Source of the DNA: Thermostichus lividus PCC 6715
GTDB lineage: Bacteria > Cyanobacteriota > Cyanobacteriia > Thermosynechococcales > Thermosynechococcaceae
Assembly (NCBI RefSeq): GCF_002754935.1
Contig: NZ_CP018092.1
Location: forward strand, 1,116,001-1,180,000
DNA length: 64,000 nt
Reading direction: 5' to 3'
The translations under genes and the position numbers were made by a program. Of the stretch, positions 1 to 64,000 are shown in pieces (within the stretch, counting starts at the first letter, position 1; each line of letters starts with the position of its first letter). The notes under the pieces are model-generated. The model did no database searches. It saw nothing but the letters and a program-made list of their open reading frames with translations, and was not told the DNA's origin.

Positions 1-731
1 TAGACGTGGGCTGTGGCATTGGTGGCAGCAGTCGCATTCTGGCACGGGATTATGGCTTCCATGTGACTGGCATTACCATCAGTCCACAGCAAGTAAGACG
101 CGCCCAAGAATTAACACCGCCTGGGGTGAGTGCCCAGTTCCAGGTTGATGATGCCTTGGCACTGTCCTTTCCCGATGCCAGCTTTGATGTGGTCTGGTCG
201 ATTGAAGCAGGGCCGCACATGCCAGATAAAGCGCAGTTTGCTAGAGAGCTATTGCGGGTGCTGAAACCAGGTGGAATTCTAGTGGTCGCCGATTGGAATC
301 AACGGGATGATCGTCGGCTTCCACTCAATTTTTGGGAAAAACTAGTCATGCGGCAACTGCTCGATCAATGGTCGCATCCAGCATTTTCCAGCATTGAGGG
401 ATTTTCAGAATTACTGGAGGCAACGGGACTGGTCGATGGAACTGTAACAACAGCGGACTGGACTGCTGAAACCCTACCCTCATGGCTCGATTCCATCTGG
501 CAAGGCGTTGTCCGTCCAGCCGGAATTGTTCGATTTGGCTTGATCGGGTTGATTAAATCCTTGCGAGAAGTGCCCACCTTCCTGTTGATGCGGCTGGCAT
601 TTGGAGCAGGGCTATGTCGCTTTGGCATGTTTCGGGCGGTACGCGCCAATGTCTCTGCGAGTGAGGCGTTATCTGTGCAGACAAGGGATAGGCTTGCGGG
701 ATTTTCTTACGGAGACGCTGCACGAACATGA
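1..731 (+). CDS. MPBQ/MSBQ methyltransferase, 5'-partial
   Basis: This S-adenosylmethionine-dependent methyltransferase most likely methylates 2-methyl-6-phytyl- and 2-methyl-6-solanesyl-benzoquinol on the way to tocopherol and plastoquinone. The reading frame is open from base 3, so the N-terminus lies outside the window. The first visible residues, DVGCGIGGSSR, are the SAM-binding motif I. VDDALALSFPDASFDVVWS and LLRVLKPGGILVVADW follow as the post-I and motif III regions. From memory the whole visible part closely resembles Synechocystis Sll0418, including the C-terminal segment REVPTFLLMRLAFG, which is a membrane-association region in that family. Gamma-tocopherol methyltransferase is the nearest alternative. 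The stop overlaps the next gene's start (ATGA), so the two are probably co-transcribed. Confidence 0.85.
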   Translation, partial: DVGCGIGGSSRILARDYGFHVTGITISPQQVRRAQELTPPGVSAQFQVDDALALSFPDASFDVVWSIEAGPHMPDKAQFARELLRVLKPGGILVVADWNQRDDRRLPLNFWEKLVMRQLLDQWSHPAFSSIEGFSELLEATGLVDGTVTTADWTAETLPSWLDSIWQGVVRPAGIVRFGLIGLIKSLREVPTFLLMRLAFGAGLCRFGMFRAVRANVSASEALSVQTRDRLAGFSYGDAART

Positions 732-1960
732 GTGAGATGAATGCTCTCGTTCCTGAAAATGCAGCCGATATTACCTATGATGTCATCATTGTTGGTGGTG
801 GCATTGTGGGGTTAGTCCTAGCCTGCGGATTGTTATCTTCGGGTTTGCGGATTGCAATTGTTGAAGCGAAGACACCTCAGCAGGTGGCAGATCGCCTCCG
901 CGCCTACGCCCTGTCGCCCCAGTCTGCCCACATTTTTCGTGCTTTGGGGGTGTGGGAGCAAATTGCGCCGGCGATCGCCCATTTTCCTAAAGTCGTCCTG
1001 TCGGATGCCGACTATCCACACTATGTGGAATTCTTGCCAGATGATATTGGCGAACCTGCTGTCTACTATTGTGCTGAGCATTCTATTCTGGTGCAGGCAC
1101 TTCAACAGAAGGTTGCAACTTGCCCCGCTGTGACCTGCTGGTATGAAACTCAAGTCGTAGAAGTCAGTTATGGCACTGATCGAGCGACTCTGATGCTCAG
1201 CCATTCGCAACAACCAGAACGAACAGTTGCTGTGAATGCAGCCCTCGTCGTGGCGGCTGATGGCGCTAACTCTCAATTGCGAATCGGAGAAGAAATTAAA
1301 ACCATTGGCTGGGATTACTGGCAATCTTGTGTTACAGCCTTTGTCTCACCTGCTCCACCTCACCAAAACATCGCCTATGAGCGGTTTTGGTCAAGTGGTC
1401 CGTTTGCCGTTTTGCCTTTACCTGACAATCGCTGTCAGATTGTTTGGACTGCTCCCCATGCGGAAGCGAGGGCGATCGCTGCTTTGCCATCTACCCAGTT
1501 TATTGCTGAAATGAGTCGTCGCTACGGCAACCAAGCCAGCGACCTTACCTTACTCAGTGCTCCCCTGGTGTTTCCTGTCCGGTTGGTACAGAGTCAAACC
1601 TATTGCAAACCTCGCCTTGCTTTAGTCGGAGATGCCGCCCATTGTTGTCATCCCATTGGCGGACAGGGGCTGAACATGGGCATCCGCGATGCCGCAGCCC
1701 TGGCTCAAGTTCTCCAAACAGCGCAGCAGCAGCAACAGGATCTCGGTAGTTTAGTGGTTTTGAAATCCTACGATCGCTGGCGGCGTTATGAAAACTGGCT
1801 CGTCTTACTCATGACCGATCTGCTCAACCGTACCTTCTCTAACCACTGGTTGCCTCTGGTCACCCTGCGGCGCATTGTCCTGCACGGAATGATCACTTGG
1901 ACTCCTTTGCGGCAATTATTCCTGCGACTCATGACTGGACTCTGGGGCAGACAACCCTAG
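728..1960 (+). CDS. UbiH/Coq6-family FAD-dependent monooxygenase
   Basis: This is a flavoprotein aromatic-ring hydroxylase of the UbiH/UbiF/VisC/Coq6 family, 410 residues, the usual family length. The N-terminal Rossmann FAD motif VGGGIVGL is at about residues 21-28. The second FAD motif, LVGDAAHCCHPIGGQGLNMG, is at about residues 298-317 and includes the GD and the proline-glycine turn typical of the family. The ATG overlaps the methyltransferase stop by four bases; a second ATG lies three codons in. Adjacency to a prenylquinone methyltransferase suggests a substrate in plastoquinone or tocopherol metabolism. That role is inferred; the sequence does not fix the substrate. Confidence 0.85.
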   Translation: MSEMNALVPENAADITYDVIIVGGGIVGLVLACGLLSSGLRIAIVEAKTPQQVADRLRAYALSPQSAHIFRALGVWEQIAPAIAHFPKVVLSDADYPHYVEFLPDDIGEPAVYYCAEHSILVQALQQKVATCPAVTCWYETQVVEVSYGTDRATLMLSHSQQPERTVAVNAALVVAADGANSQLRIGEEIKTIGWDYWQSCVTAFVSPAPPHQNIAYERFWSSGPFAVLPLPDNRCQIVWTAPHAEARAIAALPSTQFIAEMSRRYGNQASDLTLLSAPLVFPVRLVQSQTYCKPRLALVGDAAHCCHPIGGQGLNMGIRDAAALAQVLQTAQQQQQDLGSLVVLKSYDRWRRYENWLVLLMTDLLNRTFSNHWLPLVTLRRIVLHGMITWTPLRQLFLRLMTGLWGRQP

Positions 1961-2337
1961 TTATCGAGTTTTGCACCGCTAGCCGCATTTATCGCCTATT
2001 GATTTGGTGAGTCTGCGGTTGAAGCGATAACTGCGATCGCGCAGTGTTGCCGGAGGCAAATCGCGCCAGCAGCCCAACAAGTCGATGAAGCGGACGGTTG
2101 AGAAATCTTGATTGTGTTGCGGATGTGACTTGCCGCCGCTTATCTTAATCGTTATGTTACACTAAAATAGTAGACCTTAGACCTGTTGGGAAATAACGAG
2201 CAGAATCGCTGAAACCCTTATACAGCATAGCTTTCAAGGATTCCTCGCCAAAATCGCTGAAACGCTTGCCAGGAAGGGCTTCCAAGGCTTTTCAAGCTTA
2301 TTACACAACAACTCTCTTACACTTTTTTTGGAAATTC
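1961..2337. other. Intergenic gap with no recognised gene
   Basis: No open frame with convincing coding character and no tRNA was found. An AT-rich patch at about 2145-2175 could hold the promoter of the downstream exported protein. The near-repeated words AATCGCTGAAAC occur twice, at about 2204 and 2251. Confidence 0.4.
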
Positions 2338-3018
2338 ATGAAAACCAATCGACCTCTTTTATTCTTTACCATTCCATTATTTGCTGTAGTAGCTGCAGCA
2401 GTCACACAGCCTGCTGTCGGGCGACCTCCCGCGCCTTTTCCTCCTAACGGTCTACCTCCAGGCATCACTCCGAGTTATCGTGACCAAGAGCGGGCTTGGC
2501 GTGACATACGCAAAGCGGAAGAGACAGCGTATAGGCTCTCTTTCTTGGCAACACAAGCCTCAATAGCAAGGGCGAGCGATTTGACAAGTTTGGGCAATCG
2601 CCTCCTTAGTGATGCGCGGGGTCTATATGAGGCTGGAAGATACTTTCAAGCGACTGAAACCGCACTTGCTGCCAACAATGTTTATGAAGCCGCCCAAAAC
2701 TTATACGAAGGCCAACTCGGCTATGTTCTGGGTCCTCGTGGGGAAGGAGTACTTACCCGTAGTTACTACGATGCGCCCTATCGAGTGTCAGAGGAGTTGT
2801 ATAGAGCCGATTCAATCATGGCTTACTACAGATCAAACGACAGCACTGTGAGCAATTTACTTCGTTATGCCCGTGAGCTTGCAACACCATCCACATCTCC
2901 AACTGCTTCAATCCCATCCGCTAGTGCGCCTAACCTTAGCATCATGACTAATAATCGGGCAGCAATTCGCGTGGCAAAAGCAGCAATTCATCTGGTGCGA
3001 GCCGCGAACGGATTCTAG
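2338..3018 (+). CDS. Exported protein of unknown function
   Basis: The product has 226 residues when read from the ATG at 2338. A longer reading from a TTG at 2266 adds 24 residues of poor character, so the ATG is preferred. Residues 1-28 look like a Sec signal peptide: KTNR, then a hydrophobic stretch, then a small-residue cleavage site near AVG. The mature part is mostly helical, rich in Ala, Tyr and Arg, and repeats short A-E-L type helices (YRDQERAWRDIRKAEETAYR). It contains no catalytic motif that I recognise. The C-terminal region has a Ser/Pro/Thr-rich linker (PSTSPTASIPSASAP). It stands alone, convergent with ntcA. Confidence 0.65.
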   Translation: MKTNRPLLFFTIPLFAVVAAAVTQPAVGRPPAPFPPNGLPPGITPSYRDQERAWRDIRKAEETAYRLSFLATQASIARASDLTSLGNRLLSDARGLYEAGRYFQATETALAANNVYEAAQNLYEGQLGYVLGPRGEGVLTRSYYDAPYRVSEELYRADSIMAYYRSNDSTVSNLLRYARELATPSTSPTASIPSASAPNLSIMTNNRAAIRVAKAAIHLVRAANGF

Positions 3019-3204
3019 ATTAAGTTAAAGAACAAGTTAATAGGTTGGTAATCCCAGTTTAGTGAATAGCAACCGTATGAGAGAAGATGGTACACAGCTA
3101 AAATCGACTCGTCGTTGCACGTATCAGTCAGGACATCACTTTGTCTAATGTCAAGACTGATTCTGCCTACTGCCGTAGGCGCGGGAACCGTTCTATATCT
3201 CCGT

Positions 3205-3235
3205 CGGGAACGAGCGAGGTTTTATCCGGTTCCCG
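3205..3235. terminator. Hairpin between convergent genes
   Basis: CGGGAAC at 3205-3211 pairs with GTTCCCG at 3229-3235 around a 17-nt loop. It lies in the 241-bp space between two convergent genes, where a bidirectional terminator would be expected. There is no U-run, so factor-independent termination is doubtful. Confidence 0.3.
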
Positions 3236-3259
3236 AACCCTCCGGTTTCTATAAGGGAA

Positions 3260-3925
3260 TTACGTAAACTGCTGGCTCAGCATTAGGGGATTGTGAACCG
3301 TGATTTTCTTCTTGTGAATTGAAATCATATTTTGATCGCGCAGTTCCCCCAGCAAACGAGTTACGGTGACGCGGGTGGAGCCAATCGCCTCGGCGATCGC
3401 CTGATGGGAGAGCTTCAGATCAACTGTCACGCCAGCACTGGTGGGGATGCCAAAATCGCGGCAGAGGATGAGTAAAAAACTCACTAGCCGTGACCCCATA
3501 TCACGGTGGGCAAGGGTTTCAATCATCATTTCTGTCTGTAAAATCCGTGACGATAACCCCTGAATCATAAACATGGGCAGGGAGGGGTCTTCGTGCATGG
3601 CTTTTTCCACCTGTTCAATGGGAACCGCCAGCAACTCCACACTGGTAAAGGCAACGGCATGGTAAAACCGATCCGAGCGGGTACCCGTAATCAGGGACAG
3701 GACGCCAAATACGGTATTCTCCCGCAGCAGCGCCACGGTAATTTCTTCCCCCGCCTCATAGACCCGTGAGAGTTTAACGGCACCTTTGAGCAAAAAATAG
3801 ACCTTTTCCGCTGGATCCCCCGGAAAGAAAATTGTTTTCCCCCGCTCATAGGTTTCAGTTGTGGCAGGAAAAAGCCCACTAGCCATGTGGCGAAAGACGG
3901 TTGCTAATGGTTGTTCTCTATTCAT
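3260..3925 (-). CDS. ntcA: Global nitrogen regulator NtcA
   Basis: NtcA is the CRP/FNR-family transcription factor that responds to 2-oxoglutarate and activates nitrogen-assimilation genes in cyanobacteria. The protein has 221 residues, the usual length. The N-terminal cyclic-nucleotide-binding-like effector domain includes the segment [20 protein letters not shown] long dimerisation helix follows. The C-terminal winged helix carries [20 protein letters not shown] as the DNA-recognition helix-turn-helix. I looked for the NtcA box GTA-N8-TAC in the 155 bp upstream and found no clean match, so autoregulation is not supported here. The gene stands alone on the minus strand. Confidence 0.96.
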
Positions 3926-4080
3926 GACCTACTGTGGCTGTTCGATCCAAGGTAGTGGTTCAGTTGCCTGAGCCTCCCCCGCGTGTGGCATAACGTTCCT
4001 GAAAACAAAACTACACTACCGTTTGCGGAGAGTTTAGCTTTGAGAGATTAGTTAAACGGATTCAGGGGCACTTTTTTGTA

Positions 4081-4776
4081 TCATGACACACATTTTTCCG
4101 AGAGAATTAACGGTGGCCGTCTCAGATAGTACAGTAGTGCCCCTACCAGTGGTAGCACGGTCCACCACCGCCACGGGCGATCGCCCATAGCGCGTCGCGC
4201 CCAATCATCCGGCAACAGGAGCGGAAACAACAGGGATAGCAGGCAAAAGTCAAGGGTCATGACGTGAATAAAGCGGCTAGAGCGCCATTGCTGCCAAAAG
4301 TCGGCCCACTCACCCCAAAGGAGGCCATAGCCGAGAAGTACCATCACTAGAAGTGATAAAAGGATAGCGGTTCCCCGCCACTCCCAGAGTTTGAGACCCT
4401 TGTCCAAGGTGCCGATCACCCGTGGATTGGGTTGGCGCAGCGCAAGGTAGGGCAAGAGGGCAAAGGCACCCACAAGAAAACTAGCAGCCACAAACGGCCA
4501 TGCCGGGAACCGTTGACCGCGGCCATCCACTGCCAAAATGCCAGCGTAGAGAAGAGGCCATACCCCCATCAAATTAAAGAGGCTAACAATCAAGGGGTTA
4601 ATGCCCTGCCAGTCGCCAAGCGCCAAGCGCTGAATCAGCTCCCATGTCTCGGGGCGATCGGGGGGGGCTAAGAACATACTGTAGAGGATAAGGCTGAGCC
4701 ACAGTGCCCCTAAAAAGAAACGGTACCAAGAGGACACGAGCAAACTTGACAGGGTGGAGGGTAACGAGTTGTTCAA
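4081..4776 (-). CDS. Multi-pass membrane protein, unknown function
   Basis: The product has 231 residues with five or six predicted transmembrane segments, for example FFLGALWLSLILYSMFL, a segment around VGAFALLPYLAL, and ILLSLLVMVLLGYGLLW. The N-terminal part resembles cyanobacterial and plastid conserved membrane proteins whose role I cannot name. The reading starts at a TTG at 4776, because no ATG is available near the N-terminus. A GTG about 13 codons later is an alternative. It lies upstream of ntcA on the same strand, 155 bp away, and downstream of psaC by 160 bp, so co-transcription with either is possible but unproven. Confidence 0.6.
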   Translation of the reverse strand: MNNSLPSTLSSLLVSSWYRFFLGALWLSLILYSMFLAPPDRPETWELIQRLALGDWQGINPLIVSLFNLMGVWPLLYAGILAVDGRGQRFPAWPFVAASFLVGAFALLPYLALRQPNPRVIGTLDKGLKLWEWRGTAILLSLLVMVLLGYGLLWGEWADFWQQWRSSRFIHVMTLDFCLLSLLFPLLLPDDWARRAMGDRPWRWWTVLPLVGALLYYLRRPPLILSEKCVS

Positions 4777-4936
4777 TTCTGGCCTGTGTTCAACGAGACG
4801 CTAGAGTGTCCCGCAGTAGGGGATAGTCTTCACTAGTATATTAAAGAATTGTTTCCGGCGTGCAGACACAACAATAGACTTGAGACTCAGTAACCTGTCC
4901 CAAGCCTATGCTCAAAGAAACGTTGGTGCAGCCGCT

Positions 4937-5203
<267 letters not shown>

Positions 5204-5389
5204 TCAGGATACAGGGGTTGCCCTGCGGATGCCGTGCACCAAGGTACTCCCCACGGGACGACAGTAAGGGCAGTCTGGAGATAAATACCGACAATTAGGA
5301 TACCGCAGTGGCTGTAGTCTAAGTTGAGGAGCAGCAACAAACTTCAAAGAATGTAACTTTTTTGTAAAGTCTTATGAGGACTCCCCATT

Positions 5390-6232
5390 ATGTCTCAGGT
5401 GCATCTTAAGGATTACGAGCAAGCTCAGCTAAACGTCATTCGCCGCTGGCTTGCCCATGATGAAGCAGGCATGGCACACCTGTTCGATCCATTCACCACT
5501 GCACTACAGGGGGGAATTGCCCCGTTGTTACCTCCAGAGGGGCTGACGGTTCTCCGTGCTGTGTGCGATCGCCTCCTTGGGGCGGGCCATCAGGAGTGGA
5601 ATCATCTGCGGCGGCAACTCTCGGCAGACCTAGCAGAAATAAAGGATTGGCAAGACTTGCAGCAGCAACCGCTAGAGGTGTGCGATCGCCTGCAAGGACG
5701 GGTACAGGCGATCGCCTTGGGACAGGCCACCGTAGAAGGGCTGCTCACTGCCCCCCTAGAAGGGGTAGGGGAACTGGCGGATGTGGGGCTAACCCTTCTA
5801 GGGGGGCTAAAAACCATTCAGCGAGTTGGGTTATGCTATGGCTTTGGTTCAGCGGCAGTCTTTGAGCAGGAAATTGTTTGGAGCACCTTGGCAACCAGCT
5901 TTGCAGCCACAGCGGTGGAGCGGCAGCATACGCTTGGCAGTCTCTTGGTTCGGGATCCAGACCTACCCCGGCAGACGGTGGCCGAGTTATTGACAGACAC
6001 CGCTCTAGAAACACTCACAGATACCACTGTTGAAGCAGTGTTTGAGCAAGCCATCATCAATTTAAGCGAGGAGCTGAGCGGTGAACTGGTGCCGCTGGTG
6101 GGGGTGGTGTTGGGGGTCGCTGCCAATGACCAATTTGTCATGCAAGTCACGACAACAGCTCGCTACGTCTATCAACTACGGTGGTTGTTGCGTACCTACG
6201 GCGGCAGGGACACCGATCGCGCCGTTAGCTGA
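5390..6232 (+). CDS. EcsC-family protein
   Basis: The product has 280 residues and matches the EcsC protein family, named for a gene in a Bacillus ABC-transporter operon; its biochemical role is unknown. The family core is visible at about residues 120-150: a PLEGVGELADVGLTLLGGLK segment followed by TIQRVGLCYGF. The rest is predicted helical, with hydrophobic stretches near LVPLVGVVLGVAAN that suggest membrane association. It is divergent from psaC and separated by 290 bp from the next gene. That 290-bp space contains only short open frames interrupted by stops. Confidence 0.8.
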   Translation: MSQVHLKDYEQAQLNVIRRWLAHDEAGMAHLFDPFTTALQGGIAPLLPPEGLTVLRAVCDRLLGAGHQEWNHLRRQLSADLAEIKDWQDLQQQPLEVCDRLQGRVQAIALGQATVEGLLTAPLEGVGELADVGLTLLGGLKTIQRVGLCYGFGSAAVFEQEIVWSTLATSFAATAVERQHTLGSLLVRDPDLPRQTVAELLTDTALETLTDTTVEAVFEQAIINLSEELSGELVPLVGVVLGVAANDQFVMQVTTTARYVYQLRWLLRTYGGRDTDRAVS

Positions 6233-6522
6233 TCCCCCAAGTTGCACCTGTTGCTGGATAGCACGCTCACCCATGCCAAAGATCAAGAACAGGTGGGCGG
6301 CTAAAACTGGCTTCAAACTCCGGCTGAACAACTTCCCGTGCCCCCAACTGGTAGAGCAGTTCAATATCGCGATCGCCTTCCCCAACACACCTTACCGCCG
6401 AGCGCCTTTTGCTCAACCTTCAACAAGTGCAGGGCTAGCAGATGCGTTTAGGGGAGAAAAGAGGAGGGCAGGGTATAATTTGGGTAGCAGCCTTGCTCTC
6501 TAGGCATGATGCAGGAGGGGTT

Positions 6523-6738
6523 ATGCCAACCGTACAACACTATTCCCACGAGTTTATTAATCAATTGACCCCCCAAGACGTAGCCGCCCTAGCGCAGCGA
6601 CTAGAGGAGGACGACTACGACACTCCCTTTGCTGCTTTAGAGGATTGGCATCTCTTGCGCTCCTTGGCATTTCAGCGGCCAGAACTTGCAGAACCGTACC
6701 TATACCTTCTTGATTTAGAAGCCTTTGACGAGTCCTAA
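6523..6738 (+). CDS. DUF2555 cyanobacterial protein
   Basis: This 71-residue acidic protein matches the cyanobacteria-restricted DUF2555 family. The conserved core RLEEDDYDTPFAALEDWHLL and the following LAFQRPELAEPYLYLLDLE are visible. The ATG at 6523 is chosen because a strong ribosome-binding sequence, GGAGGGG, ends two bases before TTATG. The longer frame from 6442 adds residues unlike the family. Its 3' end overlaps the start of coaBC by 14 bases, indicating translational coupling. Function is unknown. Confidence 0.85.
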   Translation: MPTVQHYSHEFINQLTPQDVAALAQRLEEDDYDTPFAALEDWHLLRSLAFQRPELAEPYLYLLDLEAFDES

Positions 6739-7942
6739 GGTTGCCCCCCATTTACTGGTGGGGGTGGGCGGTGGTATTGCTGCCTACAAAATCTGTGATG
6801 TTATTTCCACCCAAGTAAAAGCGGGTTGGAGTGTTTCAGCAATTTTGTCAGAAACTGCTGCCCACTTTGTTACGCCTCTCACCCTATCGACCCTCTGTCG
6901 GCGGTCTGTTCTTACGGATGCTGATTTTTGGCACCCCCAAGCGCCCCGGCCACTGCACATTGAGTTAGCGGAAACGGCCACGTTGCTGCTCATTGCCCCG
7001 TTGACGGCGAATACCCTTGCTAAATTAGCCTATGGCTTGGCAGATACCCTGCTGACGAGTACAGTGCTGGCCTCCAACATGCCTATCCTCGTGGCACCGG
7101 CGATGAATACCCGCATGTGGGAGCAGCCCACTGTGCAAGCCCACTGGCAGCAGTTACAGCAGCAGCCTCGCTACCATTGCTTACCCCCAACCCACGGCCG
7201 CCTTGCCTGTGATAGCGTTGGCATGGGCCGCATGGCTGAGACGAGCGAGATTATTGCCTACCTTGATTCCTTGGCGCACACCCACGGCCAGCGAGACCTC
7301 AGTGGCAAGCACTTACTGATTACCGCAGGGGGCACCCGCGAATACTTGGATGCAGTGCGCTTTATCGGCAACCCAGCCACTGGCAAGATGGGGTTAGCGT
7401 TAGCGCGCGCAGCGGTACATCGGGGGGCACGGGTCACGCTGGTTCACGGCATCCTCAGTGAACCAGTGCCACCGCAGGTCACGGCCATTGCTGCTGAAAC
7501 AAGTGAGCAACTGCAAGCGGCGGTGATGCAGGTGTGGCCAACGGCAGATTGGCTGGTGATGGCCGCAGCGGTAGGGGATGTCCGCCCCGCCACCCAGTAC
7601 GCTGGCAAATTACCGAAGGCGCAGCTACCGACGGCGTTGCCCTTAGCCACTATTCCCGATATTTTGACCATGGCTGCCCAAGGTCGCCAGCCCCACCAAC
7701 GGCTGATTGGGTTTGCCGCTCAAACAGGAGACATTGAGCCAGCGGCACGGGCAAAGTTAGCCCACAAAGGTTTAGACCTGATGGTGGCCAATGCAGTAGA
7801 TCAGCCAGGATGTGGCTTTGGCACACAGGAGAATGCGGCTCTTGTCCTCGGCAGTGATGGGCGTTCCCATCGGTTGGCACGGATGCCCAAGTTAATACTG
7901 GCGCATCACATTTTTGATCTAGCGCAGGCATGGCTAACCTGA
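6725..7942 (+). CDS. coaBC: Bifunctional phosphopantothenoylcysteine decarboxylase/synthase
   Basis: CoaBC joins cysteine to 4'-phosphopantothenate and then decarboxylates the product, two steps of coenzyme A synthesis. It has 405 residues. The N-terminal flavin domain (CoaC) shows the active-site HIEL, the LTANTLAKLAYGLADTL segment equivalent to the PASANT motif, PAMNTRMW, and the substrate clamp ACDSVGMGRMAE. The C-terminal CoaB domain begins at about residue 195 with LLITAGGTREYLDAVRFI and contains NPATGKMG. Translation appears to start at TTG 6725 inside the end of the DUF2555 gene. The stop overlaps mutL by 13 bases. Confidence 0.95.
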   Translation: MTSPKVAPHLLVGVGGGIAAYKICDVISTQVKAGWSVSAILSETAAHFVTPLTLSTLCRRSVLTDADFWHPQAPRPLHIELAETATLLLIAPLTANTLAKLAYGLADTLLTSTVLASNMPILVAPAMNTRMWEQPTVQAHWQQLQQQPRYHCLPPTHGRLACDSVGMGRMAETSEIIAYLDSLAHTHGQRDLSGKHLLITAGGTREYLDAVRFIGNPATGKMGLALARAAVHRGARVTLVHGILSEPVPPQVTAIAAETSEQLQAAVMQVWPTADWLVMAAAVGDVRPATQYAGKLPKAQLPTALPLATIPDILTMAAQGRQPHQRLIGFAAQTGDIEPAARAKLAHKGLDLMVANAVDQPGCGFGTQENAALVLGSDGRSHRLARMPKLILAHHIFDLAQAWLT

Positions 7943-9549
7943 AGCAGCAGCTAACGGTGCTTCCTTTACCGCCCCATGTGCAACGGGCGATCGCCGCGGC
8001 GGAAACCCTTGACTCCTTGGCCACCGTGGTGCAGGAGTTGGCCGAAAATGCCCTTGATGCTGGAGCGAGCCGCATTCATGTGCACTGGCACCCCCAACTG
8101 TGGAGTGTAGAGCTGACCGATAATGGCCATGGCATCCGTGTCGTTGACTTACCGCACGTGGCACTCGCTGCCACCACCAGTAAATTGCCCCAGAATGGGG
8201 ATTGGATGCAGGTAACGACCCTTGGCTTTCGCGGCCAAGCTCTGCACAGTCTTGCCCAGATGGCTGAACTCACCATCTGTAGCCGCCATGTCGAGGCAGA
8301 GACAGGTTGGTGGGTTCGCTACGATCGCCACGGACATGTTCAAGCACAACGCCCCCAAGGGATGGCGGTGGGCACCCGTGTCGAAGTGCGACAGCTATTT
8401 CAGGACTGGCCGCAACGGCGACAGGGGCAACAGGCTAAACAGTTGCAGCGGCGACTTCAAGAACTCGCCCTGTGTTCGCCAGCGGTCGCATGGCATGTTC
8501 TGCGCGCCCAAAAACGCTGGTTGCATTGGCCTGCTGTCACCTCCCTTGGCGATCGCCTCCAGCAATTCCTACCACAACTGAATCCCGCAGATTTACGCCA
8601 GTACCAAGATCCCCAAATTGAACTGGTGCTGGGGCTACCGGATCGCCACCATCGCCCTCGCCCTGACTGGCTGGGTGTTGCCATTAACGGTCGCTGGGTC
8701 GAACTCCACAGCCAACCCACATGGCAGCAGATCCTGCTGGAAGCCTTTGGCCGCAGCCTGCCCCGGCAGCGATTTCCCCTGTGCTTGGCTCACCTGCATT
8801 TGCCACCCAGCGCCATTGACTGGAGCGCCCAGCCCCAAAAACGCACCATCTACTTGCGGGATGCCGAGCAATGGCAAGCGCTGCTCAAGGAACGGATTGC
8901 CGACCTGTTGCACTCTCCGGTGACCTTGAGTCCGCCTGCTAGCTACCAACTGCTGAAAACTGCCGAACCAGCGGGACGCTACCGCAGTATTGCCCCCCAG
9001 CCCTCGCTTCAGCACCTGAAAGCCGTGGCTCAATTGCATCAAACCTATATTGTCGTTGAGCAGCAGGATGGGGTATGGCTCATCGAGCAGCACATTGCCC
9101 ATGAGCGGGTACTCTACGAACAAATTGAAGCAGATTGGCAGGTTGTCGAGCTGTCTCAACCTTTACTCATCGAGGCATTAACCCCTGAACAGGTGAACCG
9201 TCTCCAAGAGTGGGGACTCGACATTGTTCCTTTTGGCACCTGCGTTTGGGCGGTGCGTAGCCTGCCCCAGTTGTTGGAGTCTCGCGCAGATGCCACAGCA
9301 GCTCTGCTTGAACTCTCTCAGGTAGCTGATTTAACAGCAGCAAAAGTGGCAGTGGCTTGCCGTAGTGCTCTGCGCAATGGCACCCCCTTATCCTTGCCTG
9401 AAATGCAAACCTTGGTGGATCAGTGGTCTAGCTGTCGCCAACCCCATACCTGTCCCCATGGGCGACCGATTTGCCTACAATTGAGTGAATCGTCGCTTGC
9501 CCGCTTCTTCCGCCGCCATTGGGTGCTGGGCAAGAGTCATGGTCTGTAG
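7930..9549 (+). CDS. mutL: DNA mismatch repair protein MutL
   Basis: MutL couples mismatch recognition by MutS to strand incision. The 539-residue product has the N-terminal GHKL ATPase motifs ELAENALDAGASRI, DNGHGI and TLGFRGQAL. The C-terminal dimerisation domain carries the endonuclease-type motifs ACRSALRNG and CPHGRP. The metal-binding DQHAxxE motif reads EQHIAHE here, with glutamate for aspartate; whether this changes nicking activity is not known from sequence. The ATG at 7930 overlaps the end of coaBC. The linker between domains is short, as in other cyanobacterial MutL proteins I recall. Confidence 0.95.
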   Translation: MANLKQQLTVLPLPPHVQRAIAAAETLDSLATVVQELAENALDAGASRIHVHWHPQLWSVELTDNGHGIRVVDLPHVALAATTSKLPQNGDWMQVTTLGFRGQALHSLAQMAELTICSRHVEAETGWWVRYDRHGHVQAQRPQGMAVGTRVEVRQLFQDWPQRRQGQQAKQLQRRLQELALCSPAVAWHVLRAQKRWLHWPAVTSLGDRLQQFLPQLNPADLRQYQDPQIELVLGLPDRHHRPRPDWLGVAINGRWVELHSQPTWQQILLEAFGRSLPRQRFPLCLAHLHLPPSAIDWSAQPQKRTIYLRDAEQWQALLKERIADLLHSPVTLSPPASYQLLKTAEPAGRYRSIAPQPSLQHLKAVAQLHQTYIVVEQQDGVWLIEQHIAHERVLYEQIEADWQVVELSQPLLIEALTPEQVNRLQEWGLDIVPFGTCVWAVRSLPQLLESRADATAALLELSQVADLTAAKVAVACRSALRNGTPLSLPEMQTLVDQWSSCRQPHTCPHGRPICLQLSESSLARFFRRHWVLGKSHGL

Positions 9550-9886
9550 GCCATACCTCACCCTTGGCTGTCAAGTGGGATTTCCCGACATGACTTGCCT
9601 AGAATGCCGAAATTGCAACAAAGCGTAATACCCCTTAAGGTAAGGACGGAACAACACTGCCTAAGCTTTAGCGGCTAGCTGGTGACTGTGGTGCAGTTAT
9701 TTTAGGCAAGTTGTTTACCGCTGGCGATCGTGATGGAGTTCGATGTGGCAACAGTGTAAAAATCCCTGCCACATCTATTACTCGAGATAGCTATATCATT
9801 TGATTTCTTGATCTTAACCGAGCAACGGTTCGTTTGTTCATTCGTGAGTGGATTGGCAACTTGCCGAGTTTTAAGGAGGCATAAGG
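9550..9886. other. Intergenic region upstream of a glycosyltransferase
   Basis: This 337-bp stretch holds no supported gene or tRNA. The last part is AT-rich and presumably carries the promoter of the next gene. A strong ribosome-binding sequence, AAGGAGG, lies at 9872-9878. Confidence 0.4.
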
Positions 9887-10966
9887 ATGCGGATTGCTCA
9901 GATTGCGCCTTTGTGGGAACGTGTTCCTCCCCCAGCCTATGGCGGTACGGAATTAGTAGTTAGCTTACTAGCGGATGAATTAGTGCGGCGAGGGCATGAG
10001 GTGACCCTCTTTGCCACGGGTGACTCAAAAACCCTGGCACGGCTGGAAGCTGGATGTGCTGAGGCGTTGCGTCCCCAAGGGATTTTGCCACCGGAGTATG
10101 TGGTTTATGAGCAAATGCAACTGAGCAAGGTCTTTCAGCAGGCGGCGGACTTTGACTTAATTCATTCCCATGTGGACTACCCCGCCTTGCCCTATGCCAG
10201 CTTGACGAAAACACCCGTGGTTCATACCCTGCATGGTCTTTTCACCCCCCTCACGGAGCAGATATTTGTCCAGCATCATAACCAAAATTTTGTCAGTATC
10301 TCGAATTCGCAACGGCGTTCTGATTTAAATCTCAACTATGTAGCCACGGTCTATAATGCGATCGCCACCGATCGCTTCCAGTTTTACCCGCAACCGGACG
10401 AACCACCCTACCTCGCCTTTTTGGGGCGGATGTCCATCGAAAAAGGCCCTCACCTAGCGATCGCGATTGCCAAGGCGGTAGGCATCCCGCTGAAGATGGC
10501 TGGCAAGATTGATTTTTCCAACCAAACATTTTTTGAACGGGAAATTGCTCCCCACATTGATGGCCAGCAGATTCAATTTTTAGGGGAAGCCAACCATGCT
10601 ATGAAGAATGAACTGATGGGGCGCGCCCTAGCAACCCTGTTTCCGATTACGTGGCAAGAACCCTTCGGCCTTGTGATGGTTGAATCGATGGCCTGTGGAA
10701 CGCCTGTGATTGCCATGGCCTTGGGCGCTGCCCCGGAGGTGATTGCCCATGGTCGCAGCGGGTTCTTGTGCCACACCGTTGAGGACTGTGTTGCCGCTGT
10801 CCGCCAAGTATCACACATCGATCGGGCGGCCTGTCGTGCCTATGTCGAAGCCCACTTCGATGTTGATTGCATGGTGAATGGTTACGAAGCTGTCTATGAG
10901 GCTGTGCTGCGGGAACGCTTCGCCCAGAATGGTCATCTGCACACTCCCTTACGACTCGCCAGCTAA
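9887..10966 (+). CDS. Family 4 glycosyltransferase
   Basis: This 359-residue GT-B fold glycosyltransferase transfers a sugar from a nucleotide-sugar donor; the acceptor cannot be read from sequence. The N-terminal Rossmann half contains PPPAYGGTELVVSLLADEL with the glycine loop, and RRGHEVTLFATGDS. The C-terminal donor-binding half has LGRMSIEKGPHLAI and the GT4 E-x7-E motif in EPFGLVMVESMACGTPVI. An AAGGAGG ribosome-binding sequence eight bases upstream supports the ATG. It precedes a second, frameshifted glycosyltransferase and a debranching-type glucosidase, so a role in glycogen or another surface or storage glycan is a reasonable inference. Confidence 0.88.
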   Translation: MRIAQIAPLWERVPPPAYGGTELVVSLLADELVRRGHEVTLFATGDSKTLARLEAGCAEALRPQGILPPEYVVYEQMQLSKVFQQAADFDLIHSHVDYPALPYASLTKTPVVHTLHGLFTPLTEQIFVQHHNQNFVSISNSQRRSDLNLNYVATVYNAIATDRFQFYPQPDEPPYLAFLGRMSIEKGPHLAIAIAKAVGIPLKMAGKIDFSNQTFFEREIAPHIDGQQIQFLGEANHAMKNELMGRALATLFPITWQEPFGLVMVESMACGTPVIAMALGAAPEVIAHGRSGFLCHTVEDCVAAVRQVSHIDRAACRAYVEAHFDVDCMVNGYEAVYEAVLRERFAQNGHLHTPLRLAS

Positions 10967-11051
10967 GTGTCTGGTGAATGTCTGCCAGCCGTAGATCGGG
11001 AAAGCTTCTCCCATCCCCACCGGCCTAACACGTATCAGGAGGAGATGGTCT

Positions 11052-11797
11052 ATGACAGTCGCCCAGCAACCGTCAGTCACATTTCTTGCCCTTGACTATC
11101 CCCCCAGCCTACGCAGGGGCATTGGGTTCACTCGCTGGCCACTGCCTTAGGGCACCAAGGTTGGCAGGTGAATTGGGTTACAACCGCCGCCGGTCAATCT
11201 CCGCAGGGATTTTCCAAGGGAGACACCCCACAAACGCTTGCTTCAAAGGAAACGCTACCTGAACGCGAACTGACTAGCTTAGCCCCCACATGTCAACTGA
11301 TACCCATAGAACTGGACATAGATCCGCAGCCGTGCGAGCGATCGCTCAAGCAGGCGGCCCAAGCCATCCTTGCCCAGCAAACTCAGCGCGGGTTGATCAG
11401 CCCCCTCTTCCATAGTTTTGATGATGCCTCAGCCCAGCTTGGCCAATACTTCAAAGCGTGCTATGGTTGGCGCTGGCTCCATACCCCGCCCCTAGGGCAA
11501 AGCCCGATGGGAACGATCCAGCACACCGGCGCTGAACCCGATCAGTGGCTCCTTTGGCAGGGGATGGCCACTGGTACTGGGGATGATGAGGTCAATCGGC
11601 AACGCCAGCGGCACTATGGGGGCTTCCGCCGCGATCCTTGGGTGGCGATCGCCACCCACCTGCATAATATTTATCGCCAGCACTTAGCCGCCTACGTAGG
11701 CGCTCGTCACGTCGAGATCCCACCTGTGGTAACCTTACCGATTGCTCCAGACCACCTACCCTACCAAGATCGCGAACTGATGCTGGCCCATGCCTAA
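11052..11797 (+). pseudogene. Frameshifted, short glycosyltransferase-like gene
   Basis: An ATG at 11052 with AGGAGGAG upstream opens a frame encoding TVAQQPSVTFLALDYPP, then stops at 11148. From about 11105 the next frame continues the expected GT4 N-terminus as QPTQGHWVHSLATALGHQGW and runs open to 11797. Restoring one C in the C6 run at about 11100-11105 would join them into about 248 residues. This is still far short of the roughly 400 of GT4 enzymes and lacks the E-x7-E donor site, so it is either a relic or a protein reduced to the acceptor half. The 3' end overlaps the next gene by eight bases. Confidence 0.6.
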
Positions 11798-14219
11798 TCC
11801 ATCCATGAATCATCCATCTGTTTTCCCTGATCCGCTACCCCCACCATCAACCGACCCAGGAATCGAGCCACAGGCCGATTCACCGCCAACGGCAATGCCC
11901 CCTGCCGACTCCAGTGACCCCATATCTGTTGTGGAGTTGGGGGATGGACGTACCTTCGCCCCTGTGCAGGAGGCAACAGAGACGCAATGGCCCTGTACCC
12001 AGAGCCGACGCCAGCAGACAACGTTGATCCTGAAAGATAATGACATCTTCTTAATCACGGATCCGCTGGGAAATATCACCTGCTTTGATAAACGGGATGA
12101 GACGCACCTCGGTCTCTTTTGCCGCGATACCCGTTTCCTTAGCCGACTAGAGTTGCAATTTGAGCGTCAACCGCTGATCCTGCTAAGCAGTTCCGCCCAG
12201 CGCGGGTTTGCCCTATCGGCGCAGTGTGCCAATCCGGGAACATCGCAGATTCCACCGGAAACGGTGAGTATTCAGCGGGAGCTGGTGTTGCAAGGGGGGC
12301 TGCTAGAAAAATTGACCCTGACCAACTATGGCAAGCAGCCCGTTAGCTTTGAACTGAGTTTGACCTTTGAGGCTGACTTTGCTGACCTCTTTGAGATTCG
12401 CGGCTGGGTACGGCAACGCACGGGGTTACGGATGCGCCAGCTTCGAGATGCCGAAGACGATGTATCGCTGAGTGCACCGTCGTCCGCCGCCGTCTCTCAA
12501 GATGCACCATCAACCCTGTCCTCCTCCCGCTCCCAGGCTCTAGTCCTCGCCTATCGCGGGGTGGATGGGGTCTTTATGGAGACCCGTATTGACTTCTATC
12601 GCCATCAGCCCGATCGCCTAGAGGGATATACGGCCATCTGGCACCTGCTGTTGCTCCCCCATGCCACAACGGTGTTGGGCTATCGGCTACAGCCCTTTGT
12701 AAATAATGAACCCGCTTCATCGGTGAGCATCCCAGCAACCGTCAGCCAAGCGCTAGCGGCGGAAACGATGGAGATGCAGCAGTGGCAAGAGTGTACTACC
12801 CAGTTTTACGCTGACGATCGCCCCTTGCAGCAAATCCTTGATCGCGCCACCCAAGATATTTACCTGCTACAACAGACCTTTCCCCTTGGGGACGACACCG
12901 ATGAAACTGGGCAAGCCTTGGCAGCGGGTATTCCGTGGTTTTCCACCCTGTTTGGGCGCGATGCCCTGATTGCAGCGATGCAGACCTTGATTCTCAATCC
13001 GGATATTGCTCGCCAGACGCTGATGGTTCTAGCCGCCTATCAGGGACAGGCCACCAACGAATGGCGGGATGAGGAACCCGGGAAAATCCCCCACGAGTTG
13101 CGCCGGGGGGAAATGGCTCGCTGTGGCGAAATCCCCCATGATCCCTACTATGGCACGGTGGATGCTACGCCCCTGTGGCTGATGCTCTATGCCGATTACT
13201 ATGCCTGGACGGGCGATCGCGCCTTTTTGGAACAGTACTGGCCCCACGCCGAAGCGGCGATGGCGTGGATTGATCGCAACTGTGCGGCTAGCGAGGGGTA
13301 CTTAACCTACGAACGCAAGTCAGCGGGTGGGTTACGTAATCAAGGCTGGAAAGACTCAGGGGATTGCATTGTCAATGCCAAAGGGGACCTAGCAACGGGG
13401 GCGATCGCCCTCGTGGAGGTGCAGGGGTATGTTTATGCGGCTCGGATGCGCCTGAGTCAATTGGCTTACGCTCTTCACAAGCCGGACTTAGGCGATCGCT
13501 GGCAGCGGGCAGCTCAAACCCTCAAAGCCCAGTTCCAGAGAGACTTTTGGCTGCCGGAACAGGGGTACTTTGCACTGGCTCTCGATGGCGATGGCCACCC
13601 CGTAGATAGCATTACCTCTAACCCGGGGCAGTGTTTGGGGTTAGGGCTATTCAGTCGCGAACAGGCTCAGAGCGTTGCTGAACGCCTGAGTGCTCCGGAT
13701 TTGTTCAACGGCTGGGGGATTCGCACCCTCAGCAGTACCTCCCCCGCCTACAACCCGATGGGGTATCACTTGGGTTCGGTGTGGCCCCACGACAGCGGTC
13801 TGATTGCCTTGGGGCTGCGCAGCCTAGGCTATACGGAACAGGCTCTAGAAATTGCCCAAGGTCTTTTGGACATGACCGCCCAGCAGCCGTACTACCGCCC
13901 GCCGGAACTCTTTTGTGGTTTTGCCCGCACTGCCGATAGCCCCCCAGTTCGCTATCCCGTGGCCTGCTCACCCCAAGCCTGGGCCACCGGCAGCATCTTT
14001 CACCTCATCCAAGTGATGGTTAATCTTGTTCCCGATGCTCCCAATAACTGTTTGCGGGTGGTGAATCCGACGCTATTACCCGACGTTTACTATTTATCCC
14101 TGCGTAACCTACGCATTGGCCAGACATGGTTAGATCTGGAGTTCGAGCGAGCCAATGGCGCAACGGCCTGCCGCGTAGTGCAAAAACGGGGCAATTTACG
14201 GGTCATTATCGAAGCCTGA
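11790..14219 (+). CDS. Amylo-alpha-1,6-glucosidase / glycogen debranching-type enzyme
   Basis: The protein has 809 residues. About residues 65-320 match the N-terminal domain of bacterial debranching-type glucosidases (DNDIFLITDPLGN, GLFCRDTRFLSRLEL). About residues 340-800 form the six-hairpin (alpha/alpha)6 catalytic domain, with GIPWFSTLFGRDALIAAMQ, YETHxx-like and YGTVDATPLWL segments and a late YHLGSVWPHDSGLIALGL segment. These enzymes act on alpha-1,6-linked glucosyl branches, though close relatives have other polysaccharide substrates. The first 60 residues are Pro/Ser-rich and low in conservation, so the true start may be the ATG at 11805. It overlaps the upstream glycosyltransferase relic and converges on an ABC exporter gene nine bases away. 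Confidence 0.85.
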   Translation: MPNPSMNHPSVFPDPLPPPSTDPGIEPQADSPPTAMPPADSSDPISVVELGDGRTFAPVQEATETQWPCTQSRRQQTTLILKDNDIFLITDPLGNITCFDKRDETHLGLFCRDTRFLSRLELQFERQPLILLSSSAQRGFALSAQCANPGTSQIPPETVSIQRELVLQGGLLEKLTLTNYGKQPVSFELSLTFEADFADLFEIRGWVRQRTGLRMRQLRDAEDDVSLSAPSSAAVSQDAPSTLSSSRSQALVLAYRGVDGVFMETRIDFYRHQPDRLEGYTAIWHLLLLPHATTVLGYRLQPFVNNEPASSVSIPATVSQALAAETMEMQQWQECTTQFYADDRPLQQILDRATQDIYLLQQTFPLGDDTDETGQALAAGIPWFSTLFGRDALIAAMQTLILNPDIARQTLMVLAAYQGQATNEWRDEEPGKIPHELRRGEMARCGEIPHDPYYGTVDATPLWLMLYADYYAWTGDRAFLEQYWPHAEAAMAWIDRNCAASEGYLTYERKSAGGLRNQGWKDSGDCIVNAKGDLATGAIALVEVQGYVYAARMRLSQLAYALHKPDLGDRWQRAAQTLKAQFQRDFWLPEQGYFALALDGDGHPVDSITSNPGQCLGLGLFSREQAQSVAERLSAPDLFNGWGIRTLSSTSPAYNPMGYHLGSVWPHDSGLIALGLRSLGYTEQALEIAQGLLDMTAQQPYYRPPELFCGFARTADSPPVRYPVACSPQAWATGSIFHLIQVMVNLVPDAPNNCLRVVNPTLLPDVYYLSLRNLRIGQTWLDLEFERANGATACRVVQKRGNLRVIIEA

Positions 14220-14228
14220 GCTGGTGGT

Positions 14229-16055
14229 TTACAGATAGTACTGGTCTGGGGAATCGTCGCGATCGCGCTGGATCGCATAGAGATGGGCATACAGTCCCCC
14301 TTGTGCCAGTAGCTCGTCATGGTTGCCCTGCTCGCAGATGGTGCCTTCGTTGAGAACCACAATTTTATCGGCATCGCGAACCGTACTGAGGCGGTGGGCA
14401 ATGATAATCATGGTGCGGGTACCAGTAATCGTCCGCAGCGCTCGCTGAATATCCCGCTCCGACTCGTAATCTAGGCTTGACGTTGCTTCGTCAAAGACCA
14501 GCACATCGGGATCCGCCAACAGCGCCCGGGCAATCCCTAGGCGTTGCCGTTGCCCCCCCGACAGCCGCAGCCCCCGCTCCCCCACAATTGTCCGATAGCC
14601 ATGGGGAAGTTGTTCGGCAAATTCATCCACCCGCGCAATGGCACAGGCACGATAAACTGCTTCCGCATCGGCATCGGGGTGAGCGTAGGTGAGGTTATCC
14701 CAGAGGGTACCGTTAAACACGTCCACTTCTTGGTGCACGATCGCCAACCGTTTACGATAGGCGCGCACATCAAGGGTTTGAATGTCTTGGCCATCCACGA
14801 GAATCTGGCCTTGATCCGGCTGGAAATAGCGAAAGAGCAACTTAATGAGGGTTGACTTCCCTGAGCCGGAACGCCCCACCAAGGCGACGGTTTGACACGG
14901 CGGAATCAGCAAGGTAATATCCCGCAAAATTGGCCGTCCGGGGACATAGCTAAACCAGACGTGCTGGAAATCTACCTTGCCAGAGAGTTGAAGTTGGGGA
15001 ATGGCAGCTTGCCCGAGGTCAATGCTGTCTCGCCCTGAGGGTAGCTCCATAAATTCATGGAACCGCAGCACTGAGGCATAGCGCCGCGCAAACACTTCCG
15101 CCACCTGCGAGAGGGGGGTAATTTCGGCGTAGGCCATACTGGCAAGGGTGTAGATGGTAATGAAATGGCCAAGGGAGACCCGCCCAGCAATCGTGGCGGC
15201 CAAGGAGAACCCCAACAAGCTAAAGAGGCAACACTGCACAAGGGTGCCTTGCCATGTAATGAGATACATGTAGCCGCGGTGGATGCGATCAATCACCATC
15301 TTGAACTCGCGATCCAGTCGATGGCGCTGCCGCTCTAGTTCGCGGGCTTCGTTAGCAAAGGCTTTGACGGTTTTGATGTTGGTAATGATCTCGGAGGTAC
15401 GGCTTTCGGTGTTTTCAATGTGGCTGTCGAGAATTTCTTCTTTTTGAATAATTCGGCGCAGCGATCGCAACGTTAGCGCCAAGATCACACTAAACGAGAC
15501 AATCAAACCAAGGGCAACCGGCCAGTCGAGCCACCATAAAATCAGGCTAATGCCCAGCACCCGCACCAGCTTAGGAATTAGTTGACCGGCAACTTCAGGA
15601 TAGCTCCACGTATGGTTAGAGATGCCTTTGTTGACACGGTTGGCAATCCGACCGGGGTTATTTTCCTCAAAAAACTCTAAGGGTAGGCTGAGAATTTTTT
15701 CCACTGCTTTGCGGCTGTGATCTCGGCGCGCCGCAAGGGCGATCCACCAGTGGAACCACACCCCCACCCACGGCTGGATAGGAGCGCGGATCACCGTTGC
15801 TAAAAAGACCAGCGCACCCAGCACAGCAAGGTTCACCTGAAACGTATTGGTTACGCCAGTGAATCGGGTCACCGTTTCGGCGATCGCCACTATCGGCGCA
15901 TCCAGTGGTTGCTGCGAGAGCAAATTGAGAATTTGACCAATGGCATAGGGAACCAGGAGATCCACTAGCTCGCAAACGCTAGCCGCAATAATACTTGTGA
16001 GGGCGATCGCCCGGTAAGGACGATAGTAGGACAAAATTGAGCGAAAAGATGCCAT
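14229..16055 (-). CDS. ABC exporter, fused membrane and ATPase domains
   Basis: This 608-residue half-transporter has an N-terminal six-helix membrane domain and a C-terminal ATPase. Visible ATPase motifs are Walker A GRSGSGKST, Q-loop IVHQEVDVF, signature LSGGQRQR, Walker B VLVFDEATSSLD and H-loop AHRLST. It belongs to the MsbA/HlyB-like exporters; lipids, peptides or drugs are all possible cargo. The ATG at 16055 begins MASFRSILSYYRPYR. The frame extends 13 codons further to a TTG, which is less likely. It lies 61 bp downstream of the kinase gene on the same strand and may be the last gene of that run. Confidence 0.9.
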   Translation of the reverse strand: MASFRSILSYYRPYRAIALTSIIAASVCELVDLLVPYAIGQILNLLSQQPLDAPIVAIAETVTRFTGVTNTFQVNLAVLGALVFLATVIRAPIQPWVGVWFHWWIALAARRDHSRKAVEKILSLPLEFFEENNPGRIANRVNKGISNHTWSYPEVAGQLIPKLVRVLGISLILWWLDWPVALGLIVSFSVILALTLRSLRRIIQKEEILDSHIENTESRTSEIITNIKTVKAFANEARELERQRHRLDREFKMVIDRIHRGYMYLITWQGTLVQCCLFSLLGFSLAATIAGRVSLGHFITIYTLASMAYAEITPLSQVAEVFARRYASVLRFHEFMELPSGRDSIDLGQAAIPQLQLSGKVDFQHVWFSYVPGRPILRDITLLIPPCQTVALVGRSGSGKSTLIKLLFRYFQPDQGQILVDGQDIQTLDVRAYRKRLAIVHQEVDVFNGTLWDNLTYAHPDADAEAVYRACAIARVDEFAEQLPHGYRTIVGERGLRLSGGQRQRLGIARALLADPDVLVFDEATSSLDYESERDIQRALRTITGTRTMIIIAHRLSTVRDADKIVVLNEGTICEQGNHDELLAQGGLYAHLYAIQRDRDDSPDQYYL

Positions 16056-16116
16056 AACATCGATGCTCAGCAACAAATGTCTCGATTTTAACAAATTTTA
16101 ATAATGCCGTTTTTTT

Positions 16117-17511
16117 CTAAGGTGGCGGTGGCTCACCATTGGCGGGATTAGCGGGCGGTGGCTCAGCGTTGCCTGCGTCATTGGTTGGCGGGGGGGGTGA
16201 CTCAACCACCGGTGGGGTCGGCGATGGCGTAGCCACTGGCGGGACTGTGGGACTTGGCGTGGGGGTGGGCACGGTCAAGGTGGGTTCCGGCAGCGGTTGC
16301 TCTAACTCAGGCGTGGGGCTCTCCACTGGCTCTGGCGTCAGTGATGGGGTGGGTTCGGGTTCTGGCGTGTTTGTTGGTGTGGGGGTGGGGGTTGGGGTTA
16401 CCTCAAGGGGGGGGACAACCGTCGGTAAGGTGGGGGGAAATTCCTGTTCTTGAGGCTGCAAGGGCGGCGGCACAACGGTGTCCACCGGCTGACTCCGTAA
16501 CAGCAGACCCAGCCCTGCGCCAGCAAGCCCACCAATAAGTGCGGTTCCCAGCAGCCATCCCCAAGGTGACACGCCTGATCGCTGAGGGGAGGGTAGCACT
16601 GCCACCCCGCCCTCCGGCTGAGTTGCCCCTAAGGCAGTGCGATGTTTGGGCATCACCGCCACCGTTGCCGTAGTTTGACGAGCCACATTACCCCCTTCTA
16701 GGAGTTGTAACCATGCCCGCACACTTTGGGGACGCTCTCGCACATCCAGCGCCATCCCCCGTTCAATGGCGTCAATGGTGCGTTCACTGAGGTTGGGCTG
16801 GAACTGGCGCAGGTCTTCAAGGGGGACGCGATCGCGCAGCACCGACGCAACGGGCGGTTGACCGGCCAACAGGGCATAAAGCGTTGCTGCCAACGCATAG
16901 ACATCGGTGGCGGGAGTCCATTGGTGGCGAGGTAAATACTGCTCAACCGGGGCATAGCCTGCCGACAGCAACCCCGTATTGGTTTCAGTGACTCCGGTTG
17001 TATATTCACGGGCAATACCAAAATCAATCAGCACCACCTGATTGGTGCCTTCGCGGAGCATGATGTTATCGGGCTTGACATCGCGGTGCAGAATGCCGTG
17101 CTCGTGTACCAAATCAAGGGCACTGGCCACTTGGCGAATGTAGTGCAACGCTGTTTTTTCCGGCAGTGGCCCCTGCTGCTGAATCACTTGAGCGAGGGTC
17201 TGACCCGCAATATAGTCCATGACAATAAAAGGCCGACCCGCCTCAATAAAGCAGTCGCTCACCCGCACAATATGGGGGTGCTGAAACTGAGCAAGGCGTT
17301 GGGCTTCTTGGATAAAACGCTCCGCCAGATCATGGATGCGCTTCGGCGGCTCCTGTTGCAGATTGAGGGTTTTGAGAACCACTGGCTGATTCAGCAGGGT
17401 GTGGGTGGCGCGGTAGGTAACCCCAAACCCTCCCTGACTCAACAAGGCATCAAGACGATACTTCCCGCCTTGAAGGGTACTACCTACACTCAGCATACTC
17501 AGGGAGGACAT
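16117..17511 (-). CDS. Eukaryotic-type Ser/Thr protein kinase with Pro/Thr-rich tail
   Basis: The protein has 464 residues from ATG 17511; a GTG two codons earlier is equally possible. The N-terminal kinase domain (about 1-275) has the glycine loop LSQGGFGVTYRA, the lysine in VVLKTLN, catalytic HRDVKPDNIM, DFGIAR and the activation-segment APVEQY. A single membrane segment, GWLLGTALIGGLAGAGLGLL, at about 315-335 separates it from an outer tail of about 125 residues made almost only of Pro, Thr, Glu and Val (PTPTPTPTNTPEPEP). The tail would lie in the periplasm or lumen. The kinase start follows the upstream gene's stop by only a few bases. Confidence 0.92.
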   Translation of the reverse strand: MSSLSMLSVGSTLQGGKYRLDALLSQGGFGVTYRATHTLLNQPVVLKTLNLQQEPPKRIHDLAERFIQEAQRLAQFQHPHIVRVSDCFIEAGRPFIVMDYIAGQTLAQVIQQQGPLPEKTALHYIRQVASALDLVHEHGILHRDVKPDNIMLREGTNQVVLIDFGIAREYTTGVTETNTGLLSAGYAPVEQYLPRHQWTPATDVYALAATLYALLAGQPPVASVLRDRVPLEDLRQFQPNLSERTIDAIERGMALDVRERPQSVRAWLQLLEGGNVARQTTATVAVMPKHRTALGATQPEGGVAVLPSPQRSGVSPWGWLLGTALIGGLAGAGLGLLLRSQPVDTVVPPPLQPQEQEFPPTLPTVVPPLEVTPTPTPTPTNTPEPEPTPSLTPEPVESPTPELEQPLPEPTLTVPTPTPSPTVPPVATPSPTPPVVESPPPPTNDAGNAEPPPANPANGEPPPP

Positions 17512-17518
17512 AGGCACC

Positions 17519-18061
17519 TTAAGGACGCAGCGTCGAAGAAGGGGGTTGCGGCATTGTTAACGGGGCTGGCCGTTGACTAAGAATAACCAAGCGATAGCCC
17601 AAGTATGCAGGTAATGTCGCCATTATCATCAAGATTATCACGGACAACAGCGACCCCCAGTGAAACCGGGAGCCATAGTAACTACGGTAGGGATCATAGC
17701 CAGCCTGAGGCACAATTTTTTCCCGTAGAGCCATCGGCCGCTTAAAGCGTAAGCGCCGATCATCCAGTTTTTCAAATAAGATCCATCCCCCTTGGGCTTC
17801 TTCACGACAAACCTGCCGCAGCACTTCAGGGTCATGGAACTGATTGCGCAGCGATCGCACAATTTTGAATTCCCAACCCCCTAACTGAGCCGATGGTTTC
17901 CCTTGGGGATCGGGTGGTTTTGAAGGGTAGGTGGTCAACTGTTCCTCTTCTTCATACGCCTGTTGGGTTTGGTCGTGTTGCCAGCACCACCACTGGCGGT
18001 ACAGCAGGGCAGAAAAACCCAAGCTGCCGCTCATTAAGGATAATAGAATCACTTCGGCCAT
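17519..18061 (-). CDS. Two-span membrane protein, unknown function
   Basis: The 180-residue product begins with a membrane segment (VILLSLMSGSLGFSALLY) and ends with another (LLSVIILMIMATLPAYLGY). Between them is a soluble part of about 100 residues, with a conserved-looking WEFKIVRSLRNQFHDPEVL and GGWILFEKLDDRRLRFKRP. The middle resembles cyanobacterial proteins of unassigned role. No enzyme motif is evident. Its stop is only a few bases from the kinase start, so the two are probably co-translated; a substrate or regulator of that kinase is a guess from position alone. Confidence 0.7.
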   Translation of the reverse strand: MAEVILLSLMSGSLGFSALLYRQWWCWQHDQTQQAYEEEEQLTTYPSKPPDPQGKPSAQLGGWEFKIVRSLRNQFHDPEVLRQVCREEAQGGWILFEKLDDRRLRFKRPMALREKIVPQAGYDPYRSYYGSRFHWGSLLSVIILMIMATLPAYLGYRLVILSQRPAPLTMPQPPSSTLRP

Positions 18062-18118
18062 GGTGCTGCATTGGTGCTAGGGTCTGATCGGCGATCATAC
18101 CGGAAAAGCAGATGGTTG

Positions 18119-18922
18119 TTAGGGTGGGTCACGACTGTCACGGCGACGGATAAAATGGCAAATTCCGCGCTCTGAGGCACTAATAAAATCGCAAAACTCT
18201 TGAATGAGGGGATGATCCAGTTGTTCCCGCAACTGCTGTACCGCTTGGGAGGTGTTCAGCGCAGAGCGGTAGAGCACATCAAGGGCATGTTTCAGTATGT
18301 GCCGCTCCTGAGCAGAAAACCCCGCACGCCGTAAGCCCACCACATTTAACCCCATGATCGTATTGGTGCTCAGGCTGCGGGTCATACAAAAGGGCGGGAC
18401 ATCTTTTTGTATGGCCGTTCCCCCAGACAGCATCGCTAAACGGCCAATACGGGTAAACTGGTGCACCAAACAGTTACCGCTAATAAAGACGCGATCGCCA
18501 ATGTGGGCATAGCCGGCAATCAGTGCATTATTGGCGATCGTGACATAGTTCCCTACATGAACATTGTGGGCAAGATGACTATAGGCCATCAGTAAACAGT
18601 CGTGACCCACGTGGGTAACGGACTCAGCCTGCGTACCGCGATGAATCGTGACCCCCTCGCGCAGCGTACAGCGATCGCCAATGTGGACATAGCTCAGACC
18701 ACCGCGGTAGGACACATCCTGCGGTAAGTCACCAATCACTGCGCCACTGTGAACCCTACAGCCTTCCCCCAAGCGGGTGTGCCCCAGCAATGTGACGTGG
18801 GGGGCTAACTGCGTACCCCTGCCAATTTCAACCGTACCGGCAACATAGCAAAAGGGACCAATCTCCACATCCTCCGCAATCCGCGCGCCCGCCTCAACAA
18901 TCGCGGTTGGATGAATCCCCAT
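18119..18922 (-). CDS. lpxA: Acyl-ACP--UDP-N-acetylglucosamine O-acyltransferase
   Basis: LpxA adds a hydroxyacyl chain to UDP-GlcNAc, the first step of lipid A synthesis, in the cytoplasm. The 267-residue length and the left-handed beta-helix hexapeptide repeats (IHPTAIVEAGARIAEDVEIG onward) fit the family. The catalytic-base histidine region LLMAYSHLAHNVHVGN is present, as is the IHRGT segment. The C-terminal helical part starts near GLRRAGFSAQERHIL. The gene is not beside lpxC or fabZ as in many bacteria. It begins three bases after the HisKA-only gene stops, pointing to coupled translation of the two. Confidence 0.93.
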   Translation of the reverse strand: MGIHPTAIVEAGARIAEDVEIGPFCYVAGTVEIGRGTQLAPHVTLLGHTRLGEGCRVHSGAVIGDLPQDVSYRGGLSYVHIGDRCTLREGVTIHRGTQAESVTHVGHDCLLMAYSHLAHNVHVGNYVTIANNALIAGYAHIGDRVFISGNCLVHQFTRIGRLAMLSGGTAIQKDVPPFCMTRSLSTNTIMGLNVVGLRRAGFSAQERHILKHALDVLYRSALNTSQAVQQLREQLDHPLIQEFCDFISASERGICHFIRRRDSRDPP

Positions 18923-18925
18923 TTC

Positions 18926-19267
18926 TTACTCCCCCGACCACTGGTTAATCGCCCGCAGCACAACCTGCCCTTGCTGATAAACCGCACTGAGTTGGGGAAT
19001 GGGCTGGGGGGCACGGGAGAGCATTAACTCACAATAGCCAAGAATTACCGTCAAGGGAGTGCGCAGGTCATGGCGGTAGCGACTGAGATCATCGATCAGG
19101 GGGTGTGCGAGCTGGTCATTGAGTCGATCGCTAGCTGCTTGGATTTTGTGAATCAAGGCAGCCTCTTGGGCAGTCCATTGCAAGGATGTAGCCGATAACT
19201 CTTGGGCGATCGCCCCTAGCTGCTGTGCTTGCACCACCAGTTCTGCATGGGTTGAAAACAACTGCAC
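18926..19267 (-). CDS. HisKA dimerisation/phosphoacceptor-domain protein without kinase domain
   Basis: This 113-residue protein is mostly a two-helix coiled region followed by a histidine-kinase H-box, YRHDLRTPLTVILGYCEL, with the candidate phospho-histidine at residue 66. It ends 47 residues after that histidine, so no N, G1, F or G2 ATP-binding boxes are present, and the following sequence is lpxA on the same strand. The GTG at 19267 is the only reasonable start. It could be a phosphotransfer or dimerisation partner of a sensor kinase elsewhere, or the remainder of a longer kinase. Coupling to lpxA is shown by the three-base gap. Confidence 0.7.
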   Translation of the reverse strand: MQLFSTHAELVVQAQQLGAIAQELSATSLQWTAQEAALIHKIQAASDRLNDQLAHPLIDDLSRYRHDLRTPLTVILGYCELMLSRAPQPIPQLSAVYQQGQVVLRAINQWSGE

Positions 19268-19318
19268 GAAACGTCAAACCTTCTTACCATAAAAGAGATT
19301 ACGCGATTTTGACCCCCC

Positions 19319-20827
19319 ATGACTGACGACCTACGGCAATATCTCAAACTTTTGGAAGAGCGGCAACAACTGCGCCGAATTACTGTGCCCGTAAACCCCG
19401 ATCTTGAGATGGCCGAAATTTGCAATCGCCTCTTGGCCGCCGGCGGGCCTGCCCTGCTGTTTGAACAGGTGATTGGTTCCCCCTACCCTGTAGCCATCAA
19501 TTTACTGGGAACCGTCGAGCGCGCCTGTTGGGCGATGAAGATGAACCACCCCCAAGACCTCGAAGCCTTGGGTAAAAAACTTGCACTCTTGCAGCAGCCC
19601 AAACCCCCGAAAACCCTGCCCCAAGTCATCGATTTTGGCAAAGTGCTCTTTGATGTGGTGCGCGCCAAACCCAGCCGTGATTTGCTACCCCCTTGCCAGC
19701 AAGTGGTGGTCAAAGCCCCCGATCTCGACCTCCGCCAACTGCCCCTGATTCGCCCTTACCCACAGGATGCAGCCAAGATTATTACCTTAGGACTCGTCAT
19801 TACCAAGGATTGCGAAACTGGCACGCCTAACGTTGGGGTCTATCGACTGCAATTGCAATCCGCCACTACCATGACCGTCCACTGGTTATCAGTGCGCGGC
19901 GGGGCGCGGCACCTACGCAAGGCGGCAGCACGGGGGCAAAAACTGGAAGTCGCCGTTGCCCTAGGGGTACATCCCCTGATTATCATGGCAGCCGCAACCC
20001 CCATTCCTGTGGATTTGTCGGAATGGCTCTTTGCCGGACTCTACGGTGGTGGTGGCATTCATCTGGCAAAGTGCAAAACCGTTGATCTTGAGGTTCCGGC
20101 ACAGTCGGAGTTTGTCCTTGAGGGAACCATTACCCCCGGTGAACTCCTGCCCGATGGCCCCTGCGGCGATCATATGGGCTACTACGGTGGGGTCGAAGCC
20201 TCCCCGGTGATTCACTTCCATTGCCTTACCCATCGACGCGATCCCATTTACCTAACAACCTTTAGTGGCCGTCCCCCCAAGGAAGAGGCGATGATTGCCC
20301 TTGCCCTCAACCGCATTTACACGCCAATTTTGCGGCAGCAGGTCTCAGAAATTGTGGACTTCTTTTTACCGATGGAAGCCCTCAGCTACAAAGCCGCGAT
20401 CATTTCCATTGACAAAGCCTACCCCGGCCAAGCCCGTCGCGCTGCCCTTGCCTTTTGGAGTGCCCTGCCCCAGTTTACCTACACCAAATTTGTCATTGTG
20501 GTGGATAAAAACATTAATATTCGCGATCCACGCCAAGTGGTTTGGGCCATTAGCTCCAAAGTGGATCCCAGTCGTGATGTCTTTATTTTGCCGGATACCC
20601 CCTTTGACTCTCTGGACTTTGCGAGTGAACGGATTGGCCTCGGCGGTCGCATGGGGATTGATGCAACCACCAAAATACCGCCGGAAACCGATCATCCGTG
20701 GGGGCAGCCCCTCACCTCTGACCCTGAGATCGCTCAACTAGTGGATCAACGCTGGCAGGAGTATGGCTTAGGGGATTTGGACTTGACGGCAGTGAATCCC
20801 GAACTGTTTGGCTACGAAATCGATTGA
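19319..20827 (+). CDS. ubiD: UbiD-family decarboxylase
   Basis: The protein has 502 residues and matches UbiD, the prenylated-FMN-dependent decarboxylase that removes the carboxylate from 4-hydroxy-3-polyprenylbenzoate. In cyanobacteria the UbiD homologue is needed for plastoquinone synthesis (established for Synechocystis Sll0936). Visible conserved segments are PNVGVYRLQLQ, VHWLSVRGGARHLRKA, AQSEFVLEGTITPGE and GPCGDHMGYYGG, the last carrying the active-site acidic region. The ATG at 19319 follows ACCCCCC and lacks a good ribosome-binding sequence. It is divergent from the HisKA-only gene with 51 bp between. It fits the prenylquinone methyltransferase at the window start functionally, although not by linkage. 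Confidence 0.93.
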   Translation: MTDDLRQYLKLLEERQQLRRITVPVNPDLEMAEICNRLLAAGGPALLFEQVIGSPYPVAINLLGTVERACWAMKMNHPQDLEALGKKLALLQQPKPPKTLPQVIDFGKVLFDVVRAKPSRDLLPPCQQVVVKAPDLDLRQLPLIRPYPQDAAKIITLGLVITKDCETGTPNVGVYRLQLQSATTMTVHWLSVRGGARHLRKAAARGQKLEVAVALGVHPLIIMAAATPIPVDLSEWLFAGLYGGGGIHLAKCKTVDLEVPAQSEFVLEGTITPGELLPDGPCGDHMGYYGGVEASPVIHFHCLTHRRDPIYLTTFSGRPPKEEAMIALALNRIYTPILRQQVSEIVDFFLPMEALSYKAAIISIDKAYPGQARRAALAFWSALPQFTYTKFVIVVDKNINIRDPRQVVWAISSKVDPSRDVFILPDTPFDSLDFASERIGLGGRMGIDATTKIPPETDHPWGQPLTSDPEIAQLVDQRWQEYGLGDLDLTAVNPELFGYEID

Positions 20828-20901
20828 GAGCCTAGCTGCCGCTGCTAAGCTAGAAACAGCACGGTGAAGCATTTCCCTGTTGATTCCTGCTGTTCGGAGG
20901 A

Positions 20902-21348
20902 TGCATTATAGGAGTGATGTGGGCGGGCTAAAACCCCTCCGCTTTAGCGAGGGGATACAGCCAACTCAGGGGGCTTTAGCCCTCTCTATGTGTTAAACTA
21001 GAGACGTGGAAAGTAGACGTATCAACTACGCGAAGAAACATCCTAGTACGGAGAGATCCCGGCACGTAAGTCACTACCGCTTTGGCGGCAAGCCTAAACC
21101 ACTGCAAGCAATGGCAGGATGTTGAGCGTATCGAACTGGCTAGTGTTGAAAAGTGCGAAACCACGAACCGAAACATAAACGTAGTCCCAATAGCAGAGAT
21201 GCTTGAGGTGAGTAGGGGGTCTTTGACTGCCCCCACCCGCATTAAGTTGTGGGTGACAGCTCAAGGGAAAAGCGAAGCAATGCGGCTTCAGCCCGTTGCG
21301 TAGCATCCTTTGGGAATCCCCTCTCTTTCAAGGAGGAGAGAAGTCAAT
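20902..21348 (+). repeat. 447-bp dispersed repeat, copy 1; likely IS200/IS605-type derivative
   Basis: This segment recurs at 62815-63261 with the same length and about eight substitutions, no indels, and unrelated flanks. The left part has an imperfect hairpin with a bulge (20934-20954: CCCCTCCGC, loop TTTA, GCGAGGGG). The right part ends with a hairpin around 21317-21340, then GAAGTCAAT. Subterminal hairpins, absence of terminal inverted repeats and a TCAA-like right end fit IS200/IS605 transposons. The short open frames inside look non-coding, and no TnpA or TnpB is present. Orientation is assigned by analogy with the right-end/omega-RNA hairpin. Confidence 0.7.
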
Positions 21349-21551
21349 GATCAAGAGCACCAGCAGCTTTTGCAGCGTTTACAGCAGTTAGCCGCGGCGA
21401 TCGCCCACGGGGACGCCTTCACACAACCCTTGGTCAACTCGTGCTTCAGCACATTTGCGATGAAGATCTACCCATGCTCTATCTGTTAACCCACCCCGAA
21501 GAACTGGCCAAGCAGCAAGCTGAGCAGTTGACAGCAGAAACCTTTTTTTGA
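21349..21551 (+). pseudogene. Frameshifted remnant of an unrecognised small gene
   Basis: Directly after the repeat, one frame reads QEHQQLLQRLQQLAAAIAHG and, after a frame change near 21415, another reads TTLGQLVLQHICDEDLPMLY and LLTHPEELAKQQAEQLTAET before a stop at a T7 run. Both have coding-like composition. I infer a small gene whose 5' end was replaced or displaced by the repeat. The family is not recognised. Confidence 0.4.
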
Positions 21552-21584
21552 TACCTTAAGCCCTCCTATTGCCAGTCGAGTCCC

Positions 21585-22511
21585 GTGTCCCAAGCTAAAG
21601 TGATTATCCATGGGGGAGCTGGGCCTTCCCTCCAAGATAAAGGTGGCCTGATTCCCGTCCGTGAGTCTCTCCACAGGGTTATTGTCCAAGTTACCCAAGC
21701 CTTAGAGCAGGGTGCCGCAGCGGTGGAGGCGGTCGTATTGGGGTGCCGCTTACTGGAGGATGACCCTCGCTTTAATGCAGGCACAGGGTCAGTCTTGCAG
21801 TCCGATGGTCAGATTCGCATGAGCGCCTCAGTGATGGATGGCTCGCAACAGCGTCTCAGTGGGGTGATTAATGTGTCACGCGTTAAGAACCCCATTGATC
21901 TGGCGCAGTGGTTACAAAACAGTAGCGATCGCCTCCTTTCGGATATTGGCGCAGCAGAACTGGCGCGGGAGTTACAGCTTCCGGTGTATCAACCCCTTAC
22001 CGATCAACGGCTCTATGAGTGGATCGAGGAGCGCAAAGGCAATTTTCAAACCGCAATGGCTGGCGTTGTCGCCGAGGATGCCGGACGCGGCACCATTGGC
22101 GTGGTCGTACGGGATCAATTCGGCCAGTTGGCCGTCGGCACCTCGACGGGGGGCAAGGGGTTCGAGCGCATTGGCCGAGTCAGTGATTCAGCAACCCCTG
22201 CTGGGAACTATGCCAACAGTCTTGCCGCCGTAAGCTGTACAGGCATTGGCGAAGACATTTTAGACGAAGCCTTAGCCAGCCGTATCGTGGTGCGCGTTAC
22301 CGATGGGTTGTCCCTCGAAGCTGCCTTTGCTAAGTCCTTCCAAGAAGCCGCCACCCGCCAGCGAGACTTTGGTGCCATTGGGCTCGATCATCAGGGAACG
22401 CTTGCATGGGGCAAAACCTGTGATGTTCTCCTCGCCGCCTATTGGGATGGTCAACACATTGGCGACACCCTAGAACTGCCACCGGGGCTACAGGTGGGAT
22501 GCCGAGCATAA
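21585..22511 (+). CDS. Isoaspartyl peptidase / L-asparaginase (Ntn hydrolase)
   Basis: This 308-residue protein matches plant-type asparaginase (IaaA family), which cleaves isoaspartyl dipeptides and asparagine. It is made as a precursor that cuts itself before a threonine. The expected nucleophile is Thr170 in GRGTIGVVV. The N-terminal KVIIHGGAGPS, FNAGTGSVL and the later STGGKGFERIGRVSDSATP and GNYAN segments are typical. A GTG at 21585 is the likely start. A strong intrinsic terminator begins at its stop codon, so the gene ends its transcript. Confidence 0.92.
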   Translation: MSQAKVIIHGGAGPSLQDKGGLIPVRESLHRVIVQVTQALEQGAAAVEAVVLGCRLLEDDPRFNAGTGSVLQSDGQIRMSASVMDGSQQRLSGVINVSRVKNPIDLAQWLQNSSDRLLSDIGAAELARELQLPVYQPLTDQRLYEWIEERKGNFQTAMAGVVAEDAGRGTIGVVVRDQFGQLAVGTSTGGKGFERIGRVSDSATPAGNYANSLAAVSCTGIGEDILDEALASRIVVRVTDGLSLEAAFAKSFQEAATRQRDFGAIGLDHQGTLAWGKTCDVLLAAYWDGQHIGDTLELPPGLQVGCRA

Positions 22512-22549
22512 CAGCCAAGAATAATTTATCCTTGCTGTCAATTTTTTTT
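22511..22549 (+). terminator. Rho-independent terminator after the isoaspartyl peptidase
   Basis: ACAGCCAAG at 22511-22519 pairs with CTTGCTGT at 22531-22538 with one bulged C, followed two or three bases later by a run of eight T (22542-22549). Stem, loop and U-run are all present, making this the clearest intrinsic terminator in the window. Confidence 0.85.
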
Positions 22550-22648
22550 ATTGTGCCGCAGCCGCAATGGGGTGCATCCTTAGGGGCAACCCCCTATAAT
22601 TTGATAGTGTTTTAACATTCATCTGGCCGATGTCCCTTGAGGGAACCT

Positions 22649-23361
22649 ATGACCAATACGACCTCGCCTGCCATCCTCAATCCGATTGCCCGTCCCGAAG
22701 TTCCCCAAGAACTTGCCGAAAACATTATCCTCACCTCTCTAAACGATGTTTACGACTGGGCACGGCTGTCCAGTCTGTGGCCGCTGATGTACGGCACCGC
22801 CTGCTGCTTCATCGAATTTGCCGCCATGATTGGCTCGCGCTTTGACTTTGACCGTTTTGGTTTGGTGCCCCGCAACAGCCCCCGTCAAGCAGATTTAATC
22901 ATTACCTCCGGCACCATCACGATGAAAATGGCACCGGCACTGGTGCGCCTCTACGAGCAAATGCCCAACCCCAAATACGTCATTGCCATGGGTGCGTGCA
23001 CCATTACAGGCGGGATGTTTAGCTCCGATTCCTACTCGGCGGTTCGCGGTGTTGATAAGCTGATTCCCGTGGATGTGTATTTGCCGGGGTGCCCCCCCGC
23101 CCCGAGGCGATTATGGACGCGATTGTCAAACTGCGTAAAAAGATTGCCAATGAGCACCTGAGTGAACGGGGAAACCTTGCTCAGACTCACCGTCTCTTTA
23201 CAGCTAAGCACACGATGAAGGCGGTGCCCCCCATTCTTACGGGTGAGTACCTTAAAGCCCCAAGCCGACAAGCTCCCCCTGCTGCCCTCGCAGAGGCCAT
23301 GGGGATGGCTGTTCCAGCCTTAGCTGATCAAGTTGCTGAACCCACGCCCATCTCTGAGTAA
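22649..23361 (+). CDS. ndhK: NDH-1 subunit NdhK, interrupted by a one-base frameshift
   Basis: NdhK carries the N2 [4Fe-4S] cluster of the thylakoid NDH-1 complex, which accepts electrons from ferredoxin and passes them to plastoquinone. The ATG at 22649 opens [17 protein letters not shown]. The cysteines of [17 protein letters not shown] and VYLPGCPP are visible. In the C7 run at 23092-23098 the frame is lost and would end at 23161. The correct continuation [20 protein letters not shown] lies in another frame and runs to 23361. One extra C restores a protein of about 237 residues, the normal length. A sequencing error in the run is as likely as a true mutation. ndhL follows after 20 bp. Confidence 0.92.
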
Positions 23362-23381
23362 ACCTATCAGGAAATAATGTG

Positions 23382-23612
23382 ATGGAAGTCTCAACTGAGT
23401 TACTGGTTTTAGGGGTGTACATTGGCCTTGCGGGTCTGTACCTGCTCATCTTGCCTGCCCTCACCTACGCTTACCTCAATAGTCGTTGGTACGTTGCCGG
23501 CTCCCTTGAGCGAGCATTTATGTATTTTCTGCTGCTGTTCTTCTTTCCGGGAATGCTGCTATTGGCTCCCTTTCTCAACTTTCGTCCCCAGCCCCGTTCC
23601 CTTGAACCCTAG
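23382..23612 (+). CDS. ndhL: NDH-1 subunit NdhL
   Basis: NdhL is a small membrane subunit of cyanobacterial NDH-1, originally found as IctA in inorganic-carbon transport mutants. The product has 76 residues from ATG 23382. It has two main hydrophobic segments, LLVLGVYIGLAGLYLLILPA and FMYFLLLFFFPGMLLLAPFL, joined by YAYLNSRWYVAGSLER. It ends in the typical NFRPQPRSLEP. It follows ndhK by 20 bp and precedes the DUF3007 gene by five, so the three are one transcription unit. Confidence 0.93.
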   Translation: MEVSTELLVLGVYIGLAGLYLLILPALTYAYLNSRWYVAGSLERAFMYFLLLFFFPGMLLLAPFLNFRPQPRSLEP

Positions 23613-23617
23613 TGCCA

Positions 23618-23941
23618 ATGCGTCGCATTGATGTGCTTGGGATTGGCGTAGGCGTCTTTTTCGCTGGCGGTCTCCTCTATGCCGTGCTACGGCTGTTGGG
23701 TCTAGAGCCAACCCAAGCGGGAATCTGGAGTCAAGGCATTTTTGTCTTAGGGGTAATAGGCTGGCTTGCCACCTATCTGCTGCGGGTCTTTAGCGGACGC
23801 ATGACCTATCACCAGCAGTTGAATGATTATGAAGAGGCAGTGCTTGCTCAGCGCTTAGCAGAGCTGTCGCCGGAGGAGCTAGCGGCTCTGGAGAAAGAGA
23901 TTGCTGCTGAAGCAGCCCACGCCTCAGACAGCGATCCCTAA
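23618..23941 (+). CDS. DUF3007 membrane protein
   Basis: The product has 107 residues from ATG 23618; a GTG two codons earlier overlaps the ndhL stop. It matches DUF3007, found in cyanobacteria and plastids. Features are the start MRRIDVLGIGVGVFFAGGLL, a second hydrophobic segment around IFVLGVIGWLATYLLRV, the motif MTYHQQLNDYEEAVL, and a Glu/Ala-rich coiled C-terminus (LSPEELAALEKEI). Function is unknown; its place right after ndhK-ndhL suggests a link with NDH-1, which is an inference. Confidence 0.85.
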   Translation: MRRIDVLGIGVGVFFAGGLLYAVLRLLGLEPTQAGIWSQGIFVLGVIGWLATYLLRVFSGRMTYHQQLNDYEEAVLAQRLAELSPEELAALEKEIAAEAAHASDSDP

Positions 23942-23951
23942 TCGCGAGATA

Positions 23952-25520
23952 ATGGAGCTAGACTTCCTAGGCGTTGCTATGCACTTTCCCCGCTCCTGTG
24001 GCTTACTTTTGCACCCAACCTCCCTTCCTGGGGGGTATGGCATTGGCGACCTCGGTGCGGGGGCACGGGCATTTATCGAGTTTCTCGTTGCTAGTGATCA
24101 GCAGTACTGGCAGGTGTTGCCCCTCGGCCCAACCGGCTTTGGCAACTCCCCCTACATGTGCTACTCGGCGATGGCGGGGAATCCGCTCCTGATTAGCTTG
24201 GATGAGCTGGTTGCGGCTGGGTGGCTCGCAGCAACCGATTTAGCTGGCCTGACCTATGAGAATGGCGATCGCGTCGATTATGATGCTGTTATTCGTCAAA
24301 AGCTACCGCTATTAAAACTGGCTAGCCAGCGGTTTCAGGCGCAAGCGACCGCCGCCGATTGGCAAGCCTTGGCCGACTTCCGCCAATTAGCTCACTATTG
24401 GCTGGAGACCTATGCCCTGTTCATGGCCTTAAAGGATCACCATGACGGGCAGCCGTGGTATGAATGGCCTGCCCCCTTGCGCGATCGCGACCCTGCCGCG
24501 CTGGCTAAGATGCAGGTGCAGCTCAAAGATCGCATTTTTGAGTACGAGTTCCAGCAATTTATCTTTTACCAGCAGTGGCATGCCCTCAAGGATGCCGCCA
24601 ATGCCCAGGGGATTGAAATCATTGGGGATATTCCCATCTACGTGGCCCATGATAGTGCCGATGTCTGGGCGTTTCCTCAATTTTTTGAATTGAACCCGGA
24701 CACGGGCGCAGCTGCCCTCATGGCGGGTGTGCCCCCCGACTACTTTAGTGCCACTGGGCAATTATGGGGCAACCCTATCTATAACTGGAGCGCCCTAGCC
24801 GCCGACGGTTACTCATGGTGGATTGAGCGCTTTCGCACACTGCTGTCCTATGTGGATATTATCCGCGTGGATCACTTTCGGGGCTTTCAAAGCTACTGGC
24901 AAGTGCCCGAGCGGGAAGAGACCGCCATCAATGGTGCATGGCAAGAGGGGCCTGGAGCTGCCTTTTTTGAAGCGTTACAAGCTGCTTTAGGTCGCCTACC
25001 TATCCTTGCTGAGGATTTAGGAGACATTACCCCCGATGTCATTGCCCTGCGAGATCAATTTCAGTTTCCGGGGATGAAAATTCTCCAGTTTGCCTTTGGC
25101 GGCGGCGCGGATAACCCGTTTTTGCCCTTTAACCAAGAGCGCAACTGTGTTGTTTACACAGGCACCCACGATAATGACACCACTGTGGGCTGGTACGAGA
25201 GCCTAGGGGATTGGGAACGGCAGCGGTTCATTGACTATCTGGGATACACCCCCAACGACCCCCACTGGGCGTTAATTCGCCTTGCCCTAGGAACAGTGGC
25301 TAACCAAGCCATTATCCCGGTTCAAGATCTCCTAGGGCTAGGCACCCATGCCCGCATGAATTTTCCTGGAACCAGCGAAGGGAACTGGTCATGGCGAGTC
25401 ACGGCTGATCAACTCACCCTTGAATTGGCGGCTCATTTTAAGCATTTGGTGCACTTATTTGGGCGGCAAGCCCCACCGCGTCCCGAGCCTACCGCAGATT
25501 CTACCGCTAACGAGACCTAA
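23952..25520 (+). CDS. malQ: 4-alpha-glucanotransferase (amylomaltase)
   Basis: MalQ moves alpha-1,4-glucan segments between chains in starch/glycogen and maltose metabolism (GH77). The product has about 522 residues. The catalytic residues lie in RVDHFRGF (nucleophile Asp), AEDLGDITPDV (acid/base Glu) and YTGTHDNDTT (stabilising Asp). The N-terminal SCGLLLHPTSLPGGYGIGDL is the family signature. The frame runs open from 23901; ATG 23952, ten bases after the DUF3007 stop, is chosen, with ATG 23979 as the alternative. Its stop shares four bases with the convergent pentapeptide gene. Confidence 0.95.
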   Translation: MELDFLGVAMHFPRSCGLLLHPTSLPGGYGIGDLGAGARAFIEFLVASDQQYWQVLPLGPTGFGNSPYMCYSAMAGNPLLISLDELVAAGWLAATDLAGLTYENGDRVDYDAVIRQKLPLLKLASQRFQAQATAADWQALADFRQLAHYWLETYALFMALKDHHDGQPWYEWPAPLRDRDPAALAKMQVQLKDRIFEYEFQQFIFYQQWHALKDAANAQGIEIIGDIPIYVAHDSADVWAFPQFFELNPDTGAAALMAGVPPDYFSATGQLWGNPIYNWSALAADGYSWWIERFRTLLSYVDIIRVDHFRGFQSYWQVPEREETAINGAWQEGPGAAFFEALQAALGRLPILAEDLGDITPDVIALRDQFQFPGMKILQFAFGGGADNPFLPFNQERNCVVYTGTHDNDTTVGWYESLGDWERQRFIDYLGYTPNDPHWALIRLALGTVANQAIIPVQDLLGLGTHARMNFPGTSEGNWSWRVTADQLTLELAAHFKHLVHLFGRQAPPRPEPTADSTANET

Positions 25521-26866
25521 GCACGACGGCGGCCATCGGGCATAATGGTGCCGCGCAAATCTACCTCGCTGAGGTTAGCCCCACTCATATCTGCCGCTGT
25601 CAAGTTCACTCGGGTCAAGTCTGCCCGGGATAAGTTAGATCCTGAAAGGTTGGCATCCGCAAGGTCTGCGCCACTGAGGTTAACACCGCTGAGATCGACA
25701 GTGCCCACTAAACTGCCACTGAGGGTGGCACGGCTGAGGGTAGCGCCACTGAGGGTGGCACGGCTGAGGTTGGCTTCCGAGAGGGTGGCACGGCTAAAAT
25801 TAGCTCCAATTAAACGGGCACGGCTGAGGTTGGCTTCAATCAAGTCAGCGCGGCTAAAGTTTGCTTCCGTGAGCTCCACCTCCCGCAGATTTGCCCCACT
25901 CAGGTTGGCTCCCCGCAGTTTCACGCCGTTAAAGACAAGGGCACTGAGGTTGGCACTGCGCAAATCTGTTTGACTGAGATCTGCGCCGTCCAGTAATGCG
26001 CCCTGTAGATTGGCGCCTTGGAGATTGGCTCCCCGTAAATTTGTACCCACTAACTTGGCACGGCTGAGGTTGGCTCCCCGCAGGTTCGCCCCACTCAGGT
26101 CAGCACGGCTGAGGTTGGTGTCGGATAAATTTGCGCCGCTGAGGTTGGCTCCCCCTAAGTTGACATCTGCTAACTCTAAAGAAGATAAGTCGGCTTTCGC
26201 CAGTTCAGCACCCGTAAGATTCGCTTTGGTCAGATTGGCCTCACTGAGCTTAACCTCTGTTAGGTCAACGCGGCTGAGATTTGCGCCACTGAGGTTGGCC
26301 GCCGTTAAATTGGCACCCGTGAGGTTGGCTCCACTTAAATTAGCACCGCTCAGGTTGGCATTACTAACATCGGCTTGAATTAAATCTACCCGCATCAAAT
26401 TTGCTTGGGTGAGGTCGGTGCCGTGAAGGTTCGTTCCTTGAAGATTGGCACCGCTGAGATTGACCCCTTGCAACCCGAGTCCGCGCAGATCGGCATTGGC
26501 CAAGTCTACACGCGTCAGATTTGCACCCTGTAAAATGGCTCCCCGGAGGGTGGTTTCCGCCAATTCTGCCCGACTTAGGTTGGCGCGCGTCAGGTTTGCC
26601 CAGCTAAGATCGCTGCGGCTCAGGTTGGCACCGGCCAAATTGGCATCCACCAGTTCCGCCTTGATCAGCATGGCGTTAATAATTTCAGCCCCACACAACA
26701 CGGCACCGCTCAGGTTTGCACCGCTCAGGTTGACCCACTCCATGTCGGCGCGGGAGAGAATAATGCCGCGTAGGTCAGCGTTAATGAATTCACCGTTTGT
26801 TAAGCTGGCACGATTAAAATCCCGTTCACCACTGACGTAGCGTTTTAACAACTCCTGTGGATTCAT
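25517..26866 (-). CDS. Long pentapeptide-repeat protein
   Basis: The product has 449 residues. After a lead of about 25 residues (MNPQELLKRYVSGERDFNRA), nearly the whole chain is A(N/D)LXX pentapeptides such as LSGANLSGANLTGANLT, about 80 of them in one block. Pentapeptide repeats fold as a right-handed square beta-helix, here probably some 20 coils long. No signal peptide or membrane segment is seen, so it is probably cytoplasmic. Some family members (MfpA, Qnr) mimic DNA and bind gyrase, but those are about half this size, and cyanobacteria have many pentapeptide proteins of unknown role. At DNA level the gene is a dense imperfect tandem repeat, a likely site for length changes. Confidence 0.93.
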   Translation of the reverse strand: MNPQELLKRYVSGERDFNRASLTNGEFINADLRGIILSRADMEWVNLSGANLSGAVLCGAEIINAMLIKAELVDANLAGANLSRSDLSWANLTRANLSRAELAETTLRGAILQGANLTRVDLANADLRGLGLQGVNLSGANLQGTNLHGTDLTQANLMRVDLIQADVSNANLSGANLSGANLTGANLTAANLSGANLSRVDLTEVKLSEANLTKANLTGAELAKADLSSLELADVNLGGANLSGANLSDTNLSRADLSGANLRGANLSRAKLVGTNLRGANLQGANLQGALLDGADLSQTDLRSANLSALVFNGVKLRGANLSGANLREVELTEANFSRADLIEANLSRARLIGANFSRATLSEANLSRATLSGATLSRATLSGSLVGTVDLSGVNLSGADLADANLSGSNLSRADLTRVNLTAADMSGANLSEVDLRGTIMPDGRRRA

Positions 26867-26937
26867 AGGGGAGATACTCGTACCCGTCGCTATCTTTTCT
26901 AGTTTGACATACCGTTTTGGAAATCAGGGGCGATCGC

Positions 26938-28200
26938 CTAGGTGGTGTATTCAGCATTGATTTTGACGTAGTCGTAGCTCAGGTCACAGCCCCACGCCAC
27001 TCCAGTGCCATTGCCTTGGCCAATTTTGACTGACAATACCACTGGATGATCCACCGATTGGCCGTTCTCTGCGGTTTGGTTGCGCTGGGCTTGATTCACC
27101 AGATAAGCATTGGCAGCAGCGCGATCAAAGGGGAGGGGCTGGCCTTGGCTTATCATTACAATGTCCCCTAGGGAAATAGCCAAATTACTCGGATCAAAGG
27201 GAACCCCAGCCCGACCCGCCGCCGCCGCAATGCGCCCCCAGTTGGGGTCACGGCCATAAATGGCAGATTTGACCAGCATTGACCCAGCAATGGTGCGGGC
27301 AACCTGACGGGCCGAGGCATCGTCACTGGCACCACTGACCTGTACTTCAATGAGACAGGTGGCACCTTCCCCATCTCGAGCGATCGCCTTGGCCAAATAG
27401 GTACACACCTCTGTGAGCATTTCTTCAAGAAGGATGGCGGCTGGTTCGGCGGCATCCGTCATGGCGGGGGTGCGCGACTGACCGTTGGCGAGGGCAATCA
27501 CACTGTCATTGGTACTGGTGTCACCATCAACGGTGATTTGATTAAAGGAGCGATCGCAGGCGCGCTGGAGCATCGCTTGCCACAGGTGAGGCGAGACTGC
27601 TGCATCACAGGTAATAAACGCCAGCATGGTTGCCATATTAGGGTGAATCATCCCCGACCCTTTAGCCATGCCACCAATACGGATGGGTTGCCCCTCCCAC
27701 TGGGCTTCTAGGGCGATCGACTTTGGCACGAGATCTGTGGTCATAATGGCTCGGGCAGCCGCATCGCCGCCGGTCTCACTCAGGGAGTTGGTGAGCGTAG
27801 GCAAGGCTTGGCGCAGTTTCTCAAGGGGAATTGGCTGACCAATTACCCCTGTGGAGGCGACAAGCACCATCTCCGGACTAATCTTCAGGGCAGATGCTAC
27901 CATCTCCGCTTGTTCGAGTACAGCAGCCCATCCTTGAGACCCCGTAGCTGCATTGGCATGCCCAGCATTGCACAAAATCGCTTGAGCGGTTGCCTTAGTT
28001 TGGAGGCGTTGGCGACAGTAGGTCACCGGCGCAGCGCAGACGTGATTAGTTGTAAACACCCCTGCGGCGATCGCTGGCAAATCAGAGACAATGAGGCTTA
28101 GATCCGGTGCACCGGACGCTTTTAAGCCAGCCCGGATACCATTTGCCCGGTATCCCCTAGGAGCAGTGACTCCTCCAATAATGCGTTGCCAGCGGGTCAT
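26938..28200 (-). CDS. argJ: Bifunctional ornithine acetyltransferase/N-acetylglutamate synthase
   Basis: ArgJ recycles the acetyl group from N-acetylornithine to glutamate in arginine synthesis and can also make N-acetylglutamate from acetyl-CoA. It is cut autocatalytically before a threonine, here the Thr in DGEGATCLIEV. The product has 420 residues from ATG 28200, beginning MTRWQRIIGGVTAPRGYRA. A TTG four codons earlier is less likely. GMAKGSGMIHPNMATMLAF and YGRDPNWGRIAAAAGRAG are family signatures. The first is near the oxyanion-hole region. The gene stands alone, 71 bp from the pentapeptide gene on the same strand. Confidence 0.96.
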   Translation of the reverse strand: MTRWQRIIGGVTAPRGYRANGIRAGLKASGAPDLSLIVSDLPAIAAGVFTTNHVCAAPVTYCRQRLQTKATAQAILCNAGHANAATGSQGWAAVLEQAEMVASALKISPEMVLVASTGVIGQPIPLEKLRQALPTLTNSLSETGGDAAARAIMTTDLVPKSIALEAQWEGQPIRIGGMAKGSGMIHPNMATMLAFITCDAAVSPHLWQAMLQRACDRSFNQITVDGDTSTNDSVIALANGQSRTPAMTDAAEPAAILLEEMLTEVCTYLAKAIARDGEGATCLIEVQVSGASDDASARQVARTIAGSMLVKSAIYGRDPNWGRIAAAAGRAGVPFDPSNLAISLGDIVMISQGQPLPFDRAAANAYLVNQAQRNQTAENGQSVDHPVVLSVKIGQGNGTGVAWGCDLSYDYVKINAEYTT

Positions 28201-28458
28201 AGTCTTGGTCAATTCAGTAGATAACCGCTGCGATTATATCAGGCTGATTTTGCCTCGCAACCAAGTGTTAACAGAACTTGTAAAATGCCGCCCTTGCATC
28301 CCATGGCAAAAACCTCAACATTGGCAACCATTGGCGCAGTTACCGCCTCGGAAATTGTTGTGGCACGATGTTGGTTAGCCTAAACGCTAAAACATTATGG
28401 CGAGAAAACCCTTTCACATGTGGGAATATAAGAGGAGGCTCTATCGTCCGAGTTATGC

Positions 28459-29238
28459 TTAATCAATAGCTAAATGCCAGCAAATTAAGCAACGTAACTG
28501 AAAATTGTCAAAGTTCCTGAGCCCATAACCTGACCGCTTGATCAGCTTCAATTTATTGTTAATACCTTCAACAACACCACTATTTGTGTGATTATCAAAA
28601 TAAGCGGTGACTTCACCAAACCATCGACAAATTGTTCTTACGCTCTCTTGAAAAGAATCCTGAGCTTGAGCTAACCAATCGAGCAATTGAAAGGTTCCAT
28701 CTTTCCAATCTTTTGCTGGCTCAAAGATGGCTCTAAACGATTCCTTCTCCTGATGCATTCGAGCCAGACTTGGCACTACTTCTCGAATTTCTTCCAGTTT
28801 TGCTTTTTGCTTCTGAGTTAGATTTTCCTCCGGCTTCAGTAACGCATATTTACTTTGTTTGAGCGCGGCTGCAATCTGGGCTTTCTGGACTTCATTTACC
28901 GTCTGCTCATTCGCTTTACAAATACTTTGTCGAGCCTTATCCAATTCCTGATTCACAATTTTTATAACATGAAATCGGTCGGCAACCACCGTAGCATTCG
29001 GTAGGAGTTCATGAACCAAACTTTTATAGTTTCCAGACAGGTCAATGCTCACCTCAATAATTTGATTGAGTACTGCTGCTCCCCATGCCTCAAGCACTTG
29101 CCTCACATCTTCCTGCTTGCGAGAAGGGGCAAAGGCAAGGGGAATTCGCCGCTCTAAATCGACCAAAACAACTATGTAATCTCTTTGTCCTTTACCTAAG
29201 GAAATCTCATCTATACCTAATCGTTTTACTGAACTCAC
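28459..29238 (-). CDS. ISL3-type transposase, catalytic part (second frame)
   Basis: This 259-residue open frame holds the DDE catalytic domain of an ISL3 transposase. The first aspartate region is RLGIDEISLGKG, the second VSIDLSGNYKSLVHELLP followed by VVADRFHVIKI, and the glutamate lies in SGVVEGINNKLKLIKRSGYG. The frame continues upstream of its GTG as KKLHVDVSS, to a stop within the A8 run. It is therefore the continuation of the zinc-finger frame by a -1 shift and is unlikely to be translated alone. It reaches the left terminal repeat of the element at its 3' end. Confidence 0.85.
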   Translation of the reverse strand: MSSVKRLGIDEISLGKGQRDYIVVLVDLERRIPLAFAPSRKQEDVRQVLEAWGAAVLNQIIEVSIDLSGNYKSLVHELLPNATVVADRFHVIKIVNQELDKARQSICKANEQTVNEVQKAQIAAALKQSKYALLKPEENLTQKQKAKLEEIREVVPSLARMHQEKESFRAIFEPAKDWKDGTFQLLDWLAQAQDSFQESVRTICRWFGEVTAYFDNHTNSGVVEGINNKLKLIKRSGYGLRNFDNFQLRCLICWHLAID

Positions 29239-29669
29239 ATCGACGTGGAGTTTTTTTTACTGACATACTGTACCATTGACCATACTTCTTCATCAGTGAG
29301 ACCATTTGAAATTGCAACATTATGAATGTTGCTGTGCAAAACCTGTTGCACGATTGACTGAGCAAATCGATCCGTTTGCTTGCGACGATTGCCGATGAAA
29401 TCGAGCGTTTCACTGAATGGCTTACCACAAGTTCGACACTTAAACTGGCGACGATTGATCTTAAGAAATACGGTTCGTCCACTGATGCTTAAATCTCGCA
29501 CTAGATACCAATGATTCTGGTGTAAATGACAACTTTTTTGTTGGCAACGTGGGCAAATCGCCTCGGTTGTCTTTGCTTCCACTATAAGAATCAATTCTCC
29601 CGCAACATCGGTATAATCTTCAACCTCAATTCCAGGTAGGTTGAGTAGATCAGTTAGAAGTAGCTGCAT
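29235..29669 (-). CDS. ISL3-type transposase, N-terminal zinc-finger part (first frame)
   Basis: This 144-residue frame contains the DNA-binding N-terminus of the transposase: a zinc-binding CPRCQQKSCHLHQNH and a second CRTCGKPFSETL, then a helix-turn-helix region (SNIHNVAISNGLTDEEVWSM). It ends NSTSM just after the run of eight A on the coding strand (29253-29260). A -1 slip on that run joins it to the catalytic frame, giving YVSKKLHVDV. The full fusion would be about 400 residues, the normal ISL3 size. Start ATG at 29669. Confidence 0.85.
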   Translation of the reverse strand: MQLLLTDLLNLPGIEVEDYTDVAGELILIVEAKTTEAICPRCQQKSCHLHQNHWYLVRDLSISGRTVFLKINRRQFKCRTCGKPFSETLDFIGNRRKQTDRFAQSIVQQVLHSNIHNVAISNGLTDEEVWSMVQYVSKKNSTSM

Positions 29670-29751
29670 ATCTCAGATTTCGTATAGCATGTTACATTAG
29701 CATACCAAGTCCGATAGACCCCACAAAGCTCAATATCGATTTGAGTGGAGT

Positions 29752-29859
29752 GTGTAGAGGGGCTGTGGCAGCCCCTTCTAAGGTCAAGTTAGAGCAGATT
29801 GGCTTTGCTCTAGCCTAACTCAGAGAAGCCTCGCCGTTCCACGGCGGGGAGTGTCACAT
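29752..29859 (+). mobile_element. Relic right end of an IS200/IS605-type element
   Basis: Three stem-loops follow one another. GGGGCTG/CAGCCCC is at 29759-29775 and AGAGCA/TGCTCT at 29791-29811. CCTCGCCG/CGGCGGGG, at 29829-29849, is followed by AGTGTCAC. A final GC hairpin followed by a TCAC-like end is typical of IS200/IS605 right ends, which also encode the omega-RNA scaffold. No transposase or TnpB remains beside it. It sits between the ISL3 copy and yidD. Confidence 0.55.
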
Positions 29860-29879
29860 GCTTTGGACATACCGTTTGA

Positions 29880-30188
29880 ATGTTGCCGCCAATGCTGATG
29901 GCCAACTGGGTTAGTAACCTTCTCATTGGGTTGATCCGCGCTTATCAGCGGTGGATTTCGCCGCTGTTTTTACCGACCTGTCGCTATACACCTACCTGCT
30001 CTAGCTATGCTGTTGAGGCGATCGCCCGTTTTGGGCCGTGGCAAGGCACCTATTTAGCGGTAAGACGCATTTTGCGCTGCCATCCCTTTGCCGCCGGTGG
30101 GTATGATCCAGTCCCTGAGGCATCGTCCCCAGAGCAGTCGCGAGGCGATCGCCCCACACCCTGCGATCAGCACTCAGAACCGCACTGA
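29880..30188 (+). CDS. yidD: Membrane protein insertion efficiency factor YidD
   Basis: YidD is a small membrane-associated protein that helps YidC insert membrane proteins. The product has 102 residues from the first ATG; ATGs at 29892 and 29898 are alternatives. The family core [20 protein letters not shown] followed by [14 protein letters not shown], with the two cysteines, is complete, as is [15 protein letters not shown]. The last 20 residues are poorly conserved. The usual neighbours rnpA and rpmH are absent, and the upstream DNA is mobile-element relic, so its promoter may be new. Confidence 0.9.
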
Positions 30189-30281
30189 CCCTGAACTGCG
30201 GATTGCGGATCCGGATTTTCTCTTGCTGAGGGATGTTGCGCTGAGGTTTATGATGAAGGAGTCTGTTTTCGCTCTAATTGC

Positions 30282-31223
30282 GTGAAAGAGCTTTTTACGA
30301 CCCTACAGCAGCGGCTCAGTGAGATTGTTATTGGTCAAGCGGCGATCGCCAACGGCCTTTTAGTGGCACTTCTAGCTGAGGGACATGTTATTCTTGAAGG
30401 CGTTCCCGGCACTGCCAAAACGCTTTTAGTAAAGTTACTCGCGCGGTTAATTCAAGCCGAATTTCGCCGCATTCAACTCACGCCCGATGTCTTGCCCGCC
30501 GATATTTTGGGCACCAGTATTTTTGACTTTAATAGCCGCACCTTCCGCCTGCGTAAAGGCCCGATTTTTACCCAAGTGCTGCTGGCAGACGAAATTAATC
30601 GCACGCCGCCAAAAACCCAAGCTGCCCTATTAGAGGCAATGGAAGAGCGGCAAGTAACGCTTGATGGCACAACCCTGCCATTGTCAGGACTGTTTTGGGC
30701 GATCGCCACCCAAAATCCCCTAGAGTTTGAAGGCACCTATCCCCTGCCGGAAGCCCAGCTAGATCGCTTTCTTTTTAAGTTGGTGGTGCCCTACCCCGCC
30801 GCCGCCGCTGAGCGGCAAATGCTAGATAATGCCCTTGAGGGGTTCGAGGCACGGAATCTAGACCAGCTCAATTTGGTACCCCTCGTCACGGTGGATCAGG
30901 TGCTAGCGGCACGGCAGCAAGTGCGGCAAACCCACGTAGAGCCACCCGTGTTGGACTACTTGTTAGCCTTGGTGCAGGCCAGTCGGCAACATCCAGAACT
31001 GTTGCTGGGGGCATCCCCGCGGTCTGCCATTGGTTGGTTACGCGCCACCCAAGCCCAAGCATGGCTAGAGGGACGGGAGTATGTGACCCCCGAAGACGTG
31101 AAAGCGATCGCCGTGCCCCTGTTGCAGCACCGCCTCATTCTCAAACCCGAAGCGCAACTGGACGGCACCACCGTTGAGCAAGTGATTCACGGTATTCTTG
31201 CCAAAGTACCTGTGCCCCGATGA
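30282..31223 (+). CDS. MoxR-family AAA+ ATPase
   Basis: This 313-residue AAA+ ATPase has Walker A GVPGTAKT at about residues 40-47 and Walker B LLADEINRTPPKTQAALLEA, with the MoxR signature. Sensor 1 is in FWAIATQNPLEFEGTYPLPE and the lid domain contains ASPRSAIGWLRATQAQAW. MoxR ATPases act as chaperones that insert metals or activate partner proteins, and usually sit beside DUF58 and VWA genes, as here. The GTG at 30282 is the likely start. The stop overlaps the DUF58 gene by four bases (ATGA). Confidence 0.92.
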   Translation: MKELFTTLQQRLSEIVIGQAAIANGLLVALLAEGHVILEGVPGTAKTLLVKLLARLIQAEFRRIQLTPDVLPADILGTSIFDFNSRTFRLRKGPIFTQVLLADEINRTPPKTQAALLEAMEERQVTLDGTTLPLSGLFWAIATQNPLEFEGTYPLPEAQLDRFLFKLVVPYPAAAAERQMLDNALEGFEARNLDQLNLVPLVTVDQVLAARQQVRQTHVEPPVLDYLLALVQASRQHPELLLGASPRSAIGWLRATQAQAWLEGREYVTPEDVKAIAVPLLQHRLILKPEAQLDGTTVEQVIHGILAKVPVPR

Positions 31224-32674
31224 GTGTCTCCGCTAGCTATCGTTTTGGAGCTCACCGACCACGGGTTGTTCCCACAACCCGATTTTATGGCCTGTTGCTC
31301 CTAGGCATGATATGGCCGGTACTGACCAGTTTCCTGCCCCCAGAGCTACTGCCCCTGTCATCGCTGCCGCGGGGGGAACTGCGGCAATTGCTCAGTTACT
31401 GGCCCGTTGGGTTAGGGTTAGTGCTGATGGCGCTCTACGATCTCCTTGTAGGGGCACTGACCCTCTGGGACTATTACCAATCGGGTCAATGGCAAATAAC
31501 CCTGCAACGACAGTGCGACCCTCGGCTTTCGATTGGTCGCCAAAATCCCATTCACCTAATTGTGCAGATAGGAGCCAGCCTTCCCTTGACGGCCACGACT
31601 CGCGTTGAACTGTACGATCACGTCCCCGCCGAGATACAGAGCGAGGTTCCGTATTTTCTTTTCAATGCAGTGCCCAACGGTGAGCTAACCCTGCTCTACC
31701 ATGTGTTCCCACCACGACGGGGAACCTTTACGTGGTCTGGCTGTGATGTGCGTCTGCGCAGTCCGTGGGGCTTAGCGTGGCGGCAGTGGTTTGCAGCTCT
31801 CAACACCAACGTAGACGTGTATCCCGACCTAGTCGGGTTGCGATCCCTGTCCATTCGTCTCAGTCTTGAGTCCAGCGGCAGCCTACGGCGACGACGGCAC
31901 GCCCTTGGGGGCACAGAATTTGCTGAACTGCGGGACTACCACCTTGGAGATGATCTGCGGATGATAGACTGGAAGGCGACCGCGCGGCGCGGGCGACCCC
32001 TCGTGCGCGCTATGGAGCCAGAGCGAGATCAACTGCTGATTATTCTGTTGGATCGCGGTCGCTTAATGACCGCCACCGTCGCTGGCTTAAAACGGTTTGA
32101 CTGGGGCTTAAATGCTGCGTTGGCACTCGCCTTAACTGGGCTGCGGCGCGGCGACAAGGTGGGACTTGGGATCTTTGATAAGCAACTGCACACATGGCTT
32201 GCCCCCCAAAGTGGTGATTCTCATTTGGGGCATATTCTTAGCCATGTGTATCAGTGCGAACCTGTTTTTGAAGAGTCTGACTACATGGGTACCGTTAGTG
32301 CCATTTTAGGTCACTACACCCGCCGTGCCCTTGTGGTTGTGCTCACGGAAATTATTGACGAGGTAGCATCTCAAGAGTTGCTCGGAGCAATGGCGCGGCT
32401 CACCCCCCGCTTTTTACCCTTTTGCGTGGCGCTGCGCGATCGCCACATTGAATCCATTGCCCACCAGCCCCTGACCCCCCAAGCAATCGATGTGCCCGAT
32501 CAAGTTACTGCCCTGTACGAACAGGCGGTCGCGCTGGATCTGCTTCATCAACGCCAACGAGCGTTTGCGCGGCTAGAGCAACAAGGTGTACTGGTATTAG
32601 ATGCCCCCGCCGATCAGATCAGTACCCTGCTCGTAGATCGCTATTTACTCCTGAAGGCACGTGGCCGCCTCTAA
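31220..32674 (+). CDS. DUF58-domain protein, partner of MoxR ATPase
   Basis: The protein has 484 residues. Two hydrophobic segments near the N-terminus (about 20-70) anchor it in the membrane. A beta-rich region follows. The DUF58 core, LRDYHLGDDLRMIDWKATAR with RGRPLVRAMEPERDQLLIIL after it, is at about 235-275 and leads into a VWA-like fold (LLDRGR). The family is almost always found with MoxR ATPases and is thought to work with them, sometimes in envelope or stress functions; no specific role is known in cyanobacteria. Translation is coupled to the ATPase by the ATGA overlap. Confidence 0.9.
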   Translation: MSVSASYRFGAHRPRVVPTTRFYGLLLLGMIWPVLTSFLPPELLPLSSLPRGELRQLLSYWPVGLGLVLMALYDLLVGALTLWDYYQSGQWQITLQRQCDPRLSIGRQNPIHLIVQIGASLPLTATTRVELYDHVPAEIQSEVPYFLFNAVPNGELTLLYHVFPPRRGTFTWSGCDVRLRSPWGLAWRQWFAALNTNVDVYPDLVGLRSLSIRLSLESSGSLRRRRHALGGTEFAELRDYHLGDDLRMIDWKATARRGRPLVRAMEPERDQLLIILLDRGRLMTATVAGLKRFDWGLNAALALALTGLRRGDKVGLGIFDKQLHTWLAPQSGDSHLGHILSHVYQCEPVFEESDYMGTVSAILGHYTRRALVVVLTEIIDEVASQELLGAMARLTPRFLPFCVALRDRHIESIAHQPLTPQAIDVPDQVTALYEQAVALDLLHQRQRAFARLEQQGVLVLDAPADQISTLLVDRYLLLKARGRL

Positions 32675-32828
32675 GGGGTGGTATAACCATGAGTAAGCAA
32701 ATATCGGCGACTGAAGCCAAGCACATTATGGGCTGACTGCAATCTATGGATCAGACGCTAGAACTCCATAATGTAAAAAATACCAAAGCTTGCAAGCACG
32801 GATAGATTCAAAGTCGATCCTTCAAGAT

Positions 32829-32851
32829 AAAAGTAAAAGTAAAAGTAAAGT
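32829..32851 (+). repeat. Short AAAAGT tandem tract within a gene-poor stretch
   Basis: Almost four units of AAAAGT lie directly upstream of the aminotransferase relic. The wider 32675-32854 stretch holds no intact gene. A short frame starting MSKQISATEAKHIMG at 32689 stops after 15 codons. Confidence 0.6.
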
Positions 32852-32854
32852 AAC

Positions 32855-33172
32855 GATGACCTGACGCTCCCTGCCCAGCATGGGGATACTGCCTCTAGCT
32901 GGCACCTGTACATTATTCGCCTCAAGCTGGATCAGATAGGATGCTCTCACCGTGAGGTGTTTGAGGCACTTCGCGCTGCCGGAATTGGTGTGAACCTGCA
33001 TTACATCCCTGTCCATACCCAGCCCTACTATCAGCAGCTTGGCTTTCGCTGGGGAGAGTTCCCCGCCGCTGAAGCCTATTACCGCGAAGCCATCAGTTTA
33101 CCGCTGTACTATGGGTTAACGGTTGAGCAGCAGGATTATATTATTCAAGTACTGCGCACCCTGATTCCATAG
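32855..33172 (+). pseudogene. C-terminal fragment of a PseC-like sugar aminotransferase
   Basis: An open frame without a start encodes about 105 residues that match the C-terminal end of DegT/DnrJ/EryC1 aminotransferases. The closest type is PseC, which makes UDP-4-amino-sugars. Visible segments are SSWHLYIIRLKLDQIG, HREVFEALRAAGIGVNLHYI and PVHTQPYYQQLGF, then YYREAISLPLYYGL. The pyridoxal-lysine half of the enzyme is missing and an in-frame stop precedes the fragment in the AAAAGT tract. It is therefore a relic of a roughly 380-residue gene. Confidence 0.85.
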
Positions 33173-33282
33173 ACCCAGAGGAAAACGACGTTCTCAATGG
33201 GTTTTCTGGCTCAGCCAACGGCAAGGGATATAAGGGGATATAATCATAGAGTATTTTGCCCTCTACGCGGTCTTCAACGGAT

Positions 33283-34227
33283 ATGGCCTTTGAGATTAAT
33301 CACGGTCTTGGTCGCTTCAACTCCAAACGTGATTTGCACGCTGCCCTTGGCATTCCTTTATCGGCACAGCCCGGAGAGATTCGTAAGCGGTACCTCAAAA
33401 TTGCCAAAGCCCTGCACCCGGACAGCCGTGATGAAGAATCGGGGAAGAAATTAGCCAGTGACTTGCTCTCTAAATTCGTCAACCCAGCTTACGAAATTCT
33501 CTCTCAAGATAAAGAACGGGAAGAGTATCAGGTTATTCTGCGGTTACTTGAAAAGCAGCTAGTATCTGCCAATATGGTGCCCGAGCCAACTTTCAGTTTG
33601 GCTGAAGACCTGTTTAACGCTACGAATGTTGAGGAAGCCTACCAACAAGCTCTGGAAAAATTGGCTAAGGAGCAATACAGCGATCTGGCCAATGCCCTGA
33701 CCGTCAGTGAACAAATTAGTGAACTCAATCTGATTTATCTGTGGCGATCCTCGGGGGGGAAAGCAGCCGCCCCAGTTAGTGCTGCCCCACCGGCGACCCG
33801 CCAAACAATGGCTGATACTCAGGTTCGCCCAGCATCAGAGCCTGTAGTGGCTGCTACGCCGGAGCCGTCCAAGACTGACCAATATACCGAGCAATACTAT
33901 CGCCGTGCTGAGGAATTACTCAATAAAGGCGTTTATCTAGAGGCTATTAAGGAGCTTAAGGATGCTCTGAAAATTGACCCCCGCAGTGCCCGTTGCAATG
34001 CTTTACTGGGGAAGGTGTACTTGCAGCAGGGTCAAAATAGTATGGCAAAGATACATTTCAACCAAGCCCTCAAGCTGAACCCCCAAGAAATTGTTGCCAT
34101 TCAAGGCATGGAAATCCTTGCCAAAAAGGAGCGCAAGGCACAGCAGAAAAATACGCAGCCGCCACAAGGTAAGGAGGGGCGAGATAAAAAGGGTGGCTTC
34201 TTTGGTGGTCTTTTTGGGAAGAAGTAG
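33283..34227 (+). CDS. J-domain protein with TPR-like C-terminus
   Basis: The product has 314 residues from ATG 33283. A J-domain occupies about residues 10-80, with the HPD tripeptide in IAKALHPDSRDEESG, so it should stimulate a DnaK-type Hsp70. After a helical middle and an Ala/Pro linker, residues of about 205-280 form two tetratricopeptide-like units (EQYYRRAEELLNKGVYLEAI and SARCNALLGKVYLQQGQNSM). The C-terminus is Lys/Gly-rich and ends GGFFGGLFGKK. It lacks the zinc-finger region of classical DnaJ, so it is a specialised co-chaperone. hisZ follows after six bases. Confidence 0.88.
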   Translation: MAFEINHGLGRFNSKRDLHAALGIPLSAQPGEIRKRYLKIAKALHPDSRDEESGKKLASDLLSKFVNPAYEILSQDKEREEYQVILRLLEKQLVSANMVPEPTFSLAEDLFNATNVEEAYQQALEKLAKEQYSDLANALTVSEQISELNLIYLWRSSGGKAAAPVSAAPPATRQTMADTQVRPASEPVVAATPEPSKTDQYTEQYYRRAEELLNKGVYLEAIKELKDALKIDPRSARCNALLGKVYLQQGQNSMAKIHFNQALKLNPQEIVAIQGMEILAKKERKAQQKNTQPPQGKEGRDKKGGFFGGLFGKK

Positions 34228-34233
34228 CCTGCT

Positions 34234-35499
34234 ATGGTGTATCAACCGGCCTGTGGTGCCCGTGATATTTTGCCGTTGGATGTTGCTCGTCAGCGCTGGC
34301 TGGAGCACCGCCTAGAGCGCGTTTTTCAAAGCTGGAGTTACCAAGAAATTATTACCCCAACTATTGAAACCTTGGCGACCTTAACTGCTGGGGGCGCACT
34401 CAAGCCGGAAACCGTCATTCAGGTGCACTCAGGGAGTGATGAACTCCTTGGTTTGCGTCCAGAGCTAACCGCCTCCATCGCCCGGGCGGCAGTGACTCGG
34501 ATGGCAGGAATGCAGCTGCCCCAACGCTTGTACTACAAAACCAATGTCTTTCGGCGTTCGGCTATGGGGGGGTCCACCGCAGGGGACTTAGGCAGTCAGC
34601 AAGAATTTTTTCAGGCTGGGGTTGAACTGTTGGGGGCAACCGGCCTAGCAGCGGATGCTGAAATTCTTTGGTTGGTGCAGGAGTGCCTGAGTGCGCTTGG
34701 GGTTGACAATGCTTATCTGATGGTCGGTGATGCTCAGTTAACACAGCTATTATTGGCAGAATTTCCGACTGAGTTGCAAAACGTGGTGCGGCAATGTTTG
34801 GCTAGTTTAGACCGTGTTAGTTTGCAACAGTTGCCGTCACCTTGGGCAGAGCGCGCCTGTCAACTCTTTGATCTGCGGGGTTCCCTCAGAGACGTTGAAG
34901 ATGAATTAGAGAGGTGGCGCGTGTCCGCAGAGATCCATCAGCGTTTTCAAGCTCTCCGGCAACTTTTGGAACTGGTGGGCGATCGCCTCACGGTCACGCT
35001 TGACCTCAGTTTAATTCAATCCTTTAACTACTATACGGGGATTGTTTTTGAAGTCTTAGTTGCCACCGAAACAGAACTGCGCTTGGTGGGTCAGGGAGGG
35101 CGCTACGATCAACTTCTCAGCGTGTATCATCCTGATGGGACGGCTCTACCTGGCATTGGCTTTGTTTTTAACGTTGAACAATTGCTACAGGCGATCGCCA
35201 GTCCTCCGGCCTCTTTACTGGCGGCCCGCAGTCAGTGGCTAGTCGTCCCTCTGAATCCTGCTGCCTTAGGGGCTGCCCTTCAGCATGCCCAAACCCTGCG
35301 ACTCGATGGCTCAACCCGAGTGGAGCTGGCTCTTTTGGAACTTGCGCCAGAACAAATCCGTTCCTACGCTCGCGATCGCCAAATTCCCTATATTGCTTGG
35401 ATTGATGTTGATACCCCCCCGCAAATTGAATCTCTTATCGACCCGCTCACGCTGACGCAAAGCCGTGAAACAGCGACCCTTTTGCCACCACGTTCATAG
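34234..35499 (+). CDS. hisZ: ATP phosphoribosyltransferase regulatory subunit HisZ
   Basis: HisZ is a catalytically inactive relative of histidyl-tRNA synthetase that binds the short form of HisG and makes the first histidine-synthesis enzyme active and feedback-sensitive. The 421-residue product has class II synthetase motifs in altered form: LLGLRPELTASIARAAVTRM and QEFFQAGVELLG. The later segment QSFNYYTGIVFEVL is followed by GQGGRYDQLL. The anticodon-binding domain expected in true HisS is absent or reduced, favouring HisZ. Synthetase-like paralogues are the alternative. Confidence 0.88.
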   Translation: MVYQPACGARDILPLDVARQRWLEHRLERVFQSWSYQEIITPTIETLATLTAGGALKPETVIQVHSGSDELLGLRPELTASIARAAVTRMAGMQLPQRLYYKTNVFRRSAMGGSTAGDLGSQQEFFQAGVELLGATGLAADAEILWLVQECLSALGVDNAYLMVGDAQLTQLLLAEFPTELQNVVRQCLASLDRVSLQQLPSPWAERACQLFDLRGSLRDVEDELERWRVSAEIHQRFQALRQLLELVGDRLTVTLDLSLIQSFNYYTGIVFEVLVATETELRLVGQGGRYDQLLSVYHPDGTALPGIGFVFNVEQLLQAIASPPASLLAARSQWLVVPLNPAALGAALQHAQTLRLDGSTRVELALLELAPEQIRSYARDRQIPYIAWIDVDTPPQIESLIDPLTLTQSRETATLLPPRS

Positions 35500-35577
35500 C
35501 TTCGCTCCAGTACAAGTTATTGGCGGCTATAGCATTGCAGTCAACGCCTCTGTTAGAATAAAAAGCCGCAGCAATGT

Positions 35578-35650
35578 GGGCGGTTAACTCAGTTGGTAGA
35601 GTATCTCGTTTACACCGAGGCTGTCGGGGGTTCGAGTCCCTCACCGCCCA
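35578..35650 (+). tRNA. tRNA-Val (anticodon UAC)
   Basis: The 73-nt cloverleaf is complete. The acceptor stem GGGCGGT pairs with ACCGCCC and the discriminator base is A. The D-arm contains CTCAGTTGGTAGAG. The anticodon stem has loop TTTACAC, giving anticodon TAC. The T-arm is GGGGGTTCGAGTCCCTC. No CCA is encoded. It lies between hisZ and nrdR. Confidence 0.95.
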
Positions 35651-35742
35651 TACACAAACAATCTGAAGTTAAGCTCCTATCAGGTACTGCTCGCCCAACG
35701 CAGTATAGGCAGAGCACTGCGACGGATTTTTGGTAGGCGCAC

Positions 35743-36225
35743 TCAGCGCTGCACAAGGGCTGGCAACTCGGGAGAACTTTGCTGCAAGTGGGCTAACTCT
35801 TCGACAAAATCACTAATGCCTTGAAATTGACGATAGACCGAGGCAAACCGTACGTAAGCGACTTCACTAATCTGTCGCAGACGCTGGAGAGTCGCTTCTC
35901 CGAGTTCGCTACTGCTCACTTCGCGCCGCGATCGCAATTGCAATTCCGCCTCAATATCGTCCACAAGGGCTTCAATTTGCTGTTGTGGGACATTGGTTTT
36001 ACCACAGGCGGTCATGATCCCCCGCAATAGCTTCGAGCGATCAAACGATTCACGATTGCCATCCCGCTTAATGACAATAATAGGGACAAATTCAATCCGC
36101 TCGTAGGTGGTAAAGCGTCGCCCACATTCTAGACACTCCCGTCGCCGCCGGATACTTTGCCCACTTTCTGCGGAACGGGACTCTAGCACACGACTATCGG
36201 TATGGTTGCAAAAAGGACACTGCAT
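35743..36225 (-). CDS. nrdR: Transcriptional repressor NrdR
   Basis: NrdR represses ribonucleotide reductase genes in response to ATP/dATP. The product has 160 residues from ATG 36225 (MQCPFC); the GTG two codons upstream is less likely. The N-terminal zinc ribbon uses CPFC and ECLECGRRF. The ATP-cone domain begins around [20 protein letters not shown]. No NrdR box or nrd gene is in the window, so its targets are elsewhere. Confidence 0.96.
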
Positions 36226-36361
36226 AAGCACTCAGCCACAATGAGGAGGAGCAGCGCATCAAAGGCTTGTTTGTATCATAGCTGATTCTCTCGGTGCCCT
36301 AAGAAGGTATAGGGCAATACCATGATTTGCTACGCTGAAGCTAGACCACGGGTATCACACC

Positions 36362-36493
36362 ATGACCAATTCTGAGCCTCCGAAAAAAAGCGGCCAACCT
36401 GCTATCATTAACATTGAACCGGAAACCCTTCTATTCATTGTTGCCTTGGGAATTTTTATTCCCCTGATTGTGGTTGGCTTTTTTGCACGCTAA
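36362..36493 (+). CDS. 43-residue single-span membrane protein, possibly NdhQ
   Basis: A short gene encodes 43 residues: a polar N-terminus (TNSEPPKKSGQPAIINIEPE), then one membrane segment, TLLFIVALGIFIPLIVVGFF, and AR at the end. By hand the mass is close to 4.68 kDa, or 4.71 kDa with a retained formyl group. That is in the range of the small single-span subunits of NDH-1 (I recall NdhQ at about 4.7 kDa and NdhP at about 4.9). This is a size-and-topology match only. The promoter could be in the 136 bp before it. The stop shares four bases with the convergent ABC exporter. Confidence 0.55.
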   Translation: MTNSEPPKKSGQPAIINIEPETLLFIVALGIFIPLIVVGFFAR

Positions 36494-38253
36494 TCAATCA
36501 GTTGCCCAGTTTGCAATTGCCAAAGGCTGTAGTACAGTCCTTCCTGAGCAAGTAGCGCTTCGTGGGTGCCCTGCTCGACAATATTCCCCTGTTCCATCAC
36601 GTAAATACAGTTGGCATGGCGAATCGTTGAGAGCCGATGGGCGATCGCGATCGTCGTGCGGTGCTCAGTAATGTGGGCAAGGGAGCGTTGAATCGCCGCT
36701 TCGGTTTCGTTATCCACGGCTGAGGTGGCCTCATCCAACACCAGAATAGGCGGATCCTTGAGAATGGCACGGGCGATCGCCAACCGTTGACGTTGCCCCC
36801 CAGAGAGTTTTTGCCCCCGCTCCCCCACCACCGTGTCATACCCTTGCGGCAATTGCTCAATAAACTCGTGCGCCTCCGCCATCTTGGCGGCTTGGATGAC
36901 CTCCGTCAGTGTGGCATCAAAGGTGCCGTAGGCAATATTTTCAAAAACAGTGCCATGGAACAAAAACACATCCTGACTTACCCAACCAATAGCGGCTCGC
37001 AAATCCTGCAAGCGATACTCGCGAATGTCAATACCATCAATACACACACACCCCTGCTGCACCTCGTAAAAGCGCAGGAGCAACTTCACCAGTGTACTTT
37101 TGCCAGAGCCAGTGGAGCCAACAATGGCCACAGTCTGCCCAGCGGGAATCGTCAGGTTAATATGTTTGAGCACAGCAGAGCGCCCAGCATAGGCAAAGCT
37201 TACATCCCTAAAGGCCACCTCTCCCTTCACCCGAGATGGGTCTAGGGGGCGATCGCCCGTCCGAATGGCAATAGGGGTCTCCAGTAAATTCAACACCCGC
37301 TGCGTAGAAGCCATCGCCCGCTGATACTGATCCAGCGTTTCCCCTAGACGCGTCAAAGGCCACAGCAAGCGCTGAATCAGGTACACCATCGTACTGTAAG
37401 CCCCTACATCAAGATGGCCGTTAAACGCCGCAAAGCCCCCCAGCACTAGCGTTCCCGTAAAACCAAACAAAATCACAAATCGAATCAGGGGAATATAGGC
37501 AGCACTAAGGCGAATGGCACGGCGGTTACTCTGCCGGTAGGCATCACTGTCAATACGCAGTCGCTCCAGCTCATAGCGCTCAGCCGTGAAACTTTTAATG
37601 GTTTGAATGCCAGTAATATTATTTGCTAAGCGTTCGTTGAGTCGCCCCGCCTTTTCGCGCACATCCGCATAGCGCGGCGCTAAACGCCGCTGAAATACCA
37701 GCGAACCCCACAGGATAAACGGCATCGGCAGCATTCCCCAAAACGCCACCGTCGGTGCCAGCACAACGAAAATCCCACCAATGGCAATAACAGTGGTCGT
37801 CACTTGTAGGATTTCATTGGCCCCGCCATCGAGGAAGCGTTCCAACTGATTAATGTCATCATTGAGAATCGCCAAGAGTAGCCCACTACTGTGGGCCTCA
37901 AAAAACGCCATATCCATCTCCTGGACATGGGCGTAGGTTTCTAGGCGCAAATCGTGCTGAATCTGCTGTGCCAAATTGCGCCATGCCCGCGCATAGGCAT
38001 ACTCAAACAGCGACTCAAGGCTCCAAATAATAAAGGAAATCAGGGCAAGAGCAAGGAGTTGGTGCTCAAAAGACACAAGACCCCAGCGGGAAAACAGGGA
38101 ATCTTGCCGCTGTACAACCAAGTCCACCGCAATCCCAATGAGAACCGGAGGAGCTAAATCAAAAATTTTGTTAAGAATAGAATACAGGGAGGCCAGCCCA
38201 ACCTGTCGCCGATAGCGTTGAGTGTGATGTAGTAGCCGAACAAACGGATGCAA
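36490..38253 (-). CDS. ABC exporter, fused membrane and ATPase domains
   Basis: The 587-residue half-transporter has an N-terminal six-helix domain and an ATPase with Walker A GSTGSGKST, Q-loop GWVSQDVFLF, signature LSGGQRQR, Walker B ILVLDEATSAVD and H-loop AHRLST. The start is a TTG at 38253 (MHPFVRLLHHTQRYRRQ). It resembles the exporter at 14229 in architecture, but the two are only moderately alike, so they are not a recent duplication. The gene lies 30 bp downstream of gnd on the same strand. Cargo cannot be read from sequence. Confidence 0.9.
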   Translation of the reverse strand: MHPFVRLLHHTQRYRRQVGLASLYSILNKIFDLAPPVLIGIAVDLVVQRQDSLFSRWGLVSFEHQLLALALISFIIWSLESLFEYAYARAWRNLAQQIQHDLRLETYAHVQEMDMAFFEAHSSGLLLAILNDDINQLERFLDGGANEILQVTTTVIAIGGIFVVLAPTVAFWGMLPMPFILWGSLVFQRRLAPRYADVREKAGRLNERLANNITGIQTIKSFTAERYELERLRIDSDAYRQSNRRAIRLSAAYIPLIRFVILFGFTGTLVLGGFAAFNGHLDVGAYSTMVYLIQRLLWPLTRLGETLDQYQRAMASTQRVLNLLETPIAIRTGDRPLDPSRVKGEVAFRDVSFAYAGRSAVLKHINLTIPAGQTVAIVGSTGSGKSTLVKLLLRFYEVQQGCVCIDGIDIREYRLQDLRAAIGWVSQDVFLFHGTVFENIAYGTFDATLTEVIQAAKMAEAHEFIEQLPQGYDTVVGERGQKLSGGQRQRLAIARAILKDPPILVLDEATSAVDNETEAAIQRSLAHITEHRTTIAIAHRLSTIRHANCIYVMEQGNIVEQGTHEALLAQEGLYYSLWQLQTGQLID

Positions 38254-38283
38254 TGGCCAGCAACTCCCTTCAATGATCTTAGC

Positions 38284-39726
38284 CTAGCGCGTTACCGGCG
38301 CAGACTCTTGAATCGGCACCCATTCGGTGTGAAATGTGCCGGGCTTATCAAGGCGCTCGTAGGTGTGGGCACCAAAAAAGTCGCGCTGCGCTTGGGTCAA
38401 ATTTTGCGGCAGGCGATCGCGCCGATAACTATCAAAATACTCTAAAGACGCACCAAAGGCTGGAGCAGCAATACCTAAACGAGTAGCCTCCAGCATCACC
38501 TCCCGCCAAGCTGCCTGTTTATCCAGAATAGTTTGCTTAAACTCCGGTGCCAGCAATAGGTTTGGCAGATCAGGGTTTTCATCATAGGCCTGCTTAATTT
38601 TGTTCAGAAAACCAGCGCGAATAATGCAGCCTCCTTTCCAGATGCGGGCAATTTCACCCAAATTCAAGCGGTTGTCAAACAACTCCCGCGAGGCTTTGGC
38701 AATCAGTGCCATCCCTTGGGCATAGGAGCAGATCTTTGAGCAGTAGAGAGCATCGCGAATCTTATCAATAAACGCATTCACATCGCCACTAAAGCTAGCA
38801 CTTGGTCCTGGAAGCTGTTGTGCTGCGGCCAGTCGCTCCGCCTTGATTGACGACATAATGCGGGCATTGACCGCTGCAGTGATCGTTGGAATAGCCACCC
38901 CCATATCAAGAGCCGTTTCCACCGTCCAGCGACCCGTCCCCTTTTGACCAGCCGCATCCACAATCACGTCCACCAAGGGCAGTTGAGTCTCAGGGTCAAT
39001 ATAGGTAAAAATCTGGCTAGTAATTTCAATTAAAAACGAATTGAGTTCCGGAGTGCCGTTCCATTCCTTAAACACCTCGTGGAGTTGCTGATGATTCAGC
39101 CCCAGCACATTCTTAAGGAGGTCGTAGGCTTCGGCAATGAGTTGCATATCGCCATACTCAATGCCATTGTGCACCATCTTCACATAGTGACCTGCTCCCC
39201 CAGGCCCAATGTAGGTCACGCAGGGGCCATCATCCACCTGCGCCGCAATTTTCGTCAAAATGGGCTCCAATGCCTTGTAGGCATCGGGACTCCCGCCAGG
39301 CATGAGGCTAGGGCCATTGAGCGCCCCTGCTTCACCGCCACTCACCCCCATACCAACAAAGCACAGACCTACAGCTTCTAGTTCAGCACCTCGCCGCTCA
39401 GTATCGGTATAGAGCGAGTTACCCCCATCAATCAGAATGTCTCCGGGTTCAAGAAGGGGCTTGAGTTGGGCAATGAGATCATCCACCGGCTGTCCTGCTT
39501 TCACCATGGCCAGAATTCGCCGCGGACGAGAGAGAGAGGCTACAAATTCTTCGAGAGTATAGGTCGCCTTAAATTTACGGCCAACAGCGCGCTCGGCCAT
39601 AAACGCCTCCGTACGGGCAGGGGTACGATTGTAAACGGCCACTGAAAAACCATTGCGTTCGACGTTGAGGGCAAGGTTTTCCCCCATAACAGCGAGGCCA
39701 ATGAGTCCAAAATCTTGCTGTGACAT
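38284..39726 (-). CDS. gnd: 6-phosphogluconate dehydrogenase
   Basis: Gnd oxidatively decarboxylates 6-phosphogluconate to ribulose 5-phosphate with NADP in the oxidative pentose phosphate pathway. The product has 480 residues from ATG 39726. The N-terminal NADP-binding motif GLAVMGENLALN and the family signatures FVGMGVSGGEAGALNG and GAGHYVKMVHNGIEYGDMQ, with the catalytic Lys and His, are visible. IRAGFLNKIKQAY and the C-terminal GAHTYERLDKPGTFHTEW complete it. The longer reading from a TTG adds nine unlikely residues. Confidence 0.97.
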   Translation of the reverse strand: MSQQDFGLIGLAVMGENLALNVERNGFSVAVYNRTPARTEAFMAERAVGRKFKATYTLEEFVASLSRPRRILAMVKAGQPVDDLIAQLKPLLEPGDILIDGGNSLYTDTERRGAELEAVGLCFVGMGVSGGEAGALNGPSLMPGGSPDAYKALEPILTKIAAQVDDGPCVTYIGPGGAGHYVKMVHNGIEYGDMQLIAEAYDLLKNVLGLNHQQLHEVFKEWNGTPELNSFLIEITSQIFTYIDPETQLPLVDVIVDAAGQKGTGRWTVETALDMGVAIPTITAAVNARIMSSIKAERLAAAQQLPGPSASFSGDVNAFIDKIRDALYCSKICSYAQGMALIAKASRELFDNRLNLGEIARIWKGGCIIRAGFLNKIKQAYDENPDLPNLLLAPEFKQTILDKQAAWREVMLEATRLGIAAPAFGASLEYFDSYRRDRLPQNLTQAQRDFFGAHTYERLDKPGTFHTEWVPIQESAPVTR

Positions 39727-39831
39727 AAATTCGTCCTGCGCTTGCAGTGGCAAATATCATTTCCACCATAGCGGGAAGCTCTGGGAACGCAATGGAAGAA
39801 GACGTTAACTTTTACCCACAGAACTGAGAGG

Positions 39832-39882
39832 ATGCGGACTTCCATGCCCCTTAAAGGGTGAAGGCATCGACACTGTCCGCAT
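39832..39882. repeat. Nested inverted repeat upstream of gnd
   Basis: ATGCGGAC at 39832-39839 pairs with GTCCGCAT at 39875-39882, and inside it ATGCC at 39844-39848 pairs with GGCAT at 39863-39867. It overlaps the end of the TnpB relic, so it is plausibly part of a decayed IS200/IS605-type right end. It may also influence gnd transcription. The rest of the 39727-40135 gap shows no intact gene. Confidence 0.55.
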
Positions 39883-40057
39883 AACTGTTACTGCGTCTCC
39901 GCTCAGTTTTGGTGCGAGGTTGCTGGTGTGTGCGTTCTCGAATCCCTGTTAAATCCTCTAGTGCAATGCTGGCAGAAAGAGACGTTGCGCTTTCAACGAT
40001 GCGCTCGGAAACAGTGTGGTTCACGTTGGAACCAGTGCTCAGAAGCATCAATGGCAC
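39851..40057 (-). pseudogene. Fragment of TnpB (IS200/IS605-type RNA-guided nuclease)
   Basis: The minus-strand frame encodes about 68 residues. Their core, NHTVSERIVESATSLSASIA then LEDLTGIRERTHQQPRTKTE and RRRSNS, matches the TnpB region around the RuvC-II glutamate (xALEDLxGIRxR). The expected next part, WSFYQLRxF, is replaced by unrelated sequence ending SVDAFTL. The helix-turn-helix, RuvC-I, zinc ribbon and RuvC-III parts are absent. It is a small relic between gnd and cobM. Confidence 0.8.
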
Positions 40058-40135
40058 GAGGTTGGGACGCCCTGTTTGCTGGCAACGGGGAAGATGTTAC
40101 TGACGGTGTTGATGCCTAATGCTTTACTAAAGCAT

Positions 40136-40930
40136 TTAGTCAGGTCGAAAGAGGTGATGATGTTCAGGGCTGTAAAGGCAGGATCGCCCTTGAAACGGTG
40201 TGACATGCTGGGCGGCTAACGCAGGACTAATCAAATATAGGGTAGTGCGTGTCAGCCGTTGCTGTTGGCTAACGCTGGCCATCTCTGACAACGGCACCAG
40301 CCACAACTGCTCATCGGGCCAGCCTAAGCGATAACCAATAGCCACCAAGGTGTCTGGAGGGTAGTGGGCAAGCAACTGTTGTTGTGCTCGTTGGACACAA
40401 TTGGCACTCAGATAAAGGCACAGGCTAGCTTGATGAGCCGCTAAACTCGCTAATTCCTCGGCAGCAGGCACGCGAGTGCGACCGCTAGCACGGGTAAGAA
40501 TAATGGTTTGCACCAGCTCTGGCAGTGTTAATTCTGCCTTCAGGCGAGCGGCAGCTAACTGATAAGCACTAATTCCGGGAACCACCTCCACCTCAATACC
40601 GGCAGCGGCTAAGCGTTGAATTTGCTCGTGAATCGCACTGTACAGACTGGGATCCCCTGATTGTAAGCGCACGACCACCTTGCCCGCTTCGACGGCACTA
40701 ATCATCAGTGGCAGGATCTCTTCGAGAGTCAGTGCTGCTGTGGGGATACAAGTTGCTGTTGCTGCTGCAAATTGCAAAATACCACTCGGCACTAAGGAGT
40801 CGGCATAGACAATGACATCTGCCTGCTGGATCAGGCGCTGTCCCTTCAGGGTTAATAATTCTGGATCTCCAGGCCCAGCCCCCACAAAATAGACACCAGC
40901 CTTGGGTTGAGTACCGTTTTCAACAATCAA
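40136..40930 (-). CDS. cobM: Precorrin-4 C11-methyltransferase
   Basis: CobM methylates C-11 of (cobalt-)precorrin-4 in cobalamin synthesis, using S-adenosylmethionine. The product has 264 residues from a TTG at 40930. The tetrapyrrole-methyltransferase start VYFVGAGPGDPELLTLKG, then VVRLQSGDPSLYSAIHEQ and VVPGISAYQLAAARL, are the family's SAM and substrate-binding segments. YADSLV favours CobM over the related CobI, CobJ and CobL. It lies 106 bp downstream of sufR on the same strand. Nothing upstream resembles a cobalamin riboswitch. Confidence 0.9.
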   Translation of the reverse strand: MIVENGTQPKAGVYFVGAGPGDPELLTLKGQRLIQQADVIVYADSLVPSGILQFAAATATCIPTAALTLEEILPLMISAVEAGKVVVRLQSGDPSLYSAIHEQIQRLAAAGIEVEVVPGISAYQLAAARLKAELTLPELVQTIILTRASGRTRVPAAEELASLAAHQASLCLYLSANCVQRAQQQLLAHYPPDTLVAIGYRLGWPDEQLWLVPLSEMASVSQQQRLTRTTLYLISPALAAQHVTPFQGRSCLYSPEHHHLFRPD

Positions 40931-41036
40931 CGTAAATACTCTCTTGAATGACGTTCTGTAACTTAAGGAATTTTATGGCCTGAGGTATGTGTTTTGTGCA
41001 GGCTGTCTCATCCTTGGGTTCGAGCAACTCCAGTAA

Positions 41037-41702
41037 CTAGCTGCGGGGACGAATCAAGTAACCACAGCGATGCTCGCCATCCACAATCCAGTGGGTGCGC
41101 TCAACGGCACAGTCTTCCAAGGCGATCGCAAACATCTGCAACTCGTGATCGCACACTGCCGGAAAGGATTGTGCCACTGCTGAAATAGCGCAATTATATT
41201 CGGTAAAGAGATAGGCGGGGGGCTGACCGACCTCATGCACCGGGTAAAATTCTGCCATGTACCCCTCCTGTTGGCGCAGTGCCACCAATCGGGCGAGGCG
41301 TTCGCAAAGGGAGCCATTCCCCATTTGTTGGCGGTAGTCTATGGCCTTGCGTCGCCATGCCACCTGCAAAACATCATGAACCTGATCAGGCCCCAGCGTG
41401 GCTGCCACCGATTCTAACAGCTCTAGGGCAAAGCCTTTAGAGCCACTGGTGTGCTGCCGCCGCTGCAATTGCCGCAGTTCCTCGCGCCCTGCTTCACTAA
41501 TGGTATAGCGATACTGAGGACGACCCACTGTCCCCGACAAAACGTCGTAGGTCACCAGTTGCGCCGCTTCCATCTCCTTGAGATGACGGCGCACCGCTTG
41601 GGGGCTAATGGCCAACTGCACCGCTAACTCTTGGGCGCTCAGGTGCCCATCCCGGAGCAGACAGTGTAAGATGTCGTGTTTTGTGTCCGATGTGAGAGTC
41701 AC
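41037..41702 (-). CDS. sufR: Iron-sulfur cluster biogenesis repressor SufR
   Basis: SufR is a DeoR/ArsR-like winged-helix repressor that binds a [4Fe-4S] cluster and controls suf genes. The protein has about 221 residues from GTG 41702; a TTG at 41747 adds 15. The helix-turn-helix is SAQELAVQLAISPQAVRRHL. The cysteine pattern C-x12-C-x13-C-x14-C, diagnostic of cyanobacterial SufR, is exact in the C-terminal part (starting at EYNCAISAV and ending EHRCGYL). It is divergent from sufB. Two sites that match its operator lie between them. Confidence 0.95.
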   Translation of the reverse strand: MTLTSDTKHDILHCLLRDGHLSAQELAVQLAISPQAVRRHLKEMEAAQLVTYDVLSGTVGRPQYRYTISEAGREELRQLQRRQHTSGSKGFALELLESVAATLGPDQVHDVLQVAWRRKAIDYRQQMGNGSLCERLARLVALRQQEGYMAEFYPVHEVGQPPAYLFTEYNCAISAVAQSFPAVCDHELQMFAIALEDCAVERTHWIVDGEHRCGYLIRPRS

Positions 41703-41786
41703 TGCTGTTTCAATCCTCAGATCGACCCGTTGACCAAGTCTGCGCAAGGAGAATTACCCCTAACCCTAACTAACCCTTGACTTAAA

Positions 41787-41800
41787 CAACCATTTTATTG
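41787..41800. promoter_or_regulatory. SufR operator-like site 1
   Basis: CAACcattttATTG matches the SufR operator CAAC-N6-GTTG with one mismatch. It lies in the sufR-sufB intergenic region, nearer sufR, where autorepression would act. Confidence 0.75.
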
Positions 41801-41823
41801 CTAAATTAGTCCTAGAGATAAAG

Positions 41824-41837
41824 CAATCCTTTTGTTG
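41824..41837. promoter_or_regulatory. SufR operator-like site 2
   Basis: CAATccttttGTTG matches CAAC-N6-GTTG with one mismatch, the complement of site 1's mismatch. Centre-to-centre spacing from site 1 is 37 bp. It lies about 50 bp before the sufB start. Confidence 0.75.
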
Positions 41838-41885
41838 CTTAATATACTCGAAACTCTGCCCTTCTTCACCCATAGAGAACACTCG

Positions 41886-43322
41886 ATGTCGGCAACGGTA
41901 CAATCCCTCGTCAACCAGCCTTACAAATACGGCTTTGTGACTCAGATTGAGACAGATAGTATCCCTCGTGGTCTCAACGAGGATGTCATTCGTCTCATTT
42001 CCGCCAAGAAGAACGAGCCGGAGTTTATGCTTGAGTTCCGGTTGCGAGCCTATCGGCAGTGGCTCAAGATGACTGAGCCAACGTGGCCGCGGGTTAGCTA
42101 TCCCCCCATTGATTATCAAGATATTGTCTATTACTCAGCACCAAAGCAAAAGGAGAAGCTCAAGAGCCTTGAGGACGTTGACCCGGTGCTGCTAGAGACG
42201 TTTGAAAAACTGGGCATTCCCCTCTCAGAGCAAAAGCGGCTGACCAATGTGGCCGTGGATGCCATTTTTGATAGCGTCTCAGTGGCCACCACCTTTCGCG
42301 AAGAGTTGGCCAAGCAGGGGGTTATTTTCTGTTCGATGTCCGAAGCGCTACAGGAGTACCCCGACCTTGTGCAGAAGTACTTGGGGAGTGTGGTACCCAT
42401 TGGCGATAACTTCTATGCCGCCCTTAATTCGGCGGTATTTTCCGATGGGTCGTTTGTTTATATTCCCAAACACACCCGCTGTCCGATGGAACTGTCCACC
42501 TATTTTCGGATTAACAACGGTGAGTCAGGGCAGTTTGAGCGCACCCTCATTATTGCGGAGGAGGGAAGTTACGTCAGTTACTTGGAAGGCTGCACAGCAC
42601 CAATGTTTGACACAAATCAACTCCATGCGGCGGTGGTGGAGTTGGTCGCTCTCGATAACGCTGAGATTAAATACTCAACGGTTCAGAACTGGTACGCTGG
42701 GGATGAAAATGGCAAAGGCGGCATCTACAACTTTGTGACGAAGCGCGGCCTATGCCTAGGGCGCAACGCCAAGATCTCTTGGACTCAGGTGGAAACAGGG
42801 TCTGCCATTACGTGGAAGTATCCCAGTTGTGTTCTGGTAGGGGACAATTCTGTGGGTGAGTTTTACTCGGTTGCTCTTACCAACCACTGTCAGCAGGCGG
42901 ATACTGGTACGAAAATGATTCACATTGGCAAGAATACCCGCAGTACCATTGTGTCTAAGGGCATTTCGGCGGGGCGTTCTACAAACAGTTACCGTGGCTT
43001 GGTGAAAATTGGCCCAAAAGCAGCGGGAGCGCGCAACTATTCCCAGTGTGACTCGATGCTGATCGGTGATCACTCTGGTGCCAATACGTTTCCCTATATC
43101 CAAGTACAAAACTCTACCGCCCAGGTGGAGCACGAGGCCTCGACATCCAAGATCGGTGAGGATCAGCTATTCTACTTTGCCCAGCGGGGCATTTCGGCGG
43201 AGGATGCTGTCTCGATGATGATTAGTGGGTTTTGCCGCGATGTCTTTAACCAATTGCCGATGGAGTTTGCGGTGGAAGCCGATCGCCTCCTCAGCTTGAA
43301 GCTCGAAGGCAGTGTGGGCTAG
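41886..43322 (+). CDS. sufB: Fe-S cluster assembly scaffold SufB
   Basis: SufB, with SufC and SufD, forms the scaffold that builds Fe-S clusters; cyanobacteria depend on it. The product has 478 residues from ATG 41886. Conserved segments include [38 protein letters not shown] and [20 protein letters not shown]. The last carries the cysteine equivalent to E. coli SufB Cys405 in the LVGDNS region neighbourhood. [19 protein letters not shown] is near the end, with the His/Glu cluster ligands. No sufC follows; the next gene is convergent and overlaps by four bases, so the usual sufBCDS order is broken here. Confidence 0.96.
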
Positions 43323-44350
43323 GTTTCGGGTAAAATTCGCCACACTTTAATGGTGGTATCCTCACTGGCGGAGATCAGTTGGTCTTGGCCAAACACAACG
43401 CTATAAACCGAACCAGAGTGACCTTTGAGGGTGCGTAGCAGGTCGCCGGAGAGTGACCAAAGCTTGACGGTTTGATCGCCATGGCCACTGGCAATGGTGC
43501 TGCCGTCGGGGCTGACCGCGACGCTAAAGACTTGACCACTCTCAGCGGAAAACTGATGTTCGAGTTCGCCTGTGGTCAAGTTCCATACCTTAATGCCATC
43601 TTTATCGCTGCCGCTTACGAGTTGGGCGTTGTTGGGGGTAAAGGCAAGGCTATTAACGTCACTGGTGTGCCCTTCAAGGGTGCGCAGCAGCCGTTGAGCC
43701 TGTAAATCCCAAAGGCGAATCTGGGTATCGACCCCACCGGTAGCTAAAAATCGGCCATCGTTACTAATGGCAACGGTGAGCATAATGCCGTTGTGGCCGC
43801 CTAGGGTGGCAATTTCTTGGAGGGTACTCAGATTCCAGAGCTTGACGGTATGATCGTAGCTGGCACTGGCTAGGGTACGCCCATCGGGAGTGAGGGCTAA
43901 GCCATTGACAAAGTCGTGGTGACCGCTGAGGGTGTGGCGCAGTTGGCGATCGCCGGTGCTCCAAAGCTTAATGGAGTTGTCTTTACTGCCACTGATCACC
44001 GTTTGACCATCGGGTGTGATGACAAGGGCATAAATCCAGTCAGTATGACCGCTGGCTTGCCCAAGTTCTGTGCCAGTTGCTAAGTTCCAAAAGTGGAGGA
44101 CGCGATCGTCGCCGCCACTGACGAGTAAATCACCGCTGAGGGCAACGGCATTGACTTCATCGTCGTGCCCCCGCAGTGTCATCGCCAGTGCTACTTTTTG
44201 CCATCGTGAGGGCTGTGCTGTGGAGGGGCTGACGGGGTTATCCCCTGTCCAGCGGGTACTTAACTGCCAGTAGGCCACCCCAGCCACCGCAGCACTTAAC
44301 ACAAGGGTGCCCAAGAGAAGACCAATCTCAGAACTTCGTTTGTTGGTCAT
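43319..44350 (-). CDS. WD40 beta-propeller protein with N-terminal membrane anchor
   Basis: The product has 343 residues. The N-terminus has a membrane segment, [20 protein letters not shown], followed by a single seven-bladed propeller of WD40 repeats ([27 protein letters not shown], and later [20 protein letters not shown] and similar). Each repeat ends in WD-like pairs such as VKLWNL or IRLWDL. It probably acts as a protein-binding platform at the membrane; the partner is unknown. Its start overlaps the 3' end of the alpha/beta hydrolase by 23 bases, so both belong to one transcript. Confidence 0.88.
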
Positions 44351-45266
44351 GGGGGGAAACCTCCAAAACGCAGGTGCTGAGCCACTCCAAAATGATCTGG
44401 TTCACTTCGGTGGGCTGCTCATCGTGGGGACAATGCCCTGCCGCAGCTAGTCTCACTAATTGTAGGTTGGTATGTACCTGCTGGAATAGGGCGGCAAGCT
44501 GGGGGGGAATGAAGCGATCCTGCTGTCCCCAAATTAATAGTAAAGGCTGTGGTATGGCTTGCAGCATGACTTTAGCACTGGTGCCGAAGCTTGGGCGGGT
44601 CATAGCCTGAATAATTTGGCTAAAGGCGCGATCGGCATGGCGATCGTAGGCAGGGGTGAGCAGAATCTCGAGCAATTCGGCATCCACACAGGTGGGGTTG
44701 GCATAGGCCAGTTGTGCCCACCGTTTGACAATAGCGGGGCGACGGATGGCATAAAACAGCCCCCGCAGCAGCCACTGAGCCGTAAAGAGCCACTCAATAC
44801 TGTTCACAAGAGGGGCGATCGCCCGCGGGATTAGCTCATCCCGGATGGCAGGATCCGGCAAGCTGAGCATCACGACCCCAGCCGCCATTTGGGGGTAGCG
44901 GTAGGCACAGGTCAAGGCAATGAGAGCACCAATGGAATTGCCAATAAGAATGGTGGGTTTACCGATGAGGTGCTGCCAGAAGGCATGAACCTGCGCTGCC
45001 CAAAAGTCAGCAGTGTAGGGGGCGATCGGTTTTTCGGCGGCTCCTAGCCCCATTAAATCTAAGGCGTAGGTGGGGTGATGCGTGCCTAAGGTTCGTAAAT
45101 TATGTCGCCAATGCCGTAGCGAAGCGCCAAAGCCGTGCAGCAACAACAATGGATAGTCAGATGGAACCGGCGGTTGCCAAAAGCTATAACGGCTCTGCCA
45201 CCCCCGCCAGCACCAGTCGCGCTCAATGCCGTAGCGGTAGGACGCGATCGCAGCTAGTTGTCTCAT
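44328..45266 (-). CDS. Alpha/beta-fold hydrolase
   Basis: The product has 312 residues. The nucleophile elbow is GNSIGA (Ser) following KPTILI. The acid is in IWGQQDRFIPP and the histidine in AAGHCPHDEQPTEVN. LLLLHGFGASLRHWRHN supplies the oxyanion-hole HGFG. The substrate cannot be told from sequence; related cyanobacterial proteins are annotated only as hydrolases. Its 3' end overlaps the WD40 gene, and the upstream sat gene is divergent with 67 bp between them. Confidence 0.88.
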   Translation of the reverse strand: MRQLAAIASYRYGIERDWCWRGWQSRYSFWQPPVPSDYPLLLLHGFGASLRHWRHNLRTLGTHHPTYALDLMGLGAAEKPIAPYTADFWAAQVHAFWQHLIGKPTILIGNSIGALIALTCAYRYPQMAAGVVMLSLPDPAIRDELIPRAIAPLVNSIEWLFTAQWLLRGLFYAIRRPAIVKRWAQLAYANPTCVDAELLEILLTPAYDRHADRAFSQIIQAMTRPSFGTSAKVMLQAIPQPLLLIWGQQDRFIPPQLAALFQQVHTNLQLVRLAAAGHCPHDEQPTEVNQIILEWLSTCVLEVSPHDQQTKF

Positions 45267-45333
45267 GCCCCTATCCCATCGATAATGACTTCTATGTTAT
45301 GAAGTTTTGCAACGATCGACCGCAAGGAGTTTA

Positions 45334-46530
45334 ATGTTGAGCGACGTCAGTGAAATAAACGATGCGATCGCCCCCCATGGGGGTATCTTGGTGAATCGAA
45401 TTCTGTCCCCTGAACAAAAGCAGTACTGGCGCGATCGCGCCGATCAGCTACCGCGCGTGCGCCTTGACGAGCGAGCCGTGTCCGACTTAGAACTTATTGC
45501 CATTGGCGGCTTTAGCCCCTTGACAGGGTTTATGGGACAGGCGGACTACGAGCGGGTAGTTACGGAGATGTACCTAGAGAACGGCCTACCGTGGTCAATT
45601 CCCATTACCCTCTCTGTTACTGCTGAGGTCGCCGCGCCCCTAGAGCTGGGTCAGACCATCCGCCTTGACAACGCCGCCGGTGAGTTTCTTGGTATTCTCG
45701 AGCTGACCGAAAAATATACCTACGACAAACGCCACGAAGCCCGCTGTGTCTATCGTACAGAAGACGACAAGCATCCGGGTGTCAACGTTGTCTATCAACA
45801 GGGAGAGGTGAATTTAGCCGGCCCCATTTGGCTCTTGGAGCGGCACCCTCACCCGCAATTTCCGAGTTACTGTATCGATCCGGTGGAGTCCCGCGCCCTG
45901 TTCCGCAGCAAAGGCTGGCGCACCATTGTGGGATTCCAAACCCGTAACCCCATTCACCGCGCCCACGAATACATCCAAAAATGCGCCCTAGAAATCGTCG
46001 ATGGCCTATTTCTGCATCCCCTTGTCGGCGCAACGAAGGAAGATGACATCCCAGCGGACGTACGGATGCGCTGTTATGAAATTATGCTAGAGCACTACTA
46101 TCCTCGGGATCGGGTCATTTTAGCCATTAACCCGGCTGCCATGCGTTATGCTGGCCCGCGGGAAGCGATTTTCCATGCCCTTGTTCGTAAAAATTACGGC
46201 TGTACTCACTTTATTGTGGGGCGCGACCATGCGGGGGTAGGGGACTACTATGGCACCTACGATGCCCAGCACATCTTTGATGAATTTGATCCGGCAGCTC
46301 TTGGCATTGTCCCCTTAAAATTTGAGCACGCCTTCTACTGCACCCGCACCCAGTCTATGGCCACAAGCAAAACCAGTCCTAGTAAACCAGAGGAGCGGAT
46401 CCATCTGTCTGGCACTAAAGTGCGAGAAATGTTACGCCGGGGTGAACTGCCGCCTCCAGAATTTTCTCGCCCTGAGGTGGCTGCTGAACTGGCTCGGGCA
46501 ATGCGACAACCGCACCTGAGCGCTCTGTGA
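45334..46530 (+). CDS. sat: Sulfate adenylyltransferase (ATP sulfurylase)
   Basis: Sat activates sulfate with ATP to form APS, the first step of sulfate assimilation. The 398-residue product has [16 protein letters not shown], with the catalytic QxRN and HxxH motifs. [13 protein letters not shown] carries the second nucleotide motif and [17 protein letters not shown] lies at the C-terminus. The ATG at 45334 is supported by AAGGAG at 45323-45328. No APS-kinase domain is fused. A strong hairpin follows about 55 bp after the stop. Confidence 0.97.
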
Positions 46531-46584
46531 TCTAGCACAGGGGGTGGGGGACACTGCCTCCGTCTCTGACATTAGCAAAACGAG

Positions 46585-46612
46585 GGGGTCACGTTGACGG
46601 CAACCTGACCCC
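46585..46612 (+). terminator. Long hairpin downstream of sat
   Basis: GGGGTCA at 46585-46591 pairs with TGACCCC at 46606-46612, continued inside by GTTG/CAAC across one mismatch. No U-run follows, so it may be a 3'-end stabiliser instead of a terminator. The rest of 46531-46870 contains no gene I can support. Confidence 0.5.
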
Positions 46613-46870
46613 TACAGCTGTTAGCAACGATAGTTTTTACTCAACAACTAGTGTGGACAAAATGTGGCTTTTTGTAACAACTCAGACCCCTCTTCGCATC
46701 TTAACCGATTAGGCTTGGAGTCGTGCACTCTTGGCTGTCTTTCAGCGTACTCTCTGTGTCAACGTTGACGGTACTTTAATGTGCTAGCAACTATTATTAA
46801 CTGAAAGTTAGCTAAGCTTGCCTTAACCTCCCTGTTTGCAACAACGTGGGGACTTCGACAACAGCCACTA

Positions 46871-47048
46871 AACGACAAGGCTGGACAAAGCATGAAAGGA
46901 AACAGTGATCGCGGACATGAACTACATGGGTTGAACACTACTTTCAAGACAGAACCCTCAAGATAGAGTTGAGGTATCTTGTAGTAGCCTTGCTTTGTCC
47001 CGAACCCAAGAGCGAGGCGGCACAAGCTCTAAGTTCACTCTTGTCGTT
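46871..47048. ncRNA. Candidate structured RNA, 6S-like size
   Basis: Five nested or branched stems are perfect or nearly so. AACGACAAG (46871-46879) pairs with CTTGTCGTT (47040-47048). GGACAAAGCA (46883-46892) pairs with TGCTTTGTCC (46991-47000). CTACT..CAAGA (46938-46949) pairs with TCTTG.AGTAG (46977-46987), CCTCAA (46956-46961) with TTGAGG (46969-46974), and AGAGC (47009-47013) with GCTCT (47026-47030). The whole is 178 nt in a 616-bp gene-free space. The length and closing stems would suit 6S RNA (about 185 nt in Synechococcus), but the usual neighbour purK is absent and the asymmetric bulges differ. Strand is not determined; promoters are unclear on both. Confidence 0.6.
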
Positions 47049-47146
47049 AACTTGTTATTTACTGTGCCTACTTTTAAGTTAGCATAGCCGTTTTAAATCT
47101 GCCAAACGTTAAGTTGAAATTAAATATCTGTTATATTCCTTAACCT

Positions 47147-47680
47147 ATGCTGCAACATGGTGTTAACCTGCTCTTTTACGGGCTATTGCTGGTATTATTA
47201 GGCGGCTGTTGGGGCGGTAGCTATCTATTACTCCCCACGGAACCTTTGGGTGGTGGCTTGAATTCCTTGGCACGCGAAGAATCACCACAGCTTTCCTATG
47301 ATGGCCGTTATCTCGTCTTTGTGAGCGATCGCCCCGGGTATCGTGCCATTTTTCTATTTGATGTAGCGCAGCGGCAACTGATCCCCTTGCCCGGCTTAAA
47401 CCGCCCGGGCATTGTCCAAGATCAACCAAGTATTAGTGGTGATGGTCGCTATATTGCGTTTCGCTCAGAAGCCCGCGGCAGGTCAGATATTGTGGTGTAC
47501 GATCGCCTGACGCGGCAGCAAGACATTATTACCGCCACATGGCAAGGAGAGGTACAATTTCCGGCAATTAGCGGTGATGGCCGCTTTGTGAGCTTCCAAT
47601 CTGACCGTAATGGCCAATGGAATATTGAAATTTATGATCGCGGTGTACGCTCTCCGCTACCTGTGGCACCGGATAATTGA
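47147..47680 (+). CDS. TolB-like lipoprotein with PD40 repeats
   Basis: The 177-residue product starts with a lipoprotein signal peptide ending LLLVLLGGC, where Cys21 would be lipidated. It is followed by three beta-propeller-like WD40/PD40 repeats (QLSYDGRYLVFVSDRPG, PSISGDGRYIAFRSEARG and AISGDGRFVSFQSDRNGQ). Proteins of this type are short TolB-like domains; a role in the envelope is likely but unspecified. It ends eight bases from the convergent 47-residue gene. Confidence 0.82.
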   Translation: MLQHGVNLLFYGLLLVLLGGCWGGSYLLLPTEPLGGGLNSLAREESPQLSYDGRYLVFVSDRPGYRAIFLFDVAQRQLIPLPGLNRPGIVQDQPSISGDGRYIAFRSEARGRSDIVVYDRLTRQQDIITATWQGEVQFPAISGDGRFVSFQSDRNGQWNIEIYDRGVRSPLPVAPDN

Positions 47681-47688
47681 GACATTAA

Positions 47689-47832
47689 CTAGCTTTTGCG
47701 GGGACGAGTTCCCGAAAAGGGTTGCACCCCAGTGGAGGGATAATGGTCATTGCGAGGGGTAAAGATCCGCCCAAAGGCTTCCATCAAGAACTCCATCATC
47801 CCCTGTAGTTTTTGTCGTAATGATTTCAACAT
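47689..47832 (-). CDS. 47-residue basic protein, unknown
   Basis: A short minus-strand gene begins with ATG at 47832 and ends at 47689. A ribosome-binding sequence, GGAG, lies about seven bases upstream on its strand. The product has an amphipathic N-terminal helix, LKSLRQKLQGMMEFLMEAFG, then RIFTPRNDHYPSTGVQPF and SGTRPRKS. The composition and the ordered helix-plus-loop pattern look coding. I do not recognise the family. Confidence 0.6.
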   Translation of the reverse strand: MLKSLRQKLQGMMEFLMEAFGRIFTPRNDHYPSTGVQPFSGTRPRKS

Positions 47833-48043
47833 AGGTCAACTCCTAAGCAAGCAATTCACGCTCTACTTTTACTATAGAAAATTGATCCCCGTTGCTGAGA
47901 AGGGCTGAGATAATTGTTGATAACTTCCCTAAGGAAGGTATTGATATGTAAAAGAGTATTGTGTTATGTTTCGTGCGGCTCGGCGGTAGAATAAAACAGC
48001 GGTTGTACGCTAGGAGTCCAACATTGATTGAGTGCCATCCTAC

Positions 48044-49597
48044 ATGACAAATTTGAACGTATGGGATCATCTCTCCCTTGCCCAGCAGGTTGCGCAAATG
48101 GTGGTGGTGCGAGCCAGTGGTTATCGCTACGATCGCCAGATTCAGTATCCGGCTTGGGAACCCGATGCCACCACCCTCCAGACATGGGTGCAAGAGTTAG
48201 GGGTAGGGGGTGTGATCCTTTTGGGGGGCAGTGCAGTTGAAGTGGCCGAGCGCTGTCGTCAATTGCAAGGATGGGCCAACCTACCGCTGTTGCTAGCAGC
48301 TGATATTGAAGAAGGCGTGGGTCAACGTTTTAGTGGTGCCACGGAATTCCCGCCCCCAGCGGCATTAGGGGCAATTGCGCAGCGAGATCTAAATCGCGCC
48401 ATTGAACTGGCAACGGCCATGGGAGCCTCTACCGCAGCGGAAGCCCTTGCCTTGGGGCTGAACTGGGTGTTAGCGCCGGTGGTGGATGTCAATAATAATC
48501 CGGCTAATCCGGTCATTAATGTCCGCGCCTTTGCGGAAACCCCAGCCTTGGTGAGTGCCCTTGCCCAAGCCTTTATTCGTGGTGCCCGTCAGTTCCCAGT
48601 TCTCACGGCGGCGAAGCATTTTCCGGGGCATGGCGATACCGCCACCGATTCCCACTTAGAACTGCCAGTTCTCCCCCACGATCGCGATCGCCTTGACGTC
48701 ATTGAATGGCCTCCCTTTCAAGCAGCCATTACCGCCGGGGTAGATAGTGTTATGAGTGCCCATGTGCTCTTACCCGCCTTGGATGCAGAGTATCCAGCCA
48801 CACTCTCATCTGCCATCTTGACGGGAATTCTGCGCCAAAAGATGGGGTTTGAGGGGTTAATTGTCACCGATGCGCTGGTGATGGGGGCGATCGCCAATAC
48901 CTATGGCACCGCCGCCGCTGCCGTCAAAGCCGTGGAAGCGGGTGCCGATATTTTACTGATGCCCCCAGATCCGCCTGCCGCCATTGCGGCGGTGGTAGCA
49001 GCAGTGGAGTCGGGGCGGATCTCCCCAGACAGGATTCAGGCCTCGCTGCAGCGCATCCAAAAGGCAAAAGCTCGTTTGCATAACCTAGCAATTGATTTAG
49101 ACTACTGCCAGACTACGCCTGCGGTGGCCATTGCAACCGCCATCCAAGAGGAAAGCTTACAGCGCGCCGGCAAAGAACTCTTAGCGGTGCCCCTTGGGGT
49201 GAACTGCCTGATTGTGGATGATGCCCTGCGAAGCAGTTTTTTACCCCGCACCTGCCCTGCCCTCACCCTTCCCCCCCAGTGGGGCTTTCAAGAACGACTG
49301 GTCATCGATCAATTCACGCCCGTGGATGCCATTACCGCCCTAGCGGCTAAACCTACCCTTGTGCAAGTATTTAGTCGCGGCAATCCCTTTCGCGGCAACG
49401 CTGGACTCAGCACGAGCGCGATCGCCACTCTCCAGCATTTGCAACAGCAAGGGGCAGTGGCAGCGTTAGTAGTCTATGGCAGCCCCTATGTCTATAGAGA
49501 ACTCACTGGTGCATTGCCAGCCAACCTGCCAAGGGTGTTTAGCTATGGTCACTCACCCGCTGCCCAAGCCATCGCCCTGCCAGCTCTTGCAGGCTAG
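48044..49597 (+). CDS. Glycoside hydrolase family 3, beta-N-acetylhexosaminidase-like
   Basis: The product has 517 residues from ATG 48044; GTG 48032 is an alternative. It matches GH3 enzymes of the NagZ type, which remove N-acetylglucosamine from muropeptides in wall recycling. The catalytic dyad loop KHFPGHGDTATDSH is complete and the nucleophile aspartate lies in LIVTDALVMGAI. A C-terminal domain of about 150 residues follows, longer than NagZ (about 340 residues), as in many GH3 proteins of cyanobacteria. No signal peptide is evident, so it acts in the cytoplasm. Substrate is inferred. Confidence 0.88.
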   Translation: MTNLNVWDHLSLAQQVAQMVVVRASGYRYDRQIQYPAWEPDATTLQTWVQELGVGGVILLGGSAVEVAERCRQLQGWANLPLLLAADIEEGVGQRFSGATEFPPPAALGAIAQRDLNRAIELATAMGASTAAEALALGLNWVLAPVVDVNNNPANPVINVRAFAETPALVSALAQAFIRGARQFPVLTAAKHFPGHGDTATDSHLELPVLPHDRDRLDVIEWPPFQAAITAGVDSVMSAHVLLPALDAEYPATLSSAILTGILRQKMGFEGLIVTDALVMGAIANTYGTAAAAVKAVEAGADILLMPPDPPAAIAAVVAAVESGRISPDRIQASLQRIQKAKARLHNLAIDLDYCQTTPAVAIATAIQEESLQRAGKELLAVPLGVNCLIVDDALRSSFLPRTCPALTLPPQWGFQERLVIDQFTPVDAITALAAKPTLVQVFSRGNPFRGNAGLSTSAIATLQHLQQQGAVAALVVYGSPYVYRELTGALPANLPRVFSYGHSPAAQAIALPALAG

Positions 49598-49844
49598 TGG
49601 GGCAGCCTTCTGCACTGGAATGTTACATCGCAGCCACACTGAACTGGCTTGAAAGTACCCCTTGTAGAGACTCGAAGATTCCAGTATCCTGACTGCTATA
49701 GCAAATCTGGCAGAGGAGATCCCCTTAGAGCATCATGGAGATAGACATCGGCAGCAGATGTAGCAGTGCCTCAAGTCCTCCTGAGCACCAACAATGCTGT
49801 AGAGGAACGTTTACTCTGGTGGTATCTCTAGAAGAGTAACTGGG

Positions 49845-51179
49845 ATGTCTGCCGCTGGCCTTGAAGTATTGTTCGTGCTGCTGCTCATCATTGCGAATGG
49901 CGTGTTTGCAGGGGCTGAAATTGCCGTTGTCTCCGCTCGTAAAATCCGTCTTGAACAGTTGGCAAAGCGCGGCAAACGCAAAGCTAAAGTTGCTCTGAAG
50001 CTGGCCAATGCGCCCAATAGTTTTCTCTCGGCAGTGCAAATTGGCATTACCCTCATTGGCATTCTCAGTGGTGCAGTGGGAGGGGCAACCCTTGCCCAGC
50101 GGTTAGAGGGGGCACTGGCTCCGGTGCCATGGCTGGGGCAGTACAGTCAGCCCTTGAGCATTGCCATTGTGGTAACGGGCATTACCTATCTTTCGTTGGT
50201 GATTGGCGAGCTAGTCCCCAAGCGCATTGCCATGACCTATCCCGAAGTGATTGCCTGTAACATTGCCAAGCCAATGATGTGGCTCACGAAATTGGCTGCC
50301 CCGATTGTCCATCTCCTGAGTGTATCTACCGACGGTATTCTGCAAGTGTTGGGAATTTCCACAACCGCAGAACAAACCGTCACCGAAGATGAAATTAAGG
50401 TGTTGATTGAGCAAGGCGCACAGGCGGGGTTGTTTGAAGTGGCGGAACAGGATATGGTGGCGCGCATTTTCAACCTCGGCGATCGCCCTATTCAATCCAT
50501 GATGACCCCGCGCACCGATATTGTCTGGTTAGATATTGAGTCCCCGATTGAGGAAATTGAAGCAGAGATTCTGGGGACGTTTCACTCCCGCTTTCCAGTG
50601 GCCGAGGAAACGATTGACCAGTGCCTTGGTATTATTTCTGCAAAGGATTTCCTAGCGGCACGGCTCACCCAGCAGGAGGTGAACCTGAAGGAACTGTTGC
50701 AGCCTGCCCTGTTTGTGCCTGAAAGTCGTCGCGCGCTTGATGTCCTCGAGTTATTTCGCCAGTCTAGTCAGCACATGGCTCTGATCACCGATGAGTACGG
50801 CGGCATTGAGGGCCTAGTGACCCTGAATGACTTGATTGAAGCAATTGTCGGCAGCCTCCGCCATGAGGAAGGGGAAGAACCCCAGATTATTCAACGCGAA
50901 GATGGCTCGTGGTTGTTGGATGGCTTGCTCTCGGCCTATGAACTGAAGGAACTCCTGCGGCGAGAGACGTTGCCAGAAGAAGAGAGTGCTAATTACCACA
51001 CCCTTGGGGGGTTGATTATTACCCTCTTTGGCCGTATCCCCCAATCTGGGGATTACATCGAAACCGATGGACTACGGTTTGAAGTGGTGGATATGGACGG
51101 CAACCGCGTTGATAAGGTGTTGGTGAGCGAACTGCTGGGGGAGGACGACCCACAGGATGAACAGGATCATCAGGATTAG
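49845..51179 (+). CDS. CNNM/HlyC-CorC family membrane protein with CBS pair
   Basis: The 444-residue product has an N-terminal DUF21 membrane domain with three or four segments (VLFVLLLIIANGVFAGAEIA first). A CBS pair follows (RPIQSMMTPRTDIVWLD and LALITDEYGGIEGLVTL-like) and then a CorC-type C-terminal domain ending DMDGNRVDKVLV. The family exports or senses magnesium or cobalt; cyanobacterial members have been annotated hemolysin-like, but no lytic role is expected. It starts at ATG 49845 and stands alone on the plus strand. Confidence 0.9.
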   Translation: MSAAGLEVLFVLLLIIANGVFAGAEIAVVSARKIRLEQLAKRGKRKAKVALKLANAPNSFLSAVQIGITLIGILSGAVGGATLAQRLEGALAPVPWLGQYSQPLSIAIVVTGITYLSLVIGELVPKRIAMTYPEVIACNIAKPMMWLTKLAAPIVHLLSVSTDGILQVLGISTTAEQTVTEDEIKVLIEQGAQAGLFEVAEQDMVARIFNLGDRPIQSMMTPRTDIVWLDIESPIEEIEAEILGTFHSRFPVAEETIDQCLGIISAKDFLAARLTQQEVNLKELLQPALFVPESRRALDVLELFRQSSQHMALITDEYGGIEGLVTLNDLIEAIVGSLRHEEGEEPQIIQREDGSWLLDGLLSAYELKELLRRETLPEEESANYHTLGGLIITLFGRIPQSGDYIETDGLRFEVVDMDGNRVDKVLVSELLGEDDPQDEQDHQD

Positions 51180-51188
51180 GGCGGCAAG

Positions 51189-51548
51189 TTAGCGCAACTG
51201 CTCCCATACAGCTACAGTTCCCTGCGCTGTTGCGATCGCGATCGCAGTTCCCTGAACAGCCATACAGGTGATGTCGGTGCAGCCTGTGTCCCAAGCCTCC
51301 TGTAGTGTGTTAGCGGCATAGCGATACACCACCCCTTGGCGATCGCCGCGCAATATCCCACGATCGCACCACACCCCCACCCCCTTAAAGGTATCCTCCA
51401 GTGGTTCCAACTCGGCCAGTTGTGTTGGCGGGTTCACTTGCCAGTGTGAATTGTATTTACTCAACGAAGATGAGTGTCGGGGGTAGGTGACACCGGACAT
51501 CCCCATCCTCAGAACAGAAGCCGGATCAACGGGTGCGCTCCATTTCAA
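51189..51548 (-). pseudogene. WD40-like fragment
   Basis: The open frame encodes 119 residues, but its first 40 have no family resemblance and overlap the end of the PSII S4 gene. From about residue 50, LEDTFKGVGVWCDRGILRG followed by DRQGVVYRYAANTLQEAW and IAIATAQGTVAVWEQL resembles one or two beta-propeller blades. No good start codon is visible. It is probably the 3' end of a WD40 gene whose front is gone, although a small real gene cannot be ruled out. Confidence 0.45.
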
Positions 51549-52257
51549 GACGATAGCGATTTTTCTTTGTGGTTTGAATCCCTTGGATCACGAGTCTGCC
51601 TTTACCTCGAATAGTGATGAGGTCGTTCACTTTGACGGCATACCGGGGGTGCTGCACAACGTGCCAGTTGACGCGCACCATACCACTGCTAATCCATTCA
51701 CTCATTTTGCTGCGGGAGAGGCCAAATCCAGCTGAGGCAACGGCATCGAGGCGCAGGGAAGCTTCGACGGTGGTGAGATGCTTGGTTTGCGGCGGTGCAA
51801 CGGCCAATTGATCCCAAGGACAGGGGTCAACGGTTACAGGCACTGTGCGAACCTGCTTGAGTGCGGTAGTGATTAAGGGAAGGCTGTCGGGGTTGACAAT
51901 TGCTTGCGCACCTCGCTCTCCTAAAAGGATAATATCACCGTAGTCATCAGCAGCTACACCCGCTGCCTCTAGGGCTGACTCAAAATCGATATAGGTGGCG
52001 GGGTCAAACAGAAAGTTACCGCTAATGCGCACCAAGGCTAGGGGAGGACGCTGATCGTCTAGGGATAGCTCCGCAGGGGCGATCGCCAACCGGCAGCGCT
52101 CTGCTTGGGGATACCCACCCCAGGGCTGAGCATGGACATCGACCCGCTGCCCGATGTCAGTCAGCACCGCTGCTAGCTCATCCGGCGGCAGAAAGGGGGT
52201 ATGGAGGACTGACCACGTTTTAAGCGCTGTATCAACCAGTGCCGCGATCGCCGACAT
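51526..52257 (-). CDS. Photosystem II S4-domain protein
   Basis: This protein matches the cyanobacterial/plastid family annotated as photosystem II S4-domain protein (TIGR03069 type). The product has 243 residues from ATG 52257 (MSAIAALVDTAL). The N-terminal part has an RNA-binding-like region (LALVRISGNFLFDPATYIDF). The C-terminal S4 domain starts at about 170 with LRLDAVASAGFGLSRSKMSE and contains GMVRVNWHVV, then YAVKVNDLITIRGKGRL. S4 domains bind structured RNA. Its link to photosystem II is by name of the family only; the precise role is not established here. Confidence 0.88.
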   Translation of the reverse strand: MSAIAALVDTALKTWSVLHTPFLPPDELAAVLTDIGQRVDVHAQPWGGYPQAERCRLAIAPAELSLDDQRPPLALVRISGNFLFDPATYIDFESALEAAGVAADDYGDIILLGERGAQAIVNPDSLPLITTALKQVRTVPVTVDPCPWDQLAVAPPQTKHLTTVEASLRLDAVASAGFGLSRSKMSEWISSGMVRVNWHVVQHPRYAVKVNDLITIRGKGRLVIQGIQTTKKNRYRLEMERTR

Positions 52258-52268
52258 AATTCTTCCAC

Positions 52269-52667
52269 CTAAAGAGTTGTGATCTGCGGTACATCCAGCC
52301 ACTGCGCTAGATAGTGCTTCAGCTGCTGGCAAAACCGGGGGCGATCGCTAAACTTCTCGGTGCGAATGGTTTTGCGCTGGGGGTCTAAACTCCAGCCGTA
52401 GTCACTGCTCAGGCGAATTTTGCCCTGCCAATCTGCAATGGAGATCACAAGCTGGGAGGCCGGGCTGTTATCGACCCCCTCAACTCGAAACACATAATTA
52501 AAGGTGTTTTGCCGTCCTGCCGCTACGGTTGACGCTTGGCCAAACCGCTCCTGAAGGCGCGATCGCATCTGCTCGACCAAGGCTGCATCACCGATGTCTT
52601 CGAGGGTGCGCACGGCTAATGTCAAGGCAAAGTAAAATTCTTCAACGGGAATAAACCGCAGTTCCAT
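52269..52667 (-). CDS. Conserved cyanobacterial protein, unknown
   Basis: The 132-residue product from ATG 52667 (MELRFIPVEEFYFALTLAV) is a soluble alpha/beta protein. It has helices in the first third (LEDIGDAALVEQMRSRLQER), then beta strands (NTFNYVFRVEGVDNSPASQL and LVISIADWQGKIRLSSDYGW). The C-terminal helix is FCQQLKHYLAQWLDVPQ. I do not recognise a characterised family. It sits 11 bp upstream of the PSII S4 gene on the same strand, so the two are probably one transcript. Confidence 0.7.
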   Translation of the reverse strand: MELRFIPVEEFYFALTLAVRTLEDIGDAALVEQMRSRLQERFGQASTVAAGRQNTFNYVFRVEGVDNSPASQLVISIADWQGKIRLSSDYGWSLDPQRKTIRTEKFSDRPRFCQQLKHYLAQWLDVPQITTL

Positions 52668-52739
52668 GGGGGCGCAATCTTGCCAAAACTCTTCTCAAAA
52701 TAGTACACTAGAAAACTGTGTCTAAAATAGGGCAAGACT

Positions 52740-52937
52740 ATGCCAAAGCTGAAAACTCGTCGTTCTGCCGCCAAGCGTTTTCGAGCTACCGGCAGTGGCA
52801 AATTTATCCGCCGCAAGGCCAATAAAAATCATTTACTTGAGCACAAGGGGAGCGATCGCAAAAATCGCCTCTCCCAAAAAGCGCTGGTGGACGAACGGGA
52901 CTTTGAGCGGGTCTCGTTGATGTTGCCCTACGCTTAA
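52740..52937 (+). CDS. rpmI: 50S ribosomal protein L35
   Basis: The 65-residue basic protein has the L35 sequence [20 protein letters not shown], then [20 protein letters not shown]. It pairs with rplT 35 bp downstream, the universal order. infC, often first in this operon, is not present upstream, which instead holds a divergent gene 72 bp away. Confidence 0.98.
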
Positions 52938-52972
52938 AACACACTCGGCTCCCTATCATGAAGGATTAACGT

Positions 52973-53332
52973 ATGGCAAGGGTTAAACGGGGTAACGTTG
53001 CCCGCAAACGGCGTAAAAAAATTCTCAAGCTAGCCAAAGGTTACCGAGCTGGCCACTCCAAATTATTCCGCACCGCTAATCAGGTGGTAATGAAGGCGCT
53101 GTGCAACGCCTATCGCGATCGCCGGCGGCGGAAACGGGACTTCCGGCGACTGTGGATCGCCCGCATTAATGCAGCGGCGCGGCAACACAGCATGAGCTAC
53201 AGCCAACTCATTGGCGCCCTCAAAAAGGCCGATATTCAACTCAACCGCAAAATGCTGGCACAGCTTGCCGTGCTCGATGCCGATGCCTTTGCAACAGTGA
53301 TTAGCACTGCCCGCTCCACTTCAACTCCTTGA
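52973..53332 (+). CDS. rplT: 50S ribosomal protein L20
   Basis: The 119-residue product matches L20 along its length: [20 protein letters not shown], then [15 protein letters not shown] and [21 protein letters not shown]20 nucleates large-subunit assembly and in many bacteria represses its own operon. No leader structure was worked out here. lgt begins 19 bp after its stop. Confidence 0.98.
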
Positions 53333-53351
53333 CTCACGAGGTAGTTGGGGC

Positions 53352-54158
53352 ATGATTGCCACTTTTCAGTCCCCCGGTGCCATGCTGAATCTGGGGGTAA
53401 TCTCCCTCCGTTGGTATGGCCTGCTGATTGCCGTTGCTGTTTTTATTGGTATTTGGCTCAGTCAGCGCCTCGCTCGGCAGCGGCAACTGGATCCCGATGT
53501 GATTGCCGATTTAGCCATTTGGTTGGTTATCGGTGCCATTCCAGCGGCGCGCCTTTACTACGTTGCGTTTAACTGGGCTTATTACCAAGAACACCTTGAT
53601 CAAGTAGTTCAGATTTGGCGCGGTGGGATTGCCATTCACGGTGCCATCTTGGGGGGAATGGCAGCAATGGCCTTATTTACTTACTGGCGACGGCTCTCCT
53701 TCTGGCAAATAGGGGATGTCATTGTCCCCTCTTTGATTTTGGGGCAAGCCATTGGCCGCTGGGGCAATTTTTTTAACTCCGAAGCTTTTGGTGCCCCCAC
53801 AGATTTACCGTGGAAACTGTACATTCCTGCCCACCACCGCCCGCCGGGGTTACTGGCAGAGGCCTATTACCATCCGACGTTTCTCTACGAATCCCTCTGG
53901 AACCTAGCGGTATTTGCCCTGCTGCTGTGGTTGTTTGGCCAGCCCCGCTACCAAAAGCCAGGCACGCTGCTGCTGACCTACGCTATTGCCTACAGCCTTG
54001 GTCGCTTTTGGATTGAAGGCTTACGCTTAGATAGCCTGATGCTGGGGTCGCTGCGCATTGCTCAAGTGGTCAGTTTGGCGTGGATTGCCCTAGGTGTGTG
54101 GGGGTTATTTCGTCTCTACAGCCAAGGAAAAACCTTGCCGGACTGGCAGTCGCATTAG
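53352..54158 (+). CDS. lgt: Prolipoprotein diacylglyceryl transferase
   Basis: Lgt attaches diacylglycerol from phosphatidylglycerol to the cysteine of lipoprotein precursors, in the plasma membrane. The product has 268 residues with seven membrane segments. The Lgt signature [13 protein letters not shown] with the essential Arg and Asn is at about residues 135-147. [16 protein letters not shown] and the later [14 protein letters not shown] are also conserved. It follows rplT closely and ends with a four-base overlap on convergent cpcT. The TolB-like lipoprotein in this window would be one of its substrates. Confidence 0.94.
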
Positions 54159-54745
54159 GCGACTACTTCCTCGGCAAAGCTTTGCCAACGCACAAAGTGA
54201 AATGGACCTGCTACAGACCCCCAAACGTGTTCATCGGTGTTAGGATCCCGACCGCGATCATGGCTGATAAAGCGATCGCCATCAATTTCAAACGTACTAT
54301 CCAGATAGGTATCGCGGCCTTTGCGCACCACTTTACAGGCCTTACCGGGTTCTACTTCCCCACGGAAGCTATGCCCAGTCCAGTAGGTGAGCATATTACA
54401 ACCGCACAGCAACTCTAGGTCATCGGCGCTTAATTGCGCTAAGCGTTGGCGATCGCGGGCGGCGCCGAAAAAGCGCTTCTCGTCCTTAAGCACATAGTTT
54501 TTAATGACAATGTGATCCCTAGCGGGCAAAAGTTCCAAGACTCGCGTGCGGTAGGGCACCCCCAGCAGATAGTCGTAGGCTTGCTCAACGTACAGCCCAA
54601 TCCCCTCTAGCACGCCCCTAGGCAACGGTCGCATACACACGCGAATATGGGCATAAAAAGGCGGATTTTCAAAGGCTTGGGCTTGATTGCTAAAATCAGC
54701 GGCCATCCAACGGCCAAGGGTTAACACATCGGTGGCGTGGCTCAT
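54155..54745 (-). CDS. cpcT: Phycobiliprotein chromophore lyase CpcT/CpeT type
   Basis: CpcT-type lyases attach phycocyanobilin to Cys153 of phycocyanin beta or phycoerythrocyanin beta. The product has 196 residues from ATG 54745 ([20 protein letters not shown]). The family segments [20 protein letters not shown] and [20 protein letters not shown] are clear, and [20 protein letters not shown] contains the typical cysteine. The longer frame adds seven unlikely residues. The CpcT versus CpeT distinction rests on remembered similarity to thermophilic cyanobacterial CpcT. No phycobiliprotein gene is in the window. Confidence 0.92.
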
Positions 54746-54761
54746 ACAGCAGCTATCAATT

Positions 54762-55113
54762 GACATACTCCCCGTGCCTAACGGCAGGGGATTCTTATTC
54801 TTGGTTCTGCGACAGCACTTATCGCATCAGGCTGCCCTGCTACAACAGCGGTGCTTATCTCCCCAAGCGTTCCCCCTTGCGGGGCAGTTCCCTTTTGCCC
54901 AAAGGTACTGTTAAACCAACCAAAAAAACTTAGGTTGTTTTCTAGCCGTTAGGCTATTGGGTTTTTAGAGAGGTTGATTACCCTTACCTCTGGTTTTAGT
55001 TTAAACTAAAACCACTCTAAAAGACGAGTTTTTAGACCCAAAATTTTCGATAACACAACATGCGCCTTCATATCCCCATGCCTGAAGGCAGGGGCTTTAC
55101 GGCGTTTTCGGTA
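54762..55113 (-). mobile_element. Decayed IS200/IS605-type element
   Basis: Read on the minus strand, the right end is a hairpin at 54770-54790 (CCCC.TGCC loop GGCAGGGG), with TGACATA outside. The left end is a hairpin at 55074-55094 (CCCCATGCCT loop AGGCAGGGG), followed by GGCTTTACGGC. This arrangement is that of IS200/IS605 ends. Between them, about 280 bp hold no TnpA or TnpB but do hold perfect palindromes. Orientation is by analogy. It lies between cpcT and a cluster of gene relics. Confidence 0.6.
54991..55014. repeat. Perfect 24-bp palindrome inside a larger inverted repeat
   Basis: The half-site TGGTTTTAGTTT is followed immediately by its exact complement, with no loop. It is flanked by TTTTAGAG (about 54963-54970) and CTCTAAAA (about 55015-55022), so a cruciform of about 60 bp can form. 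A neighbouring pair TCTAAAA/TTTTAGA spans 55016-55036. Confidence 0.75.
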
Positions 55114-55241
55114 ATGGTGTCCTTCATTCACAGTAGCCGAATTGGGACTCTTGCTCAACGATCCCGTACTAACCGAATGGGTGCCACTAGGTTGACGGCA
55201 ATTACTTCAAAGCGATACTGAGGAGTCAGTGCGTGGGTTTC

Positions 55242-55460
55242 CTAGGTTCCGTCCATATACAACAGCATATCTAAGACTTCATCTACGATCGCGTCGACCA
55301 CCGTTTCTATGCCTGCCAAGTTAGATAGATCTACCTGTACCCATTCGCCTACCGGAGCCGAAGTGCAGGACACCGCCAATAGGCGATCGCACTGATCCAC
55401 CAAATGGCCTGCAACCGCAAGTCCAATACCGCGACTTGCACCCGCCACCAAAACCGTCTT
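55242..55460 (-). pseudogene. N-terminal fragment of a short-chain dehydrogenase
   Basis: The minus-strand frame from 55460 encodes KTVLVAGASRGIGLAVAGHL, the NAD(P)-binding GxxxGxG motif of the SDR superfamily. It then reads VDQCDRLLAVSCTSAP and VQVDLSNLAGIETVVDAIVD before stopping at LLYMDGT. The start codon is lost in a low-complexity A/G tract and about 170 residues with the YxxxK active site are missing. It is a relic. Confidence 0.82.
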
Positions 55461-55489
55461 AAAAGGAAAAAGGTAAAAGGAAAAAGTAA
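55461..55489 (+). repeat. AAAAGG-type low-complexity tract
   Basis: AAAAGGAAAAAGGTAAAAGG continuing AAAAAGTAA sits exactly between the truncated SDR fragment and the ATG of the four-helix-bundle gene. A similar AAAAGT tract borders the PseC relic at 32829. Confidence 0.65.
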
Positions 55490-55735
55490 ATGAAGGATAT
55501 ACGGGAAAGGGCGTTTGAGCTTGCAGTGCGGATTGTAAAGGTCTGTCAGTTTTTGGATGAACAGCTAGGGGTGGGTGGAACGTTGGGTAAACAACTGATC
55601 CGGTCTGGTACTTCGATTGGTGCCAACCTAGAAGAAGCACAGGCAGGGCAAAGTAGAGCCGATTTGATTAGTAAAAATGCGATCGCCCTCAAAGAAGCCC
55701 GTGAAACTCACTACTGGCTCAGACTTTTTTTTTGA
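55490..55735 (+). CDS. Four-helix-bundle (S23-type) protein, truncated
   Basis: The 81-residue product matches the four-helix-bundle/S23 ribosomal-insertion-type family. Visible are FELAVRIVKVCQFLDEQLGV, QLIRSGTSIGANLEEAQAGQ and ALKEARETHYWLRLF. Family members are usually about 115-125 residues. Here the frame stops in a run of nine T (55729-55737), and the following frames do not clearly restore the last helix. The gene is probably truncated. Its role in bacteria is unknown beyond homology to proteins found within 23S rRNA gene insertions. Confidence 0.75.
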   Translation: MKDIRERAFELAVRIVKVCQFLDEQLGVGGTLGKQLIRSGTSIGANLEEAQAGQSRADLISKNAIALKEARETHYWLRLFF

Positions 55736-55859
55736 GCCGACAAAGGTTTCCAACTCATCGAGTTTTGCTACCTCAGGACTTGCTTCAGGGTCATTAGCAT
55801 TCGGCAACTATATGATGCAATACCCCTTGGACGCGCCTAATACCCACAAAGGTAGTTAG

Positions 55860-56390
55860 TTACACCGGACGCTGGCGAACATAACACAGGCCGCAAACTC
55901 CCCAAGAGTGTAACTCAGTGGCTGGGGTGGGACACTGACACACTGGGCAGGTGCCGAGCGATCGCGATCGCTGTTGTACTTGCTGTTGCCAACGCTGAAA
56001 CGCCTCTTGAGGTGTTTTGGCCGGATTCTGAAGTTTTGGCAAGGTAGTGGCTCGTTGCAACGGAGTAGTGGTTGCAGGGGGGGCAGGGCGTGGCGCCGAC
56101 CAGTAGCGATGGGAAAAGCGAATATCCTGAAGCTCAATGCCAAGGGTGTGCTGAATCTTGGCTAAGAGTTGCGATCGCAAAAATGTGAGGTGGTGTGCCC
56201 AGGTACTGCTGGCTACTGCCACCGTCAGGATTCCCTGTGCGTTCAGATTAACCGGAAATGACTGTTGCGCAATTATTTCACCAGCAATATGAGGCCACTG
56301 CTCAAGTAATCGCAAAAAATGCTGCGGCTGCTGCCATTCGCTTGTCTGCCCTAGGCGATCGAGAAGAGTGGCTAAAGAGGAGTAAGCCAT
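55860..56390 (-). CDS. DUF721/DciA-like protein with C-terminal zinc ribbon
   Basis: The product has 176 residues from ATG 56390. The first 100 residues match DUF721 (DciA-like: LLEQWPHIAGEIIAQQSFPV, then GILTVAVASSTWAHHLTFLR and LLAKIQHTLGIELQDIRF). DciA loads replicative helicase in many bacteria, but cyanobacterial relatives are not characterised. A linker rich in Pro/Thr follows, then a C-terminal zinc-binding region CPVCQCPTPATELHSWGVCG followed by LC, typical of cyanobacterial versions. It stands alone. Confidence 0.8.
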   Translation of the reverse strand: MAYSSLATLLDRLGQTSEWQQPQHFLRLLEQWPHIAGEIIAQQSFPVNLNAQGILTVAVASSTWAHHLTFLRSQLLAKIQHTLGIELQDIRFSHRYWSAPRPAPPATTTPLQRATTLPKLQNPAKTPQEAFQRWQQQVQQRSRSLGTCPVCQCPTPATELHSWGVCGLCYVRQRPV

Positions 56391-56526
56391 CGTTGAGGAG
56401 CAAGATAGGGGTCACCACAATTTTAGGCGGTGGGCAGCGGGATCACCATCAGAGGGCAATAGCCGTTGGCAGGACTAGGCCGGTTTCTAGAGGCTATTCC
56501 TTGCTTGACAGGTGATAAAAGACAGT

Positions 56527-56540
56527 GATAATGATAATCA
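56527..56540 (+). promoter_or_regulatory. Fur-box-like element before the porin
   Basis: GATAATGATAATCA matches the first 14 bases of the 19-bp Fur box consensus exactly. It lies 73 bp before the porin ATG, where Fur could repress an iron-uptake porin when iron is plentiful. Confidence 0.7.
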
Positions 56541-56613
56541 AGGAATAGCCACAGCATGAGTATAGTCAGGGTGTGGTTGAAAAAAGGAACCGTGTGGGGA
56601 AGTGAGGTAAGTT

Positions 56614-58278
56614 ATGAGTCGGAAGACATCAATTTTCTTAGCGCCTACTGTCGCAGCCAGTTTGCTGGTTACTGGGGCAGGTAGTCTTGCGCAACCCCAA
56701 TCGTTCCTGAACCGTGGTCAAGGTCTTACAGAGCTAGAGCAGTTTGCCCCTAATAGCCACCGCATGGGACAAGTTACTTCAGTGTCGCAACTGTCCGATG
56801 TGCAACCCACCGATTGGGCGTATCAGGCACTAGCATCATTAGTGGAAAAATATGGCTGTATTGCCGGTTATCCCGATGGCAGCTTTCGCGGCAACCGCGC
56901 CGTGACCCGTTTTGAAATGGCTGCCGCCTTAAATGCCTGTTTAGATGTTGTGAGCGATCGCTTTGCCACCAAAGAAGAGCTAGCCACGCTACAGCGACTC
57001 GCCGAAGAATTTAGCACAGAGCTAGCCACGCTGCGGGGTCGCATAGATAACGTTGAGGGACGCATTGCCAACCTAGAAGCCACCCAATTTTCTACGACCA
57101 CTAAACTATCGGTGGATGCGGTCATGGCCTTCCAAGCAGGGGGGAACACCGGTAGCGTCTTTGATCCTGTGACTGGAACCGTACTGACGGGGGGAGGGTA
57201 TAACCCCACGGTTATTAGTCGGGTTGACATTAACCTGAATACCAGTTTTCGTGGCACTGATCAATTGACAACGACTCTACAAACTGGTAACGGCGGTCTA
57301 GATGCGATTGCTGCCAGTGGTGTGGGGGTTGGTGGCTTTGTTAATGCTGGTGCGGTTGACTATTTCGGTGCTGGCCCTGCTCTCAATTTTTACCGTCTCT
57401 ACTATAGTTTTCAGCCCACGGAACATTTAACCATTGGGGCGGGCCCTCTCTTTTATCCCAGTGACATTATTGATGGCAATAGTTATGCAAATGATTCGTT
57501 CAGTGACTTTAGCTCCGGTTTCTTTATCAACAACCGTCTGATTGTTCCTTTTCCTGTGGATGGACCGGGTGGTGCAGGCGGCAGCATTGTCTGGAATCCT
57601 GGGGGAGGCTCCTTTACATTGCGCGGTGTTTACGTTGCAGCGACCGCTGGAGCACCCACGAATGCGATCGCCGCTGGAATTGCTGGTGCACCGGTGAACG
57701 GTGGGCTGTTTGGGGATCCTTACCAAGGCAGCATTGAGTTGGAGTACGCGCGCACCTTTGGCGCAAATGAGCAAAATAATGTTGCGGTGCGGTTACAGTA
57801 CACGAACTCTTCTACCCTCAATATTTCCCAAAATGCAGGGGGGCTAAACGTCGAGTTAACCTTAGGCAGGTTTGGCCTGTTTGGTCGCTATGGCTACTCA
57901 GGGGTCAAGCTCTACGGCGCAGGGGCAACGATTTTGGGACTGGGCCCCTTTGCCGTCGATCCGGGGGTCTTTGTCATCCCAGCAGGTGGACAGGTAAATA
58001 CAACCGCACAAACCTGGATGGCAGGGCTTGCCTATCGGGATCTATTCACAGAAGGTACCTTATTGGCTGGGGCAGTGGGTCAACCCTTTATTAACTCGCT
58101 TGGCTCAGTGCCGGGCATCAATGACTCAACCCAGACGAACTACGAACTTTTCTTCCGCTACCCCCTCAGTGATAACATTGCTGTCACGCCAGTGTTCATG
58201 GCGATCACGAATGCCAACAACAGTTCAACCAATAGCCCAATTTTGCAAGGGTTAATTCGCACTACGTTCAGTTTCTAA
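56614..58278 (+). CDS. Iron-uptake porin, SLH plus OprB-type barrel
   Basis: This 554-residue outer-membrane protein begins with a signal peptide ending LAQP. An SLH domain follows (LSDVQPTDWAYQALASLVEK, then YGCIAGYPDGSFRGNRAVTR) that binds the cell wall. A short coiled coil (EELATLQRLAEEFSTELATL) leads to a carbohydrate-selective OprB-type beta-barrel ending in FIRTTFSF-like IRTTFSF with a terminal Phe, the outer-membrane insertion signal. Cyanobacterial porins of this type (SomA/Slr1841-like) are the main route for inorganic ions including iron. The Fur-like box upstream supports iron control. Confidence 0.93.
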   Translation: MSRKTSIFLAPTVAASLLVTGAGSLAQPQSFLNRGQGLTELEQFAPNSHRMGQVTSVSQLSDVQPTDWAYQALASLVEKYGCIAGYPDGSFRGNRAVTRFEMAAALNACLDVVSDRFATKEELATLQRLAEEFSTELATLRGRIDNVEGRIANLEATQFSTTTKLSVDAVMAFQAGGNTGSVFDPVTGTVLTGGGYNPTVISRVDINLNTSFRGTDQLTTTLQTGNGGLDAIAASGVGVGGFVNAGAVDYFGAGPALNFYRLYYSFQPTEHLTIGAGPLFYPSDIIDGNSYANDSFSDFSSGFFINNRLIVPFPVDGPGGAGGSIVWNPGGGSFTLRGVYVAATAGAPTNAIAAGIAGAPVNGGLFGDPYQGSIELEYARTFGANEQNNVAVRLQYTNSSTLNISQNAGGLNVELTLGRFGLFGRYGYSGVKLYGAGATILGLGPFAVDPGVFVIPAGGQVNTTAQTWMAGLAYRDLFTEGTLLAGAVGQPFINSLGSVPGINDSTQTNYELFFRYPLSDNIAVTPVFMAITNANNSSTNSPILQGLIRTTFSF

Positions 58279-58300
58279 GCCTCTGTTTGGGGGAGGTTCA

Positions 58301-58981
58301 CTATCCCTCTGAGGATGGGGCTGAGGTTGCGATCGCCACCGGCGCAGGGGGAGACTGCTGTACAAAGCGAACAAAATTTTCCAGTATTTTTAGACCGATG
58401 GCACCCGATTTTTCGGGGTGGAATTGACAGGCAACTACATTCTTGTGGGCGATCGCTGCTGTCACCGTTTGCTGACCGTGCTGGACAGTCGCGGCCACCA
58501 ATTGTGGAGCGGCCGGCACAACAACGTAGGAGTGAACAAAGTAAACCCACGGCCGGGGGGGTAACCCCTGCCACAGGGGGGCATCCGATTGCTTCAGAGT
58601 GAGTTGATTCCAGCCCATGTGAGGAATCGTCAGGTTGGGTTCCGACTGCAACCGCTTCACCGCACCCGCAAACACGCCTAATCCTGCGGCTGTACCTTCT
58701 TCGCTATACTCAAACAAAACTTGCAGCCCCAAACAAATGCCTAAAAAAGGCATCCCCTTAGCAATGACTTCATGGATAACGGTTACTAGCCCCCGTTCCT
58801 GTAAACGAGCCATTGCGGGATCAAAGGCACCCACTCCCGGTAAAACGACAGCATCCGCACTCAAGATGTCAGCAGCGCGATCGCTGACAATGGGCGTAGC
58901 GCCAACCACATCAAGGGCTTTAGCCACGGAATGGAGATTCCCCATGTCATAGTCAATAATAGCGATCGTGGCAGAAGTCAC
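58301..58981 (-). CDS. hisH: Imidazole glycerol phosphate synthase subunit HisH
   Basis: HisH is the glutaminase that feeds ammonia to HisF in histidine synthesis. The 226-residue product is a class I amidotransferase: nucleophile Cys in MPFLGICLGLQVLFEYSEEG, and the His-Glu pair in CQFHPEKSG. DYDMGNLHSVAKAL at the N-terminus is typical. The GTG at 58981 is the likely start. The last 25 residues (SPPAPVAIATSAPSSEG) extend past the usual end. It converges on the porin gene, 22 bp away. Confidence 0.95.
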   Translation of the reverse strand: MTSATIAIIDYDMGNLHSVAKALDVVGATPIVSDRAADILSADAVVLPGVGAFDPAMARLQERGLVTVIHEVIAKGMPFLGICLGLQVLFEYSEEGTAAGLGVFAGAVKRLQSEPNLTIPHMGWNQLTLKQSDAPLWQGLPPRPWVYFVHSYVVVPAAPQLVAATVQHGQQTVTAAIAHKNVVACQFHPEKSGAIGLKILENFVRFVQQSPPAPVAIATSAPSSEG

Positions 58982-59072
58982 AAGCGTTCTCTCTCAAAAT
59001 AGGTCAGCTTAGGATACGCCTCTCTAGTGTAAATTACCTCACACCAAACACTGGAGCGCCTAGGAATGGATC

Positions 59073-59852
59073 ATGAATGACGCACTAGTAACGCTACTAA
59101 CAGATTTCGGCAATACGGATGTCTATGTTGGGGTTATGAAGGGAACAATGCTGGCAGTGAATCCTCGGGTACGATGGGTGGATCTCAGCCATCAGGTGCC
59201 GCCTCAGGACTGCCGCACTGGTGGGTTTCAACTGTTGCAGGCACTGCCCTATTTTCCACCCCAAACGGTTCATCTGGTTGTTATTGATCCGGGGGTGGGC
59301 ACGTTGCGGCGGGCGATCGCCCTCAAGCTAGGGACAGGATACTGCGTCGGCCCCGATAATGGAGTATTTACCCACGTTTTGCACCGCTACCCTGTTGAAA
59401 TCGCGGTGGAGCTGAATCGCCCCCAGTTCTGGCGTCATCCCAACCCTAGTGCCACATTCCATGGCCGCGATATTTTTGCTCCCGTGGCAGCACATCTAGC
59501 AGCCGGTGTTCCTTTACTGACCCTAGGTACCCCCCTTGACCCCAACAGTCTCATGTGCTTACCCCAGCTTGACTATCAAGTGACCCCAGAGGGAGTGCGG
59601 GGCTGGGTACAGGCCATTGACCACTTTGGCAATGTCATTACCACCCTACCTGCAGCGCTACTCCATGGCTGCCAAGGGGTTGTTGAAATTGCCGGACACC
59701 GGGTTGCCTTGGTTAATACCTACGGCGATCGCCCTCCCGGTTCCTGCCTTGCATTGGTAGGCAGTCACGGTTTCATTGAAGTGGCGGTCAATGGTGGCAG
59801 TGCCGAAAAGGTTCTGGGTTGTCGGAATGGTGACACCGTTTGCTTGCTCTAG
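59073..59852 (+). CDS. SAM hydroxide adenosyltransferase (DUF62 family)
   Basis: The product has 259 residues and matches the DUF62 family, which hydrolyses S-adenosylmethionine to adenosine and methionine and is related to fluorinases. Typical segments are VTLLTDFGNTDVYVGVMKG, DLSHQVPPQD, VVIDPGVGTLRRAIAL, GPDNGVFTHVL and ATFHGRDIFAPVAAHLA. The C-terminal barrel contains DHFGNVITTLP. The role of this hydrolysis in the cell is not settled. It is 91 bp from the divergent hisH. Confidence 0.9.
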   Translation: MNDALVTLLTDFGNTDVYVGVMKGTMLAVNPRVRWVDLSHQVPPQDCRTGGFQLLQALPYFPPQTVHLVVIDPGVGTLRRAIALKLGTGYCVGPDNGVFTHVLHRYPVEIAVELNRPQFWRHPNPSATFHGRDIFAPVAAHLAAGVPLLTLGTPLDPNSLMCLPQLDYQVTPEGVRGWVQAIDHFGNVITTLPAALLHGCQGVVEIAGHRVALVNTYGDRPPGSCLALVGSHGFIEVAVNGGSAEKVLGCRNGDTVCLL

Positions 59853-59900
59853 CGATGGATGCACTCCCCCGCCGAAGATGGGGAAGTCTGCAACCCTCAA

Positions 59901-61145
59901 TTAAGGAGACTTGCTCAAGACCGTCTTCGAGGCCATACGGGTGCGCTTGCGAGCAGACTCACTCAGGGCAGACTGTTGCTGTAGTTCAGTAGCCGATTCC
60001 TGTAGCACCTTTGCCGCCTCGGTATCCCCCATTTGCAGGGCAGTTCTAGCCGCACTTTGCAAAAACGTGGCCGCACCGGCGGTGTCACCAGACTGTAATT
60101 TGGTTTCTGCAATCTGGGTTTTACGGTATTTCTCGACCGTAAAAATACTTTGCTGCACCTGAGGATCAACCGTTGGGGTATGGTCGGCTACCGCCTCGAG
60201 GGTAAGGGGAATCCGCTCAGATAGTAGGCCAGACTGCTGACGCACGGGATCGTCGTAGCGTACCTGAACCGCCCCAATGACGTGGGTACCCAGCGGTAGG
60301 GGTTGGGTATAGAGGGTAATCAAGAGGGTACGCTTAATGGTGGCCGATAGATCTCCCACACGAATCGTGTACTGATCGGTACCGTGGGTTTCGTAGTTAA
60401 GTTCAATCGTGTCGGGAGCGACTTGGGTCACGGGTTTGAAATCTGCCAGTTGGGCGAGGTTGCTCAGGGTCAGCACAACATGGGCATTGGTAAAGTCCAC
60501 GGTACTAATGTGCTGAAAGAGGGATTGGAAACTGGCGATCGCCTGTTCAGCGTATTCAATAAAAACCAGGCGACCTCTAGCCGCATCGGCAATTTGCTCA
60601 AGAACATCCTGATTCCAATGAACCCCAAACCCCAAGGTGTTCAGGGTGATGTTGTACTCTGCGGCCAGTTTAGCTAAATCTAAACAGCGCTTATTATCGC
60701 CGTGCTCATTCTCGCCATCCGTGAGTAAAAATGCTTGGGAAATCGTGCCCTGTTTCCCCTGAGCCAGTTGCTCTAAACCCAACTTCATTCCATGATCAAT
60801 GGCCGTACCACCATTGGCTTCGAGGGTAGCAATTTTAGCTTTGATGGTCTCTTTATCCCGCACAACTTGGTTGGGCACCAGCACCTTCGCGTGGTGATCA
60901 AAGGCAACCACCGCGAGGCGATCGCCGGCCACCAGACGATCCACTAAGGATTGAGCAGCCCGTTTAACCATTGCTAGGGGTTCGCCCGCCATCGAGCCAC
61001 TGTGATCCAAAATCAGGCAGAGATTGAGGGGGGCGCGTTCCTGCTGTTGTCGCTGCGCCGTCAAGGTTAGCTCTAATTGGCGTTGCGCGCCCTGCTGAGC
61101 CGAAACAACAGCATCGCTAAGTCTGGCAACCAGTTCAACCGTCAT
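59901..61145 (-). CDS. von Willebrand factor A domain protein
   Basis: The product has 414 residues. The VWA domain occupies about 40-225: the MIDAS metal-binding site starts LILDHSGSMAGEPLAMVKRA, with ANGGTAIDHGMKLGL and LLTDGENEHGD as the other parts, all intact. A beta-rich domain follows, then a helical C-terminus of TPR-like length (KLQSGDTAGAATFLQSAART). No signal peptide, so it is cytoplasmic. Bacterial VWA proteins are often in complexes with MoxR ATPases; the MoxR gene at 30282 is not nearby, so no link is claimed. Confidence 0.9.
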   Translation of the reverse strand: MTVELVARLSDAVVSAQQGAQRQLELTLTAQRQQQERAPLNLCLILDHSGSMAGEPLAMVKRAAQSLVDRLVAGDRLAVVAFDHHAKVLVPNQVVRDKETIKAKIATLEANGGTAIDHGMKLGLEQLAQGKQGTISQAFLLTDGENEHGDNKRCLDLAKLAAEYNITLNTLGFGVHWNQDVLEQIADAARGRLVFIEYAEQAIASFQSLFQHISTVDFTNAHVVLTLSNLAQLADFKPVTQVAPDTIELNYETHGTDQYTIRVGDLSATIKRTLLITLYTQPLPLGTHVIGAVQVRYDDPVRQQSGLLSERIPLTLEAVADHTPTVDPQVQQSIFTVEKYRKTQIAETKLQSGDTAGAATFLQSAARTALQMGDTEAAKVLQESATELQQQSALSESARKRTRMASKTVLSKSP

Positions 61146-61195
61146 AGCTATTCCTTGTGCAATTTTTTTTCATCAAGCATAGTTTTAACCTAGCG

Positions 61196-61266
61196 CTCTC
61201 CCAAAGGAGAGGGAACAAGAATCTTAGCTCCCTTCTCCCTGGGGAGAAGGGTTGGGGATGAGGGCG
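61196..61266. repeat. Pair of GC-rich hairpins, common intergenic repeat type
   Basis: CTCTCC/GGAGAG at 61196-61211 is followed by CCCTTCTCCC/GGGAGAAGGG at 61230-61251 with a two-base loop, then GTTGGGGATGAGGGC. This pattern occurs as a dispersed intergenic element in many bacteria and cyanobacteria. The rest of the 61146-61508 gap contains nothing I can support as a gene. Confidence 0.6.
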
Positions 61267-61508
61267 ATTCATAGCCACATTCAGCAACACCCAATAGCGG
61301 TAGTTCACCTGCGCTACATATCCTATGGTACGTTCTTGGAGAATCCTACCTCGACGTAACAGGGCAGATGTGATAAACATCATGTCCTACAGGTGAGAAC
61401 TGCCACTCCGCTGTATTGTGGCTCTTCCTAAGATAAGGAGTATCAACACAAAAGGCTTGAGCCAGCAGTGTTGATAGCACTCTCTCACCAGCAACTAAGG
61501 GTACACCC

Positions 61509-61991
61509 ATGTTCAAGAACACTAGCTTACTGCTTGCCTGCCTAGCAACCGTTGTGGTACCAACCTTAAGCAAGGCAGTTCCTGCCCCCTCTACCATTGC
61601 ACCGACCGGTTCAACACCAGCACAATTCAATGTTCCCAATAATATCCAGGTTAACCCTACGATTATGGGTAAAATTGATAAGCCCCCTTCTGTATCCTGC
61701 AACGACTTAACAGTTGGGATGACGAAATACCCACACACGCCCGGAGACTTCCCCCAACAAGAGGGCAGCACTGCCGTTCTCAGCAATGCAACTCGCACCA
61801 GTTGTACCTACAAGATCCAAGTTCCTAAAGGGTTTCTGGGGGAAAACGTGTACCTCTGGGGTAACCTGAAAAAGCCTTCACCGCTGGTCACGGTTCAGCC
61901 AGTGGGCTGGAATAACCCTCTGCCTATACCGCAGGAGTTGGGCGTTGTACAAGGCTTTAACTTCGTGGTTAAGGAAACCATCATACATTAA
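61509..61991 (+). CDS. Secreted protein of unknown function
   Basis: The 160-residue product starts [20 protein letters not shown], a signal peptide with cleavage near SKA. The mature part has two cysteines ([10 protein letters not shown] and [10 protein letters not shown]) that could pair, and several beta-strand-like stretches ([20 protein letters not shown]). It contains [14 protein letters not shown], of unknown meaning. No family is recognised. Its 3' end overlaps tpiA by 11 bases convergently. Confidence 0.6.
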
Positions 61992-62703
61992 CAATGCGGC
62001 CAAAACTCTCGGCTTCTAGGCTGGCTCCCCCCACCAAAACGCCATCAATTTCAGGTTGCGCCATAATGGCCTCAATGTTGTTGACATTGACGGAACCACC
62101 GTACTGAATGGGAACATCGGCGTTGGTTAGTTTACTACGGATGAGGCCAATCACGCGGTTGGCTTCATTTTCGTTACAGGTCTCTCCGGTTCCGATCGCC
62201 CAAATGGGTTCGTAGGCAATCACTAGGTTAGTTTGATCAACCCCTACCAAATCTAAGGCTAACTGATTGAAAATGTGCGCCTCGGTTTCGCCAGCATCGC
62301 GCTGGGCTTTCGTTTCACCCACGCAGAGAATAGGGGTTAGACCGTGCTTTTGAGCCGCTTTGAGCCGTTGGTTAACGGTGGCATCGGTTTCGCCAAAGTA
62401 CTGCCGCCGCTCACTATGGCCAATGATGACATAGCGCACTCCTAGTTCCACAAGCATTGGGGCAGAAATTTCACCCGTAAAGGCGCCCTGCTCTGCCCAG
62501 TGAACGTTCTGGGCACCTAGTTTAACCCGGGTGCCGTGCAGGCTTTTGGAAAGTACACTTAAACTTGTAAACGGAACACACAACACCACGTCGCGATCGC
62601 CGGGGGTGTCCGCCAGATAGCCAAGAAACTCTCCCAGAAATGCAATTGCTTCCTGTTGAGTTTTGTGCATTTTCCAATTGCCAGCAAGAACCTTCGGACG
62701 CAC
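61981..62703 (-). CDS. tpiA: Triosephosphate isomerase
   Basis: TpiA interconverts glyceraldehyde 3-phosphate and dihydroxyacetone phosphate in glycolysis and the Calvin cycle. The product has 240 residues from GTG 62703. Catalytic Lys in [11 protein letters not shown], His in [11 protein letters not shown] and Glu in [13 protein letters not shown] are all present, and GVLVGGASL closes the phosphate site. The upstream region has been entered by a 447-bp repeat 111 bp away. Confidence 0.97.
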
Positions 62704-62814
62704 TCGTAATTGATCTCCCCTGCGAAACAGTTGGCGTATTTAAGCGTACCATACCCACTGTCCCCCTCAGTGTTTCTTGAGGTTGCCTCGGCGAGTTGAA
62801 GATGCCCTAAAAGC

Positions 62815-63261
62815 TGCATTATAGTAGTGATGTGGGCGGGCTAAAACCCCTCCGCTTTAGCGAGGGGATACAGCCAACTCAGGGGGCTTTAGCCCTCTCT
62901 ATGTGTTAAACTAGAGACGTGGAAAGTAGACGTATCAACTACGCGAAGAGACATCCTAGTACGGAGAAATCCCGGCAAGTAAGTCACTACCGCTTTGGCG
63001 GCAAGCCTAAACCACTGCAAGCAATGGCAGGATGTTGAGCGTATCGAATTGGCTAGTGTTGAAAAGTGCGAAACCACGAACCGAAACATAAACGTAGTCC
63101 CAATAGCAGAAATGCTTGAGGTGAGTAGGGGGTCTTTGACTGCCCCCACCCGCATTAAGTTGTGGGTGACAGCTCAAGGGAAAAGCGAAGCAACGCGGCT
63201 TCAGCCCGTTGCGTAGCATCCTTTGGGAATCCCCTCTCTTTCAAGGAGGGGAGAAGTCAAT
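62815..63261 (+). repeat. 447-bp dispersed repeat, copy 2
   Basis: This copy aligns base for base with 20902-21348, offset 41913, with about eight substitutions (roughly 98% identity). The same hairpins are present: 62847-62867 at the left and CCCCTC/GAGGGG near 63231-63251 at the right. The flanks differ completely outside TGCATTATAG at the left and GAAGTCAAT at the right, which marks the ends. It lies between tpiA and a winged-helix gene without disrupting either. Confidence 0.8.
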
Positions 63262-63289
63262 TACTCTATTTACTGCCAACAAGGGATGG

Positions 63290-63613
63290 CTAGCCCAACT
63301 TATCCCACACTGCCGCCACCCGAGGTGACTGCCGCTTGGATTGAATACGCGGAGTCCGCCGACCTAACTTTACTTGGTAGGTGTCATTCTCGGTAGTGAC
63401 ATAGCCCAACTGCAACAACTCCGCCATGACGGGGGCAATCTCTTCAGAGGGCACGTTAAGCTGCTCAGCAATCTCTGTTAGGGTTAGTGCGCTTTGGCGC
63501 CGCATCATCATGGTTAAAATCGTACGCTGGGCATCGGGCAGCATCAGCAAATCAGCGGGGTTTAACCCCACTCCCTGCGTGGAACCATTGCTGAGGTCTT
63601 GACTGTCGGTCAT
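63290..63613 (-). CDS. Winged-helix DNA-binding protein
   Basis: The 107-residue product from ATG 63613 (MTDSQDLSNGSTQGVGL) contains a winged helix-turn-helix: LPDAQRTILTMMMRRQSALT, then LTEIAEQLNVPSEEIAPVMA and LLQLGYVTTENDTYQVKLG. A basic C-terminus, RRTPRIQSKRQSPRVAAVWD, follows. It resembles MarR/TrmB-type helices but is not assigned. It lies 78 bp downstream of the MinD-like gene on the same strand and probably belongs with it. Confidence 0.75.
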   Translation of the reverse strand: MTDSQDLSNGSTQGVGLNPADLLMLPDAQRTILTMMMRRQSALTLTEIAEQLNVPSEEIAPVMAELLQLGYVTTENDTYQVKLGRRTPRIQSKRQSPRVAAVWDKLG

Positions 63614-63691
63614 AGGGAGGTTCCTCAACGGACGTAGGGCGCCAAAATAGATTTCTATAGATTGCCTGCTCAGCCTAATGTCTAAGCTATC

Positions 63692-64000
63692 CTAATCTAA
63701 CAAGTGCTGCACAATACTCCTGATGACCAAGCTATAGGGATGATCAGGGTAACGCAAACAAAAGATGTCGCTACTGCCCAATTGAAACATCTCTTCACAG
63801 ACGGGGAGCACCCCTGCCACTGGCACAGAGTAAGTGCTCTCAATTTGTTGCTTCAGGGAGTCTTTGTTGAAGACAGCAGGGACTTTGTTGGCCACTAATA
63901 CCATTTTAGGCACATCTAATTGCCGCGCAACATCCACGGTTACGGCTGTGCCCTGAAAATCTTGGCGATCGGGGCGCAAAATGAGCACCAGTGCATCGGA
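63692..64000 (-). CDS. MinD/ParA-type ATPase, 5'-partial
   Basis: Only the C-terminal part, about 102 residues, is in the window; the frame continues past base 64000. The visible sequence, SDALVLILRPDRQDFQGTAV, then LVANKVPAVFNKDSLKQQIE and LPVCEEMFQLGSSDIF, fits the second half of a MinD/ParA-family P-loop ATPase (the NKV guanine/adenine-contact segment is clear). Walker A lies outside. With the winged-helix gene downstream, it forms a pair that I cannot match to a known system. Confidence 0.75.
   Translation of the reverse strand, partial: SDALVLILRPDRQDFQGTAVTVDVARQLDVPKMVLVANKVPAVFNKDSLKQQIESTYSVPVAGVLPVCEEMFQLGSSDIFCLRYPDHPYSLVIRSIVQHLLD

Follow-up and report, generated by a model that had tools for sequence, protein, structure and literature searches.

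A candidate stand-alone structured RNA gene of Thermostichus lividus with relatives in seven cyanobacterial families

Introduction

Large bacterial RNAs that are constrained by structure are few, and most of those that are understood belong either to the core machinery of the cell (RNase P, tmRNA) or to unusual ribonucleoproteins. tmRNA, with its pseudoknots, is similar in length to the RNA considered here. OLE, GOLLD and ROOL are large stand-alone structured non-coding RNAs whose role is unknown or partly known, while PsrR1 is a base-pairing sRNA of ~130 nt. 6S RNA, an RNA polymerase mimic, forms a single long stem of ~180 nt with a large central bubble.

Here, we analyse a locus in a stretch of 64,000 nucleotides (the window; C1:1116001-1180000 of the one-contig, 2.66-Mb genome of T. 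lividus PCC 6715) in which an earlier note, made from the letters of the DNA, had marked a folded region of 178 nt between sat and a lipoprotein gene. Positions refer to the window unless prefixed C1; other genomes and loci carry our handles (G and L).

Results

Rfam 15 (4227 families) returned only a tRNA in the whole window; cmscan of positions 46500-47200 gave no match up to E 10, and the ten homolog loci gave none at E 1. In this genome, 6S RNA is encoded at C1:1493560-1493746 (80.8 bits), 330 kb from the locus, and RNase P RNA by rnpB at C1:865808-866171 (250.8 bits), and there is no match to the RNase P RNA model (RF00010) at the locus. We found no earlier description of the RNA in the open-access literature, although transcriptome supplements may hold one. 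As far as checked, the RNA is thus undescribed and claimed by no known RNA family.

The complementary pairs named in the earlier note are found at 46871-47048 (Table 1), and its view that they exceed chance is borne out: the stretch out-folds 200 of 200 dinucleotide shuffles on both strands, with -56.4 kcal/mol (z -3.5) in the plus and -60.0 kcal/mol (z -4.1) in the minus reading. In the genus alignment, the conserved region extends well beyond this span, which corresponds to the 5' domain alone of a ~495-nt unit on the minus strand.

Table 1 Features of the candidate RNA gene and of the folded stretch within it (window positions)
Feature	Sequence	Position	Strand	Remark
Structured non-coding RNA gene (predicted)		46577..47069	minus	predicted 5' end ~47069, 3' end ~46577; conserved promoter and terminator, alifold, strand test
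Extended -10 promoter (putative)	TGCTAACTT	47076..47084	minus	pattern TGnTAnnnT; ~6 nt before the A of AGGCACA
5'-terminal strand of proposed pseudoknot	GGCACA	47063..47068	minus	kept in 11/13 divergent representatives
P2 hairpin	GAACUUAGAGC ... GCUCUUGGGUUC	47002..47036	minus	swap test
P2 hairpin loop	UUGUGCCGCCUC	47014..47025	minus	UGUGCC complementary to 5' strand
5' domain closed by P1	UUAACGACAAG / CCUUGUCGUU	46871..47050	minus	model R1; the feature of the earlier note
P4 helix and inner arm	GGGACAAAGC / GCUUUGUCC	46883..47001	minus	
P5 arm	GCUACUACAAGAUA / UGUCUUGAAAGUAGU	46937..46988	minus	helix 5, 97.4% paired
3' domain, helices 7-16	AGUGGCU / AGCCACA (closing)	46653..46870	minus	closing strands 46863-46869 / 46663-46669
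3' conserved motif	UUUUGUCCACACUAGUUG	46645..46662	minus	family pattern roughly UGUnnACCYYUAGU
Intrinsic terminator (predicted)	AGGGGUCAGGUUGCCGUCAACGUGACCCCCUCGUUUU	46577..46613	minus	terminator scan
Closing stem	AACGACAAG / CTTGTCGTT	46871-46879 / 47040-47048		
Inner pair	GGACAAAGC / GCTTTGTCC	46883-46891 / 46992-47000		
Alternative pair 1	CCTCAA / TTGAGG	46956-46961 / 46969-46974		
Alternative pair 2	AAGATA / TATCTT	46960-46965 / 46975-46980		

Homologs within the genus (11 genomes including that of the window) were searched with a 221-bp query, which matches all ten other genomes at the same locus; the RNA is single copy in 11 of 11 genomes, and sat lies on the same side of it in all ten relatives. 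Outside the genus the query gave nothing convincing; a 19-bp match in G021 is chance. The consensus fold (alifold) of the 513-column alignment reaches -204 kcal/mol in the minus and -193 kcal/mol in the plus reading, the former at z -7.7 against 40 column shuffles. Across the 127 named pairs, 96.4% of 1393 cells are paired and eight pairs are double-changed, compared with 2.8 in shuffles and with none of 500 shuffles as high. Sliding the partners by 1-3 columns lowers pairing to 30-44%, a control that favours the structure somewhat because the structure was taken from the same alignment. P1 (helix 2) and P4 (helix 4) are paired in 100% of cells, with two double-changed pairs in the former and one double change (UA/CG) in the latter, and the terminator hairpin (helix 18) shows one C-G/U-A double change within the genus. 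Co-changes in the alignment include GACAAAGC/GCTTTGTC to GATAAAGC/GCTTTATC and ACGACAAG/CTTGTCGT to ACGATAAG/CTTATCGT. Compensatory base changes, a mark of a stand-alone non-coding RNA gene, are thus present in related genomes, both in the genus and across families. The earlier note's proposal of a new structured RNA stands on this covariation and on the lack of an Rfam match; its extent of 178 nt does not, and it had left the strand unassigned. Among 94 pairs predicted from both strands, the minus reading shows 12 Watson-Crick-to-GU and only three Watson-Crick-to-AC alternations, and the minus strand is therefore likely the RNA strand. Within the 3' domain, a TGTCAACGTTGACG palindrome (~46756-46770) is invariant in 11 of 11 genomes and folds into a short hairpin in the consensus structure; it could alternatively be a DNA-binding site.

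Read on the minus strand, almost all 11 genus genomes have a TATGCTAACTT block ahead of AAAAGTAGGCACAG, with deviations at the end of the block in three, and a GGGGUC...GACCCC hairpin followed by CUCGUUUU closes the conserved region ~490 nt downstream in the window; no U-run was found after this hairpin on the plus strand. In the promoter pattern, the bases T, G, T, A and the last T are each kept at the same position in 13 of 14 divergent homologs (one T in 11); the transcription start site is a predicted one. Terminators in other families are different hairpins at the same end of the gene. The gene, which is convergent with sat and measures ~495 nt in the window and about 330-500 nt in relatives, thus appears to have its own promoter and terminator, conserved in sequence, as a stand-alone non-coding RNA gene would; its minus-strand transcript is predicted, as are both ends. 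In agreement with the absence of coding potential claimed earlier, the genus alignment holds no reading frame common to all members, and most indels that distinguish the window from G009 have lengths not divisible by three.

The 5' end of the RNA probably forms a pseudoknot in which GGCACA pairs with UGUGCC in the P2 loop. This pairing is possible in 13 divergent representatives, with small losses in G016, G307 and G341; GUGCC is present in the loop in 13 of 13, variants of the 5' strand are GGCGCA in G012 (giving a G.U pair) and AGCACA in G307, and the duplex energy of the loop with the 5' end ranges from -8.1 to -17.4 kcal/mol. Because its strands hardly vary, the pseudoknot is not provable by covariation. 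The predicted P2 hairpin, by comparison, is well supported by covariation: in a fixed-window swap test over 13 genera, arms with their own partners reach -13.26 kcal/mol on average versus -7.50 kcal/mol when swapped between species (p 5e-5), and control windows moved out of register give no such difference (p 0.10 and 0.68). In most homologs, the terminator follows a motif like UGUnnACCYYUAGU. A second long-range interaction, between the 5' end and this 3' motif (UAGG/CCUA), seemed persuasive on inspection as a would-be switch competing with the pseudoknot but was rejected: own and swapped energies are equal (p 0.35) and its ranks among own windows are ordinary. Nor does the switch read from the mutually exclusive CCTCAA/TTGAGG and AAGATA/TATCTT pairs hold up. 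These lie at the tip of P5 (46956-46974), which is missing in nine of the 11 genus genomes; because the segment is absent in nine of the ten same-genus relatives, the switch is not conserved.

Beyond the genus, we searched with three covariance models built on a narrow seed: R1 (5' domain), R2 (3' domain) and the short R3 (5' end and first hairpin). Within the family, R2 matched all 11 genus members and no other genus, and R1 matched G012 at 82 bits and, marginally, G016 and G019; these three were accepted by inspection on a shared 5' motif, a GUGCC-loop hairpin and a terminator at the right distance. R3 added G018 in the family and, in 388 genomes of the class, G171, G027, G276, G307, G341 and G377 (E 0.001-0.26), which were accepted by eye on features outside the model, namely promoter, terminator and 3' motif; R3 matches L124-L129, L131 and L133 and tandem matches in G327 were judged to be chance. 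A search by pattern (TAGGCACA, 26-55 nt, TTGTGCCKSC) gave matches in 19 genomes, compared with one when the pattern was reversed as a control, and brought in G136 and G045, again accepted by eye; its matches L140 and L141 look like coding sequence and were rejected. The carriers total 23 genomes in 13 genera and seven cyanobacterial families, and the inspected relatives have in common the promoter position, the 5' GGCACA, the P2 hairpin and a terminator. A BLAST search of plasmids found nothing. Because a permissive search of 40 representatives, mostly of other families, gave chance matches only, either the distribution appears patchy or the search models are overly narrow.

The genes next to the RNA vary with genus and family, and in this sense the gene is independent of its neighbours. 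sat is not adjacent outside the genus, and in G010 a TnpB-type insertion (L018 2797-3948) lies between it and the RNA; the lipoprotein gene adjoins the RNA within the genus in the window genome and G010 only, and again, divergently, in G012 and G016. By protein-sequence reading, other flanks are hemB (G018), lipA (G019), bcp (G027), a hemJ-like gene (G276), an LL-diaminopimelate aminotransferase gene (G136, G045) and polA (G341, G377). These changing neighbours speak against action in cis and in favour of an RNA that acts in trans. The sat and lipoprotein flanks of the earlier note are thus correct for the window and incidental to the RNA. The lipoprotein gene (47147-47680) encodes a PD40/WD40-like beta-propeller and has relatives in many cyanobacteria without an adjacent RNA. 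As a marker for the RNA it was rejected: among 36 loci, only the known one of Aphanocapsa sp. GSE-SYN-MK-11-07L, a carrier with the RNA beside the lipoprotein gene, has an adjacent RNA. Farther along, a 47-aa frame (47692-47832, minus) has 77-87% identity in the genus and no Pfam match, and is probably a real small protein.

Many homologs have an HLR1-like box (KTTACAWW-N2-KTTACAWW, reverse orientation) at about -57 to -40. It matches at 16 of 16 positions in G341 and at 14 of 16 in G276 and G377, whereas in Thermosynechococcus it is weak or displaced; best scores average 12.6 versus 10.4 +/- 0.24 in shuffles. A perfect 18-bp HLR1 (RpaB) box, AATGTAAAGTTTTGTAAC, is seen in L157, about 57 nt upstream of the G341 RNA start. 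In model strains, sites located between -66 and -45 have an activating effect (PMC13421787). These observations hint at light/redox control by RpaB through the upstream element, which we treat as a lead.

Discussion

Taken together, our comparisons favour a model in which positions 46577-~47069 of the minus strand encode a stand-alone, trans-acting structured RNA, and we hold this overall explanation to be very probable. About the presence of an RNA gene as such we have hardly any doubt, and we think it likely that its product works in trans. The RNA would be transcribed from the extended -10 promoter, and its 5' end would turn back to pair with the first hairpin's loop; the resulting pseudoknot would bury the 5' end and might thereby guard the RNA against 5'-dependent decay. 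Working in trans, the RNA would most probably serve either as the RNA component of a ribonucleoprotein or as a structured regulator. We put the chance of a ribonucleoprotein-type role at a little under even. As a weaker part of the model, RpaB might control the RNA by light and redox state through the HLR1-like element.

Reading the locus as 6S RNA draws on the length of the 178-nt span and its long closing stem. The distant 80.8-bit 6S gene, the lack of a 6S match at the locus up to E 10, and the length and multi-branched fold of the gene tell against this reading, which is already refuted by location and architecture and to which we give practically no weight. We give equally little to a mobile element, relic or active: the 178-nt piece does have perfect inverted ends, as terminal inverted repeats of a MITE-like element would, but the RNA is single copy per genome, keeps the same locus across the genus, and has a conserved promoter and terminator and compensatory changes.

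Its position between sat and the lipoprotein gene, and the recurrence of the latter as divergent neighbour in G012 and G016, would suit a cis element, that is, a plus-strand leader of the lipoprotein gene or an antisense or 3' element of sat. We consider this very improbable. The strand test favours the minus strand; the lipoprotein gene is not beside the RNA in nine of ten genus relatives; sat is no neighbour outside the genus and is parted from the RNA by the insertion in G010; and, with the terminator lying ahead of the sat stop codon, the transcript need not overlap sat. Somewhat less remote, and still improbable, is a precursor from which a small base-pairing sRNA is cut, or an mRNA for a short peptide. 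The length, the internal variable loops and a 31-codon frame in nine genus members speak for it, but neither the window nor G010 has that frame, most indels relative to G009 are out of frame, and structure is kept over nearly the whole length.

If the stand-alone, trans-acting RNA is real, it would fill a gap in what is known of cyanobacterial physiology, as it occurs, with a strictly placed promoter, in a genus on which much structural work on photosystems relies and in no fewer than six other cyanobacterial families. It is tempting to speculate, although we think it rather unlikely, that this RNA spread among cyanobacteria long ago, compares with RNase P RNA or tmRNA in size and, made under photosynthetic redox control (RpaB/HLR1), serves as the core of a new ribonucleoprotein.

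Among known systems, 6S RNA (RF00013; cyanobacterial ssaA) is likewise a structured RNA that stands alone in cyanobacteria and has a closing stem; it is, however, one long bulged hairpin, whereas the present RNA has ~495 nt and many helices in a branched fold, finds no match and is accompanied by a separate 6S gene. RNase P RNA (RF00010) resembles it in length, in containing a pseudoknot and in being single copy, but its model finds nothing at the locus and rnpB lies elsewhere in the genome. tmRNA, including the cyanobacterial form, differs in that neither the locus nor the ten homolog loci have an Rfam tmRNA match. With the PsrR1/SyR1 sRNA of Synechocystis, the RNA may share RpaB (HLR1) control, under which PsrR1 stands (PMC13421787); the SyR1 cluster is without a Thermosynechococcus member (Voss et al., PMC2662882). 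Finally, we note that although cmscan detects no homology to OLE, GOLLD and ROOL and the present RNA is so far confined to Cyanobacteria, it is like them in outline, being long, folded, encoded by its own gene and, by inference, trans-acting.
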